Of a stretch of 64,000 nt of DNA, positions 1-64,000 are shown in pieces (position 1 is the stretch's first letter; each line of letters opens with the position of its first letter). The notes under the pieces are model-generated. The model was not told where the DNA came from, searched no databases, and saw only the letters and a program-made list of their open reading frames with translations. The translations under genes and the position numbers were made by a program. Origin of the DNA: Liolophura sinensis (lineage: Eukaryota > Mollusca > Polyplacophora > Chitonida > Chitonidae); the NCBI RefSeq assembly GCF_032854445.1, contig NC_088298.1, positions 22,343,295-22,407,294 of the forward strand, in the 5' to 3' direction.

Positions 1-1502
1 CAAGCGCCCAATTAAAGGTAAGCTGGAGTTTGTCCAGTCAATGGCATTCATGAGTGCCCGCACGAGACAGAAGAATTGAAGCCCTGTGGCCCTGTGAAGG
101 CAAGCGGATTAGTAATGCGATAGCTCTGATCGGCTTATTGCCTTCTGTCATTACTGTACACAGAGCAGAGGTCTGCTACTGTTAAATTACATGTACAATG
201 TTAATGATTTAAAAGTCCTATATTGTGTTGGCTAATTTTGAGGTGCCTCTGTAAATTAATGCTTCTCCAGGAACTTCTAAAAAAAAAAAGAAAAATTTTT
301 GTTGTTATTCAATACTTAAAGAAGGACACAATGTCAACCTAATTAGAAAACAAACTGTGTTGAGAGAAAAAATTTAAGGTTTTGATCCAAAACTTTCAAG
401 GTGACAAAAAAAGATGCAACTCTGAATAATGCTTTCATTCTGAAACCTCAGTTTTAAGGGAGCATAATGTGAATGGAATAAATTTGTGTGAAAAGTTAAC
501 TTTTTAGCGACAGACCAATCATAACAATTTACTTGTTAGTTTTAATGCAGCTTCATTAGTTTTACAGGCGCCCAACATTTTAGGGGCTTAAACATTTTTC
601 GGGTCTAAACTGGATGTATAGATATATGGCCATTCTAGCAGTCCAATGTATTAGATTCCTTCAGGGAAAAGCAAATATAACTGGTGAACATGGTGAATTC
701 AAAAGTATAACAAGGATATTGTAGCTTTCAAGTTTAAAGAAAAGCAGAATGTTATATTTAATTAAGCCAAAAGAAAGGTGATATTTGAAGCAAGGCGAAT
801 ATGAGAAAATTACACCGAGTCTTATTTGTCATATGGGCTATCATGTGTGCCTTGGATGATAAATTTTCCCCATGCAGGTAGTCAGGGGCTGTACATTTAT
901 TGTGCTTCGAATACTGAACTACTCAGTTTTTCAAGCTTAACATTTTTTATGTGACATATTTTACTTGATTCTAATTGAAACATCCAACTTATTGGGCCAC
1001 TTAAAGAGCTTTTTGTGAAGTTTTGAAACCGAAAGTGTTGACATGGAAGGTGTCTTATTAATTAAGGCCTGTGTGTGCTTCTGAACGTGCAATTTGACAA
1101 ACCAAGCTTCATGTGAAATACAGCAATTTGAATTGCTCAAGGTTGCACACATTTCATGTGCATCATTTATAGCAGTTGTTTAACAATCCATAAACGGAAG
1201 ATTGAAATTACATATTATATAGGGTAAACTTCTAACTCAGGAAAAATATCAGCCAGAAAGATTTGTTTCCTCAGATAATAGAGACATTTTAGTTAAAATT
1301 TCAGGGTAGTACATATATGGTATCGTAGTTGTGTATTTATTTATTTATTTATGGCAACACAAATTTTATTTTTTGTTAATAAAAAATTGTTTTGTTGTTG
1401 TTAATAACTAAAGAAAAAGAACTGAAAATCCTTATTTTAAATTTGAATGATCTTGGTAAATTCCTCAATCTTTTCGGTTTTTGTATAACTATATATTGTG
1501 AA
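1..1502. other. No gene recognised
   Basis: AT-rich, only short frames. The first 175 bases are less AT-rich and free of repeats seen elsewhere in the window; they could be the edge of a regulatory element or exon, but no coding frame is convincing. Confidence 0.5.
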
Positions 1503-1665
1503 GGCATTATTCTGCGTGACAGATAAAATTATATGTGTTGTGAAGCTCTGAAAGTCTGGCCAATCCAACCAATGTAGTTTTGTCTCTTAAATCAAATAAA
1601 ACATGAGCATAAATTACACTGAAAGTTTCTTTCATATGCGAAAAGGGTTGAGGAATTAGGGTAGA
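1503..1665 (+). repeat. Interspersed repeat X, copy 1
   Basis: About 160 bases with landmarks TGGCCAATCCAACCAATGTA and AAAGGGTTGAGGAATTAGGG. Related copies lie at 7205-7372 and 47757-47915 (same strand) and 25275-25447 (opposite strand). No coding content. Confidence 0.8.
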
Positions 1666-1751
1666 TGATTTTCCTACTTTTCAAGACTTTTCAGTTGTGT
1701 AGATGTGCCTTTTGCAAGAACAATTTCCCACAGATTATATGGTTTTTCACT

Positions 1752-1987
1752 TTGATTTTTATTTTTTGTTTTACGCCATACTCAAGAATATTTCACTTAT
1801 TTAATGACTTCCAGCATTATATGGTTAGAAGCAACCAGACAGATTGCTGGCAGTCAAGCCTTCCCATGCACGTATGACTGGAGAGGAAGCCAGCATGAGC
1901 TGGATTTGAACTCACAGCAATCGCATTGGTGAAAGGCTCCTGGTCGGTTGATTGTGCTGCTCTACCATGCTAACCATTGGGCCACAC
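1752..1987 (-). mobile_element. Type-1 SINE, inverted
   Basis: The reverse complement shows a tRNA-like head (GGTTAGC, GAGTTCAAATCCAGCTCATG), the core CCATTATAATGCTGG-like block and the tail GAGTATGGCGTAAAAC. The family is described at 10635-10905. Confidence 0.8.
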
Positions 1988-2324
1988 AGAAAGAGAATCT
2001 GTACATGTACATATTGTTAAAGACACACATGCATTTAAGGAAAACCTTCATGTAACCTAATATTGCCTTGGCATACAACCACATGGTTGTTTGAATTGAA
2101 GGATTTTATCACAGTATTTATGATAAGTCTGTCGATTCATGTATATTTATACTGTGATTATTGGCTTCAGTTTTCTCACACGTATGTATAGAAACCCTCC
2201 CCTTTGAAATTGCTGTGGTCTCTTGGGAAGTTTCAGTGGCAGTGGAAAAACTATTGGATGTACATTGTAAAAAAGGCATGTACATGTATACCCATGTGGC
2301 TGTGGTAAGGCAGACGCTGTACGA

Positions 2325-2447
2325 GTAGCTACAGCCCCAATGGCAGACAATGTACAAGTAGTTACAGCCCCAAGAACAGACAATGTACAAGTAGTTACAG
2401 CCCCTAGGACAGATGGCGTGCGTGTAGTTGCAGCCCCAAGGACAGGA
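2325..2447. repeat. Minisatellite, 32-bp unit, four copies
   Basis: ACAATGTACAAGTAGTTACA followed by GCCCCAAGAACAG repeats with small changes. The open frames across it come from the repeat. Confidence 0.9.
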
Positions 2448-2449
2448 GA

Positions 2450-4660
2450 TTTTCGTTTGAACCGGCCTTTGTCAAAGTCTGAAGTTTGCAGACAAATTTA
2501 CGGCTCTGTTGGCATCTTGATTGTTTTCCATCCTGGCTGGAAATTTATTTGCCACGGAAATGGTAGCTCATCGTTCCTCTAATGGCTGATGGAGCATAGA
2601 TTTTAGTTTGCTCGGGTGTCCGTGTCTTTGCTGTGTGGGCCAGTCATTCATCTGAAGAATAATGGCCTAGCGGGACAAGCTGTGAAAGCATGTGGCAGGT
2701 TCTGTGAGGGATCTTGTTTCGGCATCAGCAGGAAGCTAAACGCAAAGATGTTGAAAGATGTGAAAGTTTTTGCTGTTAAAATCATTGTGTGTTTATGTAA
2801 AATATTTGACAATGCGTTGCTTGAAAAGGGCCACTCACATTCCCTCCTTGTTTACAGTTTCGAATGTACATGTGAAATCAATGAGATTCAAAAATTTTTG
2901 TTTTTTTATTAACATCTTGTACATTTTTTTGGTTTTTGAAACGAAACTTCTAAAATGCTAGCATAAGGGCATACCAATCTAAGTGGTTGTTTCACAAGTG
3001 GAATCAATGTTTTTTTCAATGTCCGAAGAGGGTGTAAATATAAAGTTTAATTAACGCTTGAAAATCATCTAATTTGTGGGAATTAAGCAAGGCTGCTCAA
3101 ACAAACATGGTGTCACCTTAGTTAAAGAAATAAATACTTTGTCTAAAATAGCAGGAACATTTTCACCTTTGCAGAAATACATTTTTTACTGAAATAGTCA
3201 GTTTACATTTTCCAGCGTTCAGATTTCTTAAATAAAGTGTGGTGGTTAAGGGCAGGGGGTGGGGCATCCTTGAATCAGACTAATCCCCTCCCCCATCATC
3301 ACATACTAGGGTAATTGTCTACACATGCAGCTTTGCCATTTGTTCTTCCACCCTAGACAAGTGTCAAGAACCTCTTCTCTCTGGTCTCTGACCAACAACA
3401 GCTTCAAACTAGCTCGTGCCTGCAGGCAACCTTGACACCCTCTAATTTAAGAACAAATATTATCGGCCACGATTGATAGTTCCCATTAGCTGTGGCCCCC
3501 TGGGGTAATCAACTGAGATGAGAATTAAATCCCCTTGGTCCCACTCCATAACCTCTGCCCTCATTGCCTGCCATGCCTGAGCACCTGAGGCAGAGATCAA
3601 TTTCTCATCCTGCCTTGCAAGGAGCTTGGCTATTCATGGTTATTATAAGTCCAGACTGCTCAGTCCAGTTAGTACGCAGCACAGAGATTATCTGCTGATT
3701 ACAGCCTATCTATTATTCACCAATTGCTTATTGCTAAGACAACATGTACATGTAAACTCCTTTTCAGCTTGCCTTACGAAGTAAGGAGAAGTATTGTGAG
3801 ATGGGGTCAGATGCTGCTGGTGGCAGTGTTATCAGTGTCCAGTTTGGTTAAAGTGTTTGGCCAATCATAGGGTTGTAGTGGCCTCCCATAGTACACAGGC
3901 AGCCACTCGTCAGAAGCCATTTGCATATCAAAGACCAGGAAAGCCTTTTACCTCGCAGCTCAACATTTACTACTCAGCTGTTCACAAGGTTGAAATTGCC
4001 TGCCATAACACATTGATTGCCAAATGCAGTTTTTTTTACATATCAAAGACCTCTGGGGTTTAAAAGTTGTGCTCAAACTCCCCACAGTGTCTTTTACCAC
4101 CACAATGATTTACAATTCCATAACATGTGAACTTACTGCTCTGCAATCCTTACACATGCAATAAACAGTCATACTGGTGACAGTATAATAATTTTTCGTC
4201 TTTCTTGTTGATTTAATGTCAAGATCTTAGCACTGTATAATTACGGGATAATATCTGTGTATGGCAGTGTCAGTCATTCAACTTTTTGGGGTTTAGAGGT
4301 CAATATTTGAATGTATCACATGACTAGAACATATTGCAGTTTTGCAAACTGCTCAATCAGGTGAGTTATCGGTATTCTCCGAATGCCTTGTTAATCAAAA
4401 GCAGCTATAGCTAAATCATGGAGCATGTGCATGTACATTGTAAATAAAGCAACCAGCCAGGTATAATATTGCAAGAAATCTTGGTACATAAACAGCGTTG
4501 CTTGGCAATCGGCATATTTAAAGAGAAATAGACGAATTACTGGCAGGCTCAGTGTCAGTATAGTGTGACTGAATGGATCAAGCATTTTGTCTGGTGTCTT
4601 CAACATGACATTCGAGTTAAGGCAGCACTGCAAGAAAGATGGTGGTGGAGGTGCAGGGGT
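2450..4660. other. Unassigned upstream DNA with a possible conserved non-coding block
   Basis: No coding exon was recognised. About 3270-3730 is distinctly unique in composition, with homeodomain-type TAATTT/ATTAG motifs, GATTGATAG, TAATCAACTG and AATTAAAT cores, and no match to window repeats. A long-range regulatory element is possible. Confidence 0.3.
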
Positions 4661-4664
4661 GGAC

Positions 4665-4884
4665 ATGCCAGCGTGGCATGATGACCCAGGAGCCTTTCAC
4701 CAATGTGGGCCCCCTGTGACTTCAAGTTCATGCAACTCATGCTGGCTTCCTCTCCGACCATACGTGCGAAGGTCTGTCAGCAACCTGAGGATGGTTGTGG
4801 GTTTCCTTCTGCCATAATGCTGGCTGGCGTCACATAACTGAAATATTTTTGATTACGCTATCAAATGCCAACCAAATAAATAAA
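4665..4884 (+). mobile_element. Type-1 SINE
   Basis: ATGACCCAGGAGCCTTTCAC, GCTGGCTTCCTCTCCGACC, CCATAATGCTGGCTGGCGTC and an AAATAAATAAACTAAAT tail. The head is diverged. Confidence 0.8.
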
Positions 4885-5560
4885 CTAAATATGTTGCCTG
4901 TGGTTCTTGGTTTTGACCTGCTACAAGGAAGTACCATTGTAAAATGACGGGAGTAATGTTCAAATCCCATTCAAAGCTAACGAGGAAAGAAATGCTTATC
5001 AGCCTGAATATCATTACTTATGTCAAGGAAGTTATGTATTTGGTGGTGTTTATTTGTCAACAATTTCGGCAATTAAAGAAGATATGGACAGATTAAAAAG
5101 AAATTAGCTCAGTTTTTCAGCCAATTAAGTTTTGGCATCAGTATGGAACTGAAGGAAGGCTCTATTCTCGTACCTATATTTTACTAAGGCAACATCTCAG
5201 CTGTGAACTAGACCTTGCACAATAGTTCAGTCGATTTGTTGGCTAAAGAAAGAACCTTATCCATAACTGTAAGCTTTTTTTTTTTGAGTTAGTTATAGTT
5301 GTTGTTGTTTTTGTTTTGTTTTTTTTTTGTTGTTTTTTTTTTTGAGCTTTATATTACACAATTTTTTTAAAGTGTGGCCTGAACTAGGTGAACAATGCAC
5401 CAGATGGGCGTGAACTCTGATAAAGTGGGGGGGGGGGGGGGGGGGGGGGGAATATAGTCTGCTTTCATGTTTAGTCTGTGTGAAAATCTTTGACACACTC
5501 TCTAACAGCCTTCACTGCCAAGCCTGGTGATTAACACAGACGGTTACATTCCACGCTTTT
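4885..5560. other. No gene; T-rich stretch and poly(G)
   Basis: Holds a T-rich tract at about 5274-5345 and the poly(G) run. No other feature recognised. Confidence 0.5.
5427..5450. repeat. Poly(G) run of 24
   Basis: An uninterrupted 24-G tract, an obvious G-quadruplex candidate and assembly-error risk. A second run of 14 G lies at 36879-36892 after GGGGCGGGG. Confidence 0.9.
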
Positions 5561-5980
5561 TGCTTCACAGCACTGCTTATAGCTGCTAAATCGGTCCTAT
5601 CGGACGGCTTCCGCGATTAGTTTTGTCAGGATGCACAAAAATGCTGATTGGCTGAAGCCACGATTGTGTTCAAGGGCCCGTAAAAGAGAAGATATGAAAA
5701 CAATTACAGCTGGATAGAAGTGCAAGGCGAACTGAATGAGGTGGCCTCCAAAATCAATATGGCCGGATCCTATTTTTCACGTTCATCCTTGCGTATTTAC
5801 ATTTTGATTCGTTCAGTAGGAGATAATCGCTTAAGATAACAAGGCAGATCTATGTCCTGTCAGGGTCGCCTCTCGACACGTCGAGTTCTGAGGCTGACTG
5901 GCTGTCTTGACTGAACCCAAGCTACCGCCTGTTAAAACATTCCACGCTGTCGTTTTTGACTCCGCATGTAGCTAAGGGAT
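5560..5980 (+). promoter_or_regulatory. Possible promoter and 5' non-coding exon of MPP7
   Basis: A relatively GC-rich patch with an inverted CCAAT box (TGATTGGCTG near 5644) and a YY1-like CAATATGGCC motif near 5756. It ends in a consensus donor GAT/GTAAGT with GT at 5981. It could be the leader exon spliced to the 8030 acceptor. The same TGATTGGCTGA string recurs near 9064, so part of it may be repetitive. No direct evidence of transcription. Confidence 0.2.
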
Positions 5981-6117
5981 GTAAGTCTGTTTAACTTAGG
6001 AGAGTGAATTTAAGAAGGTGGAGTCAAGAATTAATGTTATCTAGCAATCCTGTTTTAAATGTTTAATATCCACAAATTCACCCATATCTAACTGCATACA
6101 TGCATGTGTATATACCA

Positions 6118-6337
6118 GGGGCCTCCGAATGGGGCTGGAATGCCAGCACTTGGCACAAATGTGGTCGCTGTGAGTTCAATTCTAGCTCATGCTGCTTCCT
6201 CCCTGGCTATTTGGGGATGATCGTGGGTTTTCCCCTGGTTTCTGCCAGGTTTCCTTCTACAATAATGCTGGCTGCTGTCGTGTAAGTGAAATATTCTTGA
6301 GTACGGCGTAGAACAGCAATCAAATAAATAAATAAAT
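6118..6337 (+). mobile_element. Type-1 SINE
   Basis: Starts GGGGCCTCCGAATGGG and ends GTACGGCGTAGAACAGCAAT plus AAATAAATAAATAAAT. An internal segment is missing relative to the 10635 copy. Confidence 0.8.
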
Positions 6338-6404
6338 GTATACACCCTTTATATGTACATGTGTGCCTGTGGAGGGACAGGCATGTGATCCTTAAAAGGA
6401 CTGT

Positions 6405-6632
6405 GGTTAATGTGCTAGTGCAGTGTAATGACCCAGGAGCCTCTCACCAATGCGGTCGCTGTGAGTTCAAGCCCTGCTGAACAAGTCCTGTTCCACTCAT
6501 GCGGCCCTCTAAAGAAATCATCCGACCATATGTGGGAAGGTCTGTCAGCAACCTGCCGGTTCGGCCCGCTTTTCACCTACCATAATGCTGGCTGCCATTG
6601 TATAAATGAGATATTCTTGAGTACAGCGTAAA
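6405..6632 (+). mobile_element. Type-1 SINE
   Basis: ATGACCCAGGAGCCTCTCAC, GGTCGCTGTGAGTTCAAGCC and ACCATAATGCTGGCTGCCAT are present, with a degraded tail GTACAGCGTAAAAACCAGTC. It is directly followed by the 6690-7055 minisatellite. Confidence 0.8.
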
Positions 6633-6689
6633 AACCAGTCAAAAGTAAAGAAAAAGATTGTATAATATGGCCTTGGAATTGCAAAGCTA

Positions 6690-7055
6690 TCTTCCACTTC
6701 ATCATTAGCTTGTTCATTTCCCATGCTAGCTTCCACTTGATCAGTTGCTTGTTCATTTCCCATGCTAACTTCCACTTGATCATCTGCTTGTTCATTTCCC
6801 ATGCTAACTTCCACTTCATCATCTGCTTGTTTGTTTCCCATGCTAACTTCCACTTGATCATCTGATTGTTCATTTCCCATGCTAACTTCCACTTGATCAT
6901 CTGATTGTTCATTTCCCAGCTAACTTCCACTTGATCATCTGCTTGTTCATTTCCCAGCTAACTTCCACTTCATCATCATCTTGTTCATTTCCCATGCTAA
7001 CTTCGACTTCATCATCTGATTGTTCATTTCCCATGCTAACTTCCACTTCGTCTTA
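6690..7055. repeat. Minisatellite, about 36-38-bp unit
   Basis: About ten copies of TTCATTTCCCATGCTAACTT followed by CCACTTGATCATCTG. Frames on both strands remain open across it but encode only the repeat. Confidence 0.95.
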
Positions 7056-7204
7056 CACGCTACACATACTTCAGCATGTGATAGAAGTGTCTGAATATAC
7101 ACAGAGCTTGGTATATGAGTGCTTATATAATACATGTGGGAGCCAACATACATGGTCTGTAATTTTTTTTGCATATTTGCAAGATGTTTATTCAAGCATA
7201 TTCT

Positions 7205-7372
7205 GAAGGCATTGTTCTGTGTAGACTGATAAAATCATACTTTTTATGAAGCCTGAAATTGGCCAATCCAACCAATTGGCCAAAGTCTGATAATAAAAAT
7301 GCATAAATTGCACTGAAAGTTGCTCTTTCATATGGGAAAAGGTTGTGGAATTAGAGCATGTTCTGGCCAAAC
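7205..7372 (+). repeat. Interspersed repeat X, copy 2
   Basis: GGCATTGTTCTGTGTAGACT, then TTGGCCAATCCAACCAATTG, then GGAAAAGGTTGTGGAATTAG: the same order of blocks as copy 1. Confidence 0.8.
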
Positions 7373-7374
7373 AT

Positions 7375-8029
7375 CCCTCTTGAAAACTGTTGTCTTTAAA
7401 TTCTAGCCTTGGACAAGCTGGTGATCAGATTAGTCAGGCTTAGGTTGTTGGGAAAGCAGGTGACAGATTACACTGAAGTATCACATAGTATGTCCAATGT
7501 ACATGTACTCACTGATTTCCCTAGAGTACAGACCTCATCAGTTGTGATGGTAAACAGAGCCTTAGTACATGTACATGCAGTTCTGCCGATCTTGTGCCAA
7601 AGACGGTTAAAGCTGCCTGAGCAATATAATCATGTACAACTAGATGCAGGTGATTTTTCCCCTACCTATGAGAGATGCCCAATTAAAAAAGCAAAAAAAA
7701 GGTCTAAATAAAAATGAGACATAAATTTGAAAATTAAATTTAATGATCTGATGCTAAAATGGTATGATTTAATCTTTAGTACTTCATTTTGTTATTTTCT
7801 TATTAGTATTTAGCCTATTATTAGGTATGTGTATACATGTATAATCACCATAACAAGCTTTAATTTGCATAAATTTGGCCTTTACATATGGTATAATAGC
7901 TGTATTCTGACGCCTAGTCTACTGTTTCTAATGACACTGGGATAAACCAGTGGTTGAGTGACTGGTGTACTCTTTAGGAAAGTTCTCATTCAGTATTTTG
8001 ATGTTTCATTGTGCATCATAAATTTTCAG
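7375..8029. other. No confirmed gene upstream of MPP7 start
   Basis: A 100-codon plus frame at 7409-7711 has no recognisable domain and unremarkable composition. The rest is AT-rich. Confidence 0.4.
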
Positions 8030-8134
8030 ATGGAAACAGCAGAAGCCATGCATTGAAGAGTTTTGATTGGATGGAGCGCCACCTAGCGGCTAGATGTTGA
8101 AGTGATGGCTTGTACATGTTGTATATGGATACAG
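8030..8134 (+). other. MPP7: Putative start-codon exon of MPP7 (5'UTR plus first codons)
   Basis: An acceptor-like TTTTCAG ends at 8029 and a good donor CAG/GTAGGC follows 8134. The exon carries ATG at 8125 in the phase needed to join exon 9432-9550 (one base left over, completing GGT). Upstream ATGs in other frames terminate quickly. This is an inference from splice phase and signals. The encoded N-terminus is too short to check by homology. Confidence 0.4.
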
Positions 8135-11100
8135 GTAGGCAGTATAGTGACAAGTGCAGTCACTGCAAGCAATAATGTAAAAATCTTGTGTGCTAGGCTC
8201 TTCTCATCTCTTATTGTTGTTAAGTTTTATTGCACTCATCAAGTCCACAGGATATACAAACATTTATTATAATAATAAAAACTGAGGTCACATATAATGG
8301 CAGCTTATAGCGAGACAGTGTATTAATACAGCGTATGATTCCACTTAGCATATACATGTATGCATGTATTACTGAAATGTACTACTGGTGTAAAAAAATC
8401 CTTTAAACATCTTTGTCTAATTAACACCTTTATGAAATACATCAAGGAAACAAATTCGTTAAGAAAAGAAATCTTCTGAGGAACTTGAAACTTTCATCTG
8501 GAAAGAAGACAATTTATCAGGTGACAAAAATCAAATCAGCTGCATGTGGCTGTAAATATCTAAATAAAAAGCTGGGCACATGTATACGTATCATTTTTCC
8601 AGCCATGCAAGTAAATGTTATAGATTCTGATCAGGTTTTTTAAACCATGTCATTCTTGGACAATAAATGTGCCTTTTTTTTTGGATTGGGTAAAAAATCA
8701 GGTTATTTTCAGACCTTGAAAAACGTAAATTTTGAGAGTACATGTAACGTTGCAAGCCAAGGTATTGAAAAAGCTCAGTTGAGATATCAAGGTTGAACCT
8801 CCTGTAGTTTAGCCCCAAAAAACCCCTTGAATTTTAGTTTATAAAACCATCCTTAGTTACTGTATACAGTGTACTGACAAATATTTTTATATATAACCAA
8901 TTTAAAATTGCTGTCAAAGTCACTACTGTATGTATGTGGAAGGCTGAGTTACTAGTAAACTCATTACAATCATTTTACAAAGAAGCCTGGAAAATGTAAA
9001 TTTTAAACCGGGAAAAGTTTTGAAAAAGCCTTGGAAATTTGAAATCTTAAAGGTGCATGAACGCTGATTGGCTGATGCCTCGTTCATTTAAAAGGTAGAG
9101 TCAAGCCCGGGTCAAGTCACTCCTAAGACCTTAAAAGAGGAAGTTCTAACTTCCTCGCCTGGCGTTCAGCATGAAGGGGATAGTGCAATGACTGGTTGAC
9201 CCGTATCAGTATAATGGCTCGGGCAGGGTGGCTTACTTGCCTTTGGTAAGGCGTCTCAATGAAGCAGCACTAGATTAGACAGCAGTGGAAATCCGTCCTG
9301 CAACAAGGAGGCACATTACATGCACTTTAAAGATTCCTTCGTCCTCATGCGACTGCAAAATTGTTAAGTATGATGTTAAACGCCAAGCACTCACTCTCTC
9401 TCTCATTCAAAATGTTTGTTATGTTTACCAGGTGTAGCACAGGTGGGGGCATCGTTAGACTACATACAGCACCAGGTGAAGGCAGAAGCGGATGACATTG
9501 GCTTCCTCAAGTCTCTTCTCTTCTCTCAACATTTACACAAAATTATACCGGTAAAATGTCACTCTGGTTAAATTTTCTAATTGTGCATGTAGATTATAAA
9601 TTACATTTAGGCAAAGGTATACGAGATTTTCATGGTGTTTTTATACATGGTCAGGATCAGGATCTTACATGTGTTTCCATTTGAAGAGTCATTGTTGAAT
9701 GGTTAAACATGATAAAAGATGTATGACCTTTATTTCCTAAAACTTGGGAGGTGCAGGTTCAATCCCAGCCTTGGACTGAGAATTTGTTGCCTTGCAGTCC
9801 AGCTGCTTTCAATGTTTGTGGGATCTTGTTGACAATAAGCTGTCAAAACATTTCACTCTCAATTTTTTTTCTTAGAAAAAAATATAGAAAATACAAAAAA
9901 TCACTCAGGTTCATGCGAATAATTTGAAGTCCAGAGGAATGGCTTTAATTGTGTTTAAGAGAAGTCATTTAATAGCCCAATTCCTGCTTTTTTGCTACAT
10001 ATTTGGACTATGTATGCATTATTGACCTAAGAATCATTTTAGGGGCAAACAAAGCTCACAATAGGCTTTTGGTGCTGAAACTCACATATTTCCTAACCCT
10101 ACATTCCTCCACATTGAACCCTGAGATATTTTTGTGATTGCTTACACCTGGAGGACTGCAGAACTAAGTCTTTCCAAAAGGATTTCATCCTACCTTCCTA
10201 ACACTGGGATATTTGGTGACTGCTTACACGGGAGGACTGTAGGAATAAATTGTCCAGACTGCTACAAGAAGATAGCATTGTGATATGGCTGAAATAATGT
10301 TAAAGGTGACATTAAACTAATAATTTTTTATTTATTTTACATATAACAGATTTACCGTTGTATGGAGAAACTGAACATGCCGGCAGCGGGCCCATATCTT
10401 GAGTGTGCCACAGGATTAACAGGGGAGGTAAGCACTGAATTTGTTCCCTATGTTACTTTATTTTGACATGACATTTTCCTCTTCCTTGATATGATATTAC
10501 AACAAGAAATAACTGTACATATTTTGGTACATTGCAGTACATGCAGTTAAGGACAGAGAATATGGTCAGTTAACCATAATGTATGTAGAAATGTATATTT
10601 GAATAATACACCAATAAATAATCATTATTTAATCCGGGGCCTCCGTGGCTCCGTCGGTTAGCGCGCTAACGCAGCGTAATGACCCAGGAGTCTCTCTCCA
10701 ATGCAGTTGTTGTGAGTTCAAGTCCAGCTCATGCTGGATTCCTCTCCGGCCGTACGTGGGAAGGTTTTCCAGCAACCTGTGGATGGTTGTGGGTTTCCCC
10801 CAGGCTCTGCCCGGTTTCCTCCCACCATAAGTTTGGCTGTCGTCGTATAAGTGAAATATTCTGAGTGAGTACGGCGTAAAACACCAATCAAATAAATAAA
10901 TAAAATTATTTAATTCCAGCTCTTTGTGTTGGGGGCAAGACTAAAGTTGTGAGTTTTTTCAGGTGCATGTACCTGGCGAAGCTCGGTGGTTTATTCTCTG
11001 GCACGCAACTTGAATTTTCAAATCCATGCCTTCTTGTTTCTGCTGGGAATATAGGTCAAAACGTTAGGTACATGAATGTAGCATGTCAGTGTCCTCCACT

Positions 11101-14100
11101 CATAAACCTGACTGCAGATACTGTATGATGGGAGTGAAAAATTCCTTAACACAGTGTTAAACACCAGTCAAATCAATAAATGAGTCCTACTTGTTCATAA
11201 GTATCAAATTTAATCATTATTAAATCTCATTACATACATAACAGTGTAACAGATTACTTGGAAATTTTGGTGATGGAATGTCTTCTACTTTCAGCTGCTG
11301 GAAGACTTAAGCCCCTGTCGACATCACCCAGATGTAGCAGAGCTGATAGACATCTTGTCCTACCCGCACATGCTGGTGAGTTACTTGACTAATGTATGCA
11401 CGATGTTCGTTTAATGGAAGGGTTTTGGCCACGAGGTTGGGATGGGCGTGGCCACTAGGTTGGGATAGGTGTTGCAATGAGGTTGGGATGGGCGTGGCCA
11501 CTAGGTTGGGATGGGTGTTGCAATGAGGTTGGGATGGGCCTGGCCACAAAATTGGGATGGGCGTGGCCATGAGGCTCGGATGAGTGTGAGAACATCATTT
11601 GCATTGGTTTTCAAGGCAAGAGAGGGGAGATAACTGCTGCTGTTCTGTTTTCTACATGGTTGCTCAAGTATGGACTAGTCTTGCTGGAATGTTCCTGTTG
11701 TTACCTTACTCATTCACAATGATTATTTTCAGTTCTTTGACCAAACAGAATAAAAAAATTGGAAGTATTTTGTCTTTGACACCAAGAAGAGAAGATAGAG
11801 AATATATTGAGCTGGATCATTATGACTATTCGCGCATATTATAGTCTTTCACAGAAGCTGTAATATTCTGCTGTATTTTCAGACACTGCTGTGTGCTCAT
11901 GACAGTATAGCCTGTAAGGACTACGACCCGCGCCTTCCCCCTATACCTCTGGAGGTGGACGAAGATGATGAGGTCGTTAAGGTTGTGAAACTGATTAAAA
12001 ATAACGAACCACTGGTGAGTAGTTTCAGCAAATAATAAAACTGTCACAGAATGAATTTAAAGCAGGGATTCCCTGTCTGGCTTGCAGTTCTGGATCCATG
12101 AATTGAGGCCTATACTTCATCTTGAGAAGAATTTATTACGGGTGGATAGGAAGCCAGCATGAACTGGACTTGAACTCACAGCGACCGTATTGGTGAGAGG
12201 TTCCTGGGTCATTGCGTCCCTCTGGTACACTAACCACGGGGGCCCCAAGGTCACATTGATAACCTTTATTCACGAAGTCACTGGACAGCCATTTTCCATG
12301 AGTCAAGACCAGCTTTTCCTAATTTGACTGACAAACATCGAGGTTGGAGAGTAGGGGTTTTTTGAGTGTTTGACTGAGCATAGGATTGTGAAGATGACTG
12401 CATTGATTATAAAAACTGAACCTATAAATAGTCTGCTTTGCTGATCGGGGTTAAATAATAAACATAAAAAAGCCTGGGCAGTTTTTTATGAGGAGAAACT
12501 GTGTTTTGAGCTAAGAACAGATAGGTCATTTGATGGTAATAAGTTTCTAACAAATGTTAGTTTGTTCGTTTGTTTTAGGGTGCTACCATCCATCAGAATG
12601 AGATAACGGGAGTGATCGAGATAGCGAGGGTCATGAAAGGTGGTGCCGCTGACCGAAGTGGTGAGATCTGCCTCCTTTGTCTCAAAATCCATTTGACCAT
12701 TTTCTAGCTACAATGTGAAGCTGTGGTCACCGTATTCCAATCAAGTTTCAAAATCTTGTATACGACACACTGCTGTCAACATGAAGACAAATTAAATCAA
12801 CTTATTTCCATGAAAACAATTTAAATTATTATACCTCATGTACGTTTCTCTTACCCTCATTGGATGGAACCATGTCATGTGGGGATCAGCATTTCATGAT
12901 GTTGTGAGGTTGTTTTGGTGGCAAAGGCAAAATCCTGCTACATCAGTGACCGATACTACAAAGACTTTTCTGACTTAAATCAGAACTTAAGACATTGTCA
13001 CAATGTTAAGTTTTCTTTAATGGAAGATAAAATTTTGACACATTTTTCTTTAAAATAACATTACTGGGGTGGTCAAAATTTTAATTTTCAGGTCTCACAA
13101 ATAAGCTCTAAAATCATATTCTAGATTTTTGACTTAAGTCAAAACTGGCTTTGTGGAATCGGCCCCTGACCTGAGTTGTGTCCCCTTGTAATCTAATTTC
13201 CAAATCTTGTACGATGTATTAAGCACTCTGCAGATTGACACATTGTTACATCTAAGATGATCATGATGTGTCATGATGTGTGCAATGAGAAGACTTCTGC
13301 ATGTTGCAGAGTAGAACATTGTGCTTTGCATGCATGCAGGCTCTTAACAGTCGGTTCCACACAACATACATGCACCATTGATTGCGTATCGTTAACTGTT
13401 TAAGAGATGTGGGGTATCGTGTAAAAATTTTGGAAATTCAAATTTCGTTTAACGTGTTGTTGCAGGTTTAATTCACGTGGGAGACCAGGTTTGTGAAGTG
13501 AATGGAATCTCAGTCCAGGGCAAAACTCCAGATGACATTTTGGAAATATTGGTCTGTTACTTTCTCACTTTATATTACCACTTTGTCTTTTATTATGGAC
13601 GTTTTCTTTTTATCACTGACCTTGTCTTTGCATCATTGACAGTGTCATTGTATCATTGACCGTGTCATTGTATCATTGACCTTGTCTTTGTATCGTTGAC
13701 CTTGTCGTCATATCATTGACCTTGTCTTGTATCATTGACCTTTTCTGTGAATCACTGACCTTTTCTGTGTATCACTGACCTTGTCTTTATTATTGTGCAA
13801 TTATTTGTTTCATTAACCTATTCTGTCATTGACCTTGTCTTTGTAACATTGACCCTGTCTTTGTATCATTGACCTTGTTTTTATATAATTGACCCTTTCT
13901 GTGTATCATTGACCTTGTCTTTGTTATTGTACTATTCTTTGTTTCACTGACCTATTCTTACATTGATCGTCTTTGAATCATTGACCTTGTTGTATCATTG
14001 ACCTTGTCTTTGTACCATTGACCTTACAGTTGTATCATTGACTCTGCCTTTGTATCAGTGACCTTACAGTTGTATCATTGACTCTGCCTTTGTATCATTG

Positions 14101-17100
14101 ACTTTGTCTTTGTATCAGTGACCTTACAGTTGTATCATTGATTCTGCCTTTGTATCATTGACTCTGCCTTTGTATCATTGACTTTGTCTTTGTATCATTG
14201 ACTTTGTCTTTGTATCAATGACCTTACAGTTGTATCATTGACTCTGCCTTTGTATCATTGACCTTGTCTTTGTATCAATGACCTTGTCTTTGTATCAATG
14301 ACCTTGCCTTTGTATCATTGACCTTGCCTTTGTATCATTGACCATGTCGTATCACTGACCTTGCCTTTGTATCATTGACCTTGTCTTTGTATCAATGACC
14401 TTGTCTTTGTATCAGTGACCTTACAGTTGTATCATTGACTCTGCCTTTGTATCATTGACTTTGTCTTTGTATCATTGAACTTGTCTTTGTATCGTTGACC
14501 TTGTCTGTAACATTGACCTTGCCTTCGCATCACTGACCTTGATTTTCATAGGTCGGTGCTCGTAGAAAGGCTGCGATAGTTTCACGTTTGAGGACTCAGA
14601 AAAGCAGATTGTTTTTATCCTGCTCTCACTAGGTTACCTTTGGCCTATTTCCAGGTCAACGTAAAACTCACGGGCGTCTGAACTTTCTTCCTAAAGACTG
14701 ATTTAGACTTGTTCTCCAATATTGAAAAGTGAAAGCAATCTTATTTTAAGTAAATAAATCAGATAAGTTTACTCGTGGTGCATTTTAATTTCCCCAAACC
14801 GTCAAACTTATGAAATAAATAAATAATTAGTTAGTTGACCTGTAACTTACATCTCTTCCCCCTCTGTTGTTAGACAGCTTCTGGCAACACGGTCACGCTG
14901 AAGTTATACCCTGCCCAAGACACAGTGTCATCCCATAGAGAAAGCACGGTAAGTGCAGGGGTCAAATGGGGTAACTGATGCTCTCTGTGAATGTTAATTA
15001 CCATAAATTACCAGATTCCCAATTTCAGTAATTTTCGTATTGAGCTGAAATTTGATATTCATTTGCCTCCAAAGTTTGATCTCTTTCATAGCAAATCTAA
15101 ATTTTCAGTGTATTTCTTGGACAGAAAAAAATCCAGTCATATCTTAAGAGTGTAAGGTCACATTTAAAAATAGGCAACTGGGCACTTAGAAATTGTCAAT
15201 AAATAACAATAATAATAAATAAAAATAGTCATAAAATACTGTTTTCAGATGAAGGTGCGAGCGCTGTTTGACTACATACCCATACAAGACGAGCTGAATC
15301 CATGCCCAGAGGCCAGTCTGAGCTTTTCCAAGGGAGATATCCTCCATGTTGTTTGTCAGGAAGACTCCCTCTGGTGGCAGGCCAAGAAAAGGGGAGATAA
15401 TAGCATCAGGGCAGGCTTGATACCAAGTCGACATTTACAGGAGCGGTAAAGTTACAGTATATTCTGTATTTTTAACGGATGCATACAATGTTTTTTTCTC
15501 ATGAGGATGAAAGGAGTAAGCATTCAGCAGAGCTCCAAATGAAAATGAGACAGAGGGATGATGTCAATGTGTTAATATTGAGATTCATTTCCCTCTCTTC
15601 CCAAGTAGGTTAATGATAGTTTTGTCAGTTCTTCACCAAACATCTTCGGAGCTGATTTGTGATAAAAACTGCTGAAGTTGCTCATCTCCACTTCAGAAGG
15701 CCCAACTGTGTCGGACAATATTGTAGTGACATTTTGACCAACTTTCTGTGATCTTTTATTTCTTTTCTCCAGGAGGCGTATAATAAAGTTAAATATGGTG
15801 AATGGATCTAGCACCCAAGATGCAGAGAACAGCAGGAAAAGTAAGCTGAAGAAATAATAATTAATTTATTGAAGAACGTTTGATCAATTTATAAAGTGAT
15901 TTTTCTTTCTGAACGCTTTGAAATGCACCTTCAGAAGCACATTTAGGCCATCAAATGAAACTTTTGTTGCCGACACTTAAGACTGTCTGATAAGAAAATG
16001 AATCCAACTTCTCAAAACTCATAAATAGCCCTAAATAAGGAAAATCATTCAGGCTCGAGCAAAATGTTTGACTTGGAAAAAAAGCTAATCTGTAAGTGAA
16101 ATACAGTATTTCATCAAAACAAATAATAATATAAATACACTGGGTGTGACAAATTAATGAATGCATGGACATGGAAGCACCTTAGTTACACAGTTCACGG
16201 TTTAGTGTAATGGAATTGAGGTTGTATCAAGGTGCGAGTTCAATCCCAGTCTTGGCTAAAGAATTTGTATATTTTCTCGCTCACACTGTTGTTAAGGAGC
16301 CTTGGTGATAGTAAGTGTTTGATAATGCTTGTGTGGCAGTTTGCACAGTATAACATTCGTTATAAACTGCTTTTAGTCCAGAAATGTTGCATGTGTATCA
16401 CATGTCGGCAAGTTTGTCAGCAACTGTCACCCTTTCACCCTAGGTATCTTTCCTTCGCCTATAAAACTAACCACGAGGGAGTGAAAAATACTTGAGTATG
16501 ATATTCAACAACAGCGAAAGAAATAAAAAAAATTTACTCTGTAGTTGTCAAATAAATACATGTAACTATATGTATTTGCCCAGGTCCTGTACTCAGCCCT
16601 TCATCTAGCCCTGGTTTTAAACAGTGTCGTCGCCTGAAAAAGATGATGTATTACGTCTCACAGAATCCAGGTATGTGTTAGGTTTTTTTTTTTTTTTACA
16701 GTTTGCTCTAGGCAGATGCCTGGTATAACATTGCATCAACAGGCAGAAACAGAATATAAAAAATTACATTTTTTTTCAACCAGGAAACAGTGAATACTAC
16801 ATCATTACATAATCAACTGAAATCATAAATAAGTAGAGACATGTTTAAATTCACTGGCTGAAATAATTTTTCAAATATGAGGAATATGGTCACCAGCTGT
16901 CACAATTACCCACATAGCCGTGTTCGTTTGCCCCGTCAGTGGATCATCCTACGCGGTGTTGTCATCTGTTCCGTGCAGTTCATGGTATGGCTGTTTTTTT
17001 TTTTTCCATGGAGTTTTTTTCATGTGAAATGAAATTTCTACATCTAGTTCCCATAACATTAATATACTAGTATAGGATCACATGGTTTGGATTGTAATAT

Positions 17101-20100
17101 CATCTCTTTGGCCTTTTAGGCCCATCTTCCAAGCCTTGATTGCCATGGTTGCAAAATTGCCGATGTGGCCTTGAGCCATAATCATTCATTCATTCCTAGC
17201 CTAAAGTTCAACTGTATTAGTTGGGGTCTGAAGAAGCTGTCTTAAGATAGAATTTGCAGCAGGTTTATCAGGTCATAATCGGGTTATGGCTAAATGTATA
17301 TACATGTATATGTGTCAATAAAGTATCCCACAGGAAATTTGAAAAGCGTAAATTATATTTTGGGGATTTTGCACAGCCGAGATATTGGAGTTCAAAGTAA
17401 GTAAATTTGTGCACATTGATAAAGTTTTATTCAGCCATGATAAACAGCCTTTTGTGTAAACAGTTTCTTCTAAAGAACCACTAAATAGATTGTCCTAAAA
17501 TTTTATTTTCATGAAGGCACATCCTATGTTCAGTAAGATTGAGAAAATCGATGACTTCCGATTTATTTTTTTAGGTGTTCCGGTGTATTTTGGCCGGTGA
17601 TTCTAAATCTGCTTTTATTTGCTATCCATCTCTGTAACTGAGATATAGTCAAGAAAGTAATTTAGTTACATAATTTCAGTGGTGTGTAACTCTAGAACTA
17701 CGACAGCTATCAGCTATCTGAACAGATATATAATCTGTTGACTTGCTTGTTTCTGCGGCACTGTCCAGGATTTTCCAAAGCAGTTGTGTGATTAGATACA
17801 GCTATGCTGTCTCCTATTTAATAGTGTAGAATGATAACTACAACAAATGACATCAACCGTGGCCACAACTGGTTTGCAGTTCTAGTGTTATTTGTTTTCA
17901 TTTTTTTATTTTTTTTTATCTTTTCATTTTCAGTTGTATCTAACAGTGGAATTCATAACACAGAATGTCATGGGTTATCTGTAATATTGATTGACTTTAT
18001 TTCAGCATATGACCTAGATGAGGTGGTAACCTATGAAGAGGTGGAGCTAAGCTACCCAGTACCTGGCAGATTTAGACCCATTGTTCTCATAGGTTTGTCC
18101 ATACACCTGTTTTTATATGGCTTTTTGACCCAGGAGCCTCTCACCAGTTAATACAGTTACTGTGAATTCCAACTGATGCTGGCTTCCTGGCCAACCGTAT
18201 GTGGTTAAGGCCTTCCGGCAGCGTGCAGAATGTCATGAGTTTCCCAGGTTTCCTCCCGTTATAATGCTGGCTGACGTCATTATAAGTGATATATTTTTGA
18301 GTATGGCGTGAAACACCAATCAGATAAATAAGTAAGTAAATAAAATAAACCTAAAGTTCCCCTAGAATTTTTCAGCTGACACAGTTTGATCGATTCTGAT
18401 TGGTTCAACCACATTATAGGAACACTGCAGAGTTTGATTAAATTCCTTATCAGAAATGTGTTGGCATTAAAAAGTATCAATTTAAGGCCATTAATTTAAG
18501 TGCTTCTAGAAAGAGCATTTTTACATACCAAACTTTAGGTGAAATACAGTAATCTGTGAGACCGTGATATACCGCGATAATTTGTGTGGGGTATTTGTTA
18601 TTTTTTTTATAACACATTCATGCTATCCATGTATTTTCTTGTGTTCCATCTGTCCATAGGAGCCCCAGGTGTAGGCCGGAATGAACTGAAAAGACGACTC
18701 ATAGGCAGCAAGTCTGAACATTTCCAGGATGTAGTACCATGTAAGGGAAGTCATTCCATGTTGTCATATTACCAATTCTGACATTTAGTGCCAGTGCAAG
18801 TAAAAATTGCTTTCCAGAGCTCAGGGGCTTTGCAAGGGGAAATCATTTACAGGACCTGGGAGCTTTGTGAGGGAAATCATTTCCAAGGCCTAGGGGCTTT
18901 GTAAGGGAAATCATTGCCAAGGCCTAGGGGCTTTGTGAGGGAAATCATTGCCAAGGCCTAGGGGCTTTGTGAGGGGAATCATTGCCAAGGCCTAGGGGCT
19001 TTGCGAGGGAAATCATTTCTAGGGCCTAGGGGCTTTGTGAGGGAAATCATTGCCAATGCCTAGGGACTTTGTGAGGGAAATCATTGCCAAGGCCTAGGGG
19101 CTTTGTGAGGGAAATCATTGCCAAGGCCTAGGGGCTTTGCGAGGGAAATCATTTCTAGGGCCTAGGGGCTTTGTGAGGGAAATCATTGCCAAGGCCTAGG
19201 GGCTTTGTGAGGGAAATCATTGCCAAGGCCTAGGGGCTTTGCGAGGGAAATCATTTCTAGGGCCTAGGGGCTTTGTGAGGGAAATCATTGCCAAGGCCTA
19301 GGGGTTTTGTGAGGGAAATCATTGCCAAGGCCTAGGGGCTTTGTGAGGGAAATCATTGCCAAGGCCTAGGGGCTTTGCGAGGGAAATCATTTCTAGGGCC
19401 TAGGGGCTTTGTGAGGGAAATCATTGCCAAGGCCTAGGGGCTTTGTGAGGGAAATCATTGCCAAGGCCTAGGGGCTTTCCGAGGGAAATCATTTCCATGG
19501 CCTAGGGGCTTTGTGAGGAAAGTCATTTCTAGGGTCTAGGGCCTTTGTGGAGGAAATCATTTCCAGGTCCTTGGGGCTTTGTGAGAGACATCATTCCTTG
19601 GGCCCATGGGCTGGGTGAGAGACATCATTTCCAGGGCCTAGGAGCTTTGTGAGAGACATCATTCCTTGGGCCCATGGGCTGGGTGAGAGACATCATTTCC
19701 AGGGCCTAGGAGCTTTGTGAGAGACATCATTTCCAGGACCTAGGGGCTTTGTGAAGAAATCATTTCTAGGGTCAAGGGCCTTTGTGGAGGAAATCATTCC
19801 CAGGGCCTAGGTCTTTGTGAGAGACATCATTTCCAGGGCCTAGGGGCTTTGTGAGGGACATCATTTCCAGGGCCCAGGGGCTTTATGAAAAACATCATTC
19901 CCTTGGCCCTGGGGTTTTGTGACAGACATCATTTTCAGGGCCCAGGGACTGTGTGAGGGAAATCATTTCCAGGGCTCAGGGGCTTTGTGGGGGACATCAT
20001 TTCTAGTACATAGGAGCTTAGTAATGGAAATTATTTCAGGATTTAGTGCCACTAAAGTGTAATCAGTTCCGGGTCATAGTGCCATGTAAGTGAAATTGTT

Positions 20101-23100
20101 TCAGGGACACTAATCATTTCCTGGATGTAGTGCCATGGTAGTTAAATTTCACCCAGGTCCACATACACATATGAACTGATGGTTGTCAAATACTGATACT
20201 GGACAAATAAATCATTTAAAAAAAAACCTGTTTACTGCACAGATACATCAAGACCTAGGAGGCATCCGGAGCAGGACGGGAAGGATTACAACTTCGTCTC
20301 ACGAGAAGAAATGGAAAAAAATATTTTATTACAAAAGTAAGTGAATGAATAGCCCTGTAGTGTGATAGTTTGAATATCTAGTGACCTTCAGCTATAGTGA
20401 CTCAATTGAAAGAAGTTTGATAAGATGCATGTATTTGAATTTGGATCAGTCATTAACCAATCACTATAAATGGGAAGTTTCATTTTGTCAATTCAGCACT
20501 GCTACAAGCACAAAAAGTGTGTAGCACAAATAGTGAAGTGTGTGTTCAAGGCTTGAATAAGTGTCCATGAGTCAGTATTAGGTTAGAATAAAACAAAAAA
20601 TTAACAAGGACATGAGACCTTTCCGCTCAAGCTGTTTTCTCTTGTGCAGCTAGGGCATAATCCACAGATGTTGTGGGAAAATCTTGGTGCAAGACTGCAT
20701 ACTTTGAGAAAGATGTGTACCAGGGTGATGTGATTTTCAAGTGCCGTGTACTTCACAGTTTGCTGGTTCTTAACCTAGGTCAGATACATGTACTTTGAAT
20801 AAAAACTAAGTTTATAAGTTAACCAATATGAAATGCACTAACCTTCACTTAAAGTGTACCACACCCTCACTTATATTGTACCTCACCCTTACTTATATTG
20901 TACCTCACCCTTACTTATATGGTACCACACCCTTACTTATATTGTACCACACCCTCACTTATATTGTACCTCACCCTTACTTATATTGTACCTCACCCTT
21001 ACTTATATGGTACCACACCCTCACTTTTATTGTACCGCACCCTCACTTTTATTGTACCGCACCCTCACCGATCAAGCAATAAAAGAGACAGGCACGTATC
21101 TGAATAGTGTATATTATGGGAAGTCTGTGCTGAATTAGGACATCTGTCGGGACAAATTGGGAAACAGACAGTAGGGAATGGGACGGAATATTGACCCTTG
21201 GAGCATAGAAGCTTTATGCCCTGGGTAATTATACATGTATTGTTGTTGGGTGCCTGTTATATGTATTATATACAGATATTATCTGTATGTGATCTATTTT
21301 ATGAGAAAGATAATCTTGTTAATCTGACAGGTTTGCTGAATACGGGGAATACAAAGGACATCTATATGGGACAAGCTTAGAATCCATCAGATCAGTCGTT
21401 ACATCAGGGAAGGTGTGTGTTCTCACACCGCATACACAGGTGAGTCTGTAAAGGCGTTCCTGATTGGTGGAAAGTTGCCATGTAAAGTAGCTTGTGATTG
21501 GTAGGTAATATACACAGGTGAGTCCATAAAACTTTTCCTGATTGGTGGAAAGTTGCTATGTAAAGTACCTTGTGATTGAAAGATAATATACACAGGTGTT
21601 AGTGTGTGCTTGGTAGTTAACATACATGGCTGCAGTCAGTCATAAGGTCAGGTAGCTTCTTATTGATAGGTAGATACAGTCAGGTAGCTTCTTATTGATA
21701 GGTAGATACAGTCAGGTAGCTTCTTATTGATAGGTAGATACACAGTCAGGTAGCTTCTTATTGATAGGTAGATACACAGTCAGGTAGCTTCTTATTGATA
21801 GGTAGATACACAGTCAGGTAGCTTCTTATTGATAGGTACATACAGTCAGGTAGCTTCTTATTGATAGGTAGATACAGTCAGGTAGCTTCTTATTGATAGG
21901 TAGATACACAGTCAGGTAGCTTCTTATTGATAGGTAGATACACAGTCAGGTAGCTTCTTATTGATAGGTAGATACATAGTCAGGTAGCTTCTTATTGATA
22001 GGTAGATACACAGTCAGGTAGCTTCTTATTGATAGGTAGATACACACAGTCAGGTAGCTTCTCATTGCCAGGCAATATACTCAGGCAGGTTTGTAAAACT
22101 TTCCTCATTGGTGGAAAGATACATTGTTTGTATAAAGGTAGCTTGTGATTGGCAGGTAACATACACAGGTGAGTTAGTAAAATCCTTCCTCATGAGCGGA
22201 AAGATACATCATTTTGTGAGGTAGCTTTTGATTGGTACCTAGCATACACAGGAGAGTTTGTAAAGTCATCTCTGTTTGGTGAGACAATAAACATTGTTTT
22301 GTAAGGTAGCTTGTGATTGGTAGGTAATATACACAGGAAAGTGTGTAAAGTCGTCCCTTATTGCTGGGACAATAAACATTGTTTTGTAAGGTAGCTTGTG
22401 ATTGGTAGGTAATATACACAGGAAAGTGTGTAAAGTCATCCCTTATTGCTGGGACAATAAACAGTGTTTTGTAAGGTAGCTTGTGATTGGTAGGTAATAT
22501 ACACAGGAAAGTGTGTAAAGTCATCCCTTATTGCTGGGACAATAAACAGTGTTTTGTAAGGTAGCTTGTGATTGGTTGGTAATATGCACAGGAAAGTGTG
22601 TAAAGTCGTCCCTTATTGCTGGGACAATAAACATTGTTTTGTAAGGTAGCTTGTGATTGGTAGGCAATATACACAGGAAAGTGTGTAAAGTCATCCCTTA
22701 TTGCTGGGACAATAAACAGTGTTTTGTAAGGTAGCTTGTGATTGGTAGGTAATATACACAGGAAAGTGTGTAAAGTCATCCCTTATTGCTGGGACAATAA
22801 ACAGTGTTTTGTAAGGTAGCTTGTGATTGGTAGGTAATATACACAAGTGCGTTTTCAAAGCCATTCCTGATTAATAGGTGGATATACAGTGATGGGTTAC
22901 AGTGTATGTAAGGTAAGTTGTGGCTGGTCAATTAACATATACACATTGGGAAACAAGGAATGTGAAAAACAGGCTCTTATGCAAGTACCTGGTAATCTAT
23001 ATACAGTCATGGAAAAAATTATTAGACCACCCTTGCTTTCTCCCATTTCTTGTTCATTTTAAAACCTTGGACAACTGAAGGAACATTTGTTTGGGCAAAG

Positions 23101-26100
23101 AAAGTGATGAAAACAGAAATAGTTCATAAGGGTTTTATTTATTCTCAAAAACATTTTGGCATTTCGTTTTTTCTCCTGTCTCCTAGTCACGTAGTCACAT
23201 GACTCTCAGTCTCACACGGGAGTTAGTACTTGATTGCATGCCCATTGTTTTTGATGACTGCAGCCATGCGCCTTGGCATGCTCTCCACCAGTTTGTTACA
23301 TTGCCCCGCGGTCACAGCAGCCCATTCCTGTTGCAAAAATTCAAACAAATTTGCTTTGTTTTTGGGCTTGTGGTTCTCCATTTTGAACTTGATAATATTC
23401 CACAGGTTTTCAATTGGATTCAGATCAGGTGACTGAGCAGGCCAATTCATGGTTCGAATGTTCCGGTTCTCTATCCAGGTTTTAACTGACTTTGCTGTGT
23501 GGCAAGGGACATTGTCTTGTTGGAAAATCCAGTCATTCGAGCCAGGAAAGAGTTTAGCAGCTGATGGAAGAAGACTGTTTTCAAGAGTAGCTCTGTATGT
23601 GACTTGGTTCATTCTCCCTTCACACAACTGCATCTGTCCTGTTCCACCCATACTGAAACAACCCCAGATCATCACTGATCCACCCCCATGCTTTACAGTA
23701 GGAGCAAGGCAGTCTGGTTTGTAGGCTTCCCCAGGCTTCCTCCTAACCAGTAAGTTGGCTGGAGTAGGCATCAACTCAAAATTGGATTCATCACTGAAGA
23801 GAACTTTAGCCTAATCATCAACAGTCCAATTCTTGTGATCCCTCGCAAAACGCAAGCGGGCCTTCCGCTGCCTCTCGTTGATGAAGGGCTTCTTCCGTGC
23901 CCTGTGCGACTTTAGACCAGCTTCAAGAAGTCGGTTTCGAACTGTTCTTGCTGAACAAGTCACATTTGTTGACAATGCCCACTCATTTGTAAGGTCTCTG
24001 GAGGTCTGACGACGATTCTTGATACAGGACCGGATGAGTGCTCGGTCATCTCGTGGGGTAGAAAGACGTTTCCTGTCTCGACCAGCTAGCAGTTTTGTAG
24101 TACCATGTTCGGCTTGCTTTTTCTTGGTGTAATGAACTGCTGTCTTAGAGATCTTCAGTTTTTTGGCCACTTGTCGCTCGCTCAATCCAGTATCCAGCTG
24201 TGCCAAGATGGCTGCCTTTCTGGCTCCACATAATTCTTTCGTTTTAGGCATTATGAGAGCTGACAACTACCGAGTTGTGCTGCGTCTTAATATATAAACA
24301 AGAGACCCCTATTTATGTAAGCCTACCTGTAAACAGGAAACCACTCTTTATGTAAGTTTGCATGTAAATGGAAACCATGAAATTGCATCGCATACACCCT
24401 AGGAATAAAACTGACCTTAAAGCATATCAAATACGACAAAGTATTATGGAATCAGCTGAATTTTGTCGTATTCATTGTAATCTTCGGTTAATACACCTTT
24501 AGGGTTGCCAGGCATTAAAATGAACAAGAAACCAAAGAAAATATGAGTGGTCTAATAATTTTTTCCGTGACTGTATGTTTCTCGGGACATAAGAGGGAAG
24601 ATGTGCCAGCAAACGGCGGGTTGTCGTGAGTTTTCAGTGGGCTCTGGTGGATTTCCTCCCACCATAATGCTGGCCACCATCATATAAGTGAAATATTCTT
24701 TGGTACGCCGTAAACACCAATGAAACAAATAAATCTGTAATGTTCGAAAGAGGCAAAGATAAGATACAGGTCATTCAAAATACCCCAATAGTAAATGAAC
24801 AATATTTTACAAACTGTATTTATATTTGCAGGCTTTAAAGTTTCTACGCACCCGGGAAATTCAGCCTTTCATTATTCTAGTGAAGCCCCCAATTTTAGAG
24901 GTTCTCAGAGAAAGTAGACGAGCGCATCAAGCCCGAGCGACTATAGATGAAAACCAAACCAGGCCTTTTACGGTAAGTTGTACGCCATACAGATCTTCCT
25001 GCCATTCTCCTCTTTTGAAGGTAGAAAAGATTAGTTTCTCTTTCATATTTGTATTCCCTGTTGCTTTGTTACCAAACACTCTGTCTTGCCAGTTTTTGAC
25101 AAAATTATCAAGACAATCTCAATGAAATAATGATTTTGACAGAGAGAAGATTATGGCTGAGTGGGTAGTGTGCTTGTCTAACAACCACCAGATCACAGGA
25201 GACATGGGTTCAACCCCAGCCTTGGACAGGGAATTTTCAAGATCCTCCTGATCCCATTGTTCTCGGGGGTTTGGTACCCTAATTCTTCATCCTTTTCACA
25301 ACATTGTGTGCAATTTATGCCCCGGTATTTTAAATTTGATTTCGGACACTAAACTACATCAGTCAGGTTGGCCAATTTCAGGGCGTCATAAGAAGTATAT
25401 TGTTATCAGTCTACAGTGAATAATGCTTTCAGAATATGCTGGAATGAACCCCTTGCAGTAACAGTAAGCAGTTGACTGAACTTGGTTTGGCCTTAAATGA
25501 AGTTTAGTGGGGACCAATTGACTTCCACCAATATGAGATGTCACATGTGGAGAAACTCTCCAAAGTTCATTGTTGTACTCCGGGCGCTCTAATTTCCTCC
25601 ATCCTTAACAGAATGGCCACTATCCTATATCATATTTCCTGATTCCATAACAGTTATTTCTAGTTTGTTTGCTTTGGGTTTCGCATTACTTCTTACCTGA
25701 TTTTTGTCCCACCGCAACTGTGACTCCTTGAAATAGGAATGTCTCAGTGCTGAATGACTGAAAAACCATTTGGTTTCACTGAAACACCACACCAAAGACA
25801 CCAGACTTACCAGTCATTCACTCAAGCCAGAATGTATGTGTAAAACCCATGGGTTCTAGCTCTGTAAAATGCCTGCCATTTTGTATAATATGTTTTAATG
25901 ATGAAACCTGTTAATTGTGGGAGTGACCGTGAGTTTTCCATTTGTTTACAGGATGCTGATTTTGAGGAAATGCTGTCTCGCACCCACAAGATTCAGAATC
26001 AGTATGGACATTATTTCGATTATGTGATAATCAATGATGAACTAACAGTAGCTGTGAATGAACTGATTCGAATTGCACATTCCATTGAAAACGAACCTCA

Positions 26101-26131
26101 GTGGGTACCATTGACGTGGATCGAAACATAA
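8125..26131 (+). CDS. MPP7: MPP7-like MAGUK scaffold protein, 17 coding exons
   Basis: Multi-exon gene; joined exons give 1707 nt (568 residues plus stop; human MPP7 is about 576). Exons: 8125-8134, 9432-9550, 10350-10427, 11295-11375, 11883-12014, 12579-12660, 13466-13551, 14874-14948, 15249-15445, 15773-15840, 16584-16670, 18006-18092, 18660-18740, 20243-20336, 21331-21439, 24832-24972, 25952-26131. All have AG/GT borders and compatible phases. Domains: two L27 (about 10-62 and 66-117), PDZ (about 125-218; PLGATI loop 139-144, then [14 protein letters not shown]), SH3 (222-287; ALFDY 226-230), basic/serine-rich hinge, TYEE 347-350, and guanylate kinase-like domain from 362 with GAPGVG 368-373 but no P-loop lysine, so probably not catalytic. 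The GK stretch [13 protein letters not shown] and the PDZ favour MPP7 over PALS1 or MPP2/6. By family knowledge it binds DLG and LIN7 through L27 domains at epithelial junctions. The first exon is the weakest part: ATG 8125 is phase-compatible, and an in-frame ATG lies at 8116. Confidence 0.9.
9075..9405 (+). mobile_element. Type-2 SINE, head-truncated, just before a MPP7 exon
   Basis: The second tRNA-headed family: CAAGTCACTCCTAAGACC, TGACTGGTTGACCCGTATC, TATAATGGCTCGGGCAGG, GGTAAGGCGTCTCAATGAAG, GGAAATCCGTCCTGC and the tail GTTAAACGCCAAGCACTCAC. It ends about 30 bases before exon 9432-9550. Confidence 0.85.
9690..9850 (+). mobile_element. Type-3 SINE-like sequence (diverged)
   Basis: A B-box-like GGTGCAGGTTCAATCCCAGC is followed by CTTGGACTGAGAATTTG. 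This resembles 16215, 25145 and 49288. In a MPP7 intron. Confidence 0.5.
10635..10905 (+). mobile_element. Type-1 SINE, near full-length reference copy
   Basis: A tRNA-like head (CCGTGGCTCCGTCGGTTAGC as A box, GTTGTGAGTTCAAGTCC as B box) is followed by the CTCTCCGGCCGTACGTGGG block, CCATAAGTTTGGCTGTCGTC, GTGAAATATTCTGAG, GTACGGCGTAAAACACCAAT and AAATAAATAAATAAA. About 20 copies lie in this window, on both strands. It sits in a MPP7 intron. Confidence 0.9.
11405..11580. repeat. Minisatellite, GGTTGGGATGGGCGTGGCCA type, in MPP7 intron
   Basis: Seven or so half-units alternating GGCCACTAGGTTGGGATGG and GTGTTGCAATGAGGTTGGG, starting about 30 bases after the donor of exon 11295-11375. Confidence 0.9.
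12130..12247 (-). mobile_element. Type-1 SINE fragment (5' half only)
   Basis: Inverted head and B-box region (AGCATGAACTGGACTTGAAC, CTCACAGCGACCGTATTGGT) without core or tail. In a MPP7 intron. Confidence 0.7.
13600..14545. repeat. Minisatellite, about 20-bp unit, in MPP7 intron
   Basis: Roughly 45 degenerate tandem copies of TTTGTATCATTGACCTTGTC fill most of the intron between exons 13466-13551 and 14874-14948, starting about 50 bases after the donor. Variant subclasses (ACCTTACAG, ACTCTGCC) recur in blocks, showing local amplification of variants. Confidence 0.95.
16215..16520 (+). mobile_element. Type-3 SINE-like sequence
   Basis: GCGAGTTCAATCCCAGTCTT, GCAAGTTTGTCAGCAACTG and ATAAAACTAACCACGAGGGA with GTGAAAAATACTTGAGTATG. 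Third tRNA-headed family, in a MPP7 intron. Confidence 0.55.
18121..18345 (+). mobile_element. Type-1 SINE
   Basis: TTTTTGACCCAGGAGCCTCT through GTATGGCGTGAAACACCAAT and an AAATAAGTAAG tail. It starts about 30 bases after MPP7 exon 18006-18092. Confidence 0.8.
18785..20150. repeat. Minisatellite, 34-bp unit, in MPP7 intron; unit resembles the upstream exon/donor junction
   Basis: About 36 tandem copies with core GGGGCTTTGTGAGGGAAATC and CATTTCCAGG, lying between exons 18660-18740 and 20243-20336. The unit aligns with the true exon end (CATTTCCAGG, then TAG, then /GTAAGGGAAGTCATT). The most junction-like copies lie at both edges: near 18783-18806 and at 20071-20140, where TGTAGTGCCATG is followed by GTAG. 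Confidence 0.93.
20840..21075. repeat. Minisatellite, 22-bp unit, in MPP7 intron
   Basis: About ten copies of CTTATATTGTACCTCACCCT, with variants reading GGTACCACACC. They lie within the intron between exons 20243-20336 and 21331-21439. All three forward frames stay open only because of the repeat; there is no coding signal. Confidence 0.93.
21440..21625. repeat. Proximal diverged copies of an 85-bp unit directly after the MPP7 donor
   Basis: Starting at the authentic donor after exon 21331-21439, the sequence repeats a unit holding TGATTGGTGGAAAG, then TAGCTTGTGATTGGTAGG, then TACACAG/GTGAGT. A second full donor copy has its GT at 21518. A third reads CACAG/GTGTTAG near 21597. Confidence 0.85.
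21634..22062. repeat. Minisatellite, 30-34-bp unit, nested within the 85-bp repeat region
   Basis: About a dozen copies of GTCAGGTAGCTTCTTATTG followed by ATAGGTAGATACACA. The unit is a shortened form of the AGGTAGCTTGTGATTGGTAGG...ATACACAG part of the flanking 85-bp unit, so it is a daughter array inside the older one. Confidence 0.93.
22063..22855. repeat. Minisatellite, 85-bp unit, in MPP7 intron
   Basis: About nine units. GTGTGTAAAG recurs at 22341, 22426, 22511, 22596, 22681 and 22766, an exact 85-base period. These six homogenised copies read CACAGGAAAGTG, where the authentic junction has CACAG/GTGAGT. The older copy at 22161-22175 keeps CAG/GTGAGT. No coding potential beyond repeat-driven open frames. 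Confidence 0.93.
23004..24573 (-). mobile_element. Tc1-type DNA transposon with terminal inverted repeats and TA target sites
   Basis: A 1570-bp element inside the MPP7 intron before exon 24832-24972. The ends are CAGTCATGGAAAAAATTATT and its near-perfect inverted copy, followed inward by further inverted matches (TCTTGTTCATTTTA near 23048 and its complement near 24517). TA dinucleotides flank both ends (23002-23003 and 24574-24575), as expected for Tc1/mariner. It lies antisense to MPP7 and carries one transposase frame broken by a single stop. Confidence 0.92.
23223..24266 (-). pseudogene. Tc1-type transposase, one in-frame stop
   Basis: Read on the minus strand from ATG at 24266, the frame runs 348 codons to the stop at 23223. 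The N-terminal half has a helix-turn-helix type DNA-binding region ([20 protein letters not shown]) and a second paired-type segment. The C-terminal half has the catalytic triad context [16 protein letters not shown] and DLNPIEN, with 34 residues between the last two acidic residues (DD34E). One TAG (23811-23813) interrupts the frame just before SDES, where a tryptophan is usual in the family. No frameshift is seen. The break probably makes this copy non-autonomous. Confidence 0.92.
24595..24734 (+). mobile_element. Type-1 SINE, 5'-truncated
   Basis: CCTCCCACCATAATGCTGGC, CATATAAGTGAAATATTCTT and GTACGCCGTAAACACCAATG are present. It lies right next to the Tc1 end (24573). Confidence 0.75.
25145..25320 (+). 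mobile_element. Type-3 SINE-like sequence, partial
   Basis: An A-box-like TATGGCTGAGTGGGTAGTG and B-box-like ACATGGGTTCAACCCCAGCC are followed by CTTGGACAGGGAATTT. In the last MPP7 intron, directly beside inverted repeat X. Confidence 0.6.
25275..25447 (-). repeat. Interspersed repeat X, copy 3 (inverted, MPP7 intron)
   Basis: The reverse complement gives CATTCACTGTAGACTGATAA, TGAAATTGGCCAACCTGAC and GGATGAAGAATTAGGGTACC, matching the block order of the other copies. It lies in the last MPP7 intron. Confidence 0.75.
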
Positions 26132-26360
26132 TTTGAAATCTGGAGTATATTTTGGGCCTTCTTCATGGAACATTGCATCAGTGTTGCCAGAGATGATGGC
26201 AGATGTGGAAGATATGCATACATTTTACACTGGGAGTGGCCAAACCTGATTTACTACATGAAGTGCAGTACATGACAAGCAAGTTGCATATTAACAGAAA
26301 GCTCCAAGAGCAATTCTGCTACAGTAAACATCCTAAATAAATGTTCAGCAAGATGTGTGT
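26132..26360 (+). terminator. MPP7 3'UTR with poly(A) signal
   Basis: After the MPP7 stop codon the sequence runs about 200 bases to AATAAA at 26336-26341, a canonical polyadenylation signal at a plausible 3'UTR distance. The repeat unit shared with 49 kb begins shortly downstream, at about 26609. Confidence 0.5.
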
Positions 26361-26608
26361 CATCTGTAAGATTTATCACGTTTGCTCTATGTTTTCATTC
26401 ATTGTTTGTGTACCTGTACCAAAGTCATGTGCCAAAAAGCAATTACGTCTCAGATCAAAGGGACATAACCATGATGTAACATCACAACCCAAGAGCTCTA
26501 TACTTATTGCCGATTTGGCGTTCAGCCATAATCATTGATTTTGTTGTGTAAGAATTGCCTTGTATGTGTAGAACATCCATCACCGCTTTTCAGCCTTTTT
26601 CAGCCATT

Positions 26609-26818
26609 GTTAAAGAGAAAGAAAACTTGCTATATGTACTAGGGTATGAACATGTAAGAATGTTTTCAAGGTATTGTTCCTTGATCTGTCAGATCTCAGA
26701 TTTAATACATACATGTAGATAATGTTTATTCTCTCTTTGAGTTTACTGATTGATAAAAACAAACAGCGAATAAAAGAGTTGAAACAAATTTGTTATTGAT
26801 GTGTGAAGTATTTTTTTT
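26609..26818. repeat. About 205-bp repeat shared with 49010-49213
   Basis: AAAGAGAAAGAAAACTTGCT through TTATTGATGTGTGAAGTATT is almost identical at both sites. This copy lies just downstream of the MPP7 poly(A) signal and directly before direct repeat A. Confidence 0.9.
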
Positions 26819-26842
26819 GAATACTTCAATATTGATGTGTGA

Positions 26843-29058
26843 AAAAGAGACGCACCTAATAGGATCTTTTATTAAAGCAGATAGCGATCTTAATTTTTTG
26901 CAATACCAGCCAAGTCTTGGTGAAAATTGCACGTCATTCAAGTGGATGTTCACGCTGCTTTCCTACATACATGTAACCTTGTGGGCAATGCTATTCACGA
27001 AAATCTGTCACACTGAGGATTCTGTCACACTGAGGGCTATGTGTGTCATTAAATCAAATGAATGATTGTGGCTTAACGCCATGTTGGCAATCTTTCAGCC
27101 ACATGGTGGCGAGACCATGAATCAAATGCCGTCAAGGTATTGTAAGGTGCGCTGTACGGACTACATCTTTGATGGCAAGGTACCGGCATACTCTGATGCC
27201 CCGTCGGCTTGTTTCCTTCATAATCACATATAGGCGACGTTTTTGAGAACATTGCTTAAGTAATATATCTCTACTATCAGAGATTCAAAATAAAACCTGT
27301 GTTTGGAGTAAGAAAAACTTCTTGTGCAACTCTTTTAAATCTCTATCTGATGAATCTTACTTTTTTAGCTGTCTTTCGCAAAATATCTAAACAATAATAA
27401 TTTCAAGATTTTTCAAAGTGTTTGAATGTAGTTTAATCAAGGAAGACGATTCATTAATATTTTAGGTAAAGGACAGTCCTCATCGGTATGAATTTTACAA
27501 AGATGTATGGTAATGTTACGTTGATAAGAAACTTGCTTTAGATTTGCAGTACTAATAAAGTTTTGTTGTTTGATTTGTATTACTCCAATGGCTTTACACG
27601 ATTTTTCACATGTAAGGATAACACGTCAGTATTCCTCAATCTCCAGACACATAGGAAGAAATGGTCCATACAAACAAAAATCTAAACTTTACTCAGCGAC
27701 ATTGAGACCTATTTTACTTACGGCTCTGTTCAAGCTGAGATTCCCCGATTGTCATTTCTAAACCTCCGTGCTGCTCGTACGCAAATGCAGCTGTTTTATA
27801 TTACTTTATTTTCTAGAGCCTGGTCTTCTGTTTATTATTCTATTCGGGCAAATTTGGCATATTAAATTTTTGATGGAGATAATACGGATACTATTTCCTG
27901 TTTGGCACCCAAAACACGCATCATTTGATAGGAGACGAAATTTTATTTGTGAACAGGGAAGAACAACGCTTAATTGGCATAGGAAACTGAAGCACTACCT
28001 AGCCGGTAATGTGATCGACAAGTCACCAAGGTTCAATCCAATGAAAAGTTAGTCAAAAAACGAGAGAAGAATCTAAAGTTGCTATACAGCATTTGTTACC
28101 TGTGGCCAAATGTCAGGTATCACACTGTGTAACTTTCACTTAATTCAAATCATTCCACGGAGCCAAGTGCTTGATCTTTCGTTTGTATGGTATAGAGAAA
28201 CCATGTGCTGAAGAAAGCTTAGAATGGTTTGAGAATATGCTTGGGGTTTAACATGTTTTAGTCGAACAACAGGGGGCCAACAACACCCATGACACCACAC
28301 CCATGACACCACACCCATGACACCACACCCAGTCACATTATACTGACACCGGGTCAACCAGCCTTGTTTCCTTGCTCTAACCTCTCAGTTCTGCGCGCCA
28401 AGTGAGACAGTAATGAATACCATTTTTAAATCCACTATAATGTGGCGCCATGGTAAAAGTGAAATATTCTTGAGTACAACGTACACCACCAGTACTGATG
28501 TCACTGAAGTATATCATACACACTCGACATGACACCACACCCATGACACCACACCCATGACACCACACCCAGTCACATTATACTGACACCGGGTCAACCA
28601 GCCTTGTTTCCTTGCTCTAACCTCTCAGTGCTAAGCGCCAAGCGAGACAGTGACAAGTACCATTTTCAAAGTCTTTGGTATGACCCCACCCGGGTTTCAT
28701 CTCGGGTCTCTCAAGATGCATTCGGACGCTCTAACAAATAGGCTATCGAAGCGGATAATGCTATCGGTTTGCTTTAAATCGGGCTGGAATTTTACTCCAT
28801 GGAGTCCTAAATATTAAGGACTGCTTTCAAACAGTATTTACTTTTAAGCTATGAATAAAAGTCTAGAAATTATGCACAAACCTTCAGTACTATCAGTCTT
28901 AAGCTTTACTTATGGCGTTTTATATGTCTTAATAACAAACACTTAAAGGAAAACATCTATGATTTAGTAGGCATCACTAAATGGACCACTTAAAACCATG
29001 CACAAATATACTTTCATTTATTTTTCAGATTTTTGTGAAAAGAGTTGAAGGCTTTCAG
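26843..29058. repeat. Direct repeat copy A, left of the TLR
   Basis: Begins at AAAAAGAGACGCACCTAATA and matches 34178-36696 at high identity for long stretches, including a TTAACGCCAT...CACATGGTGGCG block. It ends near GTGAAAAGAGTTGAAGGC. Copy A has an extra internal duplication of about 240 bases (CACCACACCCATGA...CAGTCACATTATACTG at 28296 and again at 28541) that copy B lacks. Short open frames of 60-94 codons occur in both copies but have no recognised domain. Confidence 0.9.
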
Positions 29059-29257
29059 AAATAAACCGTGGTAATGGAAAAATCCAGTGTAAACAACGAC
29101 ATCCCTTGTTGGGTTTTTGTCTCGGGCCTTTGCTCCGTGTTTAAAATCACGACATAAAATTTCATGGCTTATAAAATTAAATGTGAACTTATCACACTTT
29201 ACATGTGCCTGACGACGGAAAACACCAAGCATTCATATACATACATGCAGGTGTTCA

Positions 29258-29600
29258 ACTCACCGGCTACGATAGCACAGTTGTTAGAGCGTCCGCTTCG
29301 GGAGCGGTAGATCCTGGGTCAATCCTGGGTCGAGTCACACCTAAGACTTTAAAAGAGCAAATTGTAACTTCCTCCCTTGGCGTTCAGAATAAATGGGATA
29401 GTGCAACGACTGGTTGACCCGAATCTGTATAATGGCTCGGGTGGGGCCGATTACTTGCCTTCGGTAAGTCGTCTCAGTGAAGCAGCACTAGATAAGAGAG
29501 CGGTGGAAATCCGTCCTGCTTCAAGGAGGCGCAATACATCCACTCTAAGGATTCCATAGTCGTCATATGACTGAAAAATTGTTAAGTACGTTATACCCCA
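29258..29600 (+). mobile_element. Type-2 SINE, near full-length
   Basis: Has the tRNA-like head TACGATAGCACAGTTGTTAG followed by GAGCGTCCGCTTCGGGAGCG, then the family blocks and a CTGAAAAATTGTTAAGTACG end. It lies just beyond direct repeat A. Confidence 0.85.
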
Positions 29601-30446
29601 TTTAATAAAGGATTTATTCGTTTATCTCTGTTGAAGAACGTTTAGATGTGGTAATAAACATAAAGTCGATCCAAAAACAACGACTGTTCACTTTTATTAG
29701 CGTTGTGGGTCACCTTATATATTCAACAATACCAAAAAGAATATGTATATGTCTAAACAAAGTATAGGCATTCTTAAGGGGTCGGCAATACACCTCCATA
29801 AAACGATTAAATATACAATATGTAGTCATAATAGTATCTATAGTGATGAAATATATCCCCAAATCATCAAGACACTAAAAATACTGTACAGTTAAAATTA
29901 GCTGTAAGTATTTTAACAATAAAAATCATATCCTCCTATTTTCTCATAACTCTATGTATTTTAACAAGGAAATTCTACCTTCCTAGGACTTATACCTATG
30001 TGTGGAACAAACTGCAAAAATATTTAAATACAAACACGTTAAGCAAACTAATGATAATAATGACGAAAAGGGTAATATTTACAACAAAGGCAAACAAGGA
30101 AAATATAAACAGGATGTTATAATTTCAGGTGTCTCTTTCTCTTTACAGAAAATTGGAAAGAAATATTGAAGACCATATTTACATCTAACTTTTGGCATTC
30201 CTTGAACTTCAAGCAATTTGTATTTTTTTCCACATTTAAATACATAGCTCTTAGCTATACGAACCACCGTTCATATCGTACAACATGTATGTCAACACTT
30301 CTGATTTGTTGTACAAAAAGTCACAGATCTATGCAGACAGGTCGCAGCAAATAAAGTATTTCATGAGATATATGGCAGATATACGTATTTATTGTACTTG
30401 ATAAAAATCTTCAACAATACGTGTCTGGGAAATTAAACGCACATTT

Positions 30447-30815
30447 TAAAGGATACATGACATGAATTATTCTTGTCTACGGCGTAAACCACCAATCAAA
30501 TAAATGAATAAATAAATAAAGGATACATGAAAAGGAACGTCAAAAGAAAGATTATGGCTTTAATTTAAAAAGACGAAAACAATTTTTTTTTTCATTATCA
30601 AGGAATATTTAATGAGCCGTCAGTATTTTCCGGTAATGGTTGAAAATTTTTCTCAAAACGTGGGCTTAGGCTAAACTATAAATAAATCTATTTTCAGACC
30701 ACAAGAAAAAATTTAATTTATTTAAACCTTTTTTGCCTTTTATATGTTATGACCAATTTTAAACGGCATACTAAAAACTAGAAACCAAACGTTTCAGTGA
30801 CATGTATCCTATAAA
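30447..30815. mobile_element. Type-Z MITE-like element, copy 1 (carrying a SINE tail)
   Basis: Begins TTAAAGGATACATGA and ends GACATGTATCCT, an inverted terminal match. No coding capacity. Interrupted by the SINE tail at 30461-30517. Confidence 0.55.
30461..30517 (+). mobile_element. Type-1 SINE tail, 57 bp, with 13-bp target duplication
   Basis: Only the last part of the SINE (TCTTGTCTACGGCGTAAACC to AATAAATAAAT) is present. It is flanked by identical AAAGGATACATGA at 30448-30460 and 30518-30530: an extremely 5'-truncated retroposition into a type-Z element. Confidence 0.8.
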
Positions 30816-31145
30816 CAATGCAGTACTTTTTCCCAGAAATGATTTCTTGGGCTCTGGAGGGAATTATCCTTAGTCTAAGGAAATCCATGAGTATCAGGTA
30901 ACCAGATTACTCAAACATCCTCTTCGTGAAGCAGAAATGAACAGAAGATTGCGCAGTTTTGACCCAATTAACCTTAGGTTATAACAGGTTATCAATTTAC
31001 CTCTTTGAACACAACCTAATCAAAACATGTGATATAGACACACACAACACATTAATGAATTTCCATATGAAAACAAAGAACAAGAAACAAAGTGAATCAT
31101 ATTTAAATCTTATTAAGTTAACCGGCATTGGTCATTGTTGGTTCC

Positions 31146-33656
31146 TTAGTCCAGGGCCTCAATCAGACTCCTCCAGAAAATGACCTGTTCCGCTTGATCA
31201 GCGCTCCACTTCAGGAAGGTGATCTTGTGCCACAGGTTTCTCAGCGCCTTCGGCATTTGACGAACTGGAATGTCCTCCATCAGTACACACAATATAATGT
31301 CGTCCCTGCCGTCGCTCAGAGATTTCATCACCGCATACTCGATTTCTAGTGGACCGTAGGTCGACTCCAGAAAATGTTGGCTAATAATCAAGAGAATTTT
31401 ACGACTTTCCCTCATTTTGTCAACGATATTTTCGTGGATCGGTTTTCCGGGTGTAAAATCTCTGTCATGGATGCAGAGTTTGAAAGACTTTTCAAGTAAC
31501 TCGAGATTGGGGAAAAGCTGTTGGGAGACCCATTCCCTTTCTTCAGACGTGTAGGCCACGAAAGCGTCAAAAACATACTCTTGCTCAGCGAACATGTCCT
31601 TCGGAGGTTGCAGCCTTGTATACAGCCAGTACCTTAAATTTGTGCGGTAGCGATACATAACCACAAGCAATAAAATTAACATGGAAACTGTCGAAATAGC
31701 AACTACAGATATTATTATATACGTTGAGCTCACACAGTTGACCTCAAAATTCCTAATGTCCTTGCTAAATTCAAGAATCGACATCCACGATCCATTAGAC
31801 ACCAAGCATGTGTAACTGTCTACATTATCCAAGTTATCTTTTCTGTTTCCTATCCAGCGGATGAACAAGACGGTGTCACAAGTACACTGTAGAGGATTCT
31901 TTCCCATGATCAGTAAAAAAGGTTTCTCTTTACCACCTCTGACGATCCAGCGATCAATCAGTGCAATTTCATCCGTCTGAAGATAAGTGAAAGCATTTCT
32001 AGATAAGTCCAACCGCTGCAATGCGGGTAAATGTGAAATAGCACTGGGAAGTCGCTGTAGTTTGTTGTTTGCCAAGTTGACATTTAGAAGCCGTTTGTTG
32101 TTTTGAAAAAGTCGAGGGTGTATGTCAAATATCGTGTTGCCTGACAAGTCGATGTACTCTAAGACATCAAGCATTTCGAAGGACGTCAACGACGAACTGG
32201 AAAAGTCTAAGTCAATCGAATTGGATAGCGAGAGATGGGTAACATTTCTAAGATCCTCGAAATAATCCCTGTGTACATTATAACATCTTATGCCTGAAAG
32301 ATCCAAATATGTTAGACTACCAATCCCCTTAAACACTGACTGTACACAGTTGCCTAGATTGTTGTATGCTAAAGCCAAGTGCCTGAGATTTTCCGCGTTA
32401 TGGAAATATATAGGTTCTTTCATATACAACCAATAAGCGATGCCACTCAAGTCGACTTTTTCTAAAGACCGTGGCAAATATATAGAGCCTGGGTTGAAAT
32501 CTACCGCTCCTTGATGGTTTAACCCCGGGTGAGAGTACTCCACATAGTGGCCTCCAACTTTTGGAATCCCAAACCCATAGCTGAAGTCAATTGACTTCAA
32601 GACCTGAGATTGTACGAAAAATGCTTGGAAAACATATGGAAAACACCGTAATGAATGGTATGACATGTTGAAATGCTCCAGACATTGGCTTAATTTAACG
32701 CCTCCACTGAGGCTCACATAGGTGATGAAGTTTTCGGATAAATCTAACGATTTTATGCACATATTCAGAAGGGTTTTCATATCATCTGAGTTTAACACGA
32801 AATAGTTTCCTCTCTCACACGAGCTGTTGTTTAGACGAGCTATTCTGATTTCTTTCATCTCACGATTGTTAAAAGAACGCAGCGATTTGATGGCTTGAAC
32901 GAGTCCTAAATTAATGTTGTTTGAAAGATCCAATGTATCTAACGCAGTCAAGGGGTCAAAGGTACCGCTTTCTATGGTATCAATACCACAGTTGATCAGT
33001 CGTAGTTCCGTGATGTTCACTTCCCACAGGACGCTGAAGGTAGAATTTCTCAGCGCGCGTAAATTACACTCACTGTACAATCGCCACCGACCTGCAGTAG
33101 AAACGGTTTTCAGCTTGGTCAACTCACTAAATCCTATCCCGAAGACAAACTCAGGGGGAAAGTCGATATACAGTTTGGTTAGGTTCTTCAGCATCTGAAA
33201 GGTTGTGTCGATTCCTCTCCACTCTGATACCGGAACGGACATATGTTGCATGCGTATCTCTCTCAGAGCAGCCAGCGGCTCGAACAGTTCTGGCGTCAGT
33301 ACATCTGGACTGAGCGCTATTCCATTTCCCGATAGGTTCAAGATGGCCAAATGGTCGAGTCCAACAAATGCTCTGGTTTCCAGATGAGCTATAACATTGT
33401 ACGACAGATCCAAATATTTCAAAGCTGAGTTTTTGCAAAATGTTTCGTTTTTTATTCTTCTCAATTTGTTGCCACTAAGGTCGATCTCTTCGGCGTTGTC
33501 GAAGTGGATATTTTCTGTTGGAATATGGTGAAGTTGACGGGAGCCACAATCCAGGAAACCACTCACTGAATCGAAGGTACAGGGTAAACTTGCCACTTTC
33601 CAAACAGCTGAAATTCCGACCAGAAAGACCAGCATTGCCAAGCCCGTTGTGCACAT
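31146..33656 (-). CDS. Toll-like receptor, single exon, single cysteine-cluster type
   Basis: Uninterrupted 836-residue frame. Residues 1-24 look like a signal peptide. A short cysteine-bearing LRRNT (PCTF...LDCG) is followed by many leucine-rich repeats (for example LKYLDLSYN, LAILNLSGN, LEYIDLSGN, LQRLDLSRN). One LRRCT (NPLQCTCD) lies next to the membrane, then a hydrophobic helix at about 645-669 and a TIR domain at 694-836. TIR boxes are visible: box 1 FDAFVAYTS, box 2 RDFTPG with its proline, and an FW near the C-terminus as box 3. One membrane-proximal LRRCT makes this the vertebrate-type (single cysteine cluster) layout. By family knowledge it senses ligand at a membrane and signals through TIR adaptors such as MyD88; the ligand cannot be inferred. 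No intron is needed. It sits between direct repeats (26843-29058 and 34178-36696). Confidence 0.95.
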   Translation of the reverse strand: MCTTGLAMLVFLVGISAVWKVASLPCTFDSVSGFLDCGSRQLHHIPTENIHFDNAEEIDLSGNKLRRIKNETFCKNSALKYLDLSYNVIAHLETRAFVGLDHLAILNLSGNGIALSPDVLTPELFEPLAALREIRMQHMSVPVSEWRGIDTTFQMLKNLTKLYIDFPPEFVFGIGFSELTKLKTVSTAGRWRLYSECNLRALRNSTFSVLWEVNITELRLINCGIDTIESGTFDPLTALDTLDLSNNINLGLVQAIKSLRSFNNREMKEIRIARLNNSSCERGNYFVLNSDDMKTLLNMCIKSLDLSENFITYVSLSGGVKLSQCLEHFNMSYHSLRCFPYVFQAFFVQSQVLKSIDFSYGFGIPKVGGHYVEYSHPGLNHQGAVDFNPGSIYLPRSLEKVDLSGIAYWLYMKEPIYFHNAENLRHLALAYNNLGNCVQSVFKGIGSLTYLDLSGIRCYNVHRDYFEDLRNVTHLSLSNSIDLDFSSSSLTSFEMLDVLEYIDLSGNTIFDIHPRLFQNNKRLLNVNLANNKLQRLPSAISHLPALQRLDLSRNAFTYLQTDEIALIDRWIVRGGKEKPFLLIMGKNPLQCTCDTVLFIRWIGNRKDNLDNVDSYTCLVSNGSWMSILEFSKDIRNFEVNCVSSTYIIISVVAISTVSMLILLLVVMYRYRTNLRYWLYTRLQPPKDMFAEQEYVFDAFVAYTSEEREWVSQQLFPNLELLEKSFKLCIHDRDFTPGKPIHENIVDKMRESRKILLIISQHFLESTYGPLEIEYAVMKSLSDGRDDIILCVLMEDIPVRQMPKALRNLWHKITFLKWSADQAEQVIFWRSLIEALD

Positions 33657-34177
33657 TTTTTCGTATGTCTCGGAGAAATTTCTGTAAATAAAATGTCCAC
33701 AAATTGGAATATTTTGACCCCATTATCGCAGTCAAAAGACCTCAGAACCAGTTGACAAAGTTTACAAGTTGTGTTCAATGAAACGTGAACAAAAGCTTTG
33801 TCCAGTGTTTCAAAAATTTGCATAGATTTAGAGAACGTGATTTTCAACTCTGGGATTCCTCATTCACATGTTGATTATTCTTTTGTTGTTGTTGTAGCCC
33901 TTGTGAAGAATATTGGGCAATATGTTTTTGGTAAACAGTAATTTGTCGTGAACAGTAGTTTGTAGTACACAATGGTTGTGGGGCATAACAGTTTATCGAG
34001 CACCGTAGTTTGTGGTGTGTAGGAGTTCAGTTAAGAGAGTCGTCTGCAGTCCGCGGCACCAGGGAAAAGATGAACTGGCGAAACACGCAACTTACAGGGA
34101 ATGCATGTATCCATCTCTAGGCTGCTATGGTGTTAGAAGTGTTTGACAGCCTTCAGTTTGGTTTGTCTTTAAGTAAA
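33657..34177. other. TLR upstream region
   Basis: About 520 bases between the TLR start and direct repeat B. It should contain the promoter if transcription starts close by. A kB-like site is at 33852. A GTAGTTTGT motif recurs three or four times between 33940 and 34015. Confidence 0.4.
33852..33861. promoter_or_regulatory. NF-kB-like site upstream of the TLR
   Basis: GGGATTCCTC, about 195 bases upstream of the TLR start codon, matches GGGRNWYYCC at nine of ten positions. Such a site is common by chance, so this is only suggestive of Rel control. Confidence 0.15.
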
Positions 34178-35671
34178 AAAGAGACGCACCTAATACGATC
34201 TTTTATTAAAGCAGATAGCGATCTTAATTTTTTGCAATACCAGCCGAGTCTTGGTGAAAATTGCACGTCGTTCAAGTGGATGTTCACGCTGCTTTCCTAC
34301 ATACATGTAACCTTGTGGGCAATGCTATTCACGAAAATCTGTCACGCTGAGGATTCTGTCACACTGAGGGCTATGTGTGTCATTAAATCAAATGAATGAT
34401 TATGGCTTAACGCCATATTGGCAATCTTTCAGCCACATGGTGGCGAGACCATGAATCAAATGCCGTCAAGGTATTGTAAGGTACGCTGTACGGACTACAT
34501 CTTTGATGGCAAGGTACCGGCATACTCTGATGCCCCGTCGGCTTGTTTCCTTCATAATCACATATAGGCGAAGTTTTTGAGAACATTGCTTAAGTAATAT
34601 ATCTCTCGTAGGTAATATCAGAGATTCAAAACAAAACCTGTGTTTGGAGTAAGAAAAACTTCTTGTGCAACTCTTTCAAATGTCTATCTGATGAATCTTA
34701 CTTTTTTAGCTGTCTTTCGCAAAATATCTAAAAAATAATAATTTCAAGATTTTTCAAAGTATTTGAATGTAGTTAAATCAAGGAAGACGATTCATTAATA
34801 TTTTAGGTAAAAGGACAGTCATCATCGGTATGAATTTTACAAAGATGTATGGTAATGTTACGTTGATAAGAAACTTGCTTTAGATTTGCAGTCCTAATAA
34901 AGTTTTGTAGTTTGATTTGTATTACTCCAATGGCTTTACACGATTTTTCACATGTAAGGATAACACGTCAGTATTCCTCAATCTCCAAACACATAGGAAG
35001 AAATGGTCCATACAAACAAAAATCTAAACTTTACTCAGCGACATTGAGACCTATTTTACTTACGGCTCTGTTCAAGCTGAGATTCCCCGATTGTCATTTC
35101 TAAACCTCCGTGCTGCTCGTACGCAAATGCAGCTGTTTTATATTACTTTATTTTCTAGAGCCTGCTCTTCTTTTTACTTAATTCTGGCAAACTTTGGCAT
35201 ATCAAATGTTTGATGGAGATAATACGGATACTGTTTCCTGTTTGGCATCCAAAACACGCATCATTTGATAGGAGACGAAATTTTATCTGTGAACAGGGAA
35301 GAGCAACCGTTAAAAGGTATCCGAAACAATGCCGCGCCGGTAATTTGATAGACACATCAGACATTGGGTGAAAGCTATACAATTTGGCTACACCAAGGTT
35401 CGAACCTATGAAAAGTTAGTCAAAAAAACGACACAAGAATCTAAAGTTGCTATACCGCATTTGTTACCTGTGGCCAAATGTTAGGTATCACACTGTATAA
35501 CTTTGACTTAATTCAAATCATTCCACGGAGCCAAGTGCTTGGTCATTCGTCTGTATGGTATAGAGAAACCATGTGCTGAAGAAAGTTTAAAATGTTTTGA
35601 GAAGTCTGAGCTTGGGGTTTTTAAAACGTCGTACTTAACAATTTTTCAGTCGTAAGCATTATGACTAGCAG

Positions 35672-35852
35672 CGGGGCCTCCGTGAATCAGTAGGTTAAAG
35701 CGCTAGAACCCAAAAGCCTCTGTCAAACGTATGTGGGAAGGTCTGACAGCAACCTGTGGATGGTCGTGGGTTTCCGCCGGGATCTGCCTCGTTTCCTTCC
35801 ATTATAATGCTAAAAGTGAAATATTCTTGATTACAACGTAAAACACCAGTAC
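35672..35852 (+). mobile_element. Type-1 SINE inside direct repeat B
   Basis: GGGGCCTCCGTGAATCAGTA, GTATGTGGGAAGGTCTGAC and AAAGTGAAATATTCTTGATT mark it. A remnant with AAGTGAAATATTCTTGAGTA lies at the matching place in copy A (28433-28497), so it predates the duplication. Confidence 0.75.
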
Positions 35853-36265
35853 TGCTGCCACTGAAGAATATCATGCCGAAGACGCCAGACATGACACCCC
35901 ACCTAGTCACATTATACTGATAACGGGTCAACCATTCTTGTTTTCTTGCTCTAACCTCTCAGTGCTGAGCGCCAAGTGAGGCAGCAACAAGTACCATTTT
36001 TAAAACCTTTGGTATCACCCACACCCGGGTTTGATCTCGTTCCGGACGATCTACCGAATAGGCTATCAAAGCGGGTAATGCTATCGGTTTGATTTATTTC
36101 AGGGTGTAATTTTACTCCGTGGAGTCTTAAATATTACGGCTTGCTTTCAAACAGTATTTACTTTTAAGCTATAAAAACGTTCAGTAAAATCAGTCGTTAC
36201 CTTTACTCATGCGGTTTTATGTCTTAATAACAAGACATTTAACGGAAAAGATCTCGGAAAATCGA

Positions 36266-36594
36266 GTGAGTGTTTGGGGTTTAACGTCGTACTCAACAAT
36301 TTTTCAGTCATATGACGACGAAGGAATCCTTAGGGTGCATGTACGTGTAATGTGCCTCCTTGTTGCAGAACAGATTTCCACCGCTCTTTTATTTAGTGCT
36401 GCTTCACTGAGACCACTTACCGAAGGCAAGTAAACCGCCCCGCCTGAGCCATTATACTGATACGGGTCAACCAGTCGTTGCACTATCCCCTTCATGCTGA
36501 ACACCAAGTCTTAGGTGTGACTCGATCAAGGATTGATCCTGGATCTACCGGTCCCGAAGCGGATGGTCTACCAACTGTGCTATCCGGGCCGGTG
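36266..36594 (-). mobile_element. Type-2 SINE inside direct repeat B, with 10-bp target duplication
   Basis: A full inverted copy. GGAAAATCGA at 36256-36265 is repeated at 36595-36604. The matching spot in copy A near 28955 is an empty site, so it inserted after the duplication. Confidence 0.88.
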
Positions 36595-36867
36595 GGAAAA
36601 TCGAAGTAGGCATCACTAATTTAACCACTTAAAACCATGTACAAATATACTTTTATTTATTTTCTAGATTTTGTGAAAAGAGTTAAAGGTTTTCAGATTT
36701 TGAGTTCTAAGGTGGGTCTTATGAACCATACTATCAGAGTTTAAGAACTCTAACGTCACATGAAGTTTTTATAATTCTAATCACGACACTGAATGTTGGA
36801 ATGTCTACCCATCAGTAAAACATTACTGAAATACTGTTCCCATAAATTGCTTTCTTCTGGTGAAAAT

Positions 36868-36892
36868 CGGGGCGGGGTGGGGGGGGGGGGGG
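36868..36892. repeat. G-rich tract with a run of 14 G
   Basis: GGGGCGGGGT followed by 14 G bases; G-quadruplex candidate just beyond direct repeat B. Confidence 0.85.
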
Positions 36893-37504
36893 CGTTATGT
36901 GACGCCACAATTTGTAAACACCGTGAGTATGGCATATAAAGCCACCATAGTATTCAAATATTTGAATGCCATTCAGCACTCTTAAAAAAAATGTATAAAA
37001 ATAAATGAAAGTATTTTTCCACATAGTAAGATGAAGCTTACTTCATATTTTCCTTTCTTTTACTTTAATAAATTGCATGTGTCTAGTTTCATTTCCATTG
37101 AGCGTTTCTTAGCTTGGGGTTTGTGGTCACTTCGGACATTTTACCGAGCATGTCACAGTGGTGCCAGCTTGATCATATAAGGAGGGGGGACGTGATTAAA
37201 TGCATTTTAACCCCCTCCCCCTCCCCCTTCCCCACCCACCATTAAATTTTCAAGAAACTTCCCCTATGTAAAATTGAGAGAATGTATTTCCCGTTTAAAC
37301 CACGCCTCTGTCGTTGAAAGAGGAAATTATAACTGTTTACAGGGAAGAACAACACTTTCTGTTTGTCGTGAGTTATCGGTTCGGAATTTTGAAATCCAGG
37401 AAATTTGTGGTATGTATTTCTGACGGGAAGTTAAACAAAAACTCCTCAGTGTCAGAAAGTACTAATGATATTTATTTATTTCTTTTAAATTTGTTTATTT
37501 TTTT

Positions 37505-37700
37505 CATTGGAGGTTTTACGGCGTACTCAGGAATATATTTTATTTATATGTCGTAGGCAAGCATTATAGTGTGAGAAAACCGGACAGAGCTCAGGGAAAA
37601 CCCACGACCATCCACAAGTTGCTGACAGGTCTTCTCACGTACAACCGGACACGAAACCTTGAACTCACAGCTGGCGATCGCATTTGTGAGCCTCGTGGAT
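37505..37700 (-). mobile_element. Type-1 SINE, inverted
   Basis: GTTTTACGGCGTACTCAGGA, CGACCATCCACAAGTTGCTG and CCTTGAACTCACAGCTGGCG in inverted order. Confidence 0.8.
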
Positions 37701-38798
37701 GCCCCCCTCTATCCCCCCATCGCCCCCTCCCCCCGAACACACAACCCACAACTTTTCTTTGGTACAGGCAAATGCTGACTTAAATTGTCTCCCAACTCTT
37801 ACTTTTTGTTCATTTACTTAACCCTTCTTTCAGATTAGTTTTCACGGTTTTGGTTGTCTTTAAGCTAATTGCATGTAGTATCTTGTTCCGCATTCCTAGC
37901 CCTATGGCAGTTATAATCGTTATTTTGATTGGTCCGTGTATCTTTCATTCCTCAAATCGGCCAATCACTACTTGGCGCCGATATTTGGCGATCCCATATC
38001 TGGGGATGTCTTTCACATGCATGTTCATTACAATCATGAAGCACCCAGACGAGGACGTGTTTGTGTTACTGAATCGTCATCCGAATCTTCACAAGAAAAC
38101 TGGCTGATGACTAAATTCCAGTTAACCGTTACAACTCTGTAGACTCCGTTAAGTTAAACTGTCAGTTCTTTTTTAAAAGTGCACGGCGTGTAATCAGAGC
38201 ACCTGAAAAAATGAAAACTACTGCTCTCGTTTAATAAATTTCATATCGACGGTCGCTCATTACATATCCTCTATATGTTTTTTTTTAGTTTTTCTGACCA
38301 TGTTAATTTCAACCATTTATAATACTGGGTTTACGGTGACCTATTGGGACCATAATACACCTCAAGAGAGAAACCACGGAAGGCCTAATTAATCTCTGGA
38401 AATGTCAGTTTGAGATAATCAGGATCGGCGTTACGGATCGGCGTTACGTGTTCATCCATGCCACGCGTAGTTAAACAGGGGGGATAAGTGAGGTAATCAG
38501 GGGCGTTAAGCGAGGGTAATGGCGGGAAAAAACAGCAGAGGAGATCTGTAGGAAACAAGGTTTATAAATTTAAACTAAAATTTACCTCCTTTGAGTCTAC
38601 ATGAAGTCAGTCTTGAAGTGGGCCGAGGTCCAAAATTTACCGATGTTCTGTTGTCATGGAGAACAGCGTGGGGAAAATTTGTGCAGAACATGATCGTGAA
38701 GCTCGAACCAAGCTCAAGGACAAAAATGAAACGCAACAACAACAACGGCCAAGGACCCCAAAGTGTATAATGGTGAAGAAATTGAGCTGGCTTATGCC
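37700..38798. promoter_or_regulatory. Region upstream of PRMT2, possible promoter
   Basis: Contains CCAAT-type motifs (TTTGATTGGTCC near 37923, GGCCAATCAC near 37967) and a duplicated GGATCGGCGTTAC near 38421-38447. The stretch before ATG 38799 reads in frame as KDPKVYNGEEIELAYA, which looks like SH3 edge coding, but a TGA near 38728 closes it and no ATG precedes. Confidence 0.3.
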
Positions 38799-41700
38799 AT
38801 GGCTGGATTTAAGCCTTTTGGTGTCAACCAGGTACAATTACTGTGTATAATGTGTAAAACAAGACTAAACTTAGTGCAATTAAATTAAACGTTGAGGTCT
38901 ATTCTCAACTATTTCTGATATTTACCTGCCTCAACGTTTATTGGCTGAATTCAAAAGCCCGGTAGGTTAGTTCCATAAGGCACTTTGCGGAACGAAGTTG
39001 GCCATTAAATCGAGTCCAAAACGGCGGCACAAGCAGATTTCTGGTGTTGAATGAGAATTAAGAGATGGGTCATTTCGATCACTTGCAGAGTAGATTTTGT
39101 GAAGGCTAAACTAAGTTAATTTAGATTAGAAAATTATGATAGTTGATTATGTGCTGCATAGATTTTAAAATTCTGACATTCATTATAACAGTCCATCACA
39201 GCCTCTCAAGAAAAATGGCATGGACTAACTCCCATCTCCTTCCCACTTCTGGCAATATAACTAACCTCCTCTGCTCATTTCTATTTAATTTTCTGGTGGA
39301 ATCTTGAATACTGTCCTTGTATTTTACTATCATCAACAATGAAACTAAATAAATTGCTGCTTTGTGGTCACATGGACTGCTAGAAGGTGTAGGGGTTCAC
39401 AGCAGGTTTAAAGTATGACATGTAAATGTAAATTTCGCATTGAGATCTTCTCCATCTGTCTGTTTTTCTGTCTCTTTGCCTGTCGGTCTCTCCATCTCCC
39501 TCTCTCTCTCTCCGTCTCTCTATCTCTCTTTGTGTAAGTCCTCTACACTTTTGATTGGATTTGCATGAAACTTTGTACATGCAGGCATGACAGAGACCAT
39601 ATGAGGATGTAAATTTGTTTGGGTTGTGCTGCATCAATTATTTCCAGAGTAATTGCCCTTTCTACATAAAAATGAGTGAGTGGGTGTTTGGGGTTTATGT
39701 CATACTTAACAGTTTTTCAGTAATGTGCCTCCTTGTTGGGGGATGGATTTCCACCGCTCTTATCTAGTGCTGCTTCACTGAGACGCCTTACCGAAGGCAA
39801 GTAAGGCGCCCCGCCCAGGCCATTATACTGGTACAGGTCAACCAAGCGAGGAAGGTGCAACCTCCCCTTTAAAACTTTTATTTAGTCTTTAGCTGTTTGT
39901 GGTGCGTTACATCAATTGTTTCCAAAGTTATTGTTCTTTAATAGTAGAATGGGGATAGATAGTAAGTCTTTGTCAACACATCTCTCGCTTCCTTCTGATT
40001 ACTCTGGGTTTTTTCATCACTGAATCACTCACTTTCTTTCTTTCTATCTTGACAGCTGTCATTTAAAGAGGGACAAGAAGTACGCATCCTGTTAAAACAG
40101 GACTGTAACTGGTGGTGGGCAGAGCTTGATGGTTGGCAAGGCTATGTCCCTGCAAATCATTTCACTCATCGGACCTCTAAACAGTTTGTGTGGCAAGATG
40201 ACGAGTACTTTGGAAATTACAGCCACTTGGTGAGTAAAGTCCTTCCCACAGTTTTGACCATATTGGCCCTGTTAGACTGTATTGGCAATGTTAGACCATA
40301 TAGCCCAGTTGGACTATTTTGGCTGTGTTAGACCATATTGCCCCAGTGGTATTGGCCAAATGTGCCAACTTGCTAAAGGTCTGTGGTGTGCAAAGGGTAC
40401 TGCAATTGCCTTTGTCCATAATTATGGAAATGAAACATTTTTAAAGGTGGCAACAAAGATTATGTATCAAAGGGAATGAAGATACATACATGTAGCCCCA
40501 GAAAAAATTTTAAGAGGTTTTTTTTTTGTTTTTTTCCCCCCCCAATATTTTATGCATAATTCGCGACAGTGGTCGAACATATTCAGAAATGATGTCATCG
40601 ATGAACATACTGGGTACACAAGACCAGCATACTGCCCCCATTTGTGTGACAGCCGTCAACGCTGAGACATACTTAATGTCTGTACTGATCTCTGAGGCCT
40701 TGTAAACTGTAATTTAAAGCCATTTTATCTCCCCAAGAAGAAATTGGAGAAGATTTTTTGTACCTTTATGTTTTAGGCCAGTTTGGAAACTCTTTAAGAA
40801 ATAAATTTCAAGTGTTTCAAGAGATAAGACTTTAAACTCCGAAGTAAATAAATTAATACCCTTAAATGGCAAAGTTACCCACAAGCCTTTCACCAAGGTG
40901 GTCGCTGTGAGTTCAAGTACACCTCATGCTGGCTTCCTCTCCGGCCATACACGGGAAGGTCTCTCAGCAACCTGCGGATGGTCATGGATTTCCCCTGGGC
41001 TCTGCTTCATTTCCACCCTGCGTAATACTGGCTGCTGTCGTATGAGTGAAATATTCTTGAGTACGGCGTAAAACACTAATCAAATAAATAAATAAATGGC
41101 AAGGATTAATGACCTTGATAAGGTTACAAGTATGGATAAACCCCATGTACATATACACTAAGCAGTCTTTTTCAATTTTTGTACATAAATAATTGTTTTA
41201 TTTACTTATTTAAAGGTGAAATGTCAGGATTCCTTCGTTGATAAAAGTGATGTCTCATCTCACTGCCTGGAGTTAGATGTAACTTGTTGTTGCACACCCC
41301 GATGCCATGACGTCAAAAAGAAACATTTTGTTTTATGATCATCCAATCCAAGTTAAGCAGAATGACGTAACAATACAAGTTCAGTCAACTGTAACATTTC
41401 TTACGTCACGTAATAAGACAGGACATCATGCTGTATACAGAAGCCTGTGAAGGTCTACAGCTAAAAGCATTGCTTGAACTTGTTCAATTACACAAAATCA
41501 CGACATTGTCAAAATATAAACTATGAGTAGAATATTGTACAGTGAAGGTTGAATATTATAAATATTTTTCTCATGGAAAATGGAATAATTACCCATTTAG
41601 GGTTAGGGTTAGGGTTAGTTAGTTCTAGGGTTCAACCTTCAATGTGCTCTGTGTATCTGATTTTCATTTATTTTCAGAAACTTCACCAGGAAATGCTGAG

Positions 41701-44700
41701 CGATCGTCCCAGGACTGAGGCCTGTTTACAAGCTGTTCAAATGAACGAACCTTTCTTGAGAGATAAAGTAAGCATCTAATGCGTAGTAGGTGAGAACTTA
41801 CGAATGTTTTCTGCACTTGGTGAGACCAGCTTCGTGCTTTTGGAAGAACTAGGGTCAGTCAAGAAGGAATTGAAGGAATGAAGAGAAAACTTCGTGTTGA
41901 TTGGTCACTATTGATGTCAATGACCCCTGGTTGGTTATGCCATCTCAGTTCACAGGAGGTCACTGAGACCAACCTCCTACTTTCAGAGGAACTAAGGCCC
42001 GTCAAGAGGGAATTCTTTTTTTCTTTTTAAACTAATGAAAAATTTATTTATTTATATGATTGGCCTCTTACGCCGTTCTCACGAATATTTCACGTGTGCG
42101 ATGGCAGCCAGCTTTATGGTAGGAGGAAACCGGGCAGAGCCTGAGGGAAACTCATGACCATCTGCATGTTGCTGCCAGAGAAAACTTTATGTTGTTTGGT
42201 CACTAATGATGTCAATGACCCCTGGTTGTTTATGTCAGCTCAGTTCACAGGAGGTCACTGAACTCGCCAGGGACAGGATGTGTGTCAGGTCGTTGTTAGT
42301 GAAGCGATATACAGTCGATTTGATTTTCGTCAGATAATGTGGAAGGTCTGCCAGTAACCTGCGGATGGTTGTGGGTTTCCCCCGTGCTCTGCTCGGTTTC
42401 CTCTCACCATAATGCTGGCCGCCGTCGTATAAGTGAAATATTCTTGAGTACGGCGTAAAACACCAATCAAATAAATAAATAAGTAATCAGATAAGCCTGA
42501 ACTCTGGGCCTCATGAACCTATGGAACCCCTTATGCATTACACACAAGAATATAGTACAAAAAACACATCTGAAAAAATGGTGCTATATCTTTTTCTGAT
42601 TTTTTTATTGTTTCAAAGGTTATACTGGATGTGGGATGTGGAACAGGAGTGCTCAGTATGTTTTGTGCCAAATATTGAAATTGTAAAAAAGTAAGTCTGT
42701 CTGCATGTGTGTTTTTTATTCTAATTTTTTCTTTTTTTGGAGCAGGTATGCAATCGCTGAGAGTTCAACTCCAGTTTGTACTGACTGCCACTTAGGTCAT
42801 AGTGAGACGTGGGATGGCCTTTCCAGCAACTTGCGGGTTGTTTGTGGGCTTTCCCTGAGTTCTGCTCAGTTTCCTCCCACCATAATGCTGGCCGCCATCT
42901 GAGAAGTGAAATATTCAAGAGTACGGCATAAAATACCAATCAAAAAATTGAATTCTTTACTTTTGAGAGCTCTGTTACGAGATTGTTTGACAAACAACGC
43001 TTCAGTTGTTCTTCCTGACAAAAGATAAATTATTGAATAGATGAGTCGATAAACCTAATTCTTTTAAAATTTGGGACAGATCTTAGTAGTGTTGGAAGTA
43101 GAATATTACACTTCTTTTCTGGCCTTTTGGAAAAGTAAAGATATGAGTATGTTTGTTCATTAGGTGGTCTAACCATGTGAGAAAAAAGAAACTCAATATT
43201 CTTGCTAGAATTACATGCATATTGGCTAAAATGTGCAGACCAGGTGTACCAATATTTAGAAGAAATAGGGTAGTCAAAAAACAGAGAAATGCATTATTAT
43301 AGAAACATGTTCTTTTTTTTTTCTTTTTTTTTCAGGTATATGCAGTTGAAACCAGCGATTTTGCTCATTATACAGCTGAGTTGGTGAAGATTAATGGACT
43401 GGATAAGAAAATAGCTGTGATAAATGATTATGTGGAGCAGATACAGATAGAAGACAAAGTGGATGTGATCATATCAGAGTGGATGGGGACATTTTTACTG
43501 GTAAATTCCTGTGATAGATTGCTATTTACAGACAGCATTGTAACGCTGGACAGTAAAAAGAGTGTTAAAATTTCAGGATTGATGAAGACATCTTAATTGT
43601 AACTGCCAACTTTTTAACTGGAAAGAAGCAATTTTACAAGTGCAAATTCGTGATAGCTGCGACCTAGTAGATAACCAAAGAAAGTCTTGTAGCCATGTGT
43701 ACTATTATGAGCAGTGGTTTTCTTTAAAGGGGCACGCTGCCGATGTAGGAAAAATTGAGCTGTTATTTTAAACATGATCTACATAAAGTTGAGACCTCCA
43801 GGTGTCTACTGACACGTATCTGACTTTGAGTGAACGGTCAGTTCAGTTTAATCTGGGGTTTCCCTTTGACTATCAACTCGCTCAAGTCGCTGTGCTTAGG
43901 AAGACTGATTTTTAAGTCAGTTACCTCCCCTTGTTGTCTAGACGACAGCAGATGTTCAGCGAACTTGAAATGTTAGACACACTTTTGTGTTGTAATTATG
44001 TGGTCTACCATGCAACTTCAGTTCTGCTGAACAGATCATTGGGAATTACAAATATTTTATAAAATATTATTGATAAAAAGCAAGATCATATTTGGTTTAC
44101 TAGACTTATAATTTGCTTTCAAATTATCATATTGTTAAAATGTTTACATGTGGGAATCTTTGTGCTCTCTCATTTGCATGTTATCTCGCCTGGCAGACGG
44201 TTTAGACCGGTGATGGATTTCCCCGTATGATTCTCGGGGAATTATAGCCCCAGGAGATTTAGTTAGGAGTCAGATGCAACTCTTATTTGTGTTAAGATGA
44301 ACCAACATAAAAGTTCAGAATTTCTTTCGGTGGTATGTTCCTAGACAGTTAAAACAGTACATTTAAACAAATTCATGGCGAATGGACAGTAAAAAGAGTG
44401 TTAAAATTTCAGGATTGATGAAAACATCTTAATTGTAACTGCCAACTTTTTAACTGGAAAGAAGCAGTTTTACAAGTGCAAATTCGTGATAGCTGCGACC
44501 TAGTAGATAACCAAAGAAAGTCTTGTAATTATGTGTCATACTGTTAAAATGTTTACATGTGGGAATCTTTGTGCTCTCTCATTTGCATGTTATCTCGCCT
44601 GGCAGACGGTTTAGACCGGTGATGGATTATATTCTCGAAAATATTCGCTATTTTTCGAGATATGTGAGTTTGACAAGGTTCCATATTGTACTTTAGATCA

Positions 44701-46916
44701 CCATTTTTTTTTTCCAGTTAGCCATGAACAAACTGGGCATTTATTGTCCATTCGCCATGAATTTTAGATAAACATATAACTTGTCTTCCTTTGTTTGTCT
44801 GTAGTTTGAGATGATGTTAGAGTCTGTGATCATTGCCCGAGATAAGTTCTTGCGATCTGATGGAGTAGTGCTACCCTCCACGGCTACACTTTACCTTGTG
44901 ACATGCTCAGCAGATAGCCATTACAAAGAGACATACCAATTTTGGGACAAATTATACGGGCTGGACTTCTCGTTATTGAGGTACGTAAATGTTTTCTGTG
45001 GATCAAAAAATTTCTTTAAATTTATTTTTTAGTTCTCTAGTAATAACAGAGGAAACTATATTTATTAATTTGATTGGTGTTTTGCACTGTGCTCAAGAAT
45101 ATTTCATTTATACGAAGACAGTCAGCATTATGGTGGGATGACACTGAGTAGAGCCCGGGGGAAAACTACAGATTTTCTCCTCATTTACCTGTAGATGTAC
45201 TGAATTGAAATGGAGTACATGCTTTCACCATGACAAGCTACAGCTTTTGTTCAAGTTTTTCAACAAAACTGTGGTAATTTTGGTACTGTATTTTGTCTGT
45301 TAGTGTTTTAGTGAATTTATGGAAATCAGCTTTCTAAATATCAGTCTTCAAACAGGACACCACTGAATCTTCAAAATTGTGGCCTATTTTTCGAACATCC
45401 CTTTACCTGATTGTGCAACTTTCAGTGTTGACCTTTCAGACAAGGCTTGTAAGGTATGCTTGTTAAGCCAGTGAAGGTGTGTGTTCAAATCCACCTCTGG
45501 CTTTGTGTGAAGAGTCTCATAAGTACCACTGTTGTATAAGTGAAAGCTTCTTGGGTACAGCAGTTAAAACCAATCAAACAAGTAAATTAAAGTATTTCAT
45601 TGATCACTAAAGAAATTAATGAATTCGATAACATTCATATTTCAAAACTCCCTTGGACAGGGGATTTACTATTCCCGACATCTCACTGTTTGTGGGTCGT
45701 CGTCATATGACTGAAAAATTGTTAAGTGTGATGTTAAACCCTAAGAACTCACTCACACACTCACTGGTTGTGGGACTGTTTGAACCACTAAGATTTGATG
45801 AAGACCATCAATATCTGTATGTCACGAGTGGGTAATTTTGTCAGTAACTTACCAAATGTTGGTGGTTTACACCAGCCACTCTCGTTTTCTCCACCCATAA
45901 AAACCTGCCTGCCATGCGTAAAGCCAAGGACACACGAGACACATTTTTCAATCATACAGGCGTATTTTGTGAAATTCGAAGTATCTGCCCAGTGTGTCCA
46001 GGTGTTGGACGGGGTATTTCGCAGGCGATCTTTTCCTTCTCCATAATTCTCTTGTTTCGAACATGTCAGACACTAGGGAAGAAATATGCCGGCGATTTCA
46101 CTCTGTCCACATTATGTGTCCGCTTCAGAGCAATCGAGATGATCAAGCTGGCCAATCAAACAACACAGAAAATTGTGTTGACCTTTGACATTTTGTTTGT
46201 ATCAGATGGTTTACTAGGTCACATGACATAGCTTACTGACCACAATCAATGGAAAAATCCACTTAATGTATCTGCAACTGTGCTGCGAATATCGTGATTG
46301 TATTTCGCAGGCGATTAAGTTTGTCCCTAGAAGCTCAAAAATCTGCCTCACCAATGCGGTCGCTGTGAGTTCGAGTCCAGCTCGTGCTGGCTTCCTCTCC
46401 GGCCGTAAGTGGGAAGGTCTGCAGCAACCTGCGGATGGTCGTGGGTTTCCCCTGGGCTCTGCCTGGTTTCCCACCATAATGCTGGCCGCTGTCGTATAGG
46501 TGAAATATTCTTGAGTACGGCGTAAAACACCAATCAAATAAATAAATAAACAAAAATCTGCCTAGTGTGTCTCGGGCTGAAGTAAACAGTAACAGTAAAC
46601 AAGCCTGGCTATAACACCAATCAATCAACCATTTGATTATTATTGACAGGAGATTGGCTGTTGAAGAATATTACGAAAGGCCCGTCTCAGATTATATTCT
46701 AGGCTCCAATGACTGCCTGGCAGATGCAGTTGCCATTTTCAACATCTCCATGGCAACAGTAACTGTTGGTGACCTGGAAATGGTGGAAGAAAGGTTTGAA
46801 TTCAAGATCCTCAAGTCTGGAACAATGCATGGGTTTTGTTCCTGGTTTGAGGTAGAGTTCCCTCCCTTGGCACATGGAGTAGCAAGGCTGAATTTGAGTA
46901 CTGGACCATATAGCAG
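38799..46916 (+). CDS. PRMT2: PRMT2-like SH3 protein arginine methyltransferase, partial, with in-frame TGA
   Basis: Seven exons: 38799-38831, 40056-40229, 41678-41767, 42619-42690, 43336-43500, 44805-44980, 46650-46916; phases agree and borders are AG/GT. They give 325 codons against about 433 in human PRMT2. The SH3 domain (LSFKEGQEV, WWWAELDGWQGYVPANHF) is followed by WQDDEYFGNY and the methyltransferase core: motif I VILDVGCGTG (100-109), post-I VYAVE (124-128), and the double-E loop with SEWMG (E171) and FEMMLE (E180). SH3 plus this core identifies PRMT2, by family knowledge a type I enzyme making asymmetric dimethylarginine and acting as a nuclear coactivator. Oddities: codon 119 is TGA (42676-42678), and the THW-loop and C-terminal barrel exons were not found. 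The start is uncertain: ATG 38799 has a strong GCCATGG context but trims the SH3 edge, and an upstream ATG at 38656 is in another frame. Confidence 0.85.
39675..39850 (-). mobile_element. Type-2 SINE, partial, in PRMT2 intron
   Basis: GTTTGGGGTTTATGTCATAC, then GCTGCTTCACTGAGACGCCT and CATTATACTGGTACAGGTCA in inverted order; internal and head parts are missing. Confidence 0.8.
40257..40350. repeat. Short tandem repeat beside a PRMT2 donor
   Basis: About five degenerate 20-base units of the form TTAGACCATATTGGCCCTG, starting 28 bases after exon 40056-40229. Confidence 0.75.
40487..40825. mobile_element. Type-Z MITE-like element, copy 2 (diverged, PRMT2 intron)
   Basis: Shares ATTCAGAAATGATGTCATCG and GATGAACATACTGGG with 59200-59232, and CTGATCTCTGAGGC...AAGCCATTTT with 49995-50040. 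Terminal repeats are poorly kept. Confidence 0.5.
40868..41097 (+). mobile_element. Type-1 SINE in PRMT2 intron
   Basis: CACCAAGGTGGTCGCTGTGA, CTCTCCGGCCATACACGGGA, AATACTGGCTGCTGTCGTAT and GTACGGCGTAAAACACTAAT with an AAATAAATAAAT tail. Confidence 0.85.
41210..41405. repeat. Diverged partial copy of hairpin-ended repeat Y
   Basis: AAGGTGAAATGTCAGGATTC, GCCATGACGTCAAAAAGAAA and ATGACGTAACAATACAAGTT mirror the middle of the 53206 and 61974 copies. It lacks the hairpin end. Confidence 0.65.
41597..41618. repeat. Interstitial telomere-type repeat
   Basis: TTAGGGTTAGGGTTAGGGTT plus AG: 3.7 units of the metazoan telomere motif inside a PRMT2 intron. Confidence 0.85.
42045..42177 (-). mobile_element. 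Type-1 SINE fragment, inverted, in PRMT2 intron
   Basis: TTACGCCGTTCTCACGAATA, CAGCCAGCTTTATGGTAGGA and GACCATCTGCATGTTGCTGC. It lies between two direct copies of an 85-base segment (41884-41970 and 42178-42265, GTCAATGACCCCTGGTTG). Confidence 0.75.
42338..42483 (+). mobile_element. Type-1 SINE, 5'-truncated, upstream of PRMT2 exon 42619
   Basis: GGAAGGTCTGCCAGTAACCT through GTACGGCGTAAAACACCAAT and AAATAAATAAATAAG. Confidence 0.8.
42676..42678 (+). other. In-frame TGA in the PRMT2 SAM-binding exon
   Basis: Within exon 42619-42690 the reading is MFCAKY, TGA, NCKK, then VYAVE in the next exon. Both splice borders and the phase fit, and the codon count matches human PRMT2, so the TGA sits at a normal residue position rather than marking a wrong frame. 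It could be a nonsense allele, an assembly error or a pseudogene mark. Confidence 0.8.
42744..42946 (+). mobile_element. Type-1 SINE downstream of PRMT2 exon 42619
   Basis: GAGAGTTCAACTCCAGTTTG, TGGCCTTTCCAGCAACTTGC and CCATAATGCTGGCCGCCATC mark a diverged copy about 50 bases after the TGA-bearing exon. Confidence 0.75.
43549..44215. repeat. Source-like copy for the foldback interior
   Basis: GGACAGTAAAAAGAGTGTTA...AGTCTTGTAG and GTTAAAATGTTTACATGTGG...ACCGGTGATGGATT appear here about 440 bases apart, and adjacent in 44383-44630. Confidence 0.8.
44370..44768. mobile_element. Foldback (inverted-repeat) segment in PRMT2 intron
   Basis: AAATTCATGGCGAATGGACA at the left is inverted as TGTCCATTCGCCATGAATTT at the right. 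The interior repeats two pieces of the same intron (43549-43690 and 44133-44215), joined with the intervening 440 bases missing. Confidence 0.75.
45062..45180 (-). mobile_element. Type-1 SINE fragment, inverted, in PRMT2 intron
   Basis: TTTGATTGGTGTTTTGCACT, AAGAATATTTCATTTATACG and CAGCATTATGGTGGGATGAC in inverted order. Confidence 0.7.
45700..45765 (+). mobile_element. Type-2 SINE tail fragment
   Basis: GTCGTCGTCATATGACTGAA and GTGTGATGTTAAACCCTAAG with ACTCACTCAC; 3' end only. Confidence 0.7.
46341..46553 (+). mobile_element. Type-1 SINE with target duplication, before PRMT2 exon 46650
   Basis: Starts within CACCAATGCGGTCGCTGTGA and ends in AAATAAATAAATAAAC. AAAAATCTGCCT occurs both just before (about 46337-46348) and just after the element, a short target duplication. 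Confidence 0.85.
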
Positions 46917-48092
46917 GTTAGTCTTTATTTAATTTCTATCTTTAACCTGACAGAGGGTAAAATAGTCTTTAGATCAGTTTAAAATTTAAAAGTTCAATCA
47001 GATCAGACATTCAGATTTGTACCCTTAATCTTCAGCATTTTCGACCACCTGTGCAACCAAAATTTTGAAATACTCTGAGAGAACAATGGAGTGTAGAGAA
47101 ATAATGTGCACAGTTTTGTATTTTAATAATCACAAACAGATCATACTTAGCATGATTTTCATAATAATTGTGTACATAAATTCCAGTGGAAAAAGTGCCT
47201 TATTGGTTGAAAAGGTTGAAGATTTACAGTATTTGTTCAGCAATGCTTTATGTTGTGTTATGTTTTATCTCTTTGTTTGGAGTTTTGTCCGTTTGTTAAC
47301 CATTTTCTGCAATGGGGTGCATTTCTTTCTAATCAACTTCTTCTACACTAAACAAGGGAAGCTACTGAAGCTTGCAGGTTTTGTGGTAGACATTTCAGAA
47401 TATGCGAGTTATTTTCAATTTGTACCCTAAATCATTTCTTCATCATCTTTACTGATACTGGATTTTAACACCTACTATAGTGGGATGGTTAATTTTCCTC
47501 ATATTTTCTGTTCAAATTTTGAAAGTCTTGAATTATTGTCATCAAAATCATAATTTTTTTTTCACATATCTGTGGCAACTCTTCCGACTGAATGAAGTCC
47601 CAGTTTGGGATTTACCTTTAACCATTTGCATTCCACACCAATCACACACTCCACCTGAATCTGTGTAATGTAATCAGATTTGTTTTGAAGTTTGAAGAAA
47701 CCAAACTTTATGTTCCATCGTGTACACATGTAACAAGCCTCTACAAGGCACTATTCTGAAGGCACTATTCTGTGTTGAGTGATAAAATCATACTTACGCT
47801 ATGAAGCCCTGAAACTGGCCAATCCAGCCAATGTAGCTTTGCCTCCATAATCAAATTAAAAGTGTGAATAAATTGCACAAAAAGGTTGAGGATCTAGGGT
47901 AATAGGATAGAAGAGTTGATAACATTTTCCTGATCCGTTTTGAGGTAGTCAAAGGCTTTGATACTAGAACCCCTGATTAGCAGATTTCACATGTGAGGGG
48001 TTCTAGTATCATTGATCCTTAATCTTGTGCCATTGAAAGATCTGTGCCTGTAGCAGTTGTTAAGAATTCATTTTACATGTAGCTACCTTTAA
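46917..48092. other. After the last recognised PRMT2 exon; no exon identified
   Basis: A donor (CAG/GTTAGT) follows 46916, so an intron starts here. No THW-loop exon was found on either side of the CA-rich tract. Holds repeat X copy 4. Confidence 0.4.
47757..47915 (+). repeat. Interspersed repeat X, copy 4
   Basis: GGCACTATTCTGTGTTGAGT, CTGGCCAATCCAGCCAATGT and AGGTTGAGGATCTAGGGTAA match the family blocks. Confidence 0.8.
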
Positions 48093-48440
48093 CCATTAAT
48101 ATACACACCACCCAACCCACAAACCACACATCACACATCCTCTACACACCTAACACCTCAGCGACACACACATCCCTCAAACACCACACCCCACACACCC
48201 TCACGCCCACCCCACACACACACCCCACACACACACCCCAAATCCTCACACATACGCCACAACCTTCACACCCCACCCAACACACCCCCTTCCACACACA
48301 CCACACACACCCCTCACACGTGCCCCAACCTCACACACACACCGCCATCCCACCACACCCCCACACCCCCACACACCCCTACTCTCACCTCACCCCCCAT
48401 CACACACACACACCACTCCACGCACTCCCAACCCTCACAC
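48093..48440. repeat. CA/CCACAC-rich simple repeat
   Basis: About 350 bases of degenerate CACACACCCC-type sequence in the region after the last recognised PRMT2 exon. It has no coding signal beyond low complexity. Confidence 0.9.
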
Positions 48441-48849
48441 ACCCTATGTTGAATTGTGGCTTGCTACACTGTCTTCAGGTGCATGTTTTCTTGTACCCAT
48501 TTACCACTAGCCACAAATGGGACCTTTCTGAATAGTCGTACAGCAGTTCAATAAACTACAGCGAGTCAAGCGCAGCGCTTTCCTCATTGTCAATCAATAG
48601 TGTGATGAATGGAGCCTAACATGTCAAAGCCCCAGGGCTAGTTACGTTGCGTGGGAGTTCTGTGACACTTGACACAGGCCTCTAGCGAGAAATTATTTGT
48701 TTCTCACGACTCCAGGGGTATCTCGTAATATTACTGTATTTTACCTAAAGTTTAGCAGTGTTCAAGTACTACATTTTGCGTGATTCTTAGTGATTCATTC
48801 ACATTATGAAGTTTGATTAATAATGTCACAAAAACTTGTGTGCTGGCAT

Positions 48850-48906
48850 CAGACAGTGAAAGAGAGTACGGCATAAGACACCAATCAAATGAATAAATAA
48901 ATAAAT
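48850..48906 (+). mobile_element. Type-1 SINE tail fragment
   Basis: GAGTACGGCATAAGACACCA followed by AATGAATAAATAAATAAAT; only the 3' end is present. Confidence 0.7.
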
Positions 48907-48960
48907 GTACAGTGTATTTTGATAGCTCTGACCATAACTGGCATGTATTATCTCCAGAAT

Positions 48961-49009
48961 AGTGAGTGAGTGAGTGCTTGGGGTTTAACGTCGTACTCAA
49001 CAATTTTCC
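48961..49009 (-). mobile_element. Type-2 SINE tail, inverted
   Basis: GTGAGTGAGTGAGTGCTTGG and GGTTTAACGTCGTACTCAAC. It abuts the 205-bp repeat. Confidence 0.75.
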
Positions 49010-49213
49010 AAAGAGAAAGAAAACTTGCTATATGTACTAGGGTATGAACATGTAAGAATGTTTTCAAGGTATTGTTCCTTGATCTGTCAGATCTCAGATT
49101 TAATACATACATGTAGATAATGTTTATTCTCTCTTTGAGTTTACTGATTAATAAAAACAAACAGCGAATAAGAGTTGAAACAAATTTGTTATTGATGTGT
49201 GAAGTATTTTTTG
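49010..49213. repeat. Second copy of the 205-bp repeat
   Basis: Near-identical to 26609-26818 and directly adjoining the inverted tail of a type-2 SINE at 48961-49009. Confidence 0.9.
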
Positions 49214-49287
49214 CTTTAGTAGGCCTATACTCATGTGTGTATAAATACTACATTGAAATACATGTATTTGTTTCTGGGAACATGTCA

Positions 49288-49560
49288 TGGCTGAGTGGTC
49301 AAGATGCCAGTGTATCAGTTACTAGAACACCTTAGGTATGGGTTCAAATCTTTACTTGGACAGTGAATTTGTGGAGTTCCCATTACATGGAGCCTCAGTG
49401 ACAATAAGCTATTGACAGTCTTCCACTAGGAATATGATGTGCATGTCCCACTTGTGAAAGTTTGTCGGTAACTTCCTAGAGGTTGGTGGTATTCCTAGGG
49501 CCCTTTGGTTTCCTCCGCAAATAAAACTGATAGCCCATAAAAAGGAGTAAAAATGTATGC
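49288..49560 (+). mobile_element. Type-3 SINE-like sequence
   Basis: CATGGCTGAGTGGTCAAGAT and GTATGGGTTCAAATC form a tRNA-like head. AGTTTGTCGGTAACTTCC and GCAAATAAAACTGATAGCCC match the body of the 16215 copy. Confidence 0.6.
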
Positions 49561-49562
49561 CG

Positions 49563-50152
49563 TTAAAGGATACATATAAAGGAACGAAAAAACAAAGATT
49601 ATGTTTCTATGCCGAATGAAAAAAATTATGCCCCAGAATTTTTGCTATAAAAATTTCATTTTGGGGATATCTTTATACCTGTTAATTACCCCTCTATATT
49701 ACACATATTTTCTGTCAACGGTCAGATTTTTTCAAAAATCATCGCTGATCTTGCTTAGAACTCGGTGAACATCCTCAAATTGCCCCGAGCCCAGTGAACC
49801 GTGTCGCTACATTGTGGGCTAGGTGAAATATACACACATACTGCATGGCTTCAGGCCAGCTTAGTGCTCTATCCGCACCCTTACACCCGCCTCCAGTCGG
49901 TGTGTTCCCCACATCCCCGCCCTCATTCGACCAGACCCGTTCGGGCAGTCCCCAGTAGAGTTCTTCTTAAACAGGAATCATTGTTGACCTCAGCGCTGAT
50001 CTCTGGGGCATTAAGCAAAAACTGTACTTTGAAGCCATTTTTACCCCCCAAAGTGAAAGATGAAAAGTTTGTGTGTAGTGTTGTATCTTACTACACATGA
50101 TAAATCTGCATATCAAGAAATAAAGGCCAAGTGTATCATGTATCCTTCAAAG
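49563..50152. mobile_element. Type-Z MITE-like element, copy 3
   Basis: GTTAAAGGATACAT at the left and ATCATGTATCCTTCAAAG at the right form inverted ends of a 590-bp element. The interior shares CGCTGATCTCTGGGGC with copy 2. The open frame at 49801-50100 shows no domain. Confidence 0.6.
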
Positions 50153-50211
50153 AACATCCAAGTAAGTAAATAAACAAATGGAAGACATCTCGCTCACATG
50201 TTTCTTGCACC

Positions 50212-50400
50212 TGTAGCTGTTACAGCCTGCATGATTGGTATCCCAGCCTGAGTGGTAGCTGTTACAGCCTGCATGATTGGTATCCCAGCCTGAGTGGAGG
50301 CTGTTACTTTTTAGATGATTGTTATCCCATCCTGAGTTGTAGCTGTCACAGCCTGATTGATTGCTATCTATCCATTGAAACAGACATTTGTATACCAGCT
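50212..50400. repeat. Minisatellite, 42-bp unit
   Basis: CCTGCATGATTGGTATCCCA followed by GCCTGAGTGGTAGCTGTTACAG with period 42 (50226, 50268). It decays over about four units and is related to the 50895-51480 array. Confidence 0.9.
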
Positions 50401-50894
50401 GTCAAGCAAAAAGGGTCAATAAAGTCAAGGCTTATTTCCAAATCGATGTTTAACACAAATTACCAAAGAACCAATAAAGTACACGAAGTACAAAAATAGG
50501 ACAGAATCATACAAAGGGAGGCTGTCAACAGTTTTCAGTGATGTAGGAAAGATGCAAGGTATGTTCTATGTGACTGAGTGAAATTAGTATTTAAATCATG
50601 TAACATGCTAGAATATCAGTTGTCAACAACAAAATATGTATTTCAGTTGAGCTTGGATAGCAACAATACGGTCCCTAGCCCCTAGGGGCTAGACATTCTG
50701 AATACTCTGTCAATATTTACTTACAAGAGAACTGTACACATTGTTAAACTTAAGAAACTTGTAGTGAAGGAGTTTGATGGAATAATCTTGATGCACAAGT
50801 TTTTGCAGTAGTAACCTGTGAAGATTGAAATCGTCACAGAACGAGCAGGATTTAACAAATGCTACAAGGCCAGATGTGTACACGCCATATGCAG

Positions 50895-51480
50895 AACTCT
50901 TCTGGGTGGTAGTTGTTAAAGCCTGGATGATTGCTATCACAGCCCGAGTGGTACATGTAACTACCACAACCTGGATGATTGCTGTCCCATTCAGAGTGGT
51001 ATATGTAGCTATTACAGCCTGGATGATTGCTGTCCCATTCCGAGTGGTAGATGTAGCTATTACAGCCTTGATGACTGCTGTCCCATTCTGAGTGGTACAT
51101 GTAGCTTTTACAGCCTTGATGATTGCTGTCGCATTCTGATTGGTAAGTGTTGCGGTCTGGATGATTGCTGTCACGTTCTGAGTGGTAAGTGTTGCAGGCT
51201 GGTTGATTGCTATCCCATTGTAAGTGGTACAAGTAGCTGTGACAGCCTGCATGATTGCTAACCCATCCTGAATGGTAAGCGGTTACAGCATGCATGATTG
51301 GTATCCCAGCCTGAGTGGTAACTGTTACAGCCTGCATGATTGCTAACCCATCCTGAATGGTAGCTGTTACAGCATGCATGTTTGCTGTGTGGTAGGTGTT
51401 ACAGCCTATGTGATTGCTATCCCAGCCTGATCAAGCGGTAGCTGTAACAGCCTGTAATAGCCTGCCCGGATGTATGATTA
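50895..51480. repeat. Minisatellite, 48-bp unit passing into a 42-bp form
   Basis: CTGGATGATTGCTGTCCCAT recurs at 50971, 51019, 51067 and 51115, a 48-base period. From about 51240 the unit reverts to the 42-base type seen at 50212. Long open frames on both strands are repeat artefacts. Confidence 0.92.
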
Positions 51481-53205
51481 AAGCATGCACGATTGATGTT
51501 GCTGTGCTGCAGTGTCCAGGCTTGCTATTTGACTTGTCTTGTGGAAGAAAATTTGCGTAAAAAAATTTCAATTGTTGGATCTGAACCAGTTAAGGTCAGA
51601 ATGCATGTCCATCATATTGTTGCGCCTTGTCAAGGTGATTATTACTGGGAAGTCTCTTAATAACTCCACAACCGCAACTCTGGGTCATAACGGACATTAG
51701 AGTTTAAGGTACTCTTCTAACCGAGAGCTGTTACTAGGGTTCTTGTAAGATGCTTAATTAAGACAGTAACTGAGGAATCAACACACTCATAAACAACAGA
51801 GAGTAGGAATTCAACTGAAGAGTTTTCAGTCTTATTATATCCAAATACAATAAACTGAAACGATTTAAATTCGACAAATTTAGTCAACGATTGAAATTGA
51901 TCTCACTAGGTCCTTATACCTCCCTGGCCAAAGTAAGGATCATCCATCATCTCGGGGATAACAAGGCTTCAGGAACTGAAGGGCAGGGCGCTGATCAACA
52001 GCAAAGAAACGGATTACACCTGGGTGAAATGTATCACCATATTTGGTGGAATGTCCCATTCATGTTAAACTACAATTGCCTCTCCATTAAAGTCTCGGCT
52101 GTCTTTTCATCCCATTGTTTGACTGGTCCCAATTTGTACAGAAGCCCTGTGACTATTTTACCGTCAGAGGGTACCTAGGTCAACTTCAAAGGCTTCCAAA
52201 GGTAAGACGTAACCGTCCTAATTATAGCTACTGCAGTAGGGATTTCCCCTTGGTTCTGTCCATCGACCACTAACCACCGAATTCGGTGGGGGTGACCAAC
52301 ATACCAGTTTAAATACGGGGATCTGTAACATTTGTCAGATTCAAGAATTAATCCACCGGCTGGGTTGCACTCAGGACTATAGTGTCGTGACTACTTCTAA
52401 AGGTCCTTTCCAAGTAGTAAAACAGGATTCGAACCTAGAAACCGTCGTAATCACAGCTATATGTTAGCTGTGAAATGTACAGGGAGGAATCGCCGAATTC
52501 GGTGGTGACGTAATGGGAGTTCCATTTCTGCATACAAAATTAGCCATGTGCACGGCATATGTCTGTGTACCGATGCTTGACACCGATAACTACAGCAGTT
52601 TTAAGTAATGACTTATGGTAGGTCCATCGGCAGTACTCATCTGTTGTTGCGCCATGATTGAGAAATTCAAAACATAATTTTGCCATGTTCCGAGAGTGAA
52701 TTTTGACCATCCGACCTATTTTATTTCCGCGGGCTCAGTATTTATACTACCCAACCATGACTGGTGACCCTAATTCAACCAATCAAAACAACAGTATTAG
52801 TCACACCCATTCTGCATTGCGTCATTCACTATGGAAACACGTGCGCGCGTGAGGTTTGACCCTGATGGTGATCTTCATTCGAACCAAATTCTTTCGCCGT
52901 GGCGAACGAAAATGGAAAAAATCTTGTGAAATAAACTCACCTGGTACACATCTCATGACCCAACAATAACCCCTTCAATCATATCAATCAGAATCAGGTG
53001 CAGAAAGAACAGTGAGAAACGAAAGTACAAAGTCAGACTCTTCACCCTTCGTGTAAGGACAACAATAACCAGTAGTTAAATAAGAAAGTTCCAGTCGAAG
53101 TATTTCAGGTAATCAAAATATATTCCAAGAGCCATTAAAACAAAACATGTAACCATGCCATGTCGTTACAATATGTAGGCACCGTTTAAAATGGCAGCAA
53201 TTCCG
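51481..53205. other. Unassigned, less repetitive region
   Basis: No recognised gene. A 95-codon plus frame at 51891-52178 has no domain. Around 52770-52920 a CCAAT box (AACCAATCAAAAC), CACGTGCGCGCGTG and nearby CG-rich sequence could be a promoter, strand unclear. Confidence 0.3.
52274..52505. other. Perfect 16-bp palindrome and a near-copy
   Basis: CCACCGAATTCGGTGG at 52274-52289 is a perfect palindrome. CGCCGAATTCGGTGG recurs at 52491-52505. Surrounding DNA (51500-52700) has no recognised gene. Confidence 0.6.
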
Positions 53206-53890
53206 CCCCGCTGTTAGTTGCGGGCCGTGTGCAAATATACATATTAAATACAGATCTTCAACCAACATCGAGAATGTCAAGCCACACACCGTCCGGTACG
53301 TTTACCTCCCCGAGTAATATGACTCCATAATGTTTATGTCTGCAAATGAAAGAATTTGAGTTTGTTTACTTGTTAGATTTGCTTTTGTGATTTATATAAA
53401 GGTGAACTATAGGAATTTCCTTCAGTGACAAAAGTGTTATTTCGCACAGTTTACACCCAAACGCCATGACGTGGAAAAAGAAACATTTGTTTCATGACGT
53501 TCCAATCTGAGCTCAGCGGTATGACGTCATAATACATGTACAGTGCAATTTTACATTCCTACATCTCTCAACAATGACACACGACGCCATACATATGTAC
53601 ATTGCAATGGAATAAACTTGCCAACGATTGGTCTAAAATGTATGAACTCGATGGAGGGAGGGAAACAGAACGGCAGCAAAACGCTGCATGAAATATGCCG
53701 TTTTTGCCCTATTTTGTTAATTTTGGGGGGTAGAATCGACTTTAAAACCTTCGTCTTCAAGGTTGTTGTGTAACCCGATACCGATTAACCTTGTTTCGTT
53801 GCGAGTCAGATTTCACGAGGTACGAAACAAAGTTCGGCGGTATTGGATTACACAACAAACACCAAGACGAAGGTGTTAAACCCATAAGCA
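53206..53890. repeat. Hairpin-ended repeat Y, copy 1
   Basis: Starts CCGCTGTTAGTTGCGGGCCG and runs through GGTGAACTATAGGAATTTCC, a TATGACGTCATA palindrome (53520-53531) and TTTTGGGGGGTAGAATCGAC. It ends in a long inverted repeat (arms about 53745-53799 and 53817-53877) and AAACCCATAAGCAA. The second copy is at 61974-62732. Short open frames lack any domain. Confidence 0.88.
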
Positions 53891-54953
53891 ACCTGTTATC
53901 GTACATCAATCAGACAGATCGACGGTATATAATTAATTTTTTACGGAACTTATAAAAGCTACACTACATAGCCCGTATGTATGTAAGTCACACATTTACG
54001 TGTAGGTCTACATAGATATAGGCAAATGAAACGATATCTTCATCTTGAACAGTTTGCAATCCTAATGTAGTCCTACATCTTTCTAGTACATATATGCACT
54101 TTTTTGACAGAAAATCGGTTGTTTTTTGGGTTTTTTTTTATGTACCCTGACTTAAACGCATTAAACGTCATTTTGATATCTATGTATCTCTACTGCACAT
54201 ATACCCGTAGGCCTGCTCTACATGATACACCACATATACAAGTACATGTAGGTTACATTCTGCGCCACTGCTCTGATTACGTCATCGATACTGCCGACTT
54301 CACCGATGCTTCACTCACGAGCCTGTGGCGAGAGATGTTGTTTTCTGCTGTACAAAGACTCGGGTTCTGCTCGGTGAGTATTTGTGCATGATGTTAAGCG
54401 GAAAGCATAACTGACCTACAAATATTTCAACCTGTAGGTACACGCTGCACTCTATCATCGGTCAACATGATCTTGGGTTACGTTTGTATAAGGAAGTGGC
54501 CCGAATCTTCATCATTTCTCATTTATGGACTGGCATAGGCCTATATATGTGTATGTAGGGTAAAATGAGCACAATGTATTTGTCCTTCACGCCAAGTACT
54601 TTAAAATGCCCTTATTCGTGCAGATCAACTGAACATGCAGAAAAGTAGATAACTGAGAGAATCCCCGCAGCCATTCTAAAATACAAATGTACCTACTGCC
54701 TCCGTTGACATTACACCTCTAGTATACATGTACTTGGGCGACATGCTTTTTACAACAACGACGTCGAAAGCGAGGCGCATGCAGTACGTAATCTGAGATG
54801 ACTACTTCCACCTTAATATAAACAACTGCTCTTGATGGCGAACGCACCGAACAGTTGAGCAGTGCGCTAATTAGAGGCTTTCGTGGGTATTATTATCACC
54901 TCTGTCCGTGCTCAAACAGAACCATAGCAATTTAAATATATTTATACACTTAC
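53891..54953. other. Unassigned region left of the helicase relic
   Basis: A plus frame 54104-54391 ends in a donor-like CTCG/GTGAGT but shows no known domain. Later exons of the minus-strand helicase would lie here; none was recognised. Confidence 0.3.
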
Positions 54954-55223
54954 CGCTTGATTTTGCATAACAGCATTCAGAGGGGATACAACAATAGCTA
55001 TCGTGGTGTTCTCAGCGCTGAATGATCCGAGGCATAAACTGATATACAAGACTTTTACCATAATCAGTCGATTAGACTGCAGTGACATCTTTTTTCTCAT
55101 ATGCCACACGAAGAGTGGTGATCAGCTTTTCCTTCAACAGTACAGAAAAACAACCGCTTCCCTTGGCATTCACGATTACTTCTCTATTACTCTCCTTTCA
55201 TGCTCTTTCGTGGGCGCCGCCAT
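54954..55223 (-). pseudogene. RecQ-like ATP-dependent helicase exon, decayed
   Basis: Read on the minus strand, an ATG at 55223 (MAAPTKEHERR) begins an exon ending at a strong donor GCG/GTAAGTG (exon end 54954). The frame must shift twice. One frame gives KLITTLRVAYEKKDVTAV, a stop, then YGKSLVYQFMPRIIQR, which is the helicase motif I region. After another shift, TTIAIVVSPLNAVMQNQ gives motif Ia. Order and spacing match RecQ/SF2 helicases. The in-frame TAA and two frame breaks mark it as a relic. Later exons were not recognised in the DNA to its left. Confidence 0.6.
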
Positions 55224-58200
55224 GTTGAATAATTTAATATTCATTAGCTAATGAGTAAATAGTTCCTTTTAATTTTCGAAGTTTTTGATTAGTTCAGGTA
55301 CAGGTAGATGATTGAATTTGTTCCAGTGGTACAGATTTAGGCTTAAGGAATCTGAAATTACTTATTAAATATCTGTTACTCCTCTGTCAATAATTATACC
55401 CAAATTTGGGGGAAGATCACTGCTCTGATGGCGCCCATCTGTACACGAGCCTTGTCTAGGATCACGTAGAAAGGCGCGTGATCTCGAATGTCTCCGGAGC
55501 CTACATGAACATAGGCCGATAGCCAGCCTAATCCATATCCCATGTATAGTTATTTATTTATTTTTTTATTTATTTATTTACACTTTCAGCCCATGTGCTC
55601 GCTGAAAGGCGTTTCATGATGACAAAGTCAGCAATATAAATTTAAATATTAAATCCAGTGAGTCGATAGGCACATCAACTGCATTGGATATATACATGTA
55701 GGCCTACATGTAGTCTACGACTGCTGAATGCGAGACATGACCACAGATCCTAATTAATTTTCCATAAACGACAATGTTAATGTTTAGCGCTGTAGCTCAG
55801 CCCCAAACATTCCGTAGCCAATAAGCTTTGGTGCATACCTGACCCAGCCTGTAAGAAAGAAGCCATTGAAATCTTGACATAGGTTGACCGTCAAAATCCG
55901 GACCTTTCTATGCCGGCAGCTGGGAGGGGTACCTAGCAACAAGAGGATGTCACTCGCAGCCTCATCACCACCTATCTCCTTGTGTCCTCTCGGCCAGAAT
56001 TTCAAACTTTCATCAGTATAACTCATACCTGCCTAAAGCTAAGACAGTTTCCAGCATTTTGATAGCAAACATGCACCAGTACACCAAAAACGGCAGGCTG
56101 GCAGCAAAAAAGACTTTACGCCCTAAAATACACACAATTTCATTCGAATTACTCCCGAAAAACGGAAGTTGTAAATGGGGGTCTTTGTCCTATCACACCA
56201 ACCAACTTTTTTCAAAATCAATAATTTTTGCACCATATAATTCCTACCACCTCTCAACCTCACACACAAATATTTTCAAATATTTTGGAAAGCTGGCATG
56301 TTCCAATGATCAAGTAGTATACATTTTCCAATAACAAACATTCAGGAAATTATGGATTTTCAAGTAGATTTTCTTGTTTACAGCAGTGCTAATAAAATAG
56401 TTGAAGGCCAAAAGTGTCAAAATATACATGTATATCCAAAGATAGGTAATTTATTTGACAATTCACTTACAAAATATAAGACATGCCTTTTAGCAACTTT
56501 GTGCAAAATTTGACTCTCAGTGATACAGCGGGGTACCAAAGCAGATTTTCAAAATTCCAGAGAAGTCCACTTTGATCAACATCAAAGTAAACATATGTAT
56601 CCAAACTAAAATAGAAATGCTCATGGGCACTGTTTCCATGGATAGGGCTTAAGAAAAGACTAGCATCCATTTTACAAACTGATTCACATGATGAAACCCT
56701 TTAAAAGAACACCAGTGCAGAAGAATCCCACCACCTGTGTTGTTGTCTCAGACTAAATTAGTACTTTCCACATAACAAACACCAAAGTGTAGCACTGGCA
56801 TGTACAACAATTAAACAGAGGGGAGAAATATGAATTTGCCACTTAAAAAAATATAAAAAAGAGGGGAAAAGTTATACTTTTTAACTTGTAACAGCACAAT
56901 CCTCAAATAATCAGTGAGAAATTAAAGGGGTGGTCACGTGACCTCCAACTTCCGACCCGTCTTACAGAAAAACAATCTTCACACTGCCTAGTGCTGCAGA
57001 TCTCATATATTACAGATATGAACATGTTCTGCGTAGGCGTAGTGCACTTGTACGTATCTGCGGCTTAAGAATGTGAATACTGTATGCGTGCACGCGACCG
57101 AAACAAGTTACTTGTTAGCATTTACCAGGGGACATTATACAAAAACGTATACCCACTTCCTCCCATACATACCATTGATTATTAAATCTAGCATATAGTG
57201 ATGGTAGTTTTACACTATTATAGATTGGGACGTGAGCCAGTAGTGTTATTATATAAACTGATGGGAAATTTCTGCTTTATTATTAGTATACAAGGAGCTA
57301 TGTAGGCTGAACGTTAACATAAAACTTAATACCACCCGAATATTTGCAAAACAAAACCATACTTTCCCTTACTTTTTAAAAGGGGAGTTTTGTTAAGTCC
57401 CTTAAAGAGGGACACTCAGAATTCCTCGCAGTGAGGTCGCGAGATTGAAACCAGCTGCAGGCGACTCCGGCTTTTTTTGTTAGAATGTGTTCAGAAATGC
57501 AAGCCCACATAGAAATGGACTGTCGTGATATTTATATCTGTATGCTTTTATCGTGCATAAAAGCGCGTGTATGATAGTTATATATTTATTATAATCACAA
57601 ATATTCATTTCTTTTGATTTTATGATATTTTACTGCATTTAGAATGCAGTATTGGCAAATTTCACGGCGTAGGCTAATGCGTTGCATCTCGTCGAAGCCA
57701 TTGGGTGCGACAATAAGTTCGAATCCAGCTCTTGCTGAGACTGTTAAACTAAATAAATCCTGCATGGCGTAGAGACAAGCTACATGTATATACAACAGTA
57801 TAGAGTTGGTTCACAGCAAGCCACCCCCATTAGCCATGAAGAGTGATTGCTTGGAATTCAACGTGGTGCTTAGTCATAAATAGGTTACTCATTTGACGCA
57901 TTAACTGCAACGACTGCAATGACTGCAATGACTGCAACGACTGCCAGTCACCATTTATCTCACATCTTAATGAGTAGCCCTACACAATAAACCTTCGGTC
58001 GGATACACATATTTATGCATTTTTATACACCCAACTACTGTCCGTGGTATTTTTATATAGCATCTGCAAAGAGACACCATTCAGGGTGAGATAACCCTTG
58101 AAGATTTAGGTCAACTTCCTGCTGCCAATAGATAGGTTTTAATTAAAATAGATGCAGATAACCTGTAATAAAACCGACGTGCACGTTGCATATTACTAGT

Positions 58201-58286
58201 AAACAAAATATATGTATGTTAAGTATTAATAAGACCTATATAGGGGACCGTGCACGATGCCCGTCGATGCACTTATACCAGAAGTC
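55224..58286. other. Unassigned region
   Basis: A minus frame 55784-56026 has donor/acceptor-like borders but no recognised domain. A tRNA-like B box (GTTCGAATCCAGCTCTTGC) near 57718 suggests a SINE scrap, and GACTGCAATGACTGCAA is a 12-bp repeat near 57908-57945. Otherwise nothing. Confidence 0.35.
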
Positions 58287-58465
58287 GAGGGCCTCCGTGG
58301 CCGAGGTGTTAGCGTGCCATCGCGGCGCAGTGATTCAGGTGCCTCTCACCAATGCGGTTAGTCTTAAATCCAGCTCCTGCTGACTTCCCAACATAATGCT
58401 GGCCGATGTCGTATAAGTGAAGTATTCTTGAGTACGGCGTGAAACACCAATCAAATAAATAAATG
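58287..58465 (+). mobile_element. Type-1 SINE with internal deletion
   Basis: A good head GGCCTCCGTGGCCGAGGTGT is followed by TCACCAATGCGG, then a jump to ACATAATGCTGGCCGATGTC and GTACGGCGTGAAACACCAAT. It lacks the middle block. Confidence 0.8.
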
Positions 58466-59079
58466 TACCAGAAGTCTGGTAGGCTTTTGCTTATACATGT
58501 ACAGACGGTGAGTGGGTGTAATGTTTGAAGTTACATGGCGCCAAGTTTCATGACTGCTTGTTTCTTCTTGTTCCGGGAAGTTAACATGGACTGTTTTGGC
58601 GTAAATTCGTTTACATACCCACTTGGAGCCGTAAACAGACATTTAAGGTAAAGAAGAAAATATTCAGATAAATATTTTGTAACTTACTACATGTGTATGT
58701 TGTTTTAAAATTTTCATCCTATGTGACTCACTTCTTTGTATAGATTCTTTACTTTGTATTACCAGCCTTATGAATGCTGATACAGAACTTGAGATACTGC
58801 AATTGAGATTTCGAATCCCGTTGGTGACGGCTTGTGTAAGATTTTATTGAGGCCCAACAAAAGCGGATGAAATGATTGACCCGATTCCCACTTCAAACAA
58901 ACCTACGACTGTCCTTTGATGCAGTGCATGTGAGAGTTAAGTGAAACCAATGGTACGTGAGGAATGTACTGGGTGGTCCTGAATGGCGAAAATGTTTTTG
59001 GGCGTCTTCAAGAGATGAAGAGTAAATTAGGTAATCATAACGTTATTAGGATTCCTTGTGAAAACAAGAATAATTATCC

Positions 59080-59478
59080 TTAAAGGAAAATGAAGAAAGA
59101 TGGGCCAGATTACGAGATAAAAAAAATCTTTTTGAGGCATATTTTCAATAACCCTTCTATTTGTATTATATTATGCATATATTCCGTCAATGATAGGAAA
59201 CGTTCAGAAATGACGTCATGGATGAACATACTGGGAAGGCCGGACCATCTTATCGCGCCCATTTCGGTCTCTTTTCCCAACAAGCCTGTTTTGACAGTTA
59301 TCCCCGATGACGTCACCACAGCAGTTTACTTCCTTACCGAAAACCGTAATGTGAAGTTATTTTACACCCCAAGAATACAGGCGAGAATCTTTTTTTGTAC
59401 TTTACTATGTTAGGTCGCCTCATGTACTTGGTATTAAGAAAGAAAAACCAAGCGTTTCATGTATCATTTAAAGGCAAG
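59080..59478. mobile_element. Type-Z MITE-like element, copy 4
   Basis: TCCTTAAAGGAAAATG at the left and TTTCATGTATCATTTAAAGG at the right. The interior shares the GAAATGACGTCATGGATGAA block with copy 2. A 107-codon open frame has no recognised domain. Confidence 0.55.
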
Positions 59479-61487
59479 TTAAGTAGTTGCGCCAGGGGTG
59501 ATGACAGCATAATGTCAGAAAGTGTTCACACTGCACCATGTTCATAGTCATATGTTTGTCTTAATAACGAACGCTCATGGCTCCAATGGATGATTTTTGA
59601 CATCATTTTTATTGAAGACTCTTGACCGTAGATCTGTGCAAGGATAAAGACCATAGAGGGTTAAACGCAACAGCATGTATCTCGTCAAAGTATCACACGT
59701 GTTTAGTGCATCATGGCTGTGCATGTGTGACGTGACCGTATAGTCGATAGAGTATAATTCGTTGACCATGGATCGACGATACGCTTTGTGGTTGAACTGA
59801 AATACAGTGATAAGCGCGGGATGTTTCCAGCTCACATTTGACAGCGTTCGGAGGTTTGTTAATTTTTTCTTCGAGCAGGGTTCATTAATATCGTTTATTT
59901 CTGTATAATACACGTGTAGTACATGTACACGTTTCTGAGTAGATGCGTTAGTCAATAATCGATATAGCGAAATTACGTGCCAAAAAACTGTTCAGGTTTT
60001 CCCATCTAGGTATTCATTGATTTACCTGTACCTATCGACAGCTGAAGGTCACCTTGTCAGGTATGTATGTAGAGTACCGTTTTTCCATCGCTTATACAAA
60101 TTAACGGTGATGTATATACAGATGCCAAGGTAGTCCAAATGCCTGACTAAATGCATTATGCATTTACATGAGAAATTAGAATATAACCCTAACTGAGGTA
60201 AATCGACACAAGACCGTACTTCACCGGTTACCTGTGACCATTTGCCAACGGTCATGCTGTCGTCGTTGTTCTGGTTTTACTTTCTGTGCTGTGGTCTTGT
60301 TATATTATATATGCATGTGGGATAGCAATGCACCTTAGGTAATGGAATATACGAATATACAGGTGGCGGTACTATTAAATCCGAATGCCTGACTAGATGT
60401 ATCAACGCAGCTAAAAGGCATGGTTTTTCGGTAGATGCTAGACTGAGTACACATCTTTCACGTCGGTTTGACCATGACATTGGTTGAATATGCCCATATG
60501 AATGAATTAGACTTGGGACAGAACCCACAACTCGTGTGTCAGAGACTAAGAGTCAAGTACCTTACCACTGAGCCACGTCCCTCTTCCTCAAGACCGGTAT
60601 TGAACCCGCATCTCGTGTGTCAGAGGTTGAGAGTCACGTACCTTACCACTGAGCCACGTCCCGTATTGTACCCATAGCTCGTGTGTCAGAAGTTGACAGT
60701 TGCGAGCCTGAATACTGGAAACAGTCCGTCTCCACCGTAGAAAAAATTCAGAGCACAAAAACCTGCTTGTGTTACTAAGCTAATGTTAATACTTACTGGT
60801 GTATAAAGTGGAAGGCAGGTTTTAACTTGCTGGCCGTAGCTGAATAACAATAAGTTCACTGGTGTCGAAATGTTTGGGTGTCTCTGAAAGCCGTTATGTT
60901 AAATTTAACATAATCTTATATTTTCTGGGCCATAGTAGAATATAGAACAACCTCATAACCTGGTTACACTCACAAAAATATTCTCTTGGAATGACAGAAC
61001 GTCTGTCATATATAATATAATACTTTACAGCAATAACATAATGTATTCAGTCGTGACTGGGAAAACATATTATTTTGTCAGTGTAACAGATCAGACGTGT
61101 ACATATGTGCGCCAAGGTGAAAGGTCAAGGTCGACCGGGCGACTTTACGATCCTGAACGTATCTATAAACATATTTTTGTGGTCTGACCTTTTAGATTGT
61201 CATATCCTGACATGAGTTAAGCGTCAAGTGGTTTGGATGCAAGAGCACTGATATCATCAGACGCGTTACCGTAATCACTGTAGGGTTGATGTCATTAGAA
61301 CTTTGAACTCCGTTAACTGTTAACAGATGTTGAGTTTATCAGTGGCACAATTTTTGAGTCATAGTGGGACATATCCTAATTTAAGGACATTTGATGCCGG
61401 TGACTGCGAGCGGATAGCTGCGTCTGTGTAAAGGTATGTGAGACTATGCAGAATATATAATTGGTGTTTTGTGTATACGATTACACA
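59479..61487. other. Unassigned region apart from tRNA-like heads
   Basis: A 126-codon minus frame at 59575-59955 has no recognised domain. No repeats shared with the rest of the window were seen except the 60516 array. Confidence 0.35.
60516..60695 (-). repeat. Tandem tRNA-like heads, 2.5 copies
   Basis: The reverse complement of each unit has CGTGGCTCAGTGGTAAGGTA (A-box-like) and GCGGGTTCAATACCGG (B-box-like). The CTCGTGTGT mark recurs at 60531, 60612 and 60678. No paired acceptor stem was seen, so it reads as a SINE head array rather than tRNA genes. Confidence 0.6.
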
Positions 61488-61629
61488 TCCTCTCCGGCCG
61501 TACATGAGAATGGTTATGGGTTTCCCCCGAACTCTGCCCGGTTTGCTCCCACTATAACGCCTTTTCGCTGATCATATAAATGAAATATTTTTTGGGTAGG
61601 GCGTAAAACACCAATCAAATACATGAATG
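61488..61629 (+). mobile_element. Type-1 SINE, 5'-truncated
   Basis: CCTCTCCGGCCGTACATGAG, TTTCCCCCGAACTCTGCCCG and GGGCGTAAAACACCAATCAA. Confidence 0.75.
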
Positions 61630-61973
61630 GTGTATTACAATAATGCAAAAGTTGGCAGTAATTCTAATACTTTTTATCCTGACACTTGACAAGACGTAAA
61701 ACCAAATATATAGTTTCACTAATATACCTAAATTTGTAGTTTTCTAGCTCTGACTACACGTGGAGACATATATAAACTAGAGTTATAAGTTAGAGCGGCT
61801 AACGGGCCGAAAGATAGGGGCTCGTTATTTAACAGCCTGCCCTCACTACAGGCCTAGTTATGGCGTCATACGATCACCTGTATCGTTTAGTCCTGGATGT
61901 GGTATGTGAAGAAGTGTAAACATTTACAGCGCCAACGTATCAATAAAAAGTGTTTGGGTATGACGTGAATTCT

Positions 61974-62732
61974 ACCCCGCTGTTAGTTGCGGGCCGTGTG
62001 CAAATACATATTAAATAGAAATAACCTTTCAAATAACATCGAGTATGTCACGCAACACACCGGCCGGTACGTTTACCTCCCCGAGTAATAGGATTTCTTA
62101 TTGTTTATGTTCACAAATAAAAGAATTTGAGTTCGTTTACCTGTTAGCTTTGCTTTTGTGATTTATATAAAAGTGAACTATCGGAATTTCCTTCAGTGAT
62201 AAAAGTGCTATTTCGTACAGTTTATAGATATCGCTTCTGTTTTTTACATTTTTGACAGTTTACACCCAATCGCCATGACGTTGAAAAAGAAACATTTGTT
62301 TCATGACGTTCCTAGCGGAACTCAGCGGTATGACGTCATAATACATGTTCAGCTCAATTTTACATTCTTACGTCACTCAACATTGAAAGACGACGTCATA
62401 CACAAGGAGCTTTGAGATATCTAGATCAACTGCTATGGAATAAGCTTGTCGTTGATTTGTCGGAAATGTACGACCTCTGCGGAGGGAAAGAGAACGGCAG
62501 CCAAAAACTGCAAAAAATATGCCGTTTTTTGCCACATTTTGGGGGGTAGAATCGACTTTAACACCTGTGTATTGGTGTTTGATGTGTAAACCGATGCCAC
62601 TGAACCTTGTTTTGTACCTCGTCTAATGCCCCAAATGCCGCGCATTCTCGGAAATTGACAAGGTACGAAACAAGGTTCAGCGGTATCTGGTTACCTGACA
62701 AATACCAATACAAAGTTGTTAAACCCATAAAC
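61974..62732. repeat. Hairpin-ended repeat Y, copy 2
   Basis: The same blocks in the same order as 53206-53890: CCGCTGTTAGTTGCGGGCCG, TATGACGTCATA (62329-62340), GGGGGGTAGAATCGAC, inverted-repeat arms about 62560-62620 and 62660-62722, and end AAACCCATAAACAA. It directly precedes the 17-bp satellite. Confidence 0.88.
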
Positions 62733-62747
62733 AATAATCGAGTTCAC

Positions 62748-64000
62748 ATTGCCATTTAGTCCACACTGCCATGTAGTCCACACTGCCTTGTAGTCCACAC
62801 TGCCTTTTAGTCCACACTGCCATGTAGTCCACACTGCCTTTTAGTCCACACTGCCTTGTAGTCTACACTGCCTTTTAGTCCACACTGCCATGTAGTCCAC
62901 ACTGCCTTGTAGTCCACACTGCCATGTGGTCCACACTGCCATGTGGTCCACGTAGTGTAGTCCACACTGTAGTCCACACTGCCATGTGGGTCTTGTAGTC
63001 CACACTGCCATGTGGTCCACACTGCCATGTAGTCCACACTGCCTTGTAGTCTACACTGCCTTTTAGTCCACACTGCCATGTAGTCCACACTGCCTTGTAG
63101 TCTACACTGCCATGTGGTCCACACTGCCTTGTAGTCCACACTGCCTTGTAGTCTACACTGCCTTTTAGTCCACACTGCCATGTAGTCCACACTGCCTTGT
63201 AGTCCACACTGCCTTTTAGTCCACACTGCCATGTAGTCCACACTGCCTTTTAGTCCACACTGCCTTGTAGTCTACACTGCCTTTTAGTCCACACTGCCAT
63301 GTAGTCCACACTGCCTTGTAGTCCACACTGCCATGTGGTCCACACTGCCATGTGGTCCACGTAGTGTAGTCCACACTGTAGTCCACACTGCCATGTGGGT
63401 CTTGTAGTCCACACTGCCATGTGGTCCACACTGCCATGTAGTCCACACTGCCTTGTAGTCTACACTGCCTTTTAGTCCACACTGCCATGTAGTCCACACT
63501 GCCTTGTAGTCTACACTGCCATGTGGTCCACACTGCCTTGTAGTCCACACTGCCTTGTAGTCTACACTGCCTTTTAGTCCACACTGCCATGTAGTCCACA
63601 CTGCCTTGTAGTCTACACTGCCTTGTAGTCCACACTGCCATGTAGTTCACACTGCCTTGTAGTCCACACTGCCATGTAGTCCACACTGCCTTGTAGTCCA
63701 CACTGCCTTGTAGTCCACACTGTCATGTGGTCCACACTGCCTTGTAGTCTACACTGCCTTGTAGTCCACACTGCCATGTAGTTCACACTGCCTTGTAGTC
63801 CACACTGCCATGTAGTCCACACTGCCTTGTAGTCCACACTGCCTTGTAGTCCACACTGCCATGTGGTCCACACTGCCTTGTAGTCCACACTGCCATGTAG
63901 TCCACACTGCCTTGTAGTCCACACTGCCTTGTAGTCCACACTGCCATGTGGTCCACACTGCCTTGTAGTCCACACTGCCATGTAGTCTACACTGCCTTGT
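62748..64000. repeat. 17-bp satellite with higher-order 409-bp period, open at right edge
   Basis: Over 70 copies of TAGTCCACACTGCCATG or variants ending CTTG/CTTT. An irregular CACGTAGTGTAGTCC segment occurs at about 62949 and again 409 bases later, and the order of variants around it is the same, so a higher-order unit of about 24 monomers is duplicated. Minus-strand frames stay open because no monomer phase contains a stop. Confidence 0.95.

Follow-up and report, generated by a model that had tools for sequence, protein, structure and literature searches.

A minisatellite derived from an exon/5′ splice-site junction in an intron of a predicted chiton MAGUK gene

Tandem duplications spanning an exon-intron boundary are known from amphioxus, where these so-called mirages are found in Adh3, the globins BflGb6 and BflGb9, TnC, and PGBD5 (PMC3087553), and where, in the portions of the reports drawn on here, splicing is apparently undisturbed by them (PMC3087553; PMC3902484). 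The array described here, located in an intron of the chiton Liolophura sinensis, resembles them, as far as these portions go, in its minisatellite-like copies across the boundary with splice signals in many units and in its homogenised middle with deviating boundary copies (PMC3087553; PMC3902484). However, the host of the amphioxus mirages is a cephalochordate, whereas the present host is a mollusc, and the units differ, measuring 10-72 bp in Adh3 and, in BflGb6, numbering 3-6 with a length of 150-160 bp (excerpts of PMC3087553), compared with about 36-40 units of 33-34 bp in the chiton. Moreover, the cited excerpts include RT-PCR and somatic instability for the amphioxus mirages, whereas the chiton array is known from the assembly sequence alone.

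Also, boundary repeats in human segmental duplications are similar, with minisatellite units of ~30 bp at exon-intron boundaries, and are able to shift splicing (PMC2812944, in part). Nonetheless, the same part of that report describes them as recent features of primate gene duplicates that are associated with new introns, whereas in the chiton an old intron has been enlarged. The tandem genomic duplication modelled by Rogers likewise involves tandem exon copies with splice signals (named in PMC3087553 and PMC2812944; see also PMC4974935), but this model yields a new intron, whereas the chiton intron has a position common to paralogues. No report of a boundary-spanning minisatellite in a mollusc appears among the matches listed in the open-licence literature.

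The window, i.e., the whole 64,000-bp stretch of DNA analysed (C4:22343295-22407294), belongs to one haploid assembly of 609,464,459 bases in 632 contigs, and the features around the array are the following.

18660..18740, plus strand: exon of the predicted MPP/p55-type MAGUK gene, start of the guanylate-kinase domain (...HFQDVVP/Y)
18741..18757, plus strand: true donor GTAAGG (GT at 18741) with the start of the intron, which corresponds to the intron side of the repeat unit
18752..18843, plus strand: 5′ edge of the array, strongly degenerate segments
18844..19997, plus strand: core of the array, made up of 34 regular units (33-34 bp), the middle homogenised with a recurring three-unit pattern of 102 bp
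19998..20149, plus strand: 3′ edge, oldest-looking copies, with the 33-bp register of the junction at 20031, 20064, and 20115
20243..20336, plus strand: next exon, 32 protein letters
21331..21439, plus strand: third guanylate-kinase exon, ending CATACACAG/GTGAGT

Joining 18660-18740 to 20243-20336 gives a 58-letter stretch of a MAGUK guanylate-kinase domain, and in the sequence comparison of this domain the closest solved structure is MPP1 (E 1.9e-12), with MPP5 second, followed by CASK and DLG. By this comparison, the gene is classified as an MPP/p55-type MAGUK. More of its exons lie at about 24826-24972 and about 26000. The three paralogues examined all have an intron at the position of the one following 18740 (phase 1, following Pro), and in none of the three does the corresponding intron contain copies of its own junction. 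The intron starting at 21440 also harbours, at 23226-24266 on the minus strand, two adjoining open frames that we take, from motifs such as SDESNF and MIWGCF, to be a Tc1/mariner-like transposase. Elsewhere in the window, an 858-codon open frame on the minus strand (31149-33722) has a leucine-rich-repeat-like look, judged by its first residues, and a putative SH3-type exon (NWWWAELDGWQGYVPANHF) belonging to another gene lies near 40050-40230 on the plus strand. Other minisatellites with units of 17-48 bp were reported by TRF at 6686-7048, 13583-14541, 20841-21068, 50213-51418, and 62741-64000.

In the intron beginning at 18741, TRF delimits an array at 18811-20037 with a period of 34 and 36.1 copies, and splitting the sequence on CATT gives 42 segments beyond the exon, the majority of 34 bp. 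Together with its degenerate edges, the array extends over 18752-20149, that is, 1,398 of the 1,502 bp or ~93% of the intron. It consists of head-to-tail copies, in part degenerate, of a 33-34 bp segment lying across the exon end and the donor, so that the tandem units cross the exon-intron boundary of a real gene; the exon side of the unit corresponds to the last ~22 bases of exon 18660..18740. HiFi reads for the genome of the chiton Liolophura japonica average 8,347 bp (PMC11068029), a length into which a 1.4-kb array fits.

The likeness of the junction to the array was evaluated with a query of 25 exon and 20 intron bases, the controls being 1000 dinucleotide shuffles and 1681 real 45-mers of the window. 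The Smith-Waterman score is 28 against the core (reached by no shuffle and by two window 45-mers) and 36 against the 3′ edge (reached by none of either control); against the 5′ edge, the score of 14 is not significant (299/1000 shuffles). For the halves of the query against the core, the exon part alone is equalled by 4 and the intron part alone by 1 of 1000 shuffles. At the level of single units, the 34 core units match on average 13.4 of the 22 exon bases (7.9 at random positions; P(>=14) 0.0004) and 13.0 of the 17 intron bases (random, 6.4). The corresponding means are 15.2 and 10.4 for the five units of the 3′ edge, where copy 20115 is identical at 20 of the 22 exon bases, and the three segments of the 5′ edge have 10-12 and 5-7 matches. 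An nhmmer search of the top strand of the 64 kb with the junction query (E<=10) gives 27 matches, corresponding to the junction itself, 24 in the intron, and two elsewhere. Individually, the non-self matches are weak, the best having an E of 0.01, so the evidence lies in their clustering in register. When a profile is built from the core and the array is masked, the junction is the best top-strand match, at an E of only 0.13, with a bottom-strand match elsewhere at 0.16. Also, when the 3′ half of the array was compared with the genome by BLAST, the alignment returned to window position 18719, where the exon part of the unit begins, and four readable edge segments give TAGTGCCA where the exon gives TAGTACCA, the differences being synonymous, with GTG or GTA for Val. 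On the shuffle and window controls, the clustered nhmmer matches, and the per-unit identities, the exon end and the units have a common descent. This agrees with the initial annotation, which had proposed growth of the array from the exon/5′ splice-site junction and an alignment of the junction to every unit as the check, an alignment that is better than random for the core and the 3′ edge and not significant for the 5′ edge. The latter, although not significant alone, presumably comes from the junction as well.

The copies also have an order. In a unit tree based on 34 columns, copies 20115 and 20064 are the nearest to the junction, in accordance with the edge copies (20064-20095 and 20115-20147) that the same annotation had named as closest to the exon end, and 20031 and 19998 also fall outside the core. 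The junction and copies 20031, 20064, and 20115 are without one base that is present in most core units. Among 38 units, 26 are distinct, and identical units occur in the interior only, in three-unit and two-unit repeating patterns; the interior evolves in concert, with the boundary copies excluded. The tree and the placing of the identical units fit old edges around a young, homogenised middle, although a rise in junction identity from centre to edge is not significant (Spearman 0.25, p 0.12; the alignment of a few units is wrong).

The most likely explanation is neutral growth by tandem duplication, that is, a mirage: a minisatellite seeded by duplication of the junction, later homogenised, and near-neutral in the intron, for which we would put the probability at about 0.85. 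The seed would be the tandem duplication of a ~33-bp segment that takes in ~22 bases at the end of the exon and ~11 at the start of the intron. Coding constraint would have kept the first copy as the genuine end of the exon, whereas the remaining copies would have fallen into the intron, diverged, and become one base longer (34 bp instead of 33). Slippage or unequal exchange may then have multiplied and homogenised the 34-bp copies, leaving the oldest-looking ones at the edge. Since splicing presumably keeps the first donor, the copies would be removed with the intron at little cost, close to neutral, and the array would be tolerated. A by-product of duplication, one of the outcomes considered at the outset, is thus the best reading of the array, its neutrality being probable.

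Similar arrays are found at other donors, one of them in the same gene.

21434..22850, plus strand: second junction-derived array, units of 78-85 bp and a nested 34-bp array

The units of this array carry ATACACAG/GTGAGT or decayed forms; the copies at 21512 and 22163 retain ACACAGGTGAGT, and the amplified 85-bp units read ACACAGGAAAGT. The copy downstream of donor 21440 scores 38 (null mean 16.5; 0/300 shuffles), and past this donor a stop occurs within a few codons. In the same test of window donors, donor 20337 has no local junction copies. The sample was extended to 76 distinct donors of exons from three Pfam families, six from the window and 70 from elsewhere; it is not random, with 58 regions hand-picked for short open frames, and loci with no called donor (18 of 45 and 13 of 58), together with L019 and L022, duplicates of donors in the window, were left out. 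A strong downstream copy of the junction is present at five donors, two of these arrays being known prior to the sampling: 18741, 21440, and three of the 70 outside the window, which belong to other genes and are the following.

L013, G000:C4:11160113-11160262, guanylate-kinase type: 55-bp unit, from -49 to +651, with 49 of the 55 bases exonic and 6 intron bases
L060, kinase: 67-bp unit, from -34 to +468
L064, G000:C10:22584126-22584335, kinase: 65-bp unit, from about -20 to +338, five downstream copies

Weaker donor matches, namely L079 (score 25, 0/200 shuffles), L109 (score 31, confined to the intron side), L106, and L008, were not counted. At random intron positions, such copies occur in 18 of 270 cases and, in a second set, in 34 of 348. 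With a 700-bp target, 3 of 76 donors have them, compared with 30 of 568 intron positions once the five array loci are set aside (Fisher p 0.79), the count for intron positions being 57 of 608 when these loci are included. TRF coverage rises from ~2% over the final 40 bases of the exon to ~5% at the donor, then to 6.5-7% within the 200 bases that follow, and is 10-15% further into the intron. For acceptors, 1 of the 41 tested in 45 loci has a local copy (L013, 31 bp upstream), and none of three in the window. Donors do not exceed the intron controls, and the idea of the donor as a hotspot of array birth is unsupported; arrays neither favour donors nor, outside the exon, avoid them. The proposal that only dead donors are amplified would fit 18741, whose core is without the exon-side match, and 21440, with GGAAAGT in its 85-bp units, but is contradicted by L064, whose copies carry GTAAGC, closer to the consensus than the true GTATGC, so decoy use is possible there. 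L064 offers a natural test of donor competition.

Among the alternatives, the best surviving one, although unlikely, is that the array works in splicing, as an intronic enhancer through its G runs or as decoys tuning the real donor. GGG runs reach 6.1 per 100 nt in the core versus 0.75 in the window, and a 38-bp repeat in intron 6 of human TERT is said to regulate splicing (PMC3948165, in the portion cited). As for decoys, several units hold GC or CC instead of GT, splice signals thus being kept in many units and not in all. With a donor weight matrix, the true donor scores 4.15, and only one of the 59 intronic GTs is as high (20086, GTAAGTGA), the commonest core form, GGCTTT/GTGAGGGA, present ten times in exact form, having a score of -0.4. 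By computed U1 duplex energy, this form (-4.9) equals the true donor (-4.9), and units 19615 and 19683 are stronger (-9.3). Judged by the matrix, the dozens of decoy 5′ splice sites described in the initial annotation are overstated. Reading through the true donor meets an in-frame stop at 18779, so any downstream decoy used would truncate the frame. Moreover, donors lie within arrays no more often than other positions in introns do, and the paralogous introns are without the array, all of which argues against a splicing role.

It is very improbable that an unrelated satellite invaded first and that the exon end was then converted towards the array by gene conversion. The core is far more abundant than the exon-like copies, as this sequence of events would have it. 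However, in the DNA searches of the assembly with the unit, a type of search that may under-report repeats, the intron at 18741 is the sole place where it occurs, and not elsewhere as for a dispersed satellite; one copy of the array locus was found in the haploid assembly, and all 22 matches to the unit pattern (<=3 mismatches, 609-Mb assembly) are inside this array. Also, the exon-like copies lie mostly at the 3′ edge, the farthest from the exon. The exon end is conserved, domain-coding sequence, and the intron position is common to the paralogues, which indicates a direction from the exon to the array.

A chance or composition-driven likeness of the junction to an unrelated minisatellite is hardly credible, for although single-unit alignments (best non-self E 0.01) and the core profile (0.13) are weak, the scores are reached by none of the shuffles and by 0-2 of the 1681 window 45-mers, 24 of the 26 non-self junction matches in the 64 kb are within this intron, and copy 20115 keeps its 20 exon bases. 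Just as little weight can be given to an intron in the making through tandem duplication of proto-splice sites (Rogers; PMC3087553), which the composition of the units (exon ends plus GT, and nearly all of the L013 unit exonic) would recall, because the intron is old, at the same position in 3/3 paralogues rather than new there, and because the copies hold stops, no acceptor was identified in them, and the existing intron was enlarged.

Junction-spanning arrays are known from lancelets, and the chiton represents a new animal group for them, with evidence of their frequency there. More tentatively, at somewhat less than even odds, mirages would not be peculiar to cephalochordates but could arise commonly wherever local tandem duplication acts on animal genomes rich in repeats, and in this chiton they may be present at several per cent of donors and perhaps at thousands genome-wide; exon ends would then feed intron growth, and the preference for the first donor would render the arrays harmless, even with stronger later copies. 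Should RNA and another species bear this out, mirages would extend from lancelets to molluscs, and these arrays would supply natural sets of nearly identical donors in competition, in which first-donor choice could be studied. Finally, the locus offers a concrete route for the enlargement of an old intron, with ~1.4 of its 1.5 kb coming from copies of its own 5′ junction.
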